Shown piece by piece: positions 1 through 64,000 of a stretch of DNA of 64,000 nt. Each line of letters starts with the position of its first letter. Within the stretch, counting starts at the first letter, position 1. The translations under genes were made by a program, and so were the position numbers. The DNA is taken from the NCBI GenBank assembly GCA_009192285.1, contig CM018604.1, forward strand, positions 682,001 through 746,000. The letters are read 5' to 3'. The notes beneath the pieces are model-generated. The model had not been told where the DNA came from. It ran no database searches and saw nothing but the letters and a program-made list of their open reading frames with translations. The DNA is from Morchella semilibera. Taxonomy: Eukaryota; Ascomycota; Pezizomycetes; Pezizales; Morchellaceae.

Positions 1-1167
1 AGCTGATGGGGTTTCAAGCACCCGAGAAAAAAACGCCTATATCTCTGTCTTCTGACACAATGGCGCAGGAAACTTTACTGACTTTTCCAAACCAGTACTC
101 ACATGCGCCCTGCATACATTTAGCTATAATATTTCATGACTGGTCCCTCACAAGGTGGACAGAGGAACCCTACGTTGAAGCTACCCTTAAGGCTATGATA
201 GTGCAGTACTATGTGAATCTGTGTTCACACGTGTTCACAAAAGTCCCACACCAATGACTCTAGGCATGTACGACCCTGTGGTTTGTACGCAGGAATATAT
301 GGCTAACGGCGAGTCACAGGTTGTGGCTGTACAAGAGAGGCCGTTGGGGGCCCTCCCCCGGGGGGGGGGGACCTGCCACAGTTTTGCGAAAGTCGTGTTA
401 AGTACACCAATACTTCATTCTTAACGGGCCCTCGCCCCCAGAGCGTTGCTGCGCTAAAGATTTTTCTATAGGAATTTTTACAGATGGAACTTTCTATGTT
501 GCCACTATGACTCCTACAAATCTTTCACTCCACCGGAGTTTCATTTATGACAAACTATCTTAGTCTATCACCATTTTTCACTACCGTTTGCCGAAAGAAA
601 TGGTGCGGTGATAGTCAATAAGCAGGGCGGTTTTGCACCGCCAACTACTGCGATATCTAGCAGTACTTTGATCTTTTATATGGCGAGCCATAACGATTTA
701 TCGCCTCAGGCCCTGAATGCAGACGTAGGCTATGATTGAAAGCCCTTCCAAGGCCGCCACTTTCATCTCCCAGTCGGCTTCACTCTTCACTTAAGTTTCC
801 CACCGTACTTCCTCTATAGGAACTTCTATATCCACAGCCCAACTTACTCTGATTCAATTACATCTGAAAAGCTGCTTAGAAATAGGAAATGATAAAGAAC
901 CTTCTAGAATAGGTTACCTCGTGGCTTAGGCACACCCTCATGTAGTATGTATATTATGAACCGCTTATAATTATGTTAGCTGAACATTTCTTTCCCTTCA
1001 AGGTGCCCTGGGTGCCCTGGATTGCCCTGGGTGCATGCCACAGCTTGGTCTGGGCATCTCGGGAACCTACATACCGCTCCAGCTCCGATCTGGTTACATA
1101 GCCAATGATCCTATTTGACCAATCGTACAATATCTGGAGTCAGCTCTGTCGAAGCACACTATTACAT

Positions 1168-1253
1168 GTACTCCGGTGTTAAGGGTAAGTGAGTAGAGCG
1201 CGGCGGTGTTGCTACGTTCTACTCACTTACCCTTGACACCGTAGTAGGTACAC
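1168..1253. repeat. Foldback element 1 (about 30-bp arms)
   Basis: The left arm at 1168-1197 (core AAGGGTAAGTGAGTAGA) is complementary to 1218-1253 (core TCTACTCACTTACCCTT) with a loop of about 20 bp. It is the first of three foldbacks packed into 550 bp and has no coding capacity. Confidence 0.75.
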
Positions 1254-1276
1254 TCCACATAGGCTTACCGGTATGT

Positions 1277-1392
1277 GTAGTACTCGGGTCAGGCAAGAAG
1301 AACCTGAACATAGAAACACGCTAGCGGGGGGTCAAATTAGTTACTACCAGAAAAACGATGTTCAGGTTCTTCTTGCCTGACCCGAGTACTAC
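1277..1392. repeat. Foldback element 2 with perfect 35-bp arms
   Basis: Bases 1277-1311 are a perfect reverse complement of 1358-1392 (35 of 35) around a 46-bp loop. The arm begins GTAGTACTCGGGTCAGGCAA. A partial, diverged copy of the same arm lies at about 1537-1580 (AGGTTCTTATTGCCTGCC then AGTACTCGGGGCAGGCAA). Perfect arms suggest recent formation or continuing conversion. Confidence 0.85.
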
Positions 1393-1584
1393 TTTACATG
1401 ATACTTACCCGGCGTTTTTACTTGTTAAGTAGTGTATACTTACTCCGACAGGTTTGATTGGTCACAACTCTAAGAACCCGGAACAGCCTCTGATTCGCGA
1501 CTAGTAGAAAACTTCACCAAATTTTACAGCTTGTATTTTCAGGTTCTTATTGCCTGCCCAAGTACTCGGGGCAGGCAAATACCT

Positions 1585-1715
1585 AGTACTCGTAGTTTTC
1601 TAACGTTTCCGAACTGGACTGGGTCTGCATACCACCAAAATCTAGTTGCCAAGCACGATTTACGCCCATATGCAGACCTAGTCTAGTTCGGAAACGTTAG
1701 AAAACTACGAGTACT
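1585..1715. repeat. Foldback element 3 (46-bp arms, 2 mismatches)
   Basis: The arm at 1585-1630 begins AGTACTCGTAGTTTTCTAAC and pairs with 1670-1715 with two mismatches over 46 bp. The loop is 39 bp. Both ends read AGTACT, as does the neighbouring foldback, so the two may belong to one family. Confidence 0.85.
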
Positions 1716-1734
1716 GGACCATGCAAGTTTTATG

Positions 1735-1850
1735 TCTGCAGCGGGTGAAATTATTGTAGAAATAGGAGTCTAAAAACCGGGTTTAGGTCGCGGGCAGACC
1801 AATAGGACTTTTCTCATGCTTCCGCAACAATCTTACCCATAACTGTAGAC
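1735..1850. mobile_element. MITE family A, copy 1
   Basis: This is a short non-coding element of about 115 bp whose ends are complementary (GTCTGCAG ... CTGTAGAC, then GAAATTATTGTAGAA against a diverged TTCCGCAACAATCTTACCC). Its interior motifs GTCTAAAAACCGGGTTTAGG and GCAGACCAATAGGACTTTT recur in copies 2 and 3 at 10917 and 11742. No coding capacity is visible. The class of the parent transposon cannot be told from the ends alone. Confidence 0.75.
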
Positions 1851-4800
1851 CTTTCTTTGCAGTAGCACTCGACTAGTAGATATTGGTGAACTAAAAACCT
1901 ATATTCTCCGGTACTTTAGTCTTGCCCCGAGTAGGTTTGATTGGCGGCTTCTTACTGGTCACTCGGCTTAATGACGTAGTTGCACAGATTAGGGGACGGA
2001 GGGTCCTCTTAGCTGGCCGAAAACTTGGATGTGAGTTAGGTACAAAGCAACTTGGTATGAGGTCCGGGCTATCGCTCGGACGGGTGCTAGCCCTGGACTA
2101 CTACTAGATAGGTACAAGCGTACGGGGGGTGAAGTTGGAACGCCAACTGATACCCTGGCCGTTCCAACTTGAGGCTTGTTGAGGCTTGTGATGTTTGGAA
2201 ACTCTCGGAACGGGTCCATCCGGTGGCTGAGAGAGCTCCTGACTAGTACAATCATGAAACTGCCAACAATGCCATAGTCTCACGACAATCACCAGCTAAA
2301 ACGTCATCAAGGCGCATTAAGGCCGATTGCAAGGCCTAATAGGAAACATATGATGATCTCACCATTCTTGGTGTTTCCCAGAAACATCGTTTCGCCTCAA
2401 CGGTGATCATGGCATGCTATGGCTAGCCGTCAGATGCTGGCCCTTGTTGCCAACAGGGCGAGTCGTAAATACTCATATCTGTTTCCTGTGGACAGGTCGA
2501 GGCACCGATCCAGGCATAAGAAGGTTTACAAATTGAATCCACAGACCGTGTCTGGGTGGTTGTTTTACTTTTGATCGCATGTGAACGGGAGCGAGTATTT
2601 ATATCAATTGGAGTACTAAAGTAGAAATTATATAAAGTACATTACTAATTCAATAACTACATGCATATAATCTTTCTTCACGTACTAATTTAATAAACTA
2701 AAATGTCGTGATCAGAAGAACAGTATACGTAGATACTATTACAGAAATTCAAAGAACATGAGGATAAGAGAATAATCATATTAGCCGGCCATTTATTATT
2801 ACACATGAGAAATTCCCCATTGTAAATCCATATACAGACAAATTTGTAGTGTCTAAGAGAAACCCAATTATACATTCCAAACACTTCTACCCATAGCCAA
2901 ATGTCAAACTGTAACCAACCTAGTACTGGTGATCATGACCTCTGTGCAATACTTGTGTGATGATGGGAGGATATATACATGACGTAGGCACCAATTACTT
3001 AATTTTCAATCCTAACGCAAAAACTCGAAAAACTGTAATTGGCTATCTCCGGCCAGGGATTACCTCCTTCACGATTAGTTGAAGGGCATAGATCAGATCT
3101 CCTTATAGTAATTCTGATCTCGTATGCATAGCCGATTTTTTTCGAGTAATGGCGGTACACCCGTAGGATTAAGACAGGTGGAGAATATTCTCTCTCATGC
3201 ATAAATATCATGTGATCTCGATTTTGGTAGGGTAACAGTCCACCGCGTTTATCAGCCCTAGGAATACTTAGATATTGTATAGAATACGCACATGGCTGCT
3301 CTACTCTAGTTAATCACTTCCTGGATAGGGCACGCTAATGCATGAGAGATTCTCCAAGTGTCTTAATCCTCTGGGTGATAGCCGTGAGGCTGTTACCGTA
3401 GCCCTGAGTCTCCGGTCGGCATCCAAAGGATCTGATAATGCTGTGTATCCCTCCTACGGCGGTGCAGAGAAAGTGTAGGGCGTTATCAGTTAACGTATAA
3501 CCAAAAAAGCTTTAACCCACAAACAAGCCCTGCCAAACGCAATACCTCAGGTTACTTTTCACCCGAAAATTTCAGAGGAGCCTGGCAGTTCGACTGAGCG
3601 GTACGTATCGGAGAATTTTAAGATTGAACCTTGTATGTTGCATGGTCTGCCTAATTGTTCCCGCAGCCTGAGAACTGTGGCGCTCCAGCCCACCCTACCT
3701 AGCACATGTATGTACAAGGCGCTGGGATCTAGTATGCAGATAGTGATCCTCACCTGTCAAGCCCGTTTAGTTCACGTAGGCCAGTTATAGCCCTCCAATA
3801 TGGTTCGCCTAGGCTGTAATTCGACCCCACTAAAGATGAAATCCTGAGAGCTAGGGAACCCCAACAAAATACGGGACAAAAGGGACTGAGTACATGTAAA
3901 TTATGTTGAATCCATCAATATCATTCTAGTAGGGAAATATCGGGCTACATGTACATGCAAGAAGACGGTTATATTTAATCGATCATGGATATATTCATGA
4001 TCAAAGTCAATAAAAACCAATATCATATCGATAGATCTAGAGTACGTATGTAGAACCATTGTTACTAGCTTGAGATGCCTGTAATTATACTTATTATATT
4101 CAAATGAATATTGGGGGGAATGGGTTTTATTACCCCGGGATTAAATTGATTGCCCCAATCGTTTGCTCTGGTCTGCCCTGGAATCTCACGGAATTAAACT
4201 CATTTTCTTTTCTTTTGTAAACCCTTAGGAGCTACTTGTTATAGAGGCCGAAATTATCACAAACTAGTCTAGTTACATGGTAGTGGGAGGTGAGTAGCTA
4301 GATCGAGGATTTCTTTTTCAAGTAAGCTTGACTAATGAATGGCGGTCACGATGTAACTAGGATAAATGTTCGAGGAGCTCCTAGTATCACTTCGCTATAC
4401 CGCGCGCGCTGATTGTGTATTCTCGGTAATCAAGTGGCCACTATTACAATGCCACATCTCACAGTATCTTTGCAACTCCACTATTTACATGCGGGCGCTG
4501 CGAGTCGAGGGATCTTTGGGGAGAGATCTTCTCTTCTGATTCTTAGACATCGGATTGGCCATGGCCGGACTCTAGGCTACCTCGTCTTCGCGGCTGTTTG
4601 TGAATGGCTATACTGATACGTCTTGTCCAGGTATACAGATCTAATGTGAGATCGCAGCTACGGAAAAACAGATACTAAAAGCTTGGGTATGCGTAGAAGA
4701 ACATTCTAAAAAGTTCGACTAAAACATAAAACCGCGCCTCCCTTCGTCGTGTCCGCCTCTTGTGCCTATTATTCCAAGTGCCGAAACAATAAATACTTAT

Positions 4801-5765
4801 TCTACAGTTAGGTTGCTTCCGCGCGCGGCCGGGCACTGAGTTAATATAATGTGCATAAGGCATAACTCTACCCAAGCAGATAGAAGCCTATAATACATGT
4901 TGTTATCCGTCGTTCGGGGGGGGGGGGTTACTCAATTAATTAATCAGGCCAACACGCGGCCTATGCGGCTTGCCAGGTGCCACACCATCAGAAAAGATAC
5001 GTTACGAGACAGTAAGGCCAACCTGAGGTCACCTTTAGATGTCAATGTGCAGGTTTTGGTGTAAATAACCCTTGCTGCAGCGGCGAATTCCTCAGATTTT
5101 GCGGTGGGTCAATACCGATCTAGATGATATTAATTAGAGGTACGTTTATATAAAATTCGTTTAGAGATTAGAGTAAAGAGGAGCTTATAGGAGGATCTTG
5201 AGGAAATATGTACTTTTGTGCCTTTTCCCTAAACATATTGCAGAGGTTCTATGGACACGTAAGAGGGCAGGATTATCCAGCGGTCCGTGGGACTCTGTAT
5301 TTCTAAGTAACAGGTAAATACATGTCGTTTAACAAGCATTGGGGTTTCCTACTAGGCGCCCAAACAGCACTCTAGGGTACCCAAGCGGTTTCGAATCTTC
5401 CCCACCACCCCCCCGATATTGATCGAGACCTCCTTGAAACTTGGGTGTAGTAGGCATTCTCCAGGGTTGGTGCCTTTTGGTAGCTTCAGGCTGAGTATAA
5501 CCACTCGGGCGACTCAAATTTGACTTTGTGGCCAGCCACTAGACCAAAGACGAGCTCCACGTCGAAAAAGTTGAAGTTGTATTTTTGAAATGTAGGGAGG
5601 GAGGGATGTGAAAGTTAAGCACAGATTTTCGGGTGCCGGCCAAGATGTAGTGATTTTGTACCTACAATTGTATTCTGTAAATCTAGCGATATTGCCATTT
5701 TACATGGTGTAAGAACTTAACTAACAGCCATACTTTCCAGTCCTAGCTTCACTTGTTATCTTTTA

Positions 5766-5948
5766 GGGCCCGTTTGGCTGCCAGGATAAATGGGGTTTTA
5801 TAATCCCCATGTAACTAAAAGGTTTGGCGGATCTCCTAAAAACAGGATCGACTCTATTCCGAAAAAAGGGGAGGTCTCTATTTGAGCCCAGCTAACGTAG
5901 CTGTTGCTAAGTGGAATTTCAAAACCCCTGCAGCAGTCAAACGGGTCC
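5766..5948. mobile_element. MITE with GGGCCCGTTTGG ends and TTA target duplication
   Basis: The 183-bp element starts GGGCCCGTTTGGCTGCCAGG and ends with the near-complement TGCAGCAGTCAAACGGGTCC. It is flanked on both sides by TTA (5763-5765 and 5949-5951), which looks like a three-base target duplication. A TTA or TWA duplication with G-rich terminal repeats is typical of PIF/Harbinger-type non-autonomous elements, so that class is inferred. No open frame of note lies inside. Confidence 0.75.
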
Positions 5949-6136
5949 TTAGTTGCCATCGATCCCGACTCCGTGGTCAGCATAGATACACACTCAATGT
6001 AAGCCCTCTAGAAGATCATCTTATGTGTCTCTAGATGCTTAGTCTTAGACAGCGGTCATAACAGACGGCCGTTTGAAGCTATGCCGCCCCGTTTGTAACT
6101 GAACTACATGTAGCCGTACCTGCATGAACACATGTA

Positions 6137-6257
6137 CCGTAGTATTTGAGAAAATTCGTTGCGTAGCAGGGGTATGAGCCAACTAGAGGCAGTATTTAGT
6201 TAGATTTGGTAGAGAAGACCCCTGCTGCAGCGCAACGAATTTTCTCAAATACTACGG
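6137..6257. repeat. Foldback element 4 (about 36-bp arms)
   Basis: CCGTAGTATTTGAGAAAATT at 6137 and the following bases to 6172 are complementary to 6218-6257. The only large difference is a few extra bases in the right arm near CTGCTGCAGCG. The loop is about 45 bp. Confidence 0.8.
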
Positions 6258-6596
6258 CACTCTATATAAATACCGTGAGTGCTGGAACAGGTGCATATAT
6301 CTTATAATAGTCGCAGCCGTGTCTTTTAAAGATAACCGGAGGAGTTGGGAGAGGGGGCTTTACCATACAGGACCCCGATCCATGAATATTTACCCTATTT
6401 ATACTATCCACCGATCCTCGGGATTTTAATTATACTTATAAAGTCTGTAACAGAATCTGAGCCGCAATCTTCCTCGGGAAAGAAAACCTGTCGTACGCAT
6501 GGAAAAGTTGTGTATAGCATAATACTAGCTGTGTTTGTAAAGGATAATATTTCTAGATAAGCGCGCCGTAACTACATGTAGTTACTCGAGCCCTGA

Positions 6597-6690
6597 GGGC
6601 CCGCCTGGCAACAGACAGAGTTTTCGTCCTTGCAAACCCTCTTTTTGTTAGGCATTGGAGCTCCGTTTTGCCTAGTTGCCAAATGGGTCC
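6597..6690. mobile_element. Short MITE, relative of the 5766 element
   Basis: This 94-bp sequence starts GGGCCCGCCTGGCAAC and ends GTTGCCAAATGGGTCC, giving imperfect terminal repeats close to those of the element at 5766. The flanking triplets are TGA and TAA, a possible eroded TTA-type duplication. A single matching end, GTTGCCAAACGGGCCC followed by TTA, occurs at 35163-35181 without a visible partner. Confidence 0.6.
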
Positions 6691-7246
6691 TAAGCTAGTA
6701 TGACTCCCGATCTTACGATATTTATATGAGGCCTAGTTATGAAGTACTAGTGAAAGATCTAGCTCCCATGTAGGGACAAACTCAGTTAACGAAATTTAGA
6801 TAGCTTAGGGGCCCACGCTTACATCGTTGACCTCCCCTAGCACATACAACGGAGAAATTTTAAAACGGAGTTTTGCTGGCGGGTTGAAACCCGCTCATAC
6901 AGAAAGGTCATTGATCTGTAGAGAGCAAAATAGTTATTCCTTACTGGCTGACTGCCAGCAGTTCCTTGGTTGATGCTAAGATAGTTGGGGTTGGAAAGAT
7001 AGGTTGGGTATTTGTTTTCGTGCCTTCAACCTTTGAGCCGCATTATATAGAAAAGGCTTGGCGTCATGAAAACACCATATGGCAAACGCTTAAACGAGAG
7101 GCTTCGCAAATAGAGGAGGGACGATTGGTATATTGGCGGGCTTACACGCACGTGGTAGCTACACTGTAGGTCAGGTTATACGTTAGTCTTATCAGTATAC
7201 ACGTCGTGTGAATGGTTATATATTGGTAGGATAAAGACATGTAGTT

Positions 7247-7372
7247 GAGTGGTGAAACCCCATACAAAATCTACCTAGCAACAAGCTTAATTCTCCATAT
7301 GCATTAAAATATTTTATTACACCTTAACCACACCTTTTTGTTAAAATGTACAAAAAGCTTCTCCCAAGGATA
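7247..7372. repeat. Dispersed repeat D, copy 1
   Basis: About 125 bp here, beginning GAGTGGTGAAACCCC and containing CTACCTAGCAAC, AAAATATTTT, TACACCTTAACCAC and AAAAAGCTTCTCC, aligns along its length with 42332-42459. The two copies are 35 kb apart. No terminal inverted repeat is obvious and there is no coding capacity. Confidence 0.7.
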
Positions 7373-7752
7373 CAAAGATAACTAGTTGTGTCGTGGTTCT
7401 ACACTTGGAACCTGGTTCCACCTGGTTTGGATGGTAATTGGCCCTTTCACGAAGGCATTTGGGTAGGGACTTGACAAGAAAGTAAGAATTAGAAAAAGAT
7501 CCATAAAAGGGAGCTAGCTAGAAGGGGATGAACTAGGCCGAGCTTAGAACCAATACATGTACATAGCTTCCATATCACATGATTCCTTTCTAATTAAATA
7601 TAAAGGTAGGCCAACAATAGTATCTCTACATGAGCTATCCCTACGGGTAACACCAACAAATTCCCTAGCGTCTTCTAGAGATCCTTTCACTACATGTATC
7701 AACGCCCAACAAACCCGACCCAAACTCCATCATCCAAAACGAGAACTCCACT

Positions 7753-10107
7753 ATGGCTCATGAGCTTCCGCATCTCCCAAAGCTCCCAAAGCCTGCTGTG
7801 AGTTCGATCCTAGATCTCACGAAGGCCAATGGTATATTTCTCGAAGACCCCCCTCCTCATGCCAACAGAAGTAAGCCAAATAAACCCTCCCTCAATCTTG
7901 CGTACTGTGTGTTTGCTGACTTGAGTCTCTAGTGGTGGATCTTTCAATCATTGAAGGCCATATAACAATCGACCCCAGGGACACAAGAGATTTCTGCGCT
8001 GCAGTAAGCTACTACAATGATATTTACAAGACCACCACTAAAGTATGTCAATCGCGGGATGGACCAGAGCTGGACACTCAGCGAGCGGATGTATCTTCAA
8101 AGATGCAAAGTCTGGAAGCAGTAAGTGAAAACATTTTTAGTAGAAACCCAGACCAAAGACTAACTTATTTTTGGTGAATGCTACTAGTTATACAAAAGCC
8201 CAGATTCTGATAAAGATTTGAGGATTGGCCTTATGTGGTTTAAGGTCCTATATTTACTTGGGGACCATGTAGCAGCTTATAGTGTCATCCGTCTGGTGCA
8301 TTCCAAAACACCAAAATCATCCCCTTGGCTTTTTAAATTAGTCAACCGAAGCAAGAAGCTGAGGGAGAGCCAGGACAAGTCTTTAGCTAAACGTAACTAT
8401 TTCAACTCCATCTAGCTGCAAACAGAATTGCTGATATGGCCCTAAGTGACTGGAGCTCCTCCAATGAGAGATTATGTCACTAAAAAGAATTCTCGCACTT
8501 ACTCTTTGGACGAAATGCGGGAGTGCATTTTACCAGACACCCACTCCAACGACGTTGAAATGATCATACGCTTGGCAAGCATTCCGGTGAAGTGTAATCA
8601 CGCGAGGCTCCTGCGCCATATAGTTGTCTCTAGCCATCATCTTGAAGGGAGGCTGACCCAGCTTTTAAAAAACTCAAAGACACTAAAGGAGATTATCTCG
8701 CATGGGTTCAATTACACCGCAATGAAGAAGTATAAGGTTCCTGATGCTGCCCATGCGATTGTAGTCCTCAATAATTTTTATGATATTTTGATTGGGTTTA
8801 TGGATGCATACGATAATAGCAGAATGAATGTAAACCCCATGGGACCGGAATTATTACTCAGGCTACAGGAGCAGTCATTGGAGCCAATTCGCTGTAACGT
8901 TATTCAGGTCGCTCAACCCAGAGGCAAGGCAATACTTCGTTTAAGTGCTGTCCACACTGGATCCTTTAGGATCTACCCAAATAACATACCTGCTCGGGAT
9001 GGAGGCGGCCTCAGATATTGCCCTCCAAATGAGGTACGCACCGCTATAAGTTGGTTTTTTGAATTACTCGAGGTAGGCCTCCCTCTCTCCCGCTCTTAAG
9101 TCCCCGATTAACACAAATAGAAACATATCTCCTCAGAAGAAGATCCTTTTGTGATGGCCGCCTGGGCACACCACTTTTTTGAACTAATCAGTCCTTTTCA
9201 GGTAGGTTAAATTAGACACTTGTAGTTTTTTTCTTTCTTTCTTTTTAGCATACTGACTTATTTATTTAGACTTACAATCTGTTCATGGCGAGGATGGTAG
9301 TCTCATATGTCCTCCGCCGGTGTGAAATGTTACCACTGCTCGTCCGCCTAGAGGATATGTTATATTACCGCCAAGCTAGAGCATGCGTATTTGTAAGCAC
9401 TACACCCCTACAACGCAGCCCCCGGGGCTTATGATCGGTTAATCTTTCACAGAGAACTTCGGATCTATCCCCTCTTGCCAATTTCTTCTCTGTTATGCAG
9501 ATTCAGGCTCTGATGGTCACCACTGCTTTGGATGTAGGTGAAGTATTTTAGGTTAAATGTATGTACCTCTACTAACTGGACGACATTTAGACTGAGAAAA
9601 AAAAGCCTTCTGCTAGACACAACCATTTTGTACTCGACTTAGTGGTAGAACTTGAGAGATTACTCAAACGTATCCTCTCTAAAACAAGGACAGAAATAGA
9701 GGCCTACACACAAGATGACTGGAATCATGGAATCCCTTTTGTAAGTCAGTTTCTTTTGATCAATCGTGATGTATTATTACTATTCTAAACGTTCAAAATA
9801 GGAAATATGCCCAGATAACTCATATCAAGTCCTCCTACGCGCGGAGATCGACTCAGTGGCAGGATCTACGTATGCAAGGTTTTTAATATGCCCATTCAGA
9901 CCCTGGCGTAGGGGCAACGTTGCTGTGTATCTCCAAGATACCTCAGGCTATACTTTATGGTTAACCTGTGTCAATCTGATTGATCCTGGAAATTTAAAGG
10001 GGGAAATTGAGAGGATCAACCATGGTTGCGGGGAGTTTCTCAAAGGCATTGAGTGCCATAAATCGAAACCAGATGAACTACCTAGGGTAAATGCACCGAG
10101 ATCTTAA
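7753..10107 (+). CDS. Fic (fido) domain protein lacking the catalytic motif; hidden 9-exon gene
   Basis: Joining nine exons (7753-7870, 7933-8120, 8188-8392, 8447-9072, 9121-9201, 9270-9392, 9453-9533, 9591-9740, 9802-10107) through GT-AG introns gives 1878 nt, a 625-aa protein with every phase consistent. Residues about 360-475 follow the order seen in fungal Fic proteins: RYCPPNEV, then DPFVMAAWAHHFFELI, then the loop, then a long helix and SDLSPLANFF. Fic enzymes normally carry HPFx(D/E)GNGR and transfer AMP or other phospho-groups to proteins. Here residues 403-411 read SPFQTYNLF, so the catalytic His and the phosphate-binding Arg are absent and AMPylation is unlikely. The N-terminal 340 residues are helical-looking and unrecognised. 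The C-terminal part (YARFLICPFRPWRRG) resembles what follows the domain in fungal relatives. The intact frame suggests a maintained pseudoenzyme. The exact donor of exon 4 (9034 or 9073) and the start are least certain. Confidence 0.72.
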
Positions 10108-10916
10108 TTTGCATAGTCTCGTTGGGGGTTTACCTCACGTAAAACAATGAAAGAGTAATGCAATTTCCTTGATCAAAGTTCTCTGCTTTACGTATTAGAG
10201 GACCTAAAAATCTTCCTTTCCTGGTCATTTATCGCATAAGAACGAAAATCTTTCGGTGGTTTATTACCGAGCAATAATATCGAGGTGCATAGGATTTGAT
10301 GTTGTCTCGTAAGTACTCATTTTAGTGTCCAGGGATCAAAAAAACATGGTGTCTTATACCAAGTGTTTAAAATCTCTTAGGGAGTTACAGAAATTCGGAA
10401 GGTCTAAGCATTACCTATATAAAAGTGCAGGGGCAATTAGGTGGTGTTAAGGCTCTGTGGATACATCTAACCGTACCCCCACATGTGCAGTTCATCCTGG
10501 GAGATTGAATGACGGACCTAGCCTCCTTCTTTCTCGTGATTCATGTCATAACTTCTTCGCCTGTACCGCCCTCTACCCGCGATAGGTAATAAGTACCCGA
10601 AAATGTAGTTGTATTGTATTGGTGTATTCCCCCCTTTTAATTCAATCTCAAGACTTGCATATTCGAGTACCTCTTGCCCACCGCGAGTAGCTCAATCTCA
10701 GAAGTGTACATACACGGAATCAACGCCTAGTTATGCACAATTTTGGCCATATACAAACCCTGTTACGTTATGAAGTGGCGAGCAATTGAAGGTAGATACA
10801 TGTATTTTTAATGATATCTATGCCATTTTGGTGTGTGCACGATTCTTATAAGTTTTATAATGCCCTCATCGCATGTATCGGCATAGGAGATGACGAATAT
10901 GTCTTATCTACGATGA

Positions 10917-11020
10917 TGTACAGCAATAGGGAAAATTATTGAAGAAACGGGGTCTAAAAACAGGGCTTAGGTAGCTGCCCCAGCCAATAGGACTTCTACA
11001 ATAATTTCCCCTCGCTGTAC
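10917..11020. mobile_element. MITE family A, copy 2
   Basis: The ends TGTACAGC and GCTGTAC are complementary, continuing as GGGAAAATTATTG against ACAATAATTTCCC. The interior repeats the family motifs GGTCTAAAAACAGGGCTTAGG and CAGCCAATAGGACTTCT. Length is about 104 bp and no coding capacity is present. Confidence 0.8.
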
Positions 11021-11209
11021 TCGTGGATTGAATACCTGGAGATGCTTATGATAGGTCCGATGCGGTTGCATGGGTTAAAGATATTCGGTTAATCGAATCG
11101 ATATCCAATAGTTATTTTCCAGTGACATACTTACTTATGTACTTGCATAAGCCATTTTCAATTTTTTCCACATGGCAGGTTTTCATGAAGGTGCTTAGGT
11201 GGTTTGACT

Positions 11210-11351
11210 TATACACGCTTACAAAAAAACCAGAAAATGCAAGTAACGGAAACAGGGACTATTTGTATGAGAGAACGGCGCCACCCCACACAAATTATCC
11301 TTGCCCTGAGCAACTGCATTTTCTGGTTCTTATGCTGGTAAGCATGTATAG
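11210..11351. mobile_element. MITE family B, copy 1
   Basis: The ends TATACACGCTTAC and GTAAGCATGTATA are near complements, with further pairing of CCAGAAAATGCA and TGCATTTTCTGG. The right half (ACAAATTATCCTTGCCCTGA, GCAACTGCAT, GGTTCTTATGCTGGTAA) aligns with the element at 39151-39282. Confidence 0.7.
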
Positions 11352-11392
11352 CCTTCTTCTAGCTTCCTCTAACGTGATTGCGGGTTTATGTG

Positions 11393-11485
11393 TACTTGCT
11401 GGGAAAAAAAGTATGGTCTCAACCCGAACATCCCCGGTTGCTTTCTGGCTCACCTTGGAGACCATACTTTATTTTTCAGCAAGTA
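11393..11485. repeat. Foldback element (28-bp arms)
   Basis: TACTTGCTGGGAAAAAAAGT and the following bases to 11420 pair with 11458-11485 with about three mismatches over 28 bp. The loop is 37 bp. It lies just downstream of the family B element. Confidence 0.75.
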
Positions 11486-11634
11486 TTTACTGTCCCAGCT
11501 GCGCTATCAGTTTGAAACTGCACAATGGCCAAGGCGCAGTACTAGTGGGATTAAATTCCAAGCTGGGCCAGGAGGTTACTTAAGAACTGATACGTATGTG
11601 GCAAATCCAATACTCTAGATCTGGTCGGCTACAT

Positions 11635-11740
11635 TAGGCCCTTTGCGCAGGTAACGTATAACCTGGTTGGTGCCTATCCTCTTATCAACCAATCACACAA
11701 GTAGAAAAAGACCCTGGAGTCTTTTTGCGCAAAGGGCCTA
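11635..11740. repeat. Foldback with perfect 15-bp arms
   Basis: TAGGCCCTTTGCGCA at 11635-11649 is the exact complement of TGCGCAAAGGGCCTA at 11726-11740. The spacing is about 76 bp. A family A MITE follows immediately. Confidence 0.7.
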
Positions 11741-11741
11741 T

Positions 11742-11856
11742 TGCAGCGATGGGGAAAATTATTGTAAAAACAGGGGTCTAAAAACAGGGTTTGAATAGCT
11801 CATTTGGCCAATAGGACTCCTCCCATACTTCTGCAATAATTCCACCACACGCTGCA
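11742..11856. mobile_element. MITE family A, copy 3
   Basis: The ends TGCAGCG and CGCTGCA are complementary, continuing as GGGGAAAATTATTG against CAATAATTCCACC. Interior motifs GGTCTAAAAACAGGGTTTG and GGCCAATAGGACTCC match copies 1 and 2. Length is 115 bp. Confidence 0.82.
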
Positions 11857-11892
11857 TGTCCTATGATCGAGTATGCATGCAGCACCTATATA

Positions 11893-12105
11893 TCTGATAG
11901 CTTGTCAGGCCGAATTCCAATACAAGGCACTTAAACCCTTTTAACATGATAAATCTAACGCCCAGAACGTCCAGGTGGTAGTTTTTGGCACGCGCACGCG
12001 TGACAGTTTGTATCATTATTTCAATTTATTGCGCTGTTTATATCACGATTACTAGAAAGGGTTTGAGTGCCTCATTGCAATTCGGCCTGACAAGCTAGCC
12101 ATCAG
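11893..12105. mobile_element. Foldback/MITE element C (about 50-bp arms)
   Basis: The left arm (11893-11942, TCTGATAGCTTGTCAGGCCG onward to AAACCCTTTT) pairs with the right arm (12052-12105) over roughly 50 bp with a few mismatches. About 110 bp of unrelated AT-rich sequence lies between. No coding capacity is visible and no second copy was found in this window. Confidence 0.78.
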
Positions 12106-12384
12106 ATAGCTAGAGCTATGAAATATACCCGAAGACGCAATACATGTATATGTGTTCAGTGTATATATGTTAGTATCTCCTAAGCCGAGGTACCTTTCTC
12201 ACGAGTGGTATATACCTGCATATCTAGGCCTCCAGTCCAGGCAAGCAGGGCTGTCAGAGTTGATCCGCTAATTCGGTTGGAAGAAACTCATGTCAAGACC
12301 GATCGCGATTGACCAGAGCGCGCCTCGGCTTTCGGAGAAGCACATGGGTAGGTGCGTACTCCCACAAGTGGCGATTTCCTGTAC

Positions 12385-12412
12385 TCTATGAAGTATCAAT
12401 CAATCAATCAAT
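12385..12412. repeat. ATCA tandem repeat
   Basis: Several consecutive ATCA units (TATCAATCAATCAATCAATC). It has no visible link to a gene. Confidence 0.8.
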
Positions 12413-13691
12413 CGAGTGGCGAGTTCCGAGGCTGGTATATTTCTCCAGTCAGGCTTAGAAAGAAAACGGGATGCAGATCAGGTCATTATGATATAGGATT
12501 TACCCCACACGCGTGTTACAAATGCTTTGATACTAGTGTTAATGCTCATCGCGAGAGTGGGTTGTATAAAACATGCCAATTAATCATTTCCACTAGTTAG
12601 ACTTAGATTAGGCCTGCAGGGGGTGGGGTAGAGCACACTGGTGCTTATTTAGCAGTGATAATCTAGTAGCTCTGACTTTACTACATCCCTACTTCGTTTG
12701 GTTATTTGCTTGGGGGATATCGGGAAGGGTGCTTCTTCGCGGGGAGGGCCAGAAAGTGTAGGTGACATAACGGAAGCAGAGATAATCCGTAGGAAAGATC
12801 ATAATCACTCCGTAAAAGTTATCCTTGCCCCTAGAAACTTCACTCTCTGCTTCTTTTTGTGATAAGCTAGCAGAGCTTTAGTTTACTACTTACAGGGACA
12901 AGTGAAAACAAGGGATCATCCTCAGGCCCTCGGTTCAGACTGCCCCCGGAACACTAATTGTGACCTCTAACCCCCTTCACAAAGAGGCGTCTGAAATAGA
13001 GAGGGTCCCATCTATAGTTTTAGTTCCAACGTAAGGAGAGCGCCGGAATAGGAATGTATCAAACACAAAAAAAGGGTCCTTCCCTGAACTCTTAACGTCG
13101 CAGTATCCCCCTCCGGAGTTTGTGTAGGAGGGGTTGAAGAGGTTGCAGACAAACTGTGACCTGGTTAGTTGAGAAGCTATGTGATAATTCTGGAGATAGA
13201 AAAAATGGAAGGAGTAAGGACCCTATATATCCTTCTGCGGATTCAACTGGGGAGGCGGGGAATACTTTTCCATAGGGCAATGGGAACTAAGGCTGGGCTA
13301 AACCCCAAGAAAAAAACTGAGCTCGATGTAGAAACAGCCTTGAAGATCATATTTCTCCCGGTATCTACATAAATCACTTAATAAGCATGAATAGTAGCCC
13401 ATTGCTTTAGAGTCATGAAATATCACCCGCGGCCGGAATCATATGTTATCACTCGGTCGCTCGGCTGGGGAGTTATTTATTTATTTATTTGTACTTCGTA
13501 CATGCATTCGGCTGGGGAGTTATAATTTACTGATAGATACTTAGCCAAAAAGAGCCCGAGGAGAACAGTCGGGGCCTAGCCTCTAATGTAAATAGGACCA
13601 ATATATGGGGGCAACCATGGAGATATTAAGAAAAATGGGAAATAGACCTACATGCACACAAGCCTAGCCTCGATCCCCTCATATTACTAGA

Positions 13692-13945
13692 AAAGGATTC
13701 CCTCGGCTACCCGTAGAGCCGAAGAAAAGTTGAGGGATGCACGAGCCAAAAAGGTAGAGTTGGAAGAAAATCAATTAACGGACTGATCTAAACCACAAGT
13801 CGGGGGAAGCCCAAGGGTCTCACATGAAGTCCTAAACCCAATCCTAAAGGTTGTTAAGGGAAGCTCCTCGCTATGGAGCTGGCAGGCGCTTCAGGATTTG
13901 CAGAATATAGTTAGTTGGATACTCCCCCGGTGTGAAAATCATATC
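13692..13945 (+). pseudogene. Broken coding-like remnant of unknown family
   Basis: One frame gives protein-like composition over about 85 codons: RRAEEKLRDARAKKVELEEN in the first half and SSSLWSWQALQDLQNIVSW in the second. The first half has a charged coiled-coil look. It is not open throughout, has no start or clear splice partners and no family I recognise. It could be the relic of a host gene or of a transposable element; I cannot tell which. Confidence 0.3.
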
Positions 13946-14294
13946 TTTGGGGTATGATTTTTGGCGGCAAGACCCGATTGCTGGACTGATAACTCTTTGC
14001 GAAGGAGTACTAAACAAACCCACTGTTAGATGTAACTTTGAGAATTTTCTGTCGTGCCGGTCACTTGTTGCCCTCACCTTTCCCTTTCCCCCTTTCTCTG
14101 GAGGAATGATCCACGATTGGTGAGTACATGTAGTTATATATATAAGTCCACATAATATCTCGGGGGACCGAGTTATCGGCAACGTTGCCCAAAAGCTTTG
14201 TCAGATGAGATACATCCAATGAATGTTGAAGGACAGTCTCTGCTCCAATCCGCACACCCGGTATTCTCCGGCTTATCACCTAGTTCGTTGGTAA

Positions 14295-14420
14295 AATGCT
14301 GACCCTCCCAGAAGAAGCAAATTTTATGTGGCTTTACTAACAGATTCTGCTATCCCCTTTAACAAATAATAGATCATCTCCTATACAAATTTAATCCCTC
14401 TATTATAAGGGGTCAGCATT
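14295..14420. repeat. Small element with 11-bp terminal inverted repeats
   Basis: AATGCTGACCC at 14295 is matched by GGGGTCAGCATT at 14409-14420. The span is 126 bp. The short arms make this less secure than the others. Confidence 0.5.
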
Positions 14421-15131
14421 GGCGGGCACTAAGGGGACGTGTCTAAAATTATAGGCAAAACTCCCAGTGTCCACCATAAAGAGCGATGCTACTCCAGTTG
14501 CTCCGCCCCGATGCGCTGCCCTAGTACGGGGTATTATATTGACGATTCGAGTGACTATTTGTGACTCAAATACCCCTCATATTAACCTTGTCAAAGTCCA
14601 TCCACTATTCCACATGATAGATAGTACTCTTAACACGAGTCTTACTAGCTACCCGACCGGTGTTCCCCTCATTCGGGCACATCCAAAATGCACTGTAGCC
14701 AGTTGCATTATGTTCGTTGCAGGATCCATTTGCCACGCGACATATAAACCTGATGTACCCCGTTCATTAGCCTCTCATGCTATGATCATCCTACGAGTAG
14801 GTTTCTGTGGTACAATGGGCCGGGAGTGGTCCTATCGGTCTTTGGCCCTTCTAATATAAGCCTGATTGCACCTTGAATCCTATGTATTACATGTTGCCGC
14901 AAAAGGAAAGTGGGAGTACCGACCCCCAAACCAGCTGCCGGTGCGCACCTCTCTTTGTATGACATTTGGGGCATAGATACCATCACTACCAGGAGTCCAT
15001 ATAATATTCTCCAGACTAATCATTGGTTGGAGTTGCGTTACAATAGAGGTTTTGATTGTCACGTAAATGTTGATTCGCTTATGACACCCACCGGAGGAAG
15101 TACGTAACAAGGCTGAGAGATAATGTGTAAT

Positions 15132-15434
15132 ATTAGAGGGATTCTGCAACGCCCGGTATCGACTGTGCGGGATCTTTTTTAGGTTGTTGCCATGAGTATC
15201 TGTGACTGGATCACAACCAGATGCCGGAAATCAATGGCGGAAGCTAAAAGTTCTGTTAGGATAGCGGAGAGGTGCCGGAAGATTTTTAAGGGCTCTAATG
15301 ACAACAGCTGACTTGGCACAACAGCGATCCCTAAACAGCAGAAAATCATTTGGCAACTGCCCGCTTGTTGCACTTCAGGGAACTTCATTACCTGAGTCAC
15401 CGATAGCTAACGGAAGTTGCAGAATCCCTCTATT
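15132..15434. repeat. Foldback element of about 300 bp
   Basis: AATATTAGAGGGATTCTGCAAC (to 15150) is complementary to GTTGCAGAATCCCTCTATT at 15416-15434 over about 19 bp. The interior has no long open frame. Confidence 0.6.
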
Positions 15435-16501
15435 GTTTTTCCAAAATTTGCTCCGGCTGTGATTTGCACCAGAGCAACCATCATGTGGCATATACGTGCT
15501 AAAGAGTTACTCGGCGCTGTAGGTAATAAGTAATCAATCATGACCGTCTGATCCCTTCATGTAAAGGCTCGGATGAGTATATAAAGGGTCAGAAAGAACC
15601 CACCCTCATGAGCGGAGGTGGCAATGAGCTGCCTCCTCAGACGATATCAGAGATGTGCCCCGACACAACACATCTCCCTCGAACGGTATTATAGTTAGCT
15701 AACCAGACCTCCGTATGGATCATTCCTTTCAAAAGCATCTATATGAGAGAGCACAGATAGACCTTGTTTTCTCCCAGAAACCATATGTACCTGATTTTTG
15801 ATAGACGATCCCATTTATTCCAGCCAATAGGAGAGGAGGATCCTGGCGATATCCGAATCTACACATGTAGTCGTCATAACTCAACTGTGTTATCAAACTG
15901 TCCAATATCTACTACACGATGGCCATAAACAATACTACATAATATATATGTTTGTCAGTGTTCGATAATCAGGGCTCGACTCACAACCAGATGATAGATT
16001 GTACCTAATAGCACAAAACTCTCCAGTGACATGTCTGTAATAGCTCCAGATCTATCACAGTGGACGACTGCAGCTTTGTGTATCATTGAGGGGTGAAACG
16101 GTGAAGGTTTTGCAATTTGCATCTGCTTTATCAGTTGCCAAGCTGCACATACACGTATATAGTATTTCCACAGTCCGCGATTCGGTCTTCAACTTTCTCC
16201 ACCTTCACCTCCACCCCCAAAAAAATGACGCGGGGAAACCTGCAGGTTACACTTTTCCCGTTCTGCCAATCGTATCTATGTGCATGTATGCATGGTATGC
16301 ATGTAAGCTATGGCAGCTGTCAGGGCGCTGCAGGGCCATCGTCCCCCCGTTGCCTGGCAACAGATGCGAAACGGTTAGTTACGTGTAAACACATGCACGA
16401 CCTGCAGGGACTTATAATAATATGATTAACAGCTACGGCGCAGTAACATTCCCCCCCTCATCAACATTATCTGACACCTTGTATAGGTATGTAAATATAT
16501 T

Positions 16502-16546
16502 GGACTCTCACATTCTCCTCCCTTCCCCTCTCCTTCTCCTCCCTTC
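16502..16546 (+). promoter_or_regulatory. CT-rich leader/promoter tract
   Basis: A run of C and T (CTCCTCCCTTCCCCTCTCCT) lies about 160-200 bp upstream of the ATG at 16701. Pyrimidine-rich stretches just upstream of the transcription start are common in filamentous ascomycete genes, so this is read as core promoter or leader of the next gene. Confidence 0.4.
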
Positions 16547-16700
16547 TAATGATCGATTCCCCCCGTGTCGTGACAATTTGTCCGCCTGTACTACGTACGT
16601 TCTTGACCTGTGGTCGATCTAACTGAGCTTTGGAGAGCAAAAAAAACGCAGTGGATAGAATTCTGGAAGCAAGGGAAGGAATATTCGAAACGATCACGAA

Positions 16701-18329
16701 ATGCATATCCGCAGGAGGCTCCCTGCAGCGCCCAGTTTGCGCGCCGCTCTCTCGGCGGTGGTGTTCATCGGCCTGCTCCCATACATTGCAAACGCCATCC
16801 CTCTCGGACTATTGCCCCGCCAAACAACGTCGGAAACTACACCAACTACATCTCCCGGCAACATTGTGTTCACATCAGCTGGAATGTGTGTGAGGCCGGC
16901 GCCGTGGACCCAGATTCTCTCCTTTTTCGTCACAAACTACATTGCGCGTATCGCAACCTTCAAGAAGACGTCTGGCTACGAGGGATCGCGCGACTACTTT
17001 CGCACTATTGTGTCGCTGTTCGTCCCGTTCTTTGGTATCAGCGAAGCTGCCAGCACGATCGCTCGAGGAAGTCGTTTTTTGGGGAAGGATGAAATCGGCC
17101 AAGCTCTACACGCTGGAACTCTCTGCATAGTGCAACGGAAACAATCCTGGAAGCCAAAAAATGGCGATGTGATCCGCGGCTGTACTTTTGAGGAGCCAAC
17201 GAAAAAATCAAAAAAAAGAAATAGATCCTCTGGCTCCCACCATAGGGAGGAGGCGGTTCTATGTATAGATTCCCCTAAAATGACGCCAATAGCGGACCCC
17301 AAGAAGTGGAAAATCCAAGGCCAATACTCCCTCCCTAGTGGGTATGGCTTTGCAAAGTTACCCCCAGGGACATCTCTCGGAGCCATTAACCCCGCTACCG
17401 ATCGTAGCACAATCGTTATTGCTTCTTCCTATGGGACTGCAAAATCATTCCTTGGTGCCCTCCAGATCCTCTTCTCCATATATACCCTATACAGCGCATA
17501 TGGCGCCCAAGTCACAAGTTACGGCTATGCCGCATTCGGATTTTCAGTCATCCCTTATACGATCATGTCATTCCTCAACGCGATCGCCAACATAATCGAG
17601 GCGGACTACGACACCCTCTTCATGATAGAAAGTGAGATAATGGTCGAAGCCTTTGAGCGCACCAACGAGGAGTTTGTGGGTGCAGTAGGCGCACTGATCC
17701 CGGATATCAATCGGCAGGAGTACACCGACGTTAAGTTCAAGCGTCTTAAGGAACGAGGGATGTACGCGTACGAACTCGACGCCAATGATGAAGAAACAGG
17801 CAGGAGGTGGAAAGTAATCGAGGTAGAACCCCCCGGCACCGAATTCGCACTCGCGGCACAGAGGCTCGATCAGCACCTAGCGAATCCGCAGCTACCCCTT
17901 CCAATGGTAGAGCAGAAAGAACCTGTGTCAACCAGTCATTGCACAAAAATCATCATTCCTAGTGCGGGCCAGTATCAGCGCAGGAAGAAGGAGGTCAAGA
18001 AGTCGGACCGCTTCTACTCCCAATCGGTAAACATAATCATCATCAGCGCACTCATCTTGCCGTATATTCTTGTTGGCGCACTATCGAGGTTCAGGCCAGA
18101 GGGAAGTACGATGAGGCAAAGGACCTTTATGATGGGATGGCTGGTGTCCGGACAGGTCATCGGCATTCTTGATGTAGCAGAGACGAAGGGTGGGAGAAAG
18201 AAGTGGTGGAGATTGATGGAGATAACGATCACGACCGTAGTGGTTATCATGGGGTTTGCCTTCTCGATCGGCGGTTTTGTGGAGGCGGGGAGAATGATGA
18301 GGAGCTTTGGATACTGCATAAGGTTGTAG
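16701..18329 (+). CDS. Multi-pass membrane protein of unknown function
   Basis: A single uninterrupted frame encodes 542 aa. The N-terminus (residues 13-33) is a hydrophobic segment ending ANAIPLG and could be a signal peptide. Further hydrophobic stretches lie at about 71-85, 106-125, 250-300 (two to three segments), 447-462 and at the C-terminus near 515-533. A KR-rich loop (TKKSKKRNR, near 170) and a mostly hydrophilic region (300-440) separate the membrane parts. This resembles an uncharacterised membrane family of Pezizomycotina with CVRPAPW near the N-terminus; no function is known to me. It is intronless, unlike its neighbours. The ATG at 16701 is preferred because the hydrophobic segment follows directly. 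Confidence 0.75.
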   Translation: MHIRRRLPAAPSLRAALSAVVFIGLLPYIANAIPLGLLPRQTTSETTPTTSPGNIVFTSAGMCVRPAPWTQILSFFVTNYIARIATFKKTSGYEGSRDYFRTIVSLFVPFFGISEAASTIARGSRFLGKDEIGQALHAGTLCIVQRKQSWKPKNGDVIRGCTFEEPTKKSKKRNRSSGSHHREEAVLCIDSPKMTPIADPKKWKIQGQYSLPSGYGFAKLPPGTSLGAINPATDRSTIVIASSYGTAKSFLGALQILFSIYTLYSAYGAQVTSYGYAAFGFSVIPYTIMSFLNAIANIIEADYDTLFMIESEIMVEAFERTNEEFVGAVGALIPDINRQEYTDVKFKRLKERGMYAYELDANDEETGRRWKVIEVEPPGTEFALAAQRLDQHLANPQLPLPMVEQKEPVSTSHCTKIIIPSAGQYQRRKKEVKKSDRFYSQSVNIIIISALILPYILVGALSRFRPEGSTMRQRTFMMGWLVSGQVIGILDVAETKGGRKKWWRLMEITITTVVVIMGFAFSIGGFVEAGRMMRSFGYCIRL

Positions 18330-19681
18330 AATAAGATATATGATATGGTGAGATGATATTATGTTTTTACGAAGTTTTTTTCATTTTTTTTTTCCCTTCC
18401 CTCCTCGTTTTTTCCTTGTATTTTTATTGTAGGGGACCTAGGGATGGTTTATTTTTGTGTATACACGTACATGTACACATATAATTATGATGAGCATGAG
18501 ATTGAGTTGTATTATATCTAATAGTGTCCAGTTCTGCAAATGTGAGGGACTTTTGATTAAACCCTTTCAATAGAACCTTCTAAAGTGGGCAACGGCACCT
18601 GCAGTGGCAATAGTTTCTCGCTGCCCTCCACACAAATCCAGAGGTCTTCTTGGTAGGTCCATACTTTAGCAAATTATAGTTGAGCTCCTCGACCACTATC
18701 TCTTCCCTCCATTCCATGCCTATAACCAGGCCCCACCATATATATATATATATACTCCCCATTGGCACCGGGCCCCCCTCCGCAAGTCCCAACGACGTAG
18801 GCATCCGCCCAACCTACTCTACGCACCGGAGCGCCCTCCGCCCTCCCCCATATATGGCCACTTGTATAGAGTGCAATATGTAGATACCCTTCGGCACCCC
18901 ATGTATGTAGTTCTCTCTCGACAGTGGCGGCTATGCCGGGAATGGTGTCTGGAACTCTTTGGGATTGGCCAGAGTCTCAACATGTTGCATACCGGGTTGC
19001 CGGAACCGTCTTCCGCAGCGCAGCGCAGGTATGTAGCTAGCAAACGTAAGGGGGTGTGGTGGGGGAGGGGGCCTATTAAGCACCTACTACTCTATGGATC
19101 TCGACATGCGGCATTTACCGTAGGAGCACTACTCTAACTAGTGCTTATCAGTTTTCCCCTCCTCCTCCTCCTCCTCTGGATATCTTCTTGCGCCTTGCTG
19201 TAGGCCCCCGACATTTGCAATTGCTGTAGAGCAGGTACATGTGGTGGGTGGGTGTCTCTGATTGGCCGGTATGAGCCCTAACCCACTGTCTCCGTGATTC
19301 GTTGTCTATTGGGTGGCGTCCTCACGAGCCTTGGCGGCGGGAGAGTATCGATATGTGGTTTGGAGATTTTGGCTAGAAGAGGGGGTGTGTTTGCCATATG
19401 GCTTGTGTCTACATGGACATATGTACTTCTCCAACACCCAAGCTTGAGGATGAAGTCGCGGGGTATATAACACAGCCTGGGGGGGCTTGAGACTAAATTA
19501 ACGGTCGTAGATTTTGTATCGAACAGTGTAATTTATCCAAATCCCCCCAACGAAAAACCTTGGCACAGCCCATCCGTCCGAGTGATAATCCATGAATGGA
19601 TCTCACTTTCGACATCCCAAATTAACTGCAATTATTTTTAAATTCGGCAAAGTATCTATCTACATTACGCACCGTCTCCCA
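18330..19681. other. Intergenic region
   Basis: The 3' flank of the membrane protein gene is T-rich (18360-18420). Low-complexity TA repeats lie at 18737-18757 and CTC repeats at 19155-19177. No gene is visible. Confidence 0.6.
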
Positions 19682-21776
<2,095 letters not shown>

Positions 21777-22718
21777 CGTGAAGAGTGCGCAATTGGGAGA
21801 GAGGATGTACTGGCAGCACAGAAGGCCCTAGATCTGGTCTGAAGAGCTACCTACAGGAGCCAGTAATAAACACCAATGTGGGATTCGGCCTTTTTATCTT
21901 TGAGACTGACCGCCGTTGAGAGCCCTCCCCCCGACGGGATACATACTACACCGTCACATTAATAAATGGCAGCAGTGTAGATAGAGACTCGCAAGTATGT
22001 ACATACATACATACATGTAGGTACGGGACAATCGGTACCGAAGACCATCATGATCCCGGCTATGATGATTTATCCGATTGTTAGATTTTGCGGGGTACAC
22101 AGAGAGTTATAGCACCCCGGAATTCTGTGGGGGGAAGACCGTGCATGTGGGGAAACTGGGGGAATCCCTCGCTCATCTTGGACATGTATATACCCCGGAA
22201 TCTGCGCAGTGAGTTTATCAGTAGAAGAGTTAAGGTGGTGCATGGGGACCAATAACAACAACAACTTGGAACATGACCCACTTTACTTTACTTTGCTTTG
22301 CTTGATTAGAATAAAGTAAAGTACATCTCGATGCTAATTAGAATAACCAGGTTAAGAGGCTAATTCCGGTAATTCAACCTCACGAGTACGTAGCTACATA
22401 GAGTACTACTCTATTACTATATTATAACGGGGGAATATAGATCCGTGCTCTCTTCTTTATGCTGATATTCACTATGCCCTGTCATTGCTCGCTTGGCTAA
22501 CTACACGATATGTACCTCCATATGGAGCAGGTCTGAATAGTGATTTGTTGTATTAATCTACTATTTACATGTTCTAGAGTTGTTAGTGGGTTAGGGTTTC
22601 CAGCCAACCAACTGCATGCCTACTGTGGCTAAATCCCCAAGAAGAAACGTACCCCGGTTTCCAGCACCAGTGATAAGGTTTTTTTTTTTACAGATCGGAC
22701 AACAAGCCGGGGACACAC
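21777..22718. other. Intergenic region between carboxylesterase and LPMO
   Basis: About 940 bp separates the carboxylesterase start from the LPMO stop. It has a CATA tandem repeat ending in TACATGTA (21998-22019) and a short AAAGTAAAG-type repeat near 22275-22322. No gene is visible. Confidence 0.6.
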
Positions 22719-23562
22719 TTAGCAATTATTTCCCTTGGGAAGCACCAGTGGGTACCTCCCATCCCCATACTCCACCACTCTACCAGGGTCTGGAAACATG
22801 GTATCAATATATCTATCCACGCCATCAACAGTGCCCCAGGTGGGACTATCGCATCCCTTGCCAATGTTTGCAACCATCATGTCTGGCAGGTGGGAGATTC
22901 CGCTGCCACCGTTCTTGATGTTCACGCTGGCGCAGTTCTGGAACATCTCGTGGTCGCGATTGAACCAAGACCTTTACGCAGAAGCCGATGTTAGATCTGG
23001 CCCAGAGACCATTGTAATGAATGCCATGACATACCAGGAGAGAATAACGACACCACCAGGCGCCTCCTTAGGGATCGTAAAGTTGAACCTTTGCTCATAG
23101 TCCATGCTGCGCTTTGGGCAAGACCCAATGAAGCTCTTGATAACCTTGAACGTCTCCCCACGGTCGTACGAGAGCGAGATCTGGCAGCTGCCGCCGCCAT
23201 GTGGCCCGCCCTCCTTACTCGCTGCCGGGCTCTGTGCCTCGAGTCTATCAAAAACCATATCAGAAACCCGCACGCCAATAGCCGGGGCATTGAGTATTTT
23301 ACATGAAGTAGCCGGTCTCGCCGGCATTGTAAGTTGCGACCTCAGCGCCCTCCCGGGTATCCATAAGCCCCGCATACCCACGGCACGGGAAGTCAGAGCC
23401 GTCGGTCTTGAGAGGGTCGTTGTAGCCCTCGTCGATAGGTTTCGATGTATTCCGGTGCGGATTCAGTTCGTAGTTGAGGGGTGGGGGGAATTTCATGCCC
23501 ATGTGTGCGGAGATTGTGGGCACACGTGCCAGGAGTAGTATTATGGCGGTGTTGATTATCAT
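22719..23562 (-). CDS. AA11-like lytic polysaccharide monooxygenase
   Basis: Three exons (23303-23562, 23035-23244, 22719-22971) give 723 nt and 240 aa. The signal peptide ends ISA, which places His20 at the mature N-terminus (HMGMKFPPPLNYELN), as required for the copper histidine brace. The second brace histidine is His102 in PHGGGSCQISLSYD. The order HMxM..PPP, FPCRGY, HGGGSCQ, SWFN and NCASV fits family AA11, fungal copper enzymes acting oxidatively on chitin. Cleavage of chitin is therefore the likely role, inferred from family. No separate carbohydrate-binding module or C-terminal extension is present. Introns of 58 and 63 bp have good GT-AG borders. It lies between two other genes for secreted enzymes on the same strand. 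Confidence 0.9.
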
Positions 23563-24656
23563 GGTTAATCCAAGGTTTTGACGTGTAGTGGTAAGATGGC
23601 CGGAATGTATGCTATGCAGGCTGGGGAGGTAGGTGGGTCTTGAAGGGGTGCGGATGCTCCAAATCGTTTGTACAGACTGTGGTAATTGGTGGTTGACGAT
23701 ACCAATTCCATCTTGAAAGCCGGATTATTTAGCTTTTAAACATAAATCTAATTATCCAAACCAGTCTTTTTGCGCTTAGATGTTGATGCTCAACCGGAGG
23801 ACCCAAAGAAACATATATATATATATGTATGCGGTGCATGAGCCGGGCGTTTGAGGTTTCAGAGTCCCCATCTCGACTGATCTACACCCGCTCACTGGGT
23901 AGCGGCGCTTCCTGGCCGACGGGGGCCAGGGATCCTAAACCAATAGCTGAGCTCGCCTTGACGACGCCGACCCGCTATAAGGCAGGATCCCTCTCCACCA
24001 TGTAAGTATAGTTAATCACAATCGATCACTGGCTGATCTTGTTTAAATCCTCGGAAAGCGGGAACTGCCATCAGGTGCCAGGAAGTAGAGCCAGCCTGAT
24101 TAAAGAAGCTCACATAGTCGGCGGGTATTCAATATGCTGATGGATCCATGGAGGAGTGAGAAGGAATGTGCTGTCAATGTTTAATGGACGAAAACGCTTA
24201 TTCACATAACTTGTCTAAAGGGTTACCAGGCCAAGTACTGGTGCATTCCAAGTAATATCTATTCAGAGATAATCTGAACACTATTTAGAGAGACAGAGAA
24301 TTGTTTTGTATGGCCTAATGAAAGAAGTGCGCTTCTGCACAGCGACAAAACAGTAAACATGTATCGCATAGTTAATATAGCTACATGTACATACTATATG
24401 AATCACGTTGTACATGTGCTTGTGTACAAAAACAACGATTAGCAAAGAGGACAAGACAATTAAAAGGGAACACACGGGTGGAATTAAACAAAGCTTGTCA
24501 TAGTACCAAGCTTTTTACCCTAGACATATTGGCCAATTGCAATCCTCCCGGAGCAACCAACCATTCACGAGATATTCAGTCCAACTTGAACAAAAGAAAT
24601 CAATTAATTAAAAGAATGTAAAAGTAACATAAAATCCAAAAACCAACCAGAAACAT
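23563..24656. other. Intergenic region between LPMO and tyrosinase genes
   Basis: The region is about 1.1 kb. It includes a TA repeat near 23815-23828 and a TACATGTA octamer at 24382. No coding signal or RNA gene is seen. Confidence 0.6.
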
Positions 24657-26098
24657 CTACTCATAGATATAGCACAAGAAATCGCCCTCTGTATCCATCA
24701 AATCACCAACCTCAATCATATCCCCCAGTCTCCCAAGACCGACCTCAAACTCAAGGGTGACGTTCCCTGTAGGTAGACCAGTGCGGTTTGGAGATATTAT
24801 GTCTGACCATGGTGCAATGGGGCCAGAGATATCCCAGACACGGGTCTCTGGGTCTGCCATTGCCCATTGCCACCATATGCGGTCGAGGTTTGTGTGGTGG
24901 AGGTAGAAAAGCGGTTCTTGATTATAGTTAGCATTTGTGGTATTATAATGAGATTCAAAGACGGATACGCGCATACCAGTGTTTGAAGTGTACACGTCAG
25001 AAGCAGAGCCTGGGAATGTTAATATATATATATACCGTATTAATAAGGAGCACTGGAACGCAGATCTAACAAACCTCCTACGGCGAAATGACCTCCACCG
25101 TGGACGCCCATTTTAATATAACTGGGCTCTCCCTCCAGAACATGGTGCATCCAGCCAAAGCTCTGCTGTGCCATGATTTCTGCCTCGACATTAGAGTTAC
25201 ACCAATCATTCGCAATAGTTGGGTTAAGGTTGCGCTGTAAACATCTATCATCCCGGATTAGCGTGGTATTTCTTCCGATATGGATGGTCCAATTCTTAAA
25301 AGGGCCATCAGTAATACATCCGCCGCCGCCGTTACCCTTCGGGAGATCAAGTCCAGCGGGTCCACTGTCATTGTAATATTGGCCGTCTCCACCGAATCCT
25401 GTATCCGGGGAGAAAATTGAAGAGGCCTCAAAGACCGCAAATTCATCCGTGGGGCGCGTATCTAAAGAGTAGTCCCAGTAACTACAGTTGTTACTGGGCG
25501 TTAGATCTTGCTAAAAAAAAAAAGAAAGAAAGAAAGAAAGAAAAGAAGAGAAGAGAAAAAGAAAGAGAAAAAGGTGGTATTTCATGGGTAGCATACGGTT
25601 GGGCGCCCTTGTAGCCACACCGGTTTCGTAAATCCTCTTCATACGTCCACACGAAGTATCTGTGCCATGGCAGGAAGTGTCCCTTTTTTCATTTAAATAT
25701 ATAGTCAATGATTGTTCGGGGGACTAAACTTACCACCAAATGAACATAAGGTGTCTGGAGCTTATGAACATAGATATAGTCCTCAAAGACCGAGAGTCCG
25801 TCTATGATATCAGAGTACTGCCCCGGAGTGCTGTGAAGACAATTTACAGCTTGAATATAGTCGCTTTTCTCTGAACCAGAAAGCTTTCTCCTTTAATGAG
25901 GGTTAGCTTAGTTCCATCAAGGTTTTCTTTCGTGAAGTATAACCATTCTTTGCGCACTCGCGGATCCTTGCAATTCCCTGCATTTTCATTTGTTCCATTA
26001 TTATAACCCTCACTTTTCAAAGGTAAAGAATAAACAAGAGTCAGCCAGAAGGAAACAATTGTCAAGGCCTTTGAAATTGAAGACACTGAAAAAAGCAT
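24657..26098 (-). CDS. Secreted tyrosinase (type-3 copper)
   Basis: Five exons (25944-26098, 25734-25890, 25597-25682, 25075-25481, 24657-25009) give 1158 nt and 385 aa with consistent phases. A signal peptide (about residues 8-25) is followed by CKDPRVRKEWRKLSGSEK, the usual opening of fungal secreted tyrosinases. The CuA site is seen as His94, His102 and His111 in YVHKL...VGHFLPWHRY. QPYWDY follows. The CuB site is His260 and His264 in VHGGGHFAVGG, then His306 in PLFYLHHTNLDRIWWQW. The family oxidises mono- and diphenols to quinones. The protein ends soon after the copper domain and lacks the long C-terminal extension of intracellular tyrosinases. Intron 3 contains a long TTTC-type pyrimidine tract and a decoy AG; only the later acceptor restores QPYWDY. 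Confidence 0.9.
25511..25573. repeat. GAAA-type microsatellite inside a tyrosinase intron
   Basis: On the plus strand the run reads AAAGAAAGAAAGAAAG and continues to about 25573. On the transcribed strand it is a TTTC-rich pyrimidine tract upstream of the acceptor used at 25482. Length variation here could affect splice-site choice. Confidence 0.8.
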
Positions 26099-29000
26099 GA
26101 TGTCTAATACTGAGGAGACTTCTATACCAGCGCTGTTGAATAATAATGTCCCTGGAAATCGGAAAAGGAAGCCTCTTTATATACCAAAAATTTTCATACA
26201 ATCAAGACCACCTGGCGTAATTGATAGTATTTCGTTCATGTTTCACCCGACGCAAGTAGACGCACTATCAACAACGGACTACTCTCCTAACGTGATAACA
26301 AAACATGCAGTGCCATTATTTTTCCTATGGAAAGAGAACCTTTGTCCCAATTCCTTATTTCATTCGCGCATCTGAATCCAGATGCCATGCCGAAACGGGA
26401 TACCATAAAACAGATCGTACAGAGTCACATTCAAGTGGCACAGGAACTTCCATTATCCATGGTACGTACTTCAAAGCAAGGTATCTCCCATTAGCTGCTC
26501 CCTGATGCCGCTAATGCCAAGCGGAGACCGAGTCTTTTTTGAACAAGTGTTCCCCTGTAATCAAGCATAACCTAGCTAATTACCAGGGGGTTGTCTACAT
26601 ATATGGACACGAGTGTAGACTTAAAGACTTAAATAGATTCGAACCTCTGCGGCTGATATAAGGTTTTGGGTAAAATCAGGACTTTCTGTTCTCTGTAGCA
26701 AATAGAACGCACTTAAAACTCTAATATGACACAGTCATCGAGATTATATCTCTAGCAGAGTAAGCTCGAGTTTCTCCTGGTCAATCTAGTTATTTTTGAA
26801 GACCCGCCGCCTTGTACCCTATCATGGTTTGTATAGACGGCAACGAGGTTTCCTCTTTTGATACTAGTTATTCGAGACAGCATCTTTAAGTGCATATTCG
26901 GTATCAATACGCTGGCACTATCTCAGCCTTATGACTTTCCCGGCTGATTTGGTAATTGCGGCGCCAATGCATGACATATCTCTGCAGTATTCGTAAGTAT
27001 GCCTATGCCCGGACCCGGTAGTTTGGAGCATCAAGTACCAGCGCATATTTTGTCGTTATTGTGGTGCTCTGTTGAGATAAACCCCTGCTGGAAATAGAGC
27101 CTCCTGTGCAAGAACAAGTCCATTTGTCCCCACAGCTAGAGTGATGATAACATTTGCTTTATTACTAGTTAAATCATTAAAGTGCGGGAATCTACTATCC
27201 CATGGACGGATGAACTCTCAAACTCGCAGCTTGCCTTTTTGAGCTGGAACTAGCCTAAGCAAGTAACCCACACTTATTTTTCATTGGCTTTATGGCTATT
27301 ATCAGCCATTAAGAGCAGTGAATATACCCAACTCAGTGCGTGCACGGTCCAGGCTGCGAATCTGAGAGTTTCATCCGTCCAAGGGATAGTACTGTTAGAT
27401 TTCGAAAGGATGGAAGGATAAGAGGGTGTGTTACATTTCTCCACCCATCCTCAGCCCCTCCCCATTGGCTATTTGTCAACCCGAACCCAGGTTCGGCACT
27501 TGTGCCTGCGGCAGTAGTAAGATTGATATTACCCGTAGCCAGAGAATTTCCAGGTTACCCTTTCCCCAGAATACTAAAAATGGGTTCTGTGGGTCTTCTT
27601 TTCTAGAAACGCACATCCTAAGGGAAATCCCAAGGCCGTTGAAGAAGGAAAAACAATCACTTCCCCAGTTCACCCATTTCAGATCTTGGAATTTCTCGGG
27701 TCCGCCGATTGATCTTAGATAAAGCAACCTAGAACCATATCTGATAGATATCGTTAGCTTTATTGGAGACTAGGATTAGTAATCTTTCCCATACTTCTGA
27801 AATCCTTAAACATTCTTCTAACTAACGAGACCGTCTGATCCGGCTCCACACCTGGGATGGTTTCGATACTAATCGAAAAGTTGACTGAGGATCTCCTGCA
27901 GTTAAGTAGGATATATACTACAGCGTATTAGAACAAAGTTTGAATTTTTGAGAGGGTTTTGCGGGTATAACTTGGCCACGGATTTTCTAGTTCTCTTGGA
28001 ACTTCAATCCTTAGTGCGAACAGGTCGCCGATTGAGAGTGCTGGGGGAAGGAAAAAATCCGATGACCGACTGTGTATGTCAAATACACCGATCCCGAGTC
28101 CGAGTCCGAGTACCTATCATAGCTGAGGGCTCTCGAGTGGCTTCCCCGGATAACCCGGCACGTACTGATCGATTAAGTGGCAATAGCTCTGTATGGTTAG
28201 TGATTTCTTACTCGTTGGGATTGTTCATAGGAGTCACGTATGCGAGCATATGTACCTACATTTCAAGTAGCTTAATTGGATTTACACACATCGACCTTTT
28301 AAGATCCCGTAGGTGCAGGTACACCAACCCCAACTACCCATCAGTAGCGTATTTTCTATACCTTCTCATAACCACATATCCGCTCCAGCGCAGAAGAAAA
28401 CCCCCCGCTACAAATTAAAGTTCTACATATCCTGACAGCATCCTTGGCGGCTCAATCCCGAATGGGGAATTCCGAATTGTTATATAACCATTCAGAGAGG
28501 TTTCACGTATCAGCCAAGGAAAAAGGGGGCGGTTGGCATTTGTTGACTGATGTTGGCTTAATGGACTTTTGTTGGCTTTCATTGGTTTTCATTGGCTCGT
28601 TCGACGCCAGTGTTGGAACCAAGTTCGTCAATGACCCGGAAATATATGTACATAGCCCATAAGTTCCCCTGCAGATGTCTTACATGAGCTGCACATCGCA
28701 TAGGCGCTCTCGCTTCTTAACCCAGATCTACCTAAATCACCAACTTGTCTCTATGGACTTTTTATAAAATCACGTGAGCTGCACGCGCACATTAGGCAGA
28801 CACCATTGCCACGCAAGGCCCATAAGCCTCTATTACACAGGCCAATCACCACTTTGATTCAGCTGAAAATCACCTCGATAGACTTATCACGTGACCTAGA
28901 TGTTTTACACATGTAGAAACTACAGCAAGGCAGAAGATCGGAACACGTTGAACAGTGGTAGAATTTGCAATGATGCATCCAATAAAAAGATAGAGAACAT

Positions 29001-29809
29001 TCTTCAGCTAAAACTCTCCTGTTAGGCCGTTGTGATATAGACCCCAAAACAAGTACTTGTACTTACATGACAGATAAGCTTCATAAATGATTTGCGCATG
29101 CATGATTCGACTCACATTCCGAAAACGGACTCCGATGATTCTCATCCACATAAAATTGACTAAACCGTGTGTTACTCACACTTCTCCCCATACCCCGCCA
29201 TTGTTCGCAGCCAAATCTCAGCATCATTGGTAAGTTTGAGATACTAGAAACACAGTGAGGCTGAGCTTCGATGGGACAAGAAATGTGATAATTGAATATG
29301 AGACTGAGCGAGGGATATTTCTCGCTTGGGCATTTTTTGTCCGTAACAGAACCTCTAAGGAGAAGTAAAGTACATACACCCCCCGACAAATAATATTGAT
29401 TCGAGTCCCGAAAATCGCTAGGGAACATCCTAGACCTCAACCTTCTCCGTCGACACCATCACTGCTATCATCGACGTTAAGGAAACATTCCAACCACCTC
29501 CACAGACCGACTACATTCGCTTCTTTGTCGTGCCGGAATCCCGCTGACTCTCGCTTTATTTGTGGTGATCGTTTGCTAGTATCAGTTTCACTAACATCGC
29601 TATTTCTAACTTGACGCTGGAGGTCGCGTGAAGGTGCTATCGATAGCATCAAACCTCATTCGACAGTGTGTTTGATCCAGACCTAGCTGCATGAAATTTT
29701 GTAACTGAATTACGCTTTCTCGCCTATTATTTATTCCGTTAGCGATGGGCTTTTCCCTTAGAAGGGTGCGTCGTTTTGCCATAATCTTATCCGGACGTGT
29801 TCGACGATT
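26099..29809. other. Long intergenic region, no gene seen
   Basis: I found no gene in these 3.7 kb. Open frames reach at most about 156 codons (27948-28418) and show no motif. One foldback element (27193-27391) is present. A short GAGTCC repeat occurs near 28094-28108. Confidence 0.5.
27193..27391. mobile_element. MITE-like foldback, about 38-bp arms
   Basis: TACTATCCCATGGACGGATG and the following bases to 27230 pair with 27353-27391 with few mismatches. The element is 199 bp with an AT-rich middle and no coding capacity. Confidence 0.75.
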
Positions 29810-30577
29810 ATGTACGGTGTCCCATCCAAATTTTTCACTTCTAATCCTCCCGATACTGACAGGTATACCTCGTTCATTATAGCTGGAAAGACTCGCTGCT
29901 CGGTTTGCCTGAAATATTACAAGGGCCATAATCTAAGAGTTCTCCCTCATTGTGCCCATAGCTACTGCCGACTATGCCTCCGCCGAACCTTCTCACGCCT
30001 TCTAGCCGAGACCGAAAATAGTGTACCTCCTCGCTGTTGTGGACACGAAATCACCCTTGCAATCGCTGGTGACTTTCTTGACGGCGTTGAGAGCCCCACT
30101 GATAAGATTGGACTCAAAGAGCAGTATCTACAGGCCCTTGAAAGACGTACAAACGACCCTATATTCTGTGCGAGAGGATGTATTAAAGATGGGTTCAATG
30201 CTGGGCACCTGGAGCCAGGTATTAAAAAGGAGTTCTTCATTACCCCAGAGGAAATAAAAGAAGAAGAGGACCTGGCAGTCTGCGGCAAATGCAAGGGGGG
30301 TACCTGCACTCTTTGCAAGATGCCAGCACCCCACGCGCCTGGGGAATGTAAGATTGAGGATGAGGCCGAAAAGGAGGAGATAAGATATAGGCGATTGAGC
30401 GGAAAAAACGGGTGGAGATGCTGCGATTCTTGTGGTATGATGGTCAGCAGGGATGTTGGCTGCGCACACGTTGTCTGCAGGTATGAAAACCTTTTAATGC
30501 ATACGATGAATCGAAGTTCTATTTTATTGATTATGCCGATCGACAGGTGCGGAAATGACGTCTGGCTCGCATTCTAG
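29810..30577 (+). CDS. RBR-type RING E3-like protein, C-terminus shortened
   Basis: Two exons (29810-30480 and 30547-30577) encode about 233 aa. RING1-like cysteines are CSVC, CAHSYCRLC and PPRCC near residues 30-80. An IBR-like block CGKCKGGTCTLCKMPA follows, then RING2: WRCCDSCGMMVSRD and GCAHVVCRCG. The Cys in VGCAHV corresponds to the catalytic Cys of RBR ligases, which pass ubiquitin through a thioester. The 66-bp intron joins VCR to CGNDVWLAF and then a stop, so the final Cys pair of RING2 (the usual FCYxCG) is missing. The upstream helical region typical of the fungal family was not found, and an in-frame stop lies shortly upstream of the chosen ATG; an exon start after CTTAG at about 29760 is possible. 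It may be a truncated, decaying copy. Confidence 0.65.
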   Translation: MYGVPSKFFTSNPPDTDRYTSFIIAGKTRCSVCLKYYKGHNLRVLPHCAHSYCRLCLRRTFSRLLAETENSVPPRCCGHEITLAIAGDFLDGVESPTDKIGLKEQYLQALERRTNDPIFCARGCIKDGFNAGHLEPGIKKEFFITPEEIKEEEDLAVCGKCKGGTCTLCKMPAPHAPGECKIEDEAEKEEIRYRRLSGKNGWRCCDSCGMMVSRDVGCAHVVCRYENLLMHTMNRSSILLIMPIDRCGNDVWLAF

Positions 30578-33407
30578 CACTTCATTTCTCTCAACAGTGA
30601 TACTAATGAGATATATGACTGTGCCATTGGTTGGGTAAACATTCCCATGTATCAGTACTGAGTTGGAAGTTTGACCATTTATCTACCAGCTACCTTTTTT
30701 TTTGTCTAGCTACGCAGGCGTCGAAAAACTTCTTTAACTATTCCCTCTTTGGTTCCCTTATACGCGTTCAATGTTTTATATGTTTTTTTTTTTTTTTTTT
30801 TTTTTTTAGCTGCTGGTTGGGGAGTTTGTTGATTTTTCTTTATTTCTCTCTTTCCTATTTCCGGGCTCGAACTACTCAGGGGATGCGGTAATAACTATCC
30901 ACAGTATATTCAATGGCCATGGGCTTGGTTAGTGAAAGTGACCAAACGTATAAGATGACGACGATGGTTAGGCCACGCCAGGAATATACACATGGGCTAT
31001 TTTTGGGGCAAGCAGCCCGTCACTACTGACAGGACATGCCCCATGGAACAACCTATAAACCCGGTAATATTGTAACGTTCTTTTTTCCTTCTGCCATGTG
31101 GCATCAGTGGTCAAGTGCGATCTTAGATCGTAAATTGACAGCAACGACCATCCACATGCCAAGAATACTGGCGTCATTGGAACTCCTTGATAGTAGTGCG
31201 CAATTGGGTTTGTATTTACTCCTCAGAGACAGCTAGATAGCATGGCTGGCGTTCCGAGTACCGAAAGTAGAGTGCATGAGAAGAAGGCATTTGTTCCTAG
31301 GACTAACTTCTATATCAGGTTAGTGTATTTGGGCCTAGTCTAGCAACCATAGGAATATAGGCCGTGAATTAGTTTTTCGAGATTGATTGATACCACGGCC
31401 AGTGCCCAATATCTCAAACCATGTGTGATATGAACAAACCCATTGGCACACAGGCACCGAGATTCGCGCACTAACACGGGGATTGAATGGATATCGAGTG
31501 ATTATCCATGTTTAAATATTGTTTATTGTTAACTCATTAAATAGATTACTACCATATATATATGCGGAGTTCTGAGAATAAACGCAGCCCGAGGTCTATG
31601 TCACCACTCTACTATAGTGCTAACCAACCATAGTCGAAGCTACAAGTCTAAGCTGTTATGAACAACCGGTGCCTTCGTGTCGGTGGTTGGGCTGGGGGGG
31701 TTCAACTGAATTAAGCCCAGACAGATGCTTCATTGCCAATGATCAGTGGCTGAGTGCTTGATGCTGTTTAGCAGTGCGATATCCCCTCCGTCCTAGAGTA
31801 TGTGAACCTTTAATGGCAGCCTTCCAGCCTCAAACTACACTAATTTAGCCCCAGCTGCAGGTAAATATACGCTATCGAGTGAAGAATTCTAGATAAGGAC
31901 ACTTGTCAAATGAATGTCCAGGTTATGGTACCCTCATGTGGATCGAATGCAAATTGCATCGACTGACGTTTTCATCAAGAAAGGCAAGGAGGGTCTATAT
32001 GGGCGCCTAATATAATTCAACAGTATATAGCTAGCGGGCCGAATTAAAGGGATCTGATTACTCTAGATCCCAGCACCAATTGCAACGGTTCTCACCCCAC
32101 CGCGATACCACTTATCCAAATAATTCTTCCAATCACCAGCAACGTAGTACTCCACCTAGCTGGTTGCTCACCCATTTGCCGGCTTTCCCCAAGGACAGGC
32201 TTAATTGCCATTGGTCGGTGGGACGTCGTCGCCCTAGTATGGTGATCTTCCAGCGAATGCTCTTAGACAGGATCCCGCAATTACGAGTGATTTCAGGTGA
32301 CGATATATATCTATCCCCGTTCTCCGCGCGGCCCAGTATTGTAGACAAGGGCCCGAGGAAGCCATTGGCCGGCCGCGGAGAACAGTATAAGAACCGCAAA
32401 CTCCCTGTAGGTGAGTGGGATTTGGTATTGGTGAATGCGCATAGTGTCGGCTTTGATGGTAAAACGTACTTCCTAATCTAATAGTACTGTACTGCTGATG
32501 GCTCCGCCTTCTTTGTCAAAATCTGATCATGAAGGGAGTAGCTATATGGGTCATATATAGATTTCCCCTCACTGGTAAGAGGACAGTTTGCCGGTCTCTT
32601 ATATACAGTCTTTGCGACATGACCAGGAATTTCTAACAATACATGTATTCATAGGTCTCGCAGGTCCATAAGGAATTCGATATTCCAGAGCCTAGAGATC
32701 TTCGGCCTAGGCCACATTCACTAAGGCCCCATTTTATCAATTAACAATCATCTCCCGATTTAAGCATCTCGGATAGGACGGGAACTAAAAGCCTAAGACT
32801 TATTGAATTATAGACGCTTGGTCCACCCTGGTTACAAAGTGTTCGAGTAGTCCGAGCTATGCCGAGCTAGGCTAAGGAATAGGGGCTGTTTTTCCAGTGA
32901 TACAATTAAGCTTTTAATTTACAAGAAGTAGGTACATACTTACATGTATATGTGCAAAATATAGCCAAGTTGGATATTGTGAAGTTGAGGTTTTGGCCCG
33001 GTTTTATAATTGCTTCATAATTTTATGTCTATGGTATTTCGAAGCTAGATATAAAAGTACAAAGAGTCCAATATCGGTAGCATAATCTCAGAGGTCCTAA
33101 GTACCAATAGCTACTAGGCGGTCTGTGGGGTTTCCCATTTTTAATCCCCAAGGTATATAATAGCAAAATAGCACTTGATTAACTGCGCCTCCTACTGTAC
33201 TACAAGTTCAGGGATCACGATGACTCAAGGTCTTGTGGGGTCCATCCCACACCTAAGCCTATGTGAGGGGTTAATACTTGTGTGATAACGTGTTTCCCCC
33301 CCTTTCGTATTCACATAAATTATTTTCATATATAACCTCGCCCCCTACTTCGTTCACACTCACTACGCACTTCGCGATCACCACACTTATTTCACATACA
33401 ACTTAAC
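30578..33407. other. Intergenic region with poly-T run
   Basis: A T homopolymer lies at 30784-30807. No gene was recognised; the frame at 32080-32481 lacks motifs. A short hairpin (GTTCTCCGCGCGG with CCGCGGAGAAC) sits at about 32318-32384. TACATGTA occurs twice (near 32639 and 32942). The end of the tract has a possible TATA box (TATATAACC near 33331) upstream of the next gene. Confidence 0.5.
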
Positions 33408-34530
33408 ATGGATTTTGCAAATTCTCTTCTCGTCGCGAGAGACAAGACTTGGGTCTACTCTGAGGCACTGGGGCCTGTTATTGACCTCGGTGATGCCCGC
33501 TGGTTCTCCTTGACCGTCTGGGCCGTTGTTGTAGCTACCTTCTTTGCTCAGGTAGGCGCCCTCTTTCTCGCAGGAAAACATACTAGTAGTGTAATATTTA
33601 ACACACACCCCAACAGTTATTATACACCTTCAAGGTCATTTTCACTCTGGCAATCGTTGAAGCCTCGCCAGCAATCTCCCTCCCGCTCAATACCGACTCC
33701 CGCAAGGCTGCCGACGTCCTAGGCATTAATTCAAGGCCGCAATATGTCACCAGTAGCATCTGCGGGGCCCTGAAGCACTTGCGGACACAGGCAGGGGCCC
33801 TTAGTGCATGGAGGGGCTTGGGTGCATCTATCGGATACGCATTCGCAGCGCTGAGCGCCAAATCCTTCTTTGTCAGTTTTCTGGAAACGTTTTTGCCGGG
33901 GTTTATCACAAGGCCAGTCGCTAGCGTTTTAAGTGCGCTGCTTCTTGCTAGGTTTTCATTGACTGTAACGCAGTAAGTGTACTCTCTCTTTTACCAGCAT
34001 ATCCAACTTGTGTTAATGGCGGTACGTTTTGTAGCATCATTATCTCCCGCCCTCAGCCCACATGGTGGATTACACGTGTGCTTTCCATGCCGTGGTCTAG
34101 TGCCCGCCAAACGTTGCCCGCAATTGCGCACTGTATGCTCGCCCAGTCGGTCGTATGTGAGCTTTTTACTTTTGCAGGGTTTGGTGGGCTTGGTTGGTTT
34201 GGTGATGTGGGTAGAGCTGTGTTGGTATTGCTGGGCTTCGCTTTGACTGCGTTTGTTGTGATTCCTATGTGGGTTGGGTTGGTGAGAGTACAGGCCTCGC
34301 TCCTTCCAGAAACCGAGGAGGCGATTATAAACTTTGATAGGGGATTTGGAAAGGAAGAGGGTGGTGCGTTGAGCTTCAAGGAGGCGATGGGAAGTGTTAA
34401 ATGTAGTGAGTGGCGGAGACTGGGGGGATTGGTGGGGAGGATGATGGGGTTTGCGATGATACTCGTGATGGTGGCAGGATTGTCCTATCCCCCATTGTGG
34501 GGGTCGATTGACGGTACTGATAATGCGTAG
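33408..34530 (+). CDS. Multi-pass membrane protein of unknown function
   Basis: Three exons (33408-33551, 33617-33972, 34035-34530) give 996 nt and 331 aa. Hydrophobic segments are WFSLTVWAVVVATFF (about 32-46), LLYTFKVIFTLAIVEA (about 49-64), a weakly hydrophobic stretch near 105-165, LFTFAGFGGL...VLVLLGFALTAFVVIPMWVGLV (about 210-245) and MMGFAMILVMVAGL near the C-terminus. The block RVQASLLPETEEAIINFDRGF after the central segments looks like a conserved family signature in ascomycetes, but I know no function. The exon 2 to 3 junction uses GTAAGT and an acceptor at 34034, which keeps the frame; a nearer AG (CCTCAG) would not. It is followed on the same strand by the b5/ACAD gene. Confidence 0.75.
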
Positions 34531-34991
34531 TTTTGTAGTTGCTATATACTTTATATGCAACTGGTAAATTGATTGAGAGGACGGTGGAAGGGTCAAATGG
34601 GTCATATTAAGGCCATCGTATCTTTATTTGTAGTTAACATAGGCGAATTGACACAAATTTTATGTGAAGTTGCAGCTACACTCTGTCCCTTGACCTCAGT
34701 CAGACACATGCAGCTCCATGTGTTGAAGGGCTTCCTATCTAATTATAAATGTTGTTGTCTGATTCGGCCAAATTCACGGATCTGATAAGATATACGGTGA
34801 TGTCAACAAGCCTAGATTCGGAGTATGTCTCAATTTCACGGCTTGAGACGGCAAGAACCGCCCGGCATGTGCGTGTGGGGGGTGGAGGATGGAGGTGGGG
34901 ATAACCGTGTGAGATCCGAGTAAACCACCCGTGGGTGCAGGCAGAGAGATTTGTGGTCTCATACAGTGCTTCAATTGAAGCCACAAAGTTG

Positions 34992-35072
34992 GTTGTACTT
35001 GCCGTGAGAATAAGCTTCGTGTTTTCTCGCATAAACTTGGTGGAGACTTATTCTCGCCGCAAGTACTGCAAC
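34992..35072. repeat. Small hairpin containing GAGAATAAG
   Basis: The arm 34992-35014 (GTTGTACTTGCCGTGAGAAT) pairs with 35041-35072 (ends TTCTCGCCGCAAGTACTGCA) over about 25 bp. A related but shorter hairpin lies at 37648-37699, on the other side of the b5/ACAD gene. Confidence 0.65.
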
Positions 35073-35503
35073 TGTTTAAATACAATCTGGCAACAGGCCA
35101 TGGCGGAGTTTATAGGGTGAAAACCATATCTTGTTAGACTCTGATATATACTGCTATGTTCTGTTGCCAAACGGGCCCTTAATAATAATGCAAGATCATC
35201 CAGTCCCTTGTGACAACAACTCAGCTACCTAGACATGCAGCTTAACTAAACACAGTAACTGCCGAGGCACCGAGGTGAGGTCCCCACGCACAACCTTCCC
35301 CAGACACTTTCAGCAGCCAATCGTAAAACCCCCATTGTCACTTTTTTTCGCGGGGAGTCCGAGACGTTTTGCGGGGAAGGGACAAATCATAACATGTGAT
35401 AGATGACATAATGGTTCACCACCTGACTTTGAATCAGATCCACACGAGTGGACTGAGAGTGCTGGAGTTGCCCTTTTCACATGCCTTACTCCCGGTCGTC
35501 CGC

Positions 35504-35560
35504 TGCCTCTTTATTCCATCTGCTCTCTCTCTCCTCTTCATCTCTCCTCCTCATCTTCTC
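35504..35560 (+). promoter_or_regulatory. CT-rich promoter tract of the b5/ACAD gene
   Basis: A pyrimidine-rich block (CTCTCTCTCCTCTTCATCTC) ends about 60 bp before the ATG at 35616. Such tracts mark transcription starts in many ascomycete genes expressed at high level. Confidence 0.45.
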
Positions 35561-35615
35561 GATACTACACCATCACCACCAGAACTACCAAAGGATCAAA
35601 TATATACTATCAGCC

Positions 35616-37441
35616 ATGTCAAAGACCTTCAAGCTGTCCGAGGTAGCAGAGCATAAAAAGCCAGACTCTCTGTGGATTGTTGTTGAGGGTGATGTATACG
35701 ATGTGACGAAGGTTTGTCTTATGTACCTGTCCACCCCCCATTCGGCTGCTTGCCGTCAACGCGTAAAGTAAATAAAAGACTAACGCGCCATAATACGACA
35801 GTTTGCAGATGAGCATCCCGGAGGAAAGAAGATCCTCCAGCGAGTAGGCGGCAAGGATGCAACCGCTCAGTTTTGGAAATACCACAACGAAGCCATCCTC
35901 AAGAAATACAAGCCTAAGCTTATGATCGGTTCATTAGAGGGCAAGGCTGTACCTGAGCCTCCAAAGGAAGAACCTAAGGCAGCTGAACCCAAGGTTGCAG
36001 AGCCAAAGAAGGTTGAAGAGCAGGCGCTCGTACCTATGCAAGCCGGCCCAGTCGCGCCTGCCCCAGCAGAAGAGACATTGGCGGAAGCTTTGGAGCCATG
36101 GGGTGACATGATCCCTTACGGCGATCCGGCCTGGTACCAAGGCTACCATTCACCTTACTACAATGAGACCCACGCCGCGCTTAGAGCAGAGGTTAGGGCT
36201 TGGGTGGAAGAGAAGATTGAGCCGCACCTTAACGAGTGGGAGAAGGACAAGTTTGTACCGGTTGAAATTTACCAGCAGATGGGGCAGCGCGGATACCTCG
36301 CTGGGTATGTTCCTCCCATATACCTCCCCGGATACAATTATGACAGATTACTGATATCCCTGTTTATAGTCTTCTCGGTCTCCACTATCCCGTAGAATAC
36401 ACCCCATATAGGATCGCAGCTGTACCACCTGAGAAGTGGGATCTCTTCCACGAGTTCATTGTCACGGATGAAATTTCACGCACTGGCTCCGGCGGTTTTG
36501 TCTGGAATATGATCGGAGGTTACGCCATTGGTTTACCCCCCGTCATGAAATTCGGCAAGAAAGAGCTTAAAGACCGCATCGTCCCCGGTATCCTCAAGGG
36601 TGAAAAGCGTATCTGCTTGTGTATCACCGAGCCTGACGCGGGATCTGATGTCGCAAACCTAACCTGTGAGGCCAAGAAGACCCCCGACGGCAAGCACTAT
36701 ATTGTCAATGGCGAGAAGAAGTGGATTACCAACGGTGTCTGGTCTGATTATTTCACTGTGGCCGTCCGTACAGGCGGACCCGGTATGGGCGGTGTTTCTG
36801 TCCTCCTCATTGAGCGTAGCGAAGGTGTCACAACGCGCGAAATGGATTGCCAGGGAGTTCACGGATCAGGAACTACTTACGTTACCTTCGAGGACGTTAA
36901 GGTTCCCGTTGAGAACCTTATTGGCAAGGAGAATGCTGGTTTCAAGGTCATCATGACAAACTTCAACCATGAGCGTGTTGGAATCATTATCCAGTGCACA
37001 CGCTTCTCACGTGTATGTTACGAGGAGTCTATGAAGTACGCTAACAAGCGCCGTACGTTTGGAAAGAAGCTCATCGAGCACCCTGTCATCCGTTTGAAGC
37101 TTGCAAACATGGCAAGACAGGTGGAGGCTACACACAACTGGCTGGAAAACCTCATTTACCAGTGTATGAAAATGGGTGAGACCGAGGCGATGTTCAAGCT
37201 GGGCGGTGCTATTGCTGGGCTCAAGGCTCAAGCCACCACCACATTTGAGTTCTGTGCTCGTGAGGCCGTCCAGATTTTTGGTGGTATCGGATACACCAAA
37301 GGTGGCCAGGGCGCAAAGGTCGAGAGGCTGTATCGGGATGTTAGAGGTTACGCCATTCCTGGAGGTAGTGAGGAGATTATGTTGGATCTCAGCATTAGAC
37401 AGTCGATGAGGGTGCATAAGGCACTGGGGATGAAACTGTAG
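35616..37441 (+). CDS. Cytochrome b5 / acyl-CoA dehydrogenase fusion
   Basis: Three exons (35616-35711, 35802-36304, 36370-37441) give 1671 nt and 556 aa. Residues 5-78 form a cytochrome b5 domain with the haem ligands His37 (DEHPGGKK) and His60 (WKYHNE). A Pro/Ala/Glu/Lys-rich linker (about 80-135) joins it to a full acyl-CoA dehydrogenase domain. That domain shows ITEPDAGSD, the FAD-binding stretch KKWITNG, and FGGIGYTKG. Glu401 in NHERVG sits where long-chain and isovaleryl-CoA dehydrogenases place the catalytic base; the later loop IPGGSEEI lacks the Glu position used by medium-chain enzymes. The reaction should be alpha,beta-dehydrogenation of an acyl-CoA with FAD, with the b5 domain as a possible electron partner. 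This fusion is known in fungi. The true acyl substrate is unknown. Frame and splice sites are clean. Confidence 0.93.
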
Positions 37442-37647
37442 ACTTGGGGTCTTTCTTTTTAGTTTTTTAACCGATCACTACAGGAGTTTTTTTCTTTTTC
37501 TTTATCTCTAGTTATACCGCTATACGCGGTACCGTGTTTGATTAGAGAGGTGAATATATTATATGATATAAATAAGACAATGTGTGAACTAGTAATACGT
37601 ACGTTTAAGAGTAGATTTTACGCTATCAAGATTGTCACGAACTATGC

Positions 37648-37699
37648 GAGAATAAGTTTCCGCGTTGCAACAAAGGAGTGGTGGTAGAAACTTATTCTC
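37648..37699. repeat. Short hairpin with GAGAATAAGTTTC arms
   Basis: GAGAATAAGTTTC at 37648-37660 is an exact complement of GAAACTTATTCTC at 37687-37699. It resembles the core of the hairpin at 34992-35072. Confidence 0.6.
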
Positions 37700-39150
37700 T
37701 GACGGCGGTTCACCAGTTCGACGACTCCAAGCTGCATGTATGTGAACCGGACGGGGCACAGGCTCCAGAGCACAAAACAGGTTCCAAATAGAGTTTGTTG
37801 TAAGCTCTGACGCAATTTGAAAGAAAGTCACTTTTGGAGCATTCTTGTCGAGTGATATACTGTGAAGCGCACCCACAAGCATGTCCTACTCACCAATCAC
37901 CAACCAAAACTGCCGGTATTTACTGCTAGTCCTAGGGGTATCACCGAAGTCAATTAAGAGATAGGCGTTAGGGTAACACCCCGACATTGAAATAGTATAA
38001 ATCCCAAAACTATTACCCTCAGCTTCTCGGGCGAGCTGCACAAACCACCACTCCTCAGAAGGGCGGCGAAGAACCCGAGAGCAACAGAGAACGTACTTTC
38101 TTCTTCTTCTTCTTATGGCTAGACTGGTCTCATATCCATCTCCGGCTATGAGCAATCTGGCGTGACATCTGCTTGCGATAGGGGCTGGATTTGTAACTTT
38201 GATAGCGAGTGGCGGGGGGTTGTTTCTTTCCTTAATTGGGGGGCCTTTTCAAAGGAGCGGCTAGTAAAGAAACCTCAAATTTTGAGGATAGGACTAGCTA
38301 GCTGGTTGGGAGTTTAGGTCTTGCGTCTTTTTTTGGGGAATATGTTAAGGTGCGCAGAGTTTCAACAGATCAACGTACCTCATTGTCGGTGGCCGGTATT
38401 GGTTCGATTCTCGAAATGACTACACTGTGAATCATCGGTCATCGGGTAATCCCTTGTTGGGGCTAGTATGCCCCGTTCTCTGGTAACAACTGGGCCTAGA
38501 CTACATGTCTGCACTCCTTAAGTACATAATGTGCGTATATTATGTAGTTAGGAGCCCACGAAGAGATCAGGCTTATCTAGTCTGATCATACTGCTAGTTC
38601 CCTCGTTTTAACCCCCACTGAAAAATCATCCCCCCCCCCCCCCCAATGCCGATAACCTTTGCCCTTACCTACTTCAGGTCGGCAAAAGATTATCCCTCGG
38701 GCTATCGAGACGTACAGAATTCCCCGACTTCCAGATAGGGGTGTGGCCTAGGTCATTTTGCCATTCAACAGATCAAGTTACAGAGGAAAAGGCTGTATAT
38801 AACTGCCTCCTTAGGAAGTTGGGGAATCTAGAAAACCAACCCTTCCTCTCCCCGTGCGGCTGCCATACTATCAAGTACATGATGCAAACGTGGGGTGATA
38901 ATCCCGAACACCGATGATGACGAGGATAGCCAATATTCTTGACTTTACCCTGGCTTTCACCACATGGGCTCAAGGAACATGCCGACAGAGAGGGGGAGTT
39001 AATCCCCCGGAACGGCACGAGAAATCCAAATAAACCAGGAGTAAATCACGGGGAAGGAGATCCGAACTCATCTATCCCCCATGGTTGGTAGTCTAGCGAG
39101 GCACCTCGTTTATTTTATATTAATTCCACCCCTGGAGATGATGCCTGTCT

Positions 39151-39282
39151 GTACTCGTTTACCACGAAAAGAGCCAAGTGACTGAAACAGGGATGATTTG
39201 TAGGAGAGATCATGGCCAGTCTATACAAATCATCCTTGCCTGAGCAACTGCATCTTGGGTTCTTATGGTGGTAAACGAGTAC
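39151..39282. mobile_element. MITE family B, copy 2
   Basis: The ends are perfect 15-bp inverted repeats (GTACTCGTTTACCAC and GTGGTAAACGAGTAC). Inner pairing continues through GGATGATTTGTA and TACAAATCATCC. The right half aligns with 11272-11345 (ATCCTTGCCTGAGCAACTGC, GGTTCTTATGGTGGTAA). No coding capacity. Confidence 0.82.
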
Positions 39283-40077
39283 ATCTGCGGGCCTCGGCAT
39301 GGTATTATCGTCACCGGACTTGCAGGGTGGCACGGAAAGTTCCGAGTTTCTGTACGTACGTAGTTGGTATGGGAGTACGTACCTGCAGGTATGTTTGACA
39401 GGTCCAGAGGGAGTTTCATGTTCATCTTGCATCTACGGGAGGCTAACTATTATGTGACTTTTCATTCAGGATATTGGTTGTTGTTTGCGGGAGAGTTTAT
39501 ATACCTTCTGAGGCGGGTCCAGGTTAGTCTAGCTCCCAGACCCAATCAGTATTTCTTTTGGTGGCGTATTCAATACTGTAATATAAAAAAATACTACAAC
39601 ACCAACCACACCAAAATAGGGATGGGCACGAAACTAGGTCAAGGCCCCTGATTACAGACTAGATTAACTACATATATCTACTTAAGCGTACGTATTATGC
39701 AGATTCATGTATACGTACATGGGTGCGCGTTTCCAGTTATATCAACGCCTCGGGGAAATTGCGCAAAGAACGAGATTGAAGGGCCTATATTCACAAGGTA
39801 TCACTCGATAGGACCTTTTGATATGAATGGTTTCACTTTTATATTACTATCCTAGGTGGGGCGTATATATCGTACAGAAAAGTTCTATGAGAGTCATCAA
39901 TGTTGACTAATATAATAGTACATGTAGAGAAAGTTCGTTGATATAGCTACTGCCCTTTTTTGTCAGTAATGGCCCGGTTGTGGTCCGTTGAAACTGGTGG
40001 CGAACCTAAGGTATATGCAATCGTACTTGCAAAACTCTCTATGAAGACTTAACCGAAGCAAAATGCCACCCGTTACT

Positions 40078-41139
40078 TCATTTTTTTCTCTTCTTTCTCC
40101 TCTTAGCAGCCTCTTCTTCCTCTTCATCGCTACTACTCTCCCACCAACTAACCCAATTACTCATGCTCCCTGCACTTGCTCTCCCATACCCTGCAGAAGT
40201 TGCTGCAGGGGTTCCAAGAGCCGGCTCTGAAGCCACTTTTTCGGCTGCTACCGGGCGTGCTTTTTTCTGCAGCCTTTTGGATATTAACAGTGGTCTCGGC
40301 ACTGACATGATGGTATCTCTGAGAGGTCGTTTCCCTCTAGATCTGGTGCTCGAGGAAACCCTCATTGAGTTGGATTCGAGTGAGGTAATCGAAGGAGACC
40401 GATAGGCTGAAGATGGGCCCGGGGAGAAAGGCCCAGGGGTAGATGGCTGGGATGATACGGCGACACCCTGATATGTGCTTGAGGTCGGCCCACATAGACT
40501 AGGTGGCATGACATTACTGACTGCCCTTGTGATATGATTATCATCCCAGGTGACCCTGCTGCTATACGCACTACTAGCGGAACCTAGCCGACGATGTGAA
40601 GCGCTTCCGCTAGGGCTGTTGAATCTATTTAACATGGTTCCCAATGGACTCCCCGCATTCCCGTCGGCATGCGGGAGTGTGTCATCGGGTTTAGATTGTG
40701 ATGCGTTCTGCATTGGCAGTGTAGTTGAATCTGGCCATGAAGGGTCGCTGAAGTTGCTTCTGCGATCAATATCTTGCATTTGCACAGACAGCATGTGTTC
40801 CCTCGCCGGTCTGTTCATTTTCCAACGTCTATAACAACATACGGAGACAAGGCCAATGACGGTTAAAACCACAGCGCCAATAACTATCACCACTATGAAT
40901 ATGGAACGAGGGAGTCCAATTATATGTAGTTTCCCAGAGCCCGGTTCAGGAGGTCCAGACGACTGGTTAGGAGGAGGGAGGAGAGTATTGTTGAATGGCG
41001 CAGTGGGGCTTGGGACTTTGATGATTTGGGAGTTCTGTCTAGCATGGAGAGGCCTCTCGGGGTTTGTGGTAATTTGTGATAGGGGATACATTTCGTGGAA
41101 GCCTGCCCATTCTGATCGGGTTGTGGCAGCCGGTGGCAT
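40078..41139 (-). CDS. Single-pass membrane protein with disordered cytoplasmic tail
   Basis: A single exon encodes about 353 aa from the ATG at 41139. The frame is open a little further upstream but with no ATG before an in-frame stop. A short N-terminal part rich in Pro, Asn and Thr is followed by one strong transmembrane segment, IFIVVIVIGAVVLTVIGLVS, then CCYRRWK as a basic stop-transfer and about 230 residues of Ser/Pro-rich low complexity. The C-terminus is striking: SSSDEEEEEAAKRRKKRKK, an acidic run then a basic run. No signal peptide is visible, so either the segment is a signal anchor or a 5' exon is missing. I know no named family. Plausible as a surface sensor or adhesin-like protein, but that is only a guess. 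Confidence 0.6.
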   Translation of the reverse strand: MPPAATTRSEWAGFHEMYPLSQITTNPERPLHARQNSQIIKVPSPTAPFNNTLLPPPNQSSGPPEPGSGKLHIIGLPRSIFIVVIVIGAVVLTVIGLVSVCCYRRWKMNRPAREHMLSVQMQDIDRRSNFSDPSWPDSTTLPMQNASQSKPDDTLPHADGNAGSPLGTMLNRFNSPSGSASHRRLGSASSAYSSRVTWDDNHITRAVSNVMPPSLCGPTSSTYQGVAVSSQPSTPGPFSPGPSSAYRSPSITSLESNSMRVSSSTRSRGKRPLRDTIMSVPRPLLISKRLQKKARPVAAEKVASEPALGTPAATSAGYGRASAGSMSNWVSWWESSSDEEEEEAAKRRKKRKK

Positions 41140-42198
41140 ACGAATGGCGAAACACTGTGAGCGTGTACGGAATTCTCGGCCGCAATTCACGGATTTGACG
41201 ATGGGTTTGAGTAGGTAAGATTAGCCAAGTATCCTAAAGGTCTTGAAGAATGAGTGGTAATGGACTAGAAAATGGAGGAGGATTGAGTAACGCTATGTCA
41301 ACGAAGGGAAAACAGCACCCATGGTCACTTTAAGAGATACTGCTCTAAAGGCGATATGGTTATCCGCATCCTTGCAGCCTATACAATAAGTATTAGAAAA
41401 AAGGGAAAAAATATGTAACCGGCAAAGGTTATATATAATATGATATGAAGATGCAGTGAGTTTCTGAAGCGCAATCCGATGATCCCGATCTCTATAACGT
41501 AGAGTACGTATTCCGTCTAAACTGAATCGATTCCCAAGTGTAGCGTATAAATGAGGGTTTGAGGCAATTAGAATGCCCAAGAGCCAAAACAGAACAGAGA
41601 TCTAGGCCAGGTCACACAAGAAGAAAAAAAAAGAGGTATCATGTAGTGTGGGTTGGGGGGTTAAGGGGAATATACATGAAACTCTTTGGCAGTTTGTGAC
41701 AGGGGGTGTCCAACATAGGCTAGAACATACTACATGTGCGTACCTACAGCTCTCTCACACTGGGTGAGACGGGCGCCATGGCAGGGGAGAGGCATATTAG
41801 TGTTCCCACCCCCGCAAAGTCTGGAGGGGGCGTAACTGATGAGCATGCAGATGAGAGGGCCAGTTTAGGTTCTTCTGGAAGATCCGTGGGCGTACATGCG
41901 AAACCATGGGATACGAACGGCTAGACGGGGCAGCAAGAAAGAGGGGGGGGGGAGAGGGGGGCAGGATCATGAAAGGGGGGGTTGGTTGGTGGTGGGAGGT
42001 AAAACGCAAGGTGCAAGTAACATACTTAAGTACATGTATGTACTCGTACCTATACGCAGCCATAGAGAAATGCGGTTAGAGTGAAACCAAGTGACCGTAA
42101 TATTGTATGCACATGTATTGGCATTTTTCTGCTAGTAGGCTAATATTTTAGACCAACTTGGTTAGCCCCAACAGCTACACCTACTGCGCCGTTGCCAA

Positions 42199-42232
42199 GT
42201 ACATGTACCTACATGTATTAGTACATGTAGTT
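42199..42232. repeat. Cluster of three TACATGTA palindromes
   Basis: Three exact TACATGTA octamers occur within about 35 bp (GTACATGTACC, CTACATGTATT, GTACATGTAGTT). This is the densest cluster of a motif seen about 30 times in the window. Confidence 0.85.
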
Positions 42233-42331
42233 AAAAGGGTTGCCTGCCCTACCTAACCCAATGCCAGTCCGTCACGAAGGACCGACTGCGATACTACTAA
42301 TATTACAGCCCCTACCTACCCAAAAGTTTTC

Positions 42332-42459
42332 GAGTGGTGAAACCCATCACAAAACCTACCTACCTAGCAACGGGTTTCTCCACTAAAATATTTTTTTATT
42401 ATACCCTAACCACTCACTCCCCTTTTAACAAAATTCAAAAGGCCTCTCCTATATACCAA
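42332..42459. repeat. Dispersed repeat D, copy 2
   Basis: GAGTGGTGAAACCCATCAC, CTACCTAGCAACGGG, AAAATATTTTTTTATTATAC, CCTAACCACTC and AAAGGCCTCTCC follow in the same order as in 7247-7372. Confidence 0.7.
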
Positions 42460-42940
42460 GGGCCAAAGATATTTCTTACCCCCTCCCCTACCTGTCCATC
42501 ATTATAATTAGCTATGTATGTTGTGGGGGCCGTGTTCCTGGACAATGTACTTATATAGTTACTGTACTGTATTGAAACACCCCTTCCAACAACCAGAAAT
42601 GGATGGTATGTAACGGGGCGAGTTCTTTTCTTTTCCTTTCCACCACCGCCGTGGGGGTGAGTGGGGTGAGTGGGCGGGCGTGGGGTAGGTTGAGGATACA
42701 TGTAACTACAATTATATAGCCCGCACGTTAAAAACCCCCGCCGGCCATGCATGGGCCACATAGTTTCCCGCCTACCCGCCCGCCTACCCACCTGCATGAA
42801 CGGGAGGAAGAGAAGAAATAGGACCGCGAAGAGACATTTTTTCTTTCTGTTTGCAATTGGGGAGATCGAGTTGAGGGGGGATAGTTGAAAGCTAAAATCT
42901 AAATGGAGTCGTTATTACTATGTATTGGAGAGGAGGAGTG

Positions 42941-43060
42941 GGGGGGGGGGGTATCGGGATACTGGAATACCGTATGTCCCCCCCCCCCCCAAGGTCCACT
43001 TGGGTACGTCCAAACCAAAACCCCCCCCCCCCCCCCCAAAAAAAAAAAAAAAAAAAAAAG
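42941..43060. repeat. Consecutive poly-G, poly-C and poly-A runs
   Basis: A 12-13 base G run, a 12-base C run, then a 17-base C run followed directly by more than 20 A lie within 120 bp. The order is compatible with strong local DNA structure and with assembly uncertainty. Confidence 0.8.
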
Positions 43061-43190
43061 TCTAAAAGCCCAAAAACCCAGCCAGAAAACTCCAAGTCAA
43101 TCCAATAATATTAATATATATATGTATCCCACACAAGTAAAAAATAAAAATAAAAAGCTAAGCCAACATGTATTCTTCTTTTAGTCTACT

Positions 43191-46100
43191 CTACGTGTAT
43201 CCCCTACCCAACCCATTTCCACTACCACTACCGCCGCCGCCATTGTTCCTCCTCAGCTGCTGCTCCTCGAGACTAGCCTTCATCACATACTCCATGACGA
43301 TCCTCTCCTCAAGTGCCCGCTTCGCCTCATTCTCCTCATCCAGCCGCCTACTCTCCGCGATAGCCCTCGCGAGCTCCTCGTCCTGCCCGCCCTGCCTGCC
43401 GTACTCTTCGTCCGGCTGCCTACTCTCTCGCAGCGCGCGCTGCAGCTCCGCATCCTCCGCACCACCCTGGTGGGCAAGCATCTCGCTCTCGCGCAGGGCG
43501 CGCTCAAACTCTGACTCGTCCTGCATGATGCTTCCGCCACGCTCGACGAGGCTCGCCTTGAGGGCCTCTGCGAGCTCTGTGTCCTCCGGGTTGTGGTGGG
43601 CCGTGTTGAAGTGTTCGGAGTCGGTGGGGGGTGTGGCGGCCATTGAAGCCCGGATGGCGCGCTGGTAGGCTTCTTCTTCCTCCTCGGCGGTCTGGATGGT
43701 GTTTGTGCGTGCGGCGCCCTGCATCGAGGCGATGCTGGCGCGGATGGCGGCCTCAATCGCCGCATCGTCGTCGGCGTTGCCTTGTGATGTTAGGCGCACG
43801 GATTCCTGGATGGCGAGCTCGAGATCGGCGTCATCGTAGGAGGCAACTTGCTTCAGTACGCCCGGGGTGTAGGATGGAGCTGATTTTTCGGGATAGGCGG
43901 CGGCGGGATAGGCGGCAGGATAGCTGGGTGGTAATGGCGGCGGTGATAGGTTGTGTGGTGATGGGTCGTGTGGTGATGATTGGCCGTGCGGCTTTTTGAG
44001 CTCCTTTCCTTTACCCTTCATGAAGCTGCTGCCGAGGACACCCCCCATGGGCCGTTTAGGCTCGATGCGTATGGTACTCCACTTGGCGAGGGCGGCTTTC
44101 TGAGAGGGGAGGGAGCTGTTGTGGAGTTCGGCTTCAGAGGTGGCAACCCGGGAGGTGAGGATGTGTTTGTCAACGTCTGTGACCTGGAGCTTTTGGATCT
44201 CGCGGTGTATGCCCTTCATTGTGTAGCCCGGAAGAGCCCAGAATGCTGTATAGGTGGGATTTATTAGTTATGAAGTTTCAAAACACAATCGGGAGGGGGG
44301 GGGGGGTGGTTACCTGCTCCGCCTTTAAGGAAGACACCACCGACACCTCTACCAAAACCTTTAACAAAACCCATGGCTCCATCTTCTTTGGCTCCGCGAA
44401 TGGGCTGCGTGAAGAGGCCAGAAACACCGTCGTAGAGACCAAGGGAGAGCTCTTTCCCGGCGGTCTTAATACCGCTTTGGAAGCCGGTGACCCTGCCGAC
44501 GTCACGGACGTTGTCGCCGTATAGTCGGGGGGCGTTGTGGAAGCCTTGGGCGAGGCCGAGAGTGAAGTCCATCGGGGCTATAAAGAGGTCAGTTTTTGTT
44601 TTTTGGGAGGTCAAAGAATAGAATAAAATTGGGGGAAGAAGATACATTTAAGCCCTGCCCCTACGATCCTGGAAACTCCTTTAGTGGCGCCCAGCGCCAT
44701 GTCAAGACTAAAGCTATTATTACTCCCACTGGCCTGGCTGTCAGTGGTGGGCGATCTCTTGAGCTTCTGCTGTGAAGGGCCCGGACCGCTCATCGACGTT
44801 TGCGTTGAACTCCCACTCAGAGATGTGTTGCTCCTATTCCCCTTCTCGCCCAACATGCCCACTACAGCAGACGACTCCCCCCCGCTCGGCGGCTGCGGTG
44901 ACGAGTCCCCGCTCCTCTTCGCAGCCTTAAATATCTCCCTCGGGAAATCTCCAACGCCCATCATGATACTGCCCATCGTTCCTAGGAGCGCCCCCGCGGC
45001 CCCCGTGAGCGGTTCAAACGGCCCGACATCCGTCTGCCACTCCTTATGCCGACAAAGTTTGAGCCCGCTCCACCCGCCCTCAATCAGCCCATTCGACACT
45101 AGCAGCGCCGCCGCAAACCCGCTCAGCGGAGCATCGTTCTTGCGAATCCGCCACACCGCCGGCCGCGTCTCGTCAAGCACACAACGGTACAGCCCTCCTT
45201 GGCCCCCGCTCCCGGCTAGCCCGGCAAGGAACGACTCAGCACTCACCTCGGCTCCCGACTCGTGTTGGATGCGCTCACCGAGCTCCCTCGCACGCGCGCC
45301 GACGGACTCGCTCAACGCCGTCGTAATGCACTCGGCAAGGGTTTCGGCCGTCAGCTTCTTGAACGGGACTGGGTCGGGACCGGCCCCCGCTCGGGATACC
45401 ATAGCGCCCCAGAACGGGTTGGTCGCCGAAGAAGGGGACGATGACAGTTGGCTTTCCGCAGCGGATGCCGGCCGGCGGTGGTGCCCGCACCCCCGTGGTG
45501 GACGACGGCGGAGCACCGCGGGAAGAGCCAGTCGTGAGGACAGTTGCCAAGGAGGTAGACGTTGGGCGGTGGGGGGAGATCGGCGCCGCCGAGGCCTCCC
45601 CAGCCTTGCGAGACGAGAGCGCGGACGTTAAGATTGCGGAGGGCGGTGAAGATGAGAGTGGTCAGGGCTGTGGGGTCGTCAACGACGATGGAGCCAAAAC
45701 CGATGTAGACGGGGGGTGGACCGGCCGCGAGGAAGGCGGCGAGGTCGGGCGGAGGTGTGTATGATGAGGCGAGAGAGAGGAAGGAGAAGCCGCTGATGGA
45801 TATTTGGGACGGCCAGTCGAGGGGCTTGGGGATTAAGGTCGGCGACCAAATGTAGGTGTGTGGAACTTGAAGGCGTGAGATCATCCCCGGGGCCCACATC
45901 GTGCTGATGGGATCCAGGCCGAGTTTAGTTTCCCGAAAGCGGTTGACGAGGTCGCCGAGGCTTTGGGGGAAGAGTGATTAGTTTTGGGTTGTCAAATTGG
46001 GTTGAAACATCGAGTGATGGGTTGTGATGCCAAACTTACCCTTGCCAGGTCATCATGTCGACGAGAACGTAACTGAGGTAATTAGTGACTCCACTGTCGG

Positions 46101-47437
46101 TATTGGAGCTCTGGATATTCGCAAGCGGATGCGGGAAAGCAGTCGTCCGGTGACCACGGCATTCTAAACCCAGACATACATATTAGTCCACAAGCCTCAC
46201 AGTAGATAGACAAGATGAACATACGTAAACATCAAATGCACTGGTATTCCCAGCTTCTCCGCGCAGTGCACATGCCCAAAACTAGGCGGATTGGCAATGA
46301 TCGCATCGGCGATGAACGGCATGTTCCCCGCTGCGTCTATGGCGCCCTCGGGGGTCCCGTCTCCAGGTTCAATACCTATGATTCCTCCACGTAAGTCCTG
46401 TCTGATTTTTAACCAAGATAGAGTTAGGTTGGGGGGGTTCGTACATGCTTTCCAACCACCGATGAGAATCTCCCACATGCCCTTGCGCCGCTTGGAAACG
46501 TCCCCGCTCCGCAGACTATCCATCCCTGGCATCAACCCCGGATTCTTGACCATGAACGCCATCTACTCCCCCTCACAACCATGATCAGCCCCCCTTTCTC
46601 CTCACCCTTATAAAAGAACAGGGAGCAACTCACCAACTCTGCCGGATCCCCCCAATGGAGAAAAACTCAAGCCCATTCTCCACCACAAAGCCCTTGAACA
46701 CCGGATGCGTGGCGATACGGACCCTGTGGCCGTACCGCTGCCGCAAGCACCTGTCCCAAGGCTATAAAGGGCTGCACGTCCCCGCGACTCCCAATGATCT
46801 GGATCAGGATGTTGAGCGGCGGCACCTCCCGGGCAAACGAGGGGATAGCGGCGGCAGCGGCATCGCTGGGGCCCGCTGGGGCAGCGCGGGCGGCTTTCTC
46901 AGCGAGGTGAAGCTGTGTCCGCATTGCCGGTACGAGGAGCTTGCTGAGAGGGCCATGCCCGCCGGGCATGTGGTGGATATTGATGTTGATTCGGCCATCA
47001 TCTATAGGGGTGATTCATTAGTGGTAGGAGGAGGAGGAGGGGGAGGAGAGAGGGATACATACCGGATAGCTGAGCATGCGTGGACATCCCGTCCTGATTG
47101 ATATCTAGAGACCCATAGGTCTCTGTGTATGGCGGCGGCTGGTCATCGTCAGGGCCGCCATAGTCACTGGGCGAGGCAGAGCGGAGGGATCTGGATTCAT
47201 CATCGGGGAGGAGACGGCCATCAGGGCCGACAGTTGGACCTGTGGAGCTGTGGTGATGGATGGGAGAGAGAGAGCGTCGTAGTTTGGAGGGGATATTGGG
47301 GGGAGAGGAGCTGGAGGAGGATGAGGATGAGGATGATGATTGTGGTGTGATGGTGATGGTGATGATGTGGCTGAGATGGGGGATGTGGCGGCGGAGGGGG
47401 GAGGAGGAGGAGAAGGCGGGGATTTTCGGTCCGACAT
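43191..47437 (-). CDS. Sterol 3-beta-glucosyltransferase, Atg26-like, with C-terminal UIM-like array; frame broken in several places
   Basis: Exons 47063-47437, 46634-47001, 46445-46562, 46225-46375, 46040-46163, 44646-45960, 44314-44577 and 43191-44245 together spell an Atg26-like protein of UDP-sugar:sterol glucosyltransferase type. Motifs in order: [99 protein letters not shown], and the C-terminal [19 protein letters not shown] block. It should glucosylate ergosterol at membranes. The GRAM and PH domains of long Atg26 are absent. The last exon (after [18 protein letters not shown]) encodes seven or eight AL/I-x-x-S motifs typical of ubiquitin-interacting motifs. Single-base frame changes appear near 47235, 46747, 46650, 46152, 45470 and 45417, most in conserved blocks, so this copy as given cannot be read straight through. 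See findings. Confidence 0.82.
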
Positions 47438-49776
47438 GATAGAGGAGGAGGAGGAGGTATGGAGGGTTCTGATATGGGGGGTATATTGTAGAAGCTGTAG
47501 CTATTAGCTGTTGTATGTATTTATGTATGTGTATTCAGTAAGTATGTATTCAGTATGATGAGTATGTAGCAGCTCCAGAAATAGAGTACTGAATGCTTAC
47601 AGGTCTTCATCACGGAGGTGTGGGACGGTGTTTGCTTTTGAGTATTTTGTAGCACTGGCATTTCCTTGAAAAAAGCGATATGTGATGTCAGCAAGGGTCT
47701 ATACATGTATGTCTATCTGTCTATCTGAGCTTAATTGGGTTTCGTTGCTTGTATTTTCACTCGAGTACGCAGACTAAATGAAGAAGTCTTGCCTGGTTGT
47801 ATGGCTGTAGCGTATTCGAGTACGAACAAGAACGAGAACGAGACGTTGTTTTGCAAGGGTTATCGTCCAATAGAAAAAGAGCCCTCGTTAGACGGCGTTG
47901 TAGCTGAATGACGCGTGGCGGGTGTGGCTGTGCACGTTAGCGAACGTCATCTACTCCATCTAACCCAGGGAGGTGAAAAAAGATAAGATAAGATCTCTCT
48001 GGCAGGGTGGGTTGGGGAACTTGCCGGGGAGAAGAGAGACGGAGACGCGTACCTCTTAGGGGGGGCGCGCTCGTATTCGTATCAATATATATCCCCCCCC
48101 CCTCCCCCGATGGCTGGCCGGCGCTGTTTAAGACTGTTGAGCTGAGCACTGATGCCGATGCCCGGGGTTGTGGGTACATACATGTATGTAGACTACTCTA
48201 TGTCACGCAGGGTGCGTGACATGGTGGGTTTACTACTGCTGTGGCGTAGTTTATTAGAGTACGAATGCCCGGGGATGTTACTACAACAGAGTCTAGTAAA
48301 ACCAGTCTAAGATAAGGGTACCTGTACTTATAAAGAGTTGAATCCATCTTCTTTCCCCTTCCCCCCCTAATTGTTTAGAACGAGCAAAGAGGCCACTGCC
48401 ATCATGCGTTGAGAGGCTTGGAAATGGGGTGAGGTTTCGCAGACCCCAATGTAATAGGACTATCGGGTCACGCAAGACCCACTTTTGCAATACTCCGTAT
48501 ACTAGATGTAAATGTAGACATGAGTCGGAGGTCATACAGAGTAGGTACATAGCCATTGCTTCTCCTTACAACCCCGTACGTCTGTCCGCCTCAAGCTGTT
48601 CACACTTTGACAACCCCGCCTGTCCTAGGCATGTCACGCCTGCAGGTAAATTGTTTCATTAATTAATCTCAAGCCATGAGTACGTACAATATAAAAAACC
48701 CATAGTTACACCAAGTACCCAGGGTCTGGAGTTCAACTTCACATCTCCAAGCCCCCCCCGCTGTTCACTAACCAGCGTCACTAATCGAATTCGTACCTGC
48801 GGTTTTAGAGTCTCGAGATCTAGATTACATGCTTACATAGCGGTTTGACACTTGCATGGTTTTGGTTTTTTCTAGAGCTACATACAAACCGACCCTGGAG
48901 CCCCTCATCAAGCTTTCTTTTTTTTATATGTATACATGTATACATACAAGTACACACCCCTAACCCAAAAGGTACCGCCATTTAACAATTCGGATTGGGT
49001 AAGGGTTTTTCGATCCCGCAACTACACCGACTTTGTCGCAAACTTTTTCTCTCTTTCCCCACAAAGCTTAATTGGCCCCCCGCAACCCCTCCCAAGCCAA
49101 TATCACGATCACACACATGTGAGTGTAACAGAGGAAAGAAAGAAAAAAAAAATTTTTTTCTCTCTTTGTGATTCCTGTTACAACACTCGATGTTTCCCCC
49201 TGGCTCAGTAAGTGGTACCTTGCGCTGCCCGCCAACACAATCTACACATGTACTGTCCCGACCACCGGGGAACAATCCAATCGACCGCGCAGACAAACAA
49301 CAGAAAAAGCCGCCGCCGCCCGATCGGTCGCATGAAAGTATCACCACTTACTACATGTACCTACATCTCTGCCACTACTAATGTGCATATAATAACACAC
49401 ACACATATATATATACTGGTCCCTCCAATATTTTGCTTATTCCCGATTTCCCGATGTTGGGGTACGTACTCCAACGTCGTCGACATCGTTTGTTACCTTC
49501 TTTTTTTTTTTTTAAAGATTTGTTTTTTCTGGTTTCCTTGACCGTTAAATCGATCGCGGAGGCCCTGTCTGTCTGTCAGTCGGCGTGCAGTGCAGCGTTT
49601 CCACGATGGGGCAGACGGTTTCTGGATTTCGTATTTCGAAACGGGCCAGCCTGAGCTCGATATATACGCAACAGATAGCTATGTAGATAGCTAGATGCCA
49701 TGCCCGCCTAGATATATCTATATTTTTGAATTATTATATATCGTGATTTGCAGCTCGCCTTGAAAGGTGCGATGGG

Positions 49777-49890
49777 TGCCTGCTTGCCTGCCTGCCTGCC
49801 TGCCTGCCTGCCTACATGCCGTCCTTTCAATCAATGTCAATGTGATCTGATCTGAGGCAGGCAGCTATGTATGTATGTATGTATGTAGCA
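49777..49890. repeat. TGCC and TATG microsatellites
   Basis: About eight TGCC units at 49785-49818 and five TATG units at 49868-49889, separated by unique sequence. Confidence 0.85.
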
Positions 49891-52800
49891 GCAAACCAGG
49901 TCATCAGGATTGAAAACCTTATAGAAAGGGGGGGTATGATCGTGAATAGGCTGTCCTCTCCAAATGGGGATTACGAGATGGCATTACAATGCGTGCAATT
50001 GCAGCATCCATCGAGCGATGATGCGCGCGCGGCACCCCATCTCTGGATGCCTCTGATCACTCTCCTTTCTTTGAGATGATTGAATGCGCCCCATCACTCG
50101 CTCACTCACTCAGGCCGGCCGGCGGTGTGCGGGTCGGATATACATACATACTTCAGTGGGTACATGTACGTATACAATACATGTACCTGCTGTATGTTTT
50201 CCTCTCCTAAAACAAAACCACCCTCAGGCAACACATGATGTTTCAATGCCTAACATACATGTATCTATGTGCCAGCTAGTTGCCAGTCATGTCCATATTG
50301 TTGGCAGCAGTAAAACAAAAAATGAGACCTGCGAAATTTCTCCGAGTGAAATCGGGTGACATGGGCTGGCATGGGCTGTGTGTTTTAGATTTGAACCCCC
50401 CCCAAGCTCCGAGTGGGAAGAAAAGGGGGGGGGGAGGCGGGAGTTCCAAGTTCGTTCTGTCTCTTGCGGTCAACTTGGTGGGAAGAGTCGGCGAGTCTAC
50501 CGGGGGGGTACGTTGTGCAAGGCGCCAACTTTTTCACTCTTTTTTTTTTTTTCCTTTGCTCCAAAAAAAACGTCAGCTAGCTAGTACCACGGAAACATTT
50601 TGTCTCTTTTTTTTTTTTGCACTTAGGCCGAGTTATCGTGCTACATACCTGCTCTGGTATCCCAGGCTCCTCCGTATTTGAGTGCGAGGGAGGGGGGGGG
50701 GGTCGAGCTGGCAGTCAATAGGATCTCAAGAAAGCTGTTATGTTTTTTTCCCTAGCTAGGCTGGCCTGCTCCTCCTTCTGCTCCGCTCCTCCTGCTCCTC
50801 CTGCTCCTGCCATGCCATGCAGTATAAAATTGCTGAAGCACAGATCGCTAACGCCGGGAAAAACAGGAAACCATTCTCAGCAGAAAGGATTAAAAAAAAA
50901 TAAAAAAAATAAAAAATAAAAATAAAAAAGATATATAAAAAAAATATGAGGAGACGCATCTCCCCTATGCAGTGGGGGGGGGGGCCGGGGGGAAAACAGT
51001 TTAGCTATGTTAGCTGGCCTTGCAACGCTCATTAAAAGTAATCCGTCGGATGTTCTGGGTAGTTCATGTCACACGACTGACTGTCGTCTATGTAGATTCC
51101 TGCCCTCCGCTACAGTTTACCGACGCTCATTCAAATATAAAATTTCTCGCCTGAACAAATTAACGGAGAGGTAGCGGGATTGGTATGTACTTACTCCAAT
51201 TGCCTATGGATAGCTAAGCTAACCGCAGCCAGCGGACGTACGCTGCCTGCCCGCCCGCCCACTATCGCATGGTTGAGCGATTTTCCCCAATTGTTGGCAG
51301 ACGTCTTTCTCTCTCTCTTTTTTGAAAAATGTAAACATCCGCAAAGGGTTTCGTTTGTGTGACCACAAAAAAAAAATAAAGAAAAATAAAGAAAAATAAC
51401 CATTGGGCCCCTAGGGACCCTCCTGGCCTTCCACCCTCGAGTTTCCAATCAGACCGTAAAACATATCGCATTTTTTTTTTTTTGGTGCGGACAAGAGATG
51501 GCGGCGACGCAAAGAGAATGGGGTTTCTTGACGTCAGAATTATCGCTTTTGCTTTTTTTATTGTTAGTCTCTCTCTCATTGGTTGAAAGGGGAGGGCGTG
51601 GGTTTGGGTTTGTGATGGGTAATAATTTTTACTTACTTGGTTGGATAGAGAGGAATATTCGTCATCAGGGAGGCCTAGGACTCTAGGAGGATTGCTGGGT
51701 AGGCCGGGGGGAGGGAAGAGAAGTCGATAAGGTCGGTAACCAAACACCGACATCAAATAATTGGGTAGCAGCGAGGCATGGCGCATCTGAAAATGCAGGC
51801 GTTTATGAGTTTGATCTACAGTTACTGTCTGTCCTGGGCGCCGTAAATCTGTCTGTCTGTCAGTAATGGCACGCGTTTTCTTTTCATCACCTGCAAGGAT
51901 TTTCCAGATTCGAACCCCTAGGGACAGCAATTAACAGATTAACAAAAATGGATCATCCAAAAAAAAAAAAACGAGTTTCGGTACTTGCTTCCAAGGTTCT
52001 AGATTTTCCGTCCACGTAGAGTAAGGTACATAGAGGAACTTTACAACATCACCAACCTACATACTCTACTCTACCGCCTGGGATCCCGCGGGATGCTCGA
52101 GGATCATCAATTGAGTCCTTGCTATTGGATAGGAACAACTCTTCTCTAGAAAAGGGACGTAGATCAGTACATGGCGGCTCGCTGGCTGTGTCGCCGAAGG
52201 GGCCGGAGGAGGAGAGGGAACTTCCCCCCCCCCCCCCCAATGCTCCAATGCTGTGCAGTACTATACTGATCCTAGGTATGTAACTACACTACTCTACATG
52301 AGTCCTATCAGAATTTTGTTTTTATATGAGCACCTTGCTGACATTGATTGGGGTGTACCTATATGTACAGTAATGTACCTGTTCTATAAGCTGCAGACTT
52401 CAACAAAAAAAAAAAAAAAAAAAACCACCACCAACACCACCACCAACACCACCATCATGGGTCCAACCTGCATCTGCGGAGGCTACTTACCGAAACATCG
52501 CGCCCTATTCTCGCCTCCTCCAGCAGCAGCAGTGCGACCTATCAACGGGACTTTATGTAGTCCTATTCGAAAGATAACTAAACCCGCTGATTCCCTCCCT
52601 AATATAGCTATGCTGCCCTTTTACAACTGTTGAGCATGAGAGAGAGGGATAGGGAGATAGAAAGAGAGAGAGCTCTCTGCAAACTAGATTGTTAGTGGGA
52701 TCATCCCTACACATCTGATAATTGCCCCCCCACCACCACCCCGGCCGCCGGAAAAGACATTGCAGCAGCAAGCAGCAGCCAAGAGAAATATTTCACAGAC

Positions 52801-52959
52801 GCTCACTCGGACTCCTCCTGGGCAATCCAGCAAGCAAGCAATTAGCTTGGCTAAAAAAGGCTGTGTGAAATTATAAGTATTCTACGGGTCCCACAGCTGG
52901 AGGTTTTGTTTTCAGAGACAGAACAGATCCACTCTTACTCAAACACAAAGACCTGCACC

Positions 52960-53139
52960 ACTGCCAGCTCCTTCGGCTTCTTATATTCAATCCTTCTCCT
53001 TCTACTACTACTATCATCACTTCTACAAATTGCTACTACGCCTACTCCAAGGAACGAATTTCATTCATAAACACCCTCACCAAACAACCAAACCTCAAAA
53101 TCCACTACCACTACCACCACCACTACTACCATCATCACC
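52960..53139 (+). promoter_or_regulatory. Pyrimidine-rich 5' leader of the 231-aa gene
   Basis: The stretch is almost free of G, with CTTCTCCTTCTACTACTACT and several CCACTACCAC repeats, and ends ATCACC before the ATG at 53140. CA-rich unstructured leaders of this kind are frequent in ascomycete genes. Confidence 0.45.
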
Positions 53140-53835
53140 ATGTGCACCTTCCAGCCTCTCGACTACGAATACCACTCCCGCAGTGGCCCCCGCGCGGTGC
53201 CCGTAACCAACTCCTATGACCGCCACACGCACCCCCACTGCTCCACCGCCTCCCGCTCCAAGCGCTACCACCACAACGACTGCGACACCTTCCTCCGCGG
53301 GTCCAGCGCCTACACCAATGCCGCCACCACCACGCGCATCCCGCTCTCCTCCCGCCGCCGCTCCTCCACCCCCCCACCAGTCCTAATCCAGAGCACGCCC
53401 ATGGGCCGCGCCGAGATATCCCCGCGCCTCAGTCCCGGCGGGCGCTTTAGCCGCGGCGGCCTCGACAGCCCAACATCCAGCATCCGCAGCGGCGAGATGG
53501 GCTTCAACCAGCCCATGGTCCTGCAGGATGGCATGGGCCCTGTCATCCACCAGGGCGGGTCGTCGCACTACCAGGCGCCACACAATACCGGCTATGGGCC
53601 CCACGTCCATACACGCCCCGCCGGCGGCCAGAGGAGGTACAGCGTCGGTGTAGGCGGCAACGAGAGGGTCAGGTCGAGTTACATTGGGTACCGCTCAGAT
53701 CACGGGTCCATTGGTAGTGACGAGGGCTACGGGAGCGACAGGAGGATGTACACCAGTGAGGTGCGGAGGGGCTATGGGGGCAGGAATTCGAGCGAGGGCT
53801 TCTATGCCTCTACGCCAATTAGGAGATACTCGTAG
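53140..53835 (+). CDS. Disordered Ser/Gly/Arg-rich protein, unknown function
   Basis: An intronless, uninterrupted frame of 231 aa. The protein is rich in Ser, Gly, Arg, Tyr, Pro and His and has no membrane segment or zinc motif. Repetitive local patterns include YRSDHGSIGSDEGYGSDRR and several RRYS or RRxS sites, which would suit Ser/Thr kinases. It ends STPIRRYS. The ATG is preceded by ATCACC, a good context. The very long upstream region and pyrimidine-rich leader suggest a regulated gene. I do not recognise the family; the composition suggests intrinsic disorder throughout. Confidence 0.7.
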   Translation: MCTFQPLDYEYHSRSGPRAVPVTNSYDRHTHPHCSTASRSKRYHHNDCDTFLRGSSAYTNAATTTRIPLSSRRRSSTPPPVLIQSTPMGRAEISPRLSPGGRFSRGGLDSPTSSIRSGEMGFNQPMVLQDGMGPVIHQGGSSHYQAPHNTGYGPHVHTRPAGGQRRYSVGVGGNERVRSSYIGYRSDHGSIGSDEGYGSDRRMYTSEVRRGYGGRNSSEGFYASTPIRRYS

Positions 53836-56800
53836 GGAAGAGCTTGGGGGGTTCGTATCTTCCCAAACCCCTCATCTGGGCCGGGGGGGTTTTATTTTTA
53901 TTTATGTTTTTATTTTTTTATTATTTTATTTTATTTTCTATTTTTTATTCTTATTTTCATATGTTAGGGGATATGGGATATTTGGGGGAGTTTGGGATAT
54001 GAGTATGACGGTGGTGGTGGCCGCATATGGAATTGGGGGGGGGGGGTCGGTATCAAAAGTGTGCTTTTAGTGTATTTTTTAGGTTGATGTTTCTCTAATT
54101 CTCCTCTCGCTTTCTTCTCTTTCTTTCTTTGTTAACGTTTACGGGGATTTTACTTTTTGCTCTGTGGGATCAGTAGCGGTTGTTCTTCAACTACAAAGCC
54201 ATTTCCTTTGTTGTTCTTCTATGTCTTTATTTTTTGTATGTCCCCATATCTATATTTCTCAAACGGACCGGGCCACATTTCATCAGATATCATGGGCGGG
54301 CCTACTAAACTCAATGGGTGGGGGTGGGGTTGAGGTGGGAGGTGGTGGCGGTGATGTTTTGGGAAACAACAATAGGGACTATTTTGTATCTATTTTACGT
54401 TTTTTACGTCTTTACGTTTTACGTTTACGATTTTTTTTTTTTTGTATGAGCTCACGACAATGATTTCTCACGATATATATTATTCTATATACATTTTTAT
54501 TCTATTTTATTTTTGCTATTCTACACCTTTTTTTTTTTTTTCCACCCCCTCTTTACACTTTGCAAGAAACCCACCTACATACGAGTTCCACGGCCAGCCA
54601 GCCAGCCAGACCAATGATCGATTACACCATTTTTTGTTTTAATCGCAACAACGGCAACGACAACAATTAACATGCCGGACCGGCCTCACGTCTCCGGTCG
54701 GTGCGCAGACCCTTTCATCCAATGCCCTGTAACACGATTCTATAAATGGGGGGAGGGGGGGGGGGGATTAGAGTAGGTACAGTAGGTAACTCTAGAATAT
54801 TTGTCCTGGCTGCCTGCCCGCCGCCGGCCAATGGGGTTGCGGTTGCGGTTGGCCAGGTGCGCGCCAAGGCTGTTGTGTGTGTGTGGGTATAGGTTATGCT
54901 GAGTATTAGAGCAGATACCACTCTACCTGCATATGCAAGTCATGTCGGCCATGTCTATGCACGGTTGCATGAGGCTGCTGCTCTGTGTGTGCAGCTGTGT
55001 GGATTTTTAAAAGAATTAAGGGGGGGGATCGTAACGTGGAATTTTTAATGACGGCGAAGAGGATTTTCAGCCCTAGTGAATTGGTCTGCTTCTACTTCTC
55101 CTACGGTTTTTTTTTTTTTTTACTTATCCTAATTAACAAAACGTTTTTGGAAGGGGAGGGGGGGGGGGTTACGACGGCGGCGGCGGCGGTCATACAATTA
55201 ATTAAACATATGGGCATGCAAACTAAAACGCAACGCGTGCTGCCGGATATTGTGTACTTATATATCCAGAGCGCTAACAATACAGTCTACATGTTTAGTA
55301 GTGTAAGGTTAGTAAGGTATGTAGGTATGTAGGTACCTAGGTTGGTAGAATCCTCGGCGGCCGTTATATTACCCCACATGTAGTCAGGAAGGTATGTGAG
55401 TTAGGCCGGCCTCCATTGACTTGCAAAAGAAAAAACACCATCACGGTGAAGGGTGGTTTCGGCAAGTTTTTGTTCCTGATCTTGGCAATAAGGAAATATT
55501 ACTAGTAAATTAGTAATCATTAAAAAAAAATAAAAAAATAGAGGAGGGTTAGGTTACGTATGATATCAACTGCATGTAGGTATATGAATAAGTACCCACC
55601 ACATAGCTTTCTATGCAGGTATTTAAAGTCAGCAGTGATACTCGGAGCTAACTACCACGCGCGCACGCACGGCAGCTGCTATCAGTTCGGCTTTGCAGCG
55701 CAGAGCTTGGGCCCGTACCAATGGTATCGCTTTATCGACAAAATGGCCCCCAAATTGGAAGTTATGCAGTAGATTGATGCTAAGAACGGATAAAGTAGTT
55801 GGCTTGGAAAGTATCCCTGTAAACACTTTTTCTTCAGAAGTACCTATTGTTTCCTATTCAATACAGTACTCACATTTCGAATTTCAGGCAAATCAATATA
55901 GACCTGCTGCGTATAGGGTTGCCGGTACTATCAACGTTCACCTCCGGTTCCCCCTTCCCCCTCCCCGCCCCTCCCCCGCCCCTCCCCTCCTATCTCTCAA
56001 CCCATTTTTTTCCCTCTCAAAAGTGCTGAATTTAAACGAGAGCTATCTTCTCTCTTGCATTCACCGGCCCTTTCTTTGCCACTAAAGATTGATGCTGCAG
56101 TTTTGATATGTTGGCCATGGAGCTATGTCATTCCATTACCTTACGAAAGGCTCTGATCAGCTCATTTTAGGAAGGTGCGTTTGATGCACTCAAATGTGTT
56201 CCTCCACGTTATTGGCAGATTTTGTTTCATAAACAATCTGCATATGCCAACACCAAGATGTTTGCTATCATGTGAATGTTTCCAAGGCTCCGGTCTTGAA
56301 CATAACTTACTAATCATGCCTATAGCACGCCATTGATTAAACGTATGTATTGATTGTCCAATGAGAGCAAGGTCCGAATTTTGCGTTAGATTTGACCCTG
56401 ACGGTACGCACAGTTTCGTTGCCTGAATATCAATTTCTTCCGGAGTTGTATTCACCTTCAATTCGAGGTCAATTTGGCTCTGCGGTCTTCAGCGAATAGC
56501 GATGATAGAAACCTGATTTTAAGATTCACCACGCTTATCGTACTTGCCCAGAACGCGGGAACTGTCTAGACTGTCTCAGAAAGCCGATCTGGTATGTATC
56601 CAGAAGAACAATTGGACACGTAGATCATTGAATTTGGCATCGCCCTCACACAAAAGTGCGGGGCAGCTGCAGGCTGCAGCTAGGTTTTTGGTGATTCTAT
56701 CAGTTGTGAGAGGTTAGGTGCTACAAAAAATGATGTTTAATTGACTGTTGTTAACCTGGGCCTGCAGCCATTGATGCATCAATCTTTGGTTAGTCAGAAC

Positions 56801-59676
56801 CTTGTGCACCTACCATAACCTCAGGGGTGTATTATCTATATGTATTTATTATCCTATATGTCAGTCAATATTACATACATGTACCTGACGTGCAGCTACA
56901 TCCCGGTCCCTTTAGATGAGCCCAAAACTTGGAGACGGTGCCCGGGATGTAAGTACTACATAGATGGGTTATCGGCAGATATACCCGTGCCTCCTTCTTG
57001 GGGGATGATTTTGATAACTTGAAGTCGACTCCGTATTCCTCCCATGATCCAGGCAAATGGGACCCGAGACTTGCAGGCGCAGGTCCAATTAAATTTCGCG
57101 TGTCTGATTGCAAAAATTTCTTTTGACGCCCATGAGCAGGTATCCATCACTTGACACCGATATCCATAGGGAATGCATGTGTATAAAACTGCATGGCGGA
57201 AGCTTCTTCCTGGTGCACAATTGAGTACAACAATCACATCATAGTAAGGTATCAAAGGGCGTTAAGTGGCCAAAGCTCATCCTATCGCCAGGCTAGCTTT
57301 AGCGAAGACGAGATTGAAGACGACATCCTACAAGTATGCACATAGTTAGTGTTTTTTGTCTGAGCTATTATCCTTATCCTTTTGCATTGGTTGGTTCGTC
57401 AATGAGTCAATGTAAAGCTGTCGATTTCCGTTCCAATAGGGATTCCCTAAATGAGCTCGTGGCGAGCTCGTAATCCTTGAAGCAGCTGGTCCTGATAGTT
57501 ATCTGTTATAAAAAAACATGTTATAGCAAGATACGTATTTTATCAGTTGATTTTTGATATAGCGTGTTCACCTTGAGTAACCCTAACCCACATAAACTGA
57601 GCTTTTTTTTTTTTTTTTTTTTTTTTTTTGCTCAATTCCTTAACACATAAACTGAGTCTGTGAGTGTCTAGATTTGCCACGGAGGCCATTGCTCAAGCTC
57701 AGGTGATTATAAGCCGAGACGGCTCGGGCCGTACAAATGATCTACTCAAGGAATAAACAGTTTGAAGCTCTCAAATATCGATCTGATCCAAGGGGCAAGA
57801 CACGCGCTCCAGCGTCGATCAGATTTGGCCTAAATATGTTGATATCAGAGGCAGTAGCAATCAGTATCAACTCGCTCTCTCCATGAGGTCCGAGAACAGC
57901 TAAGCACTATATGTGTATTAATTCTCTCGAATCACCCCATCCTAAAGGCACAAAGGTATGAAAGAGTGTGCACAATAGCAATATTGCGCCCAGGACATCC
58001 GGTATCCGTAAAATAGATAGGCGATTGATTCATGTATGAGCGGAACCCTGGATAATCGAGGGCCTGGGAAATTAAAGATTGAACTGAGCACGAGATCTTA
58101 GCCCGGCTCGATTTGTGGCCAAAATAGGAAAAATCACAAGCCCTAAATACACACGTACCTGTCAGTTGAGATGCAGGTTGTGTGAGCTGGCGTGGGGGAG
58201 TATTATCTACCGAGGTACACTACCGCGGGGGCACCGGTAGCCCCGATGAGCAGAGATGCAGGATTTACTACTTAAATACCCAATTAGGATACCGTTTCCC
58301 CAGGGCCCGGCGAGCAAGTGGGATATTAAAACTCGATGTTATGAAAACATCACGAGCCATGTTAGCTGGCTCGACCGTAATTATATTGCGTGACAGTGTT
58401 CCACCCATCTCGATAGATTTGAGTGCCCAAGGCAAGATAGTATCACATCCTTTCACTACCTCATCTCACGACGTCATGGACCATCACTCGCCAGGCTTGG
58501 CAATGCCTCTATTAATGAAAGGGTGATTATATAATTCGAAAGGGTAAGTCAAGAGTTGATTCGCTCAGACAATAGGAGAACATCATTCAGATACCTAACT
58601 GATCAATCAACAATAGGTCTAGTTAGCTGGCTATATCGCTACAGACACAATGCCGCAAACGGTCATACTGAGACTCACTGCTTTTTGGGCCCACGACTAA
58701 ACATGGTATATACTCGCTGGTTAAGATCTTTTACAGCCACTCAGAGCTCGAGGATTTCCCGGGATGCCGAGGCTTCGTGGGGATAGTGGAAGGGGTAGGA
58801 TGAAATATAGTGATAGTGCTGTTGAGCAATGGGTCGTCCGATGACTTGATGCCCACCGCTGTACGAGAAGAGGGGGAGGGGAAGACTCCCCACCCAAGTA
58901 GCACACTCGACAGGCCACATGTAGCTAGGGTTAGGGGCGGCTCTCCACAGCGAATAGACGACTCCACCACTCACCAGGACCCCCGACAGTTGACATAATA
59001 ACTCCCATACCCCCTTCAGCCAATCAAGATTGATCAACAGGATCTGTACCGGCGTGACAGCACTACGTGCACATACATGTAGTTACTTACTTGTGAGTAC
59101 AAGCACATACAAGCAGAACGCCCACTCAGATCCAACCCCCCCCCCCCCCTAGACCTGGAATACAATGGTAGTATTAACAAACCAGTAAGCTACATGTCAC
59201 TACCACAGCCACAGCCACCACAACGACTAACACCACACCGTATGAGCTGTGAACGGGGCTACCAATCTCCCATAGTTACATAGGGAGGGATATCTAAACC
59301 TATACCCCCCCCCAATGGCCAGACAGGCTTGGGGCCCTCATCCATAAAGTGAGGTTCAATAAACGACTTATAACTGTACGTTCGTGAAGAGTGGGCTCTA
59401 TCACATTACCCATGATCGATAGCAGCAGTAAAGGAAAGTCATCGATAAATTCTAAAAAGTGGATGGCCAGACTGCCCACTCCCACTGCCACTGCCACTGC
59501 CACAGCTACCCCAAGCCCCCCTAAAAATACAGGCACAGAACAAAAGTCCCTCCCCACAGCAGCACTACATCAGTAGCACCACAGTTAAACCAGGGGAGGG
59601 AGAAAGAAGAAAAAAAAGTAAACTAAAACTAACAAGAACGGAAAATGTGGGATCTACCGTAAGCACAGAGCTACTA
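53836..59676. other. 5.8-kb intergenic region
   Basis: The 3' flank of the 231-aa gene is T-rich (53890-53960). Further on are poly-T runs (54428-54441, 54528-54541, 55109-55121, 57603-57629), poly-G runs (54037-54046, 54752-54766) and a CCACTG-type repeat (59473-59505). The open frames 56162-56461 (minus) and 58182-58526 (plus) are about 100 codons, without motifs or good starts; I do not call them genes. Confidence 0.5.
57603..57629. repeat. Poly-T run of about 27
   Basis: An uninterrupted T homopolymer flanked on both sides by related sequence (CATAAACTGAGC before and CATAAACTGAGT after), so a short direct repeat of ACATAAACTGAG brackets it. This could be the tail and target duplication of a retroposed fragment on the minus strand, but no body is recognisable. 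Confidence 0.5.
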
Positions 59677-60816
59677 CTACTCCTCCCTGCTATAGAAGTT
59701 ATCCACAACGACCCTCAGGCCGCTCCCATAGACCCCAATGGCCGCATATATATCTGCACTGCCATCGAGGCCTTCAGCCGGGTTCAGGCGAGACTCCGAG
59801 TCAGTCTCCTCATACAGGCGCCAGCCGCCGGCCTGCTTTCCATCGCGCGTAAAGAAGACCTCAATCCCCCTACCACCTGGCGCCACCGGAAACCTCATAC
59901 CTATCAATCACCTCACCATTAGCAACAAACCTCCCACCTCCGGAATAGACCCAGAGGGGAGAAAACCACTTACCAATCCCGATCCTCTCACCCGCCCTAA
60001 ACGGCCTCGTAAAGTCCATGCCCCCAAAGCTATCATTACAGTACCTCCGCCCATCATCCGAATGGACTCCCAAAGCTACCTCTATTCCATCCCGGTAAAC
60101 CTAAACGCTGGGTACGGCATCCCCGCGAACCCCATTGCCAGCACCGCCGCATCCCTTGGAAGCGCCAGCACCATCACCTCATACCCAAACACCCTTCCTC
60201 GCCCCGTATTCGCCGGATGGTGGTACCCCGCCGCAAACAGTGGCAGCTCACTGACAAGCACGCATCCTCGCATCCATTCGCCCTCGACCAACATCCCACC
60301 ATTGACGCCACTAACCCTACCCTAAAGTGTGGTGGCGGCGGCGCGAGCGCCAGTGGGCCCGGGTACGCTGGAACGGCCGCGAGCGCGCCGTGCGCAAACT
60401 GGCGGGGCGGGAAGAGGGCGTTGAGGCTGCAGAAGCGGTAGCGGCGTCGGCGAGGTCGCGCGTGGAGTTGAAGGGCCGGGGAGATGTTGTGGGAGATTGT
60501 CGGTGGTGGGGGGAGGTCGTCGTCGTCTTCGGAGGGGGGTGGAAACGCGGGGGGGCTTGTAGTCGTCGTTGTAGTGCTGTAGGAGGGCGGGGGTGCGTTG
60601 GAGCTGCTGCCACTACCACCGTGGCTGGCGGGGGCCCCGTAGGTGTGCGGGAGTGGGGCTTTATGGGGCCCGCCGTAGCCCTTGGTGTCGTTGTCGTGGG
60701 AGGATTCAGAGGGGGTGGGGGATGGCGGGAAAGTTGTAGGCGGGGTTTATGGGGCGGTTTGTGTAGTCCTCGCCGGAGCCTTTGAGCTTTCGAGACCATC
60801 TCTTGAGGGAGTCCAT
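59677..60816 (-). CDS. SPRY-domain protein (fungal, Ssh4/Ear1-like), frame broken in several places
   Basis: The gene starts MDSLKRWSRKLKGSGEDYTN at 60816 and ends at 59677, with one intron (59901-59973). A Pro/Ser/Thr-rich N-terminal half includes APPPSY, a PY-type motif of the sort bound by Nedd4/Rsp5 ligases. The SPRY domain follows: RVFGYEVMVLALP, MGFAGMPYPAFR, GVHSDDGRRYCNDSFGG, DFTRPFRAGERIGIG and VEVFFTRDGK-like EVFFTRDGKQAGGWRLYEE. Relatives act at endosomes as adaptors that bring a ubiquitin ligase to membrane proteins, though no transmembrane anchor is visible here, so the functional comparison is tentative. Frame changes lie near 60710 (in a C run), 60310, 60098 and 60080, the last two bracketing LPGWNRGSFG. 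See findings. Confidence 0.68.
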
Positions 60817-62550
60817 ATCTGTCTAGGGAGCTAACTTTTTGTCCTGTATGTAGTTTGTAGGTAAGCGAGTGTGATTTGGTCCGATCGTGGGAGGAAGGGA
60901 GAAGGAGAAAGAGAGAAGTGAGTCCCAAGTGAGGAAGGGGGAGGGGGGGGAGAGAGAGGTATATATTATACATATGAACGCAACAAAAAAACGGGTTCAC
61001 CCACGGACTTGAGCTCCCCGTTCCATCAGAGCTGCGGTTGGTGCTAGTAACTATTAGAATAGAATAGCTTGTACAGGTAGGTAGCTCCTCGCAGCTTTGA
61101 TCCCCAAGGCAGCCAATAGTAGTTAACGCCTAGCTATACAACCTTATAGCTAGCACAGTACGCACCTTCCATAGCTAACCTAGTCATTCTTCGTTCTTTA
61201 GAATTTAGCACTCAATTCACCGAACACTGGATGCAGCAGACCACAAAGCCGCCTTCTAAGCCTCATTGATGATGTCCCGGGAATGCCTTGGCGCCCAGGC
61301 GACATAGCCTCTGAGTCATGGTGTATCACTCGCTGCGGAATTTGATTTGTGGAGGGGTCGGGGGTTGATTGATTGACGATTTGAGGGTTTGATTAGCCAC
61401 TAGGGCAAGGAGGCACTTCTCGTCTGTGTAGTAGGACAGCCCCAGAATCTGTTGTCGTAGAGGGAGGACGCAGAATACTCAGAGAGCGGTGTCTGGGGTA
61501 CACTCGCCTTGCCATAGTAGACTGCGCTACGTGACTGCACCCCGCGCCCCAACATCAACACCCACATACACATGTTAAACCTTTATCAACTACCAGGGCT
61601 GGCTTAGAGGAAATACAATGTGTATGCACCCTTTAAGCATACTATGTACCCTACCTACCCCTCCTCATCCTCTGGTCGCCACCTTCCCCTACCTAATCGG
61701 GAGATATATCCCCCACAACCACCAACTACATGTATGCAGCCATCGACGGCCAGAAGCTTACATCCCAAGACCAATACCCGCCCATCTACCGATCCATTCA
61801 GCAACAAGCTAGCTATACGGTCTATCCCGTCAGGGTGTCCCCCACCCTAAAATAACGGCATGCTACATACAGCCAACAGCTATCGAGTGCTGGGATGAAT
61901 GGCAGCCATAACGGCAGTGCGGCGATCCCTCTTGACGGTATCAAACTGGCATATACTACATAGCATCCACCAAGCTGCACCACAAATGCATTCCACATCT
62001 ACCGACCGAGTGATGCCCCATGACGCTCACATAAACATACCCCCCCCCCCCAAACCTGCTGGGGGGCACAAGAACGGGGGAACCGGAGCCGCGGTTGGTT
62101 GATTGGCTGGGAGTGAGACTACTAACTACATGTAGCTATGTGGCTCATTAACCATTATGATATTGATATCTATCTGCAAACGCTTGTTGTTGTATAGTTA
62201 TCAAATGGTATTGCTGGGGACTGAGATACTACGAGTTGCAATGGCTTGGATGGTATATTATGTTCCATCTGGACCCCACAGAAGCTTCTAGTCCGGGGAG
62301 AGACATTCAGGTAGTCGTCGGTATGGTAGGGGTATTTACATACGTACAGTACGCCCCTCTATAAGTATTTTTATACTACAACTAACCAAACTACAAAGCC
62401 CATCTACCCAAAACCTCTAGATTTTGTCAGTCCCCCTCCACTCCCCGCACACTCCAAACCCTAAAACCACAAGACGGAAAAAAAGAAAGAAAAAAAAAAG
62501 AAAAAAAAACCTCTATTATTATTCATTAGCTCATTACTACCCTCTACCCC
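60817..62550. other. Intergenic region
   Basis: Contains GA-rich runs upstream of the SPRY gene (60895-60960), two TACATGTA octamers (61727, 62128), a poly-C run at 62040-62050 and an AAAG-rich tract near 62477-62511 in the probable 3' flank of DPB2. No gene was recognised. Confidence 0.6.
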
Positions 62551-64000
62551 TTAAAACCCACTCTCCTTGACCTCGCCCCTCCCCGTCGCCGGCAGGTACT
62601 CTATCCACCTAACCTTTCTCCTCTCGACCAGCCTGCCAGGGTTCATGACATTGCACCCCTCGTATGTGAGCGCAAACGGCTGCATGGCGGGATCACACAG
62701 CACCAGCGCCGTGGGCAAGGGATACAGCATGAGCGCATGCCAGTAGTCCCACAGCATCGGCCTTGTGTTGAGCGCAAAGGGGGATAGATATCCCTGGTCC
62801 AGGATCGTCTTGACGAGCTGCACATACCAACACCGCTATAATCAGCACAGCACTACCACTCACTCACTACCGGGCCAAGCACACATACCTTTCTCGCATT
62901 CTTCACATCCTCGTCCACAACCTCCCTCTTCCTCTCCCTCTCCCTCTCCCTCTCCCCCTTCCCCCTCCCCTCCTCCCCCTCCCCATCCTCCTCCTCATCC
63001 GCCTCTTCCTCATCACCACCATCCTCCTCCATCTTCTCCGCCTTCCTAAACACGATCCCGTTCCGCCTCAGCCTGCCAACCACGTCGTCTCTACAGACGA
63101 CAATCTCCTGCGTAAAGTATCCCATTCTGCACGGATTGCTCGTCCAGACGGCCTCGCCGCCCGCCGCAGCGCCCTGGAACGCCCTCCTGACCCTGCCCGT
63201 GAACATCTCCGGCACCTTACCCCTCGGCAGGGCCGTTGACGAGCCGGCCGAAAACGTGCTCGCCCACGGGTCGTTGTCGCCGGGGACGAAGACGAAAGTG
63301 CTTGTATCCGTCAGGTTCTTGAAGTCTGCCAGGAGCGATGCGAGACGGTCAAAGTATTCTGCCTGCCGTTAGTCAATGATCGGTGGGACATGTTTATGGG
63401 TGAAAGGGGGGGTACCTTTATATGCGACGCTACCGCCATTGGTACCCATCGCGACACTCGTAAAGCTGCCCAAAAGCACAATAGCGAGCGGCGGCGCCTC
63501 TTCCAGTATCTCAAATACCCTCCGCAATCCATCGAGGACACCTTTCCCGTCGAGCTCCACAGTGCCCAAAAACACCATTCTCACACCCTCTTCGCTCTCC
63601 GCCTTCCTCATGGCACGCCCTTGCTGCCCGCCGCCGCCGGCAGTGCTCGAGCCCATGTCCAGCGTGACGCCATTGCCTAGAAAATCCACATGCCCAAAGA
63701 CCTCCGCGCTCGCGTCGCGCCTCTCTGGGAGTGGCTGGCCCACCGTTATACACCGTGAACCTGCTATCCTCCTCGAATGCGCCATCCACGATACAGAAGC
63801 ACCCCGGCGTGAACCAGCTTCCGTCCTCCGGGACCGCGACGGCGATGAGAGGTCGAGGACGATCTCGCCGGACGTATCGATAAGCGTGAGGACACCACTG
63901 GGGGTTGATAGCCAGCATGCCGAAGAGGAGGAAGTTCTGCCCGGCGCGGCCGAGGAGGTTGGAGATTGGTGTGAGCTTGTGCTGCTCGCGTGTGGGCCTT
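62551..64000 (-). CDS. DPB2: DNA polymerase epsilon subunit B (Dpb2), 3' part; runs off the window
   Basis: Exons 63416-64000 (continuing beyond the window), 62889-63358 and 62551-62817 encode the C-terminal part of Dpb2, the essential second subunit of the leading-strand polymerase epsilon, also needed for CMG helicase assembly. Family blocks in order: LTPISNLLGRAGQNFLLFGM, EDGSWFTPGCFCIVDGAFEE, EVFGHVDFLGNG, ALGTNGGSVAYK-like SVAMGTNGGSVAYK, VFVPGDNDPW, GRVRRAF, SNPCRMGYFTQEIVV, ARKLVKTILDQGYLSPFAL, and ALTYEGCNVMNPGRLV near the end. This is the inactive calcineurin-like phosphoesterase domain of B-subunits. An acidic then Arg/Glu-rich insert (EEEDGEGEEGRGKGERERER) comes from a CTCCCT-type tandem repeat at about 62925-62985. 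Frame changes are seen near 63890, 63855 and 63745. Confidence 0.88.
62925..62985. repeat. CTCCCT-type tandem repeat in the DPB2 exon
   Basis: On the plus strand the run reads CTCTCCCTCTCCCTCTCCCT and so on; on the minus strand it encodes alternating Arg and Glu. It lies in an acidic insert of the phosphoesterase domain, a place where length variation should be tolerated. Confidence 0.8.

Follow-up and report, generated by a model that had tools for sequence, protein, structure and literature searches.

Degenerate Fic proteins are already known. The Fic domain of BepC from Bartonella is reported to act non-catalytically by binding other proteins (PMC7842960), and AvrB is described as possessing a Fic-like fold without the catalytic motif, its link to Fic having been made by structure with no significant sequence match (PMC2686095). 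In clade D2 of the Doc proteins, which is described as bacterial, a glutamine takes the place of the catalytic histidine (PMC4454073). With regard to fungi, a 2025 review gives Fic proteins as absent (PMC12409994), and a 2009 survey attributes them to a few fungi (PMC2686095).

No paper was found on Fic or Fido-domain proteins of Morchella or on the three homologues described below. Among the titles and abstract starts of the literature on degenerate or fungal Fic proteins, no fungal pseudo-Fic was found, and the case of the morel presented here was itself not found described in the literature searched. Fungal proteins carry Fido domain annotations in public databases.

Gene structure, homologues and genomic surroundings

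The window, i.e. the whole stretch of 64,000 nucleotides that was analysed, had been predicted to contain a nine-exon gene in a region where no single frame exceeds 220 codons. This gene model held. Its nine exons (Table 1; 7753-10107, + strand) join in phase to 1,869 nt, encoding 622 aa and a single terminal stop, and no internal stop occurs in the spliced frame, which is thus intact as proposed. All eight introns are bounded by GT and AG and are 48-68 nt long; a simple branch-like word (CTRAY) is present in five of them, and the GC content is 0.446 in the exons versus 0.387 in the introns. The longest frame of the region started by ATG, GTG or TTG comprises 217 aa (8446-9099). Intron 3 has two usable 3' ends, 8446 (AAG) or 8455 (GAG), which lie 9 nt apart and are both in phase. 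Because the original prediction took this intron to end at 8446, it arrived at 625 rather than 622 aa and placed the active-site loop at residues 403-411. In the numbering of 622 aa used here, RYCPPNEV starts at residue 357, DPFVMAAWAHHFFELI at 384, SPFQTYNLF at 400 and SDLSPLANFF at 447.

Table 1. Parts of the gene and their positions in the window
Feature	Position	Strand	Remarks
Exon 1	7753..7870	+	aa 1-39 plus one base, ATG start; splice model; 10/22 identical to the M. conica protein where aligned
Exon 2	7933..8120	+	best-conserved segment; 45/61 identical to the M. conica protein
Exon 3	8188..8392	+	N-terminal helical region together with exon 2; 46/68 identical to the M. conica protein
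Exon 4	8456..9072 (or 8447-9072)	+	pre-core region and first part of the Fic core; 60/124 and 35/67 identical to the M. conica protein
SHHLEG, aa 230-235	8632..8649	+	weak fit to the class II inhibitory motif (S/T)xxxE(G/N)
GSFRIYPNNIPARDGGGLRYCP, aa 339-360	8959..9024	+	Fic flap (target-docking hairpin) region, by alignment to bacterial Fics
Exon 5	9121..9201	+	Fic helix DPFVMAAWAHHFFELI and first loop half SPFQ (9190-9201)
Exon 6	9270..9392	+	second loop half TYNLFMAR (9270-9293) and next helix; 30/41 identical to the M. conica protein
Exon 7	9453..9533	+	region of SDLSPLANFF; 13/27 identical to the M. conica protein
Exon 8	9591..9740	+	splice model; 21/50 identical to the M. conica protein
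Exon 9	9802..10107	+	C-terminal domain and stop, holds YARFLICPFRPWRRGNVAVYLQ; 48/93 identical to the M. conica protein

A search of 5.8 billion proteins yielded three matches, all from Morchella. The best one was a protein of M. conica (P0001; E 9.7e-184, 51% identity over 94% of the query), followed by proteins of M. snyderi (P0002; 44% over 96%) and M. sextelata (P0003; 53% over 35%); no protein of M. crassipes for this gene was among the matches. The identity of these congeners to the protein of the window amounts to 44-53% by BLASTP and to 53-57% in the MAFFT alignment. A profile of the homologues returned the same three again and no additional ones among the candidates scored; each of the two full-length protein searches scored no more than about 7,990 candidates, and distant relatives may have been missed. 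M. conica and M. sextelata are black morels. M. snyderi is described as a black morel as well (PMC7014384).

The homology to the three Morchella proteins excludes chance as the origin of the frame, and on these sequence grounds the gene is considered real. Exon 4 alone would be hard to obtain by chance in the flanks, since a stop-free stretch of 615 nt begins at none of 12,785 positions when the two flanks are joined (+ strand). When the protein was aligned to that of M. conica with MAFFT, junctions 1, 2, 6, 7 and 8 were crossed without gaps and the acceptor of intron 5 was also supported; junction 3 lies in a gapped part of this alignment, and none of the three homologues extends over junction 4 or the donor of intron 5, the two borders of exon 5. 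An alternative acceptor of intron 4 at 9136 (CTCAG) was rejected: from the GAG/GT donors at 9034 and 9073 it leads into the next frame and to a stop, and with the weak donor at 9050 the frame is kept, but the helix that aligns with Fic is dropped.

In the genome searched (56,756,124 bases in 23 contigs, the window belonging to contig C2), the DNA of the gene body matched one place, i.e. itself, and the protein search gave seven matches, all of them exons of the same gene. The suggestion that the gene might have been recently duplicated finds no support in this single genomic place. The surroundings are repeat-rich, as had been stated: within 4.5 kb on either side, short dispersed repeats occur with at least 75 and at least 69 matches, self included (40 candidates scored each). 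One of them, at 6134-6260, is a short MITE-like element with inverted arms of 36 nt (92% complementary) and many copies genome-wide. Another dispersed repeat, at 7243-7477, has complete or partial copies of 68-93% identity; only about 275 bases separate its end from the start codon, and it may be part of the promoter of the gene. Downstream, a dispersed repeat of 219 nt at 11891-12109 with near-terminal inverted arms of 24 nt (96% complementary) is likewise present in many copies.

A second Fic gene was sought in the genome with PF02661 and with the bacterial Fic protein P0004, and no match was obtained with the exons read singly; the PF02661 search missed even the gene described here, so that an active Fic may still be present in the genome. 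A search of the DNA for the pattern HPFx(D/E)GNG gave one hit, on contig C5, and no Fic protein was recognised in the frames around it.

Other open frames of the window are one of 542 aa at 16701-18329 (+), which showed no Pfam match at E 0.01, one at 36509-37441 with a match to acyl-CoA dehydrogenase (E 2.8e-41), and one at 29810-30577 with a weak match to RING-type zinc fingers (best E 3.8e-5, just under the cut-off of that model; PF00097 just over its own). Concerning the assembly, the contig pairs C9/C10, C12/C13 and C21/C22 were each identical over all 4001 bases of one sampled place. C9/C10 agreed over 2001 of 2001 bases in two additional samples and C12/C13 in one, whereas for C21/C22 a second sample found no counterpart within the 9.5 kb examined. 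Some scaffolds of the assembly thus seem to be redundant, and its size and number of genes would be overestimated accordingly.

Fic homology and the active-site loop

The protein was matched by the Pfam model Fic/DOC (PF02661) with 24.6 bits at a curated cut-off of 24 (aa 339-418). A phmmer search of the core against the PDB returned 18 sequences at E up to 10, of which 17 are named Fic or FICD and one (9vjc) protein adenylyltransferase; two of these were under 0.01 (3cuc, 2.1e-4; 7cb8, 0.0066), the other sixteen between 0.033 and 1.2. A profile including the three homologues, which do not contain exon 5, was weaker against the PDB (3cuc at 0.77). The nearest Fic found was P0004 (30% identity over 149 aa), which carries a precomputed Pfam Fic match and was obtained with E 1.5e-7 in a search of 5.8 billion proteins with this region. 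With hhalign, the comparison to a profile of eight canonical Fics (seven after filtering) reached a probability of 97.4% and an E value of 1e-11, which refers to one single comparison and to residues 283-441 only. Against nine canonical Fics the core scored 13.1-49.3 bits, whereas the highest score of 200 shuffles compared with these proteins was 7.1 bits. In a tblastn search of plasmids, 19 of the best 20 of 146 records were annotated as Fic family or Fic/DOC and one was unannotated (best E 5e-4; most rows are not significant singly, many being at E 5). The assignment to the Fic family, which had rested on the order of motifs, is thus borne out by the Pfam profile, the PDB chains, P0004 and hhalign, which all agree, and the protein is, as judged from its sequence, a Fic homologue.

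Beyond the Fic core, no similarity to the canonical bacterial Fics was detected. A C-terminal domain shared with Fics of the type of P0004 and L009 was considered and found no support, as hhalign of profile A1 and the two-sequence profile A5 aligned only columns 187-411, running through the Fic core, with a probability of 8%. Genome contigs were scanned among prokaryotes only; P0004 gave no match there, and profile A5 gave one relative from Corynebacterium (L017).

The inhibitory motif is present in eight of the nine yardsticks. A match to (S/T)xxxE(G/N) arises within residues 215-290 in a fraction of 0.0375 of 2000 shuffles, the distance from its Glu to the loop is 166 residues versus 129-154 in the three yardsticks measured, and MAFFT did not align SHHLEG with the motif of the yardsticks. 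The M. conica protein keeps the LEG, and the first S is replaced by N.

Structural data refer to the M. conica protein, whose model comprises no exon 5 and has a mean pLDDT of 41.5. Foldseek found 456 matches at E up to 10 and none at 0.001; Fic chains were not among the best 50 rows of each search, which is uninformative on the fold as this model is without exon 5. Its C-terminal part shows middling confidence and no trusted match, and a TPR-like N-terminal region is seen only in this low-confidence model.

The original prediction also claimed the loss of the catalytic motif, and here the alignment is clear: in an ungapped alignment with nine canonical yardsticks, all of which possess the full motif, HPFxDGNGRxxR reads SPFQTYNLFMAR in the morel protein. 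The catalytic form HPFx(D/E)GNGR with its His is replaced by SPFQTYNLF. Four of the nine fixed residues are kept (P, F, N and the second R), and the losses are His to Ser, Asp to Thr, Gly to Tyr, Gly to Leu and the first Arg to Phe. Intron 5 splits the loop between Q and T. The position of the His can be read only in the protein of the window and not in the homologues. The second loop half, TYNLFMAR, is identical in all four Morchella proteins, and because of this identity four of the five losses would be old by parsimony: those of Asp, both Gly and the first Arg would predate the split between M. crassipes and the black morels, the source being taken as the yellow morel M. crassipes. This split is dated to about 33.98 Mya (PMC7014384).

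Possible use of exon 5 and probable selection on the protein

The weight of this finding depends on the expression of exon 5. The exon was accepted because its Fic similarity carries the Pfam match; a form without exon 5 and the last 13 residues of exon 4 gave no Pfam match at E 10, and PF02661 matched none of the three Morchella homologues. In all three annotated homologues the segment of exon 5 (SPFQ) is missing. They exit at three different upstream residues (after RTA, GE and FDLI) and all re-enter at TYNLF; the proteins of M. snyderi (525 aa) and M. sextelata (434 aa) also lack further inner stretches. All these sequences are public gene models of uncertain annotation quality, and the gap may stem from overlooked exons, from true skipping or from true damage to the genes. 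It is common for annotation to overlook short exons.

It is conceivable, although we consider it rather unlikely, that the mature mRNA skips exon 5 as in the annotated homologues, by joining 9033 to 9270 (in phase, with an intron of 236 nt) or by use of a nearby donor. Such a product would retain the flap and the helix that follows the loop, without the Fic core helix and the start of the loop, and exon 5 would be an intronic relic. The uniform re-entry of all three homologues speaks for this, as does the donor GAG/GTACGC at 9034, which ties with the donor at 9073 (consensus count 6/9 each), and an open stretch of 81 nt is common by chance (2800 of 13319 flank positions). On the other hand, exon 5 still carries the Pfam Fic score, which is judged unlikely after a long time without constraint, and its own donor CAGGTAGGT (9202) has the top consensus count of the nine donors compared (8/9); furthermore, the homologue models that suggest skipping are annotations of the quality mentioned above.

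In the alignment with the M. conica protein, 308 of 553 columns are identical, and the mismatches have a mean BLOSUM62 score of -0.06. Neutral simulations at the same identity gave -0.64 (sd 0.10, kappa 2) and -0.56 (sd 0.11, kappa 4), and the observed value was reached by none of the 300 runs at either kappa. This comparison covers one protein pair with exon 5 excluded, and the alignment itself favours similar residues. One neutral lineage would be expected to accumulate 6.3 (kappa 2) or 5.1 (kappa 4) stops; as the lowest counts among the runs were 0 and 1, respectively, a stop-free frame carries only modest weight. The longest identical run of 13 residues is ordinary for neutral runs (mean 9.9, maximum 20) and counts against strong local constraint. 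In the flap (aa 337-366), 18 of 30 residues are identical to the M. conica protein, which is little above the overall value, and in the helix after the loop 21 of 27. The comparison with neutral simulations supports purifying selection on the protein sequence without proving it. The earlier idea of a maintained pseudoenzyme is in part strengthened by the loss of the motif, the intact frame and replacements towards M. conica that are milder than in the neutral simulations.

A former Fic gene in slow decay, in which catalysis was lost first, other morels lost more and the copy of the window is the least damaged one, would explain why the congeners are only 44-53% identical (BLASTP), why inner segments are missing in those of M. 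snyderi and M. sextelata, and why a single copy lies amid dispersed repeats. We regard such a decay as unlikely, since 622 codons without stop or frameshift and eight in-phase GT-AG introns oppose it, and so do replacements more conservative than the simulated neutral range and the good conservation of exons 2, 3 and 6.

Proposed role and comparison with known systems

In Fic biochemistry, the His of the motif acts as general base, the Asp as metal ligand, and the glycines form the phosphate-binding turn; the flap docks the target peptide. With His replaced there would be no general base in the morel protein and with Asp replaced no metal ligand, and a phosphate-binding turn is unlikely to form where Tyr and Leu have replaced the two Gly. 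AMP transfer should be absent because the base, the metal ligand and the phosphate-binding glycines are gone. Retained enzymatic activity, by catalytic residues at other positions or by another kind of chemistry, might be argued from the conserved second loop half (TYNLFMAR in 4/4), the retained second Arg and the precedent of SelO, described as a pseudokinase with another chemistry (PMC8097203), but is very improbable with five of nine motif positions changed, including the base, the metal ligand and both glycines.

Our favoured reading, held with evenly divided confidence, is that of a Fic-derived protein which has lost nucleotidyl transfer and is retained for what its surfaces bind, i.e. 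a binder or scaffold. The flap would still bind a partner and others could be recruited by the conserved regions at the N- and C-termini, so that the protein may act as a scaffold or sequestering factor like the Fic domain of BepC. In the weakest step of this proposal, the retained second Arg would pair with Glu234 of SHHLEG in a purely structural salt bridge.

More tentatively, the morels may possess genus-restricted, non-catalytic Fic-fold regulators whose catalytic exon is being shed stepwise. The helix and the loop half with the His position would have been dropped or alternatively spliced out in some species and kept in the yellow morel, while the flap, the second loop half and the flanks would be retained for binding. 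A eukaryotic Fic homologue with a replaced active site and a preserved frame would offer a natural case for studying the function of a Fic domain in the absence of catalysis, and the differences between morel species would make it possible to compare forms that have the catalytic exon with forms that lack it.

Compared to the canonical bacterial Fics (L009-L016 and P0004), the flap, the helix before the loop, the length of the loop and the following helix align, whereas HPFxDGNGRxxR, present in nine of nine, is replaced. FICD/HYPE, the metazoan TPR-Fic AMPylase, shows weak similarity in the core (FICD rows at E 0.06-0.34, homologue rows at 0.038), and the possible TPR-like N-terminus and the weak match to (S/T)xxxE(G/N) may be further likenesses. 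Unlike FICD/HYPE, the morel protein has no strongly hydrophobic segment (maximum mean hydropathy over 19 residues 1.42) and no catalytic motif, but a long C-terminal extension. Like clade D2 of Doc as it is described, it has lost the catalytic His within the family; the consensus reported for that clade, in contrast, retains most of the remaining loop. AvrB is reported to bind ADP and was recognised by structure, whereas the morel protein was recognised by the Pfam model for Fic. The non-catalytic Fic domain of BepC changes one position of the motif (D/E to K) and the morel protein five, and whereas BepC is a translocated bacterial effector, the morel protein is encoded by a gene of a fungal genome.
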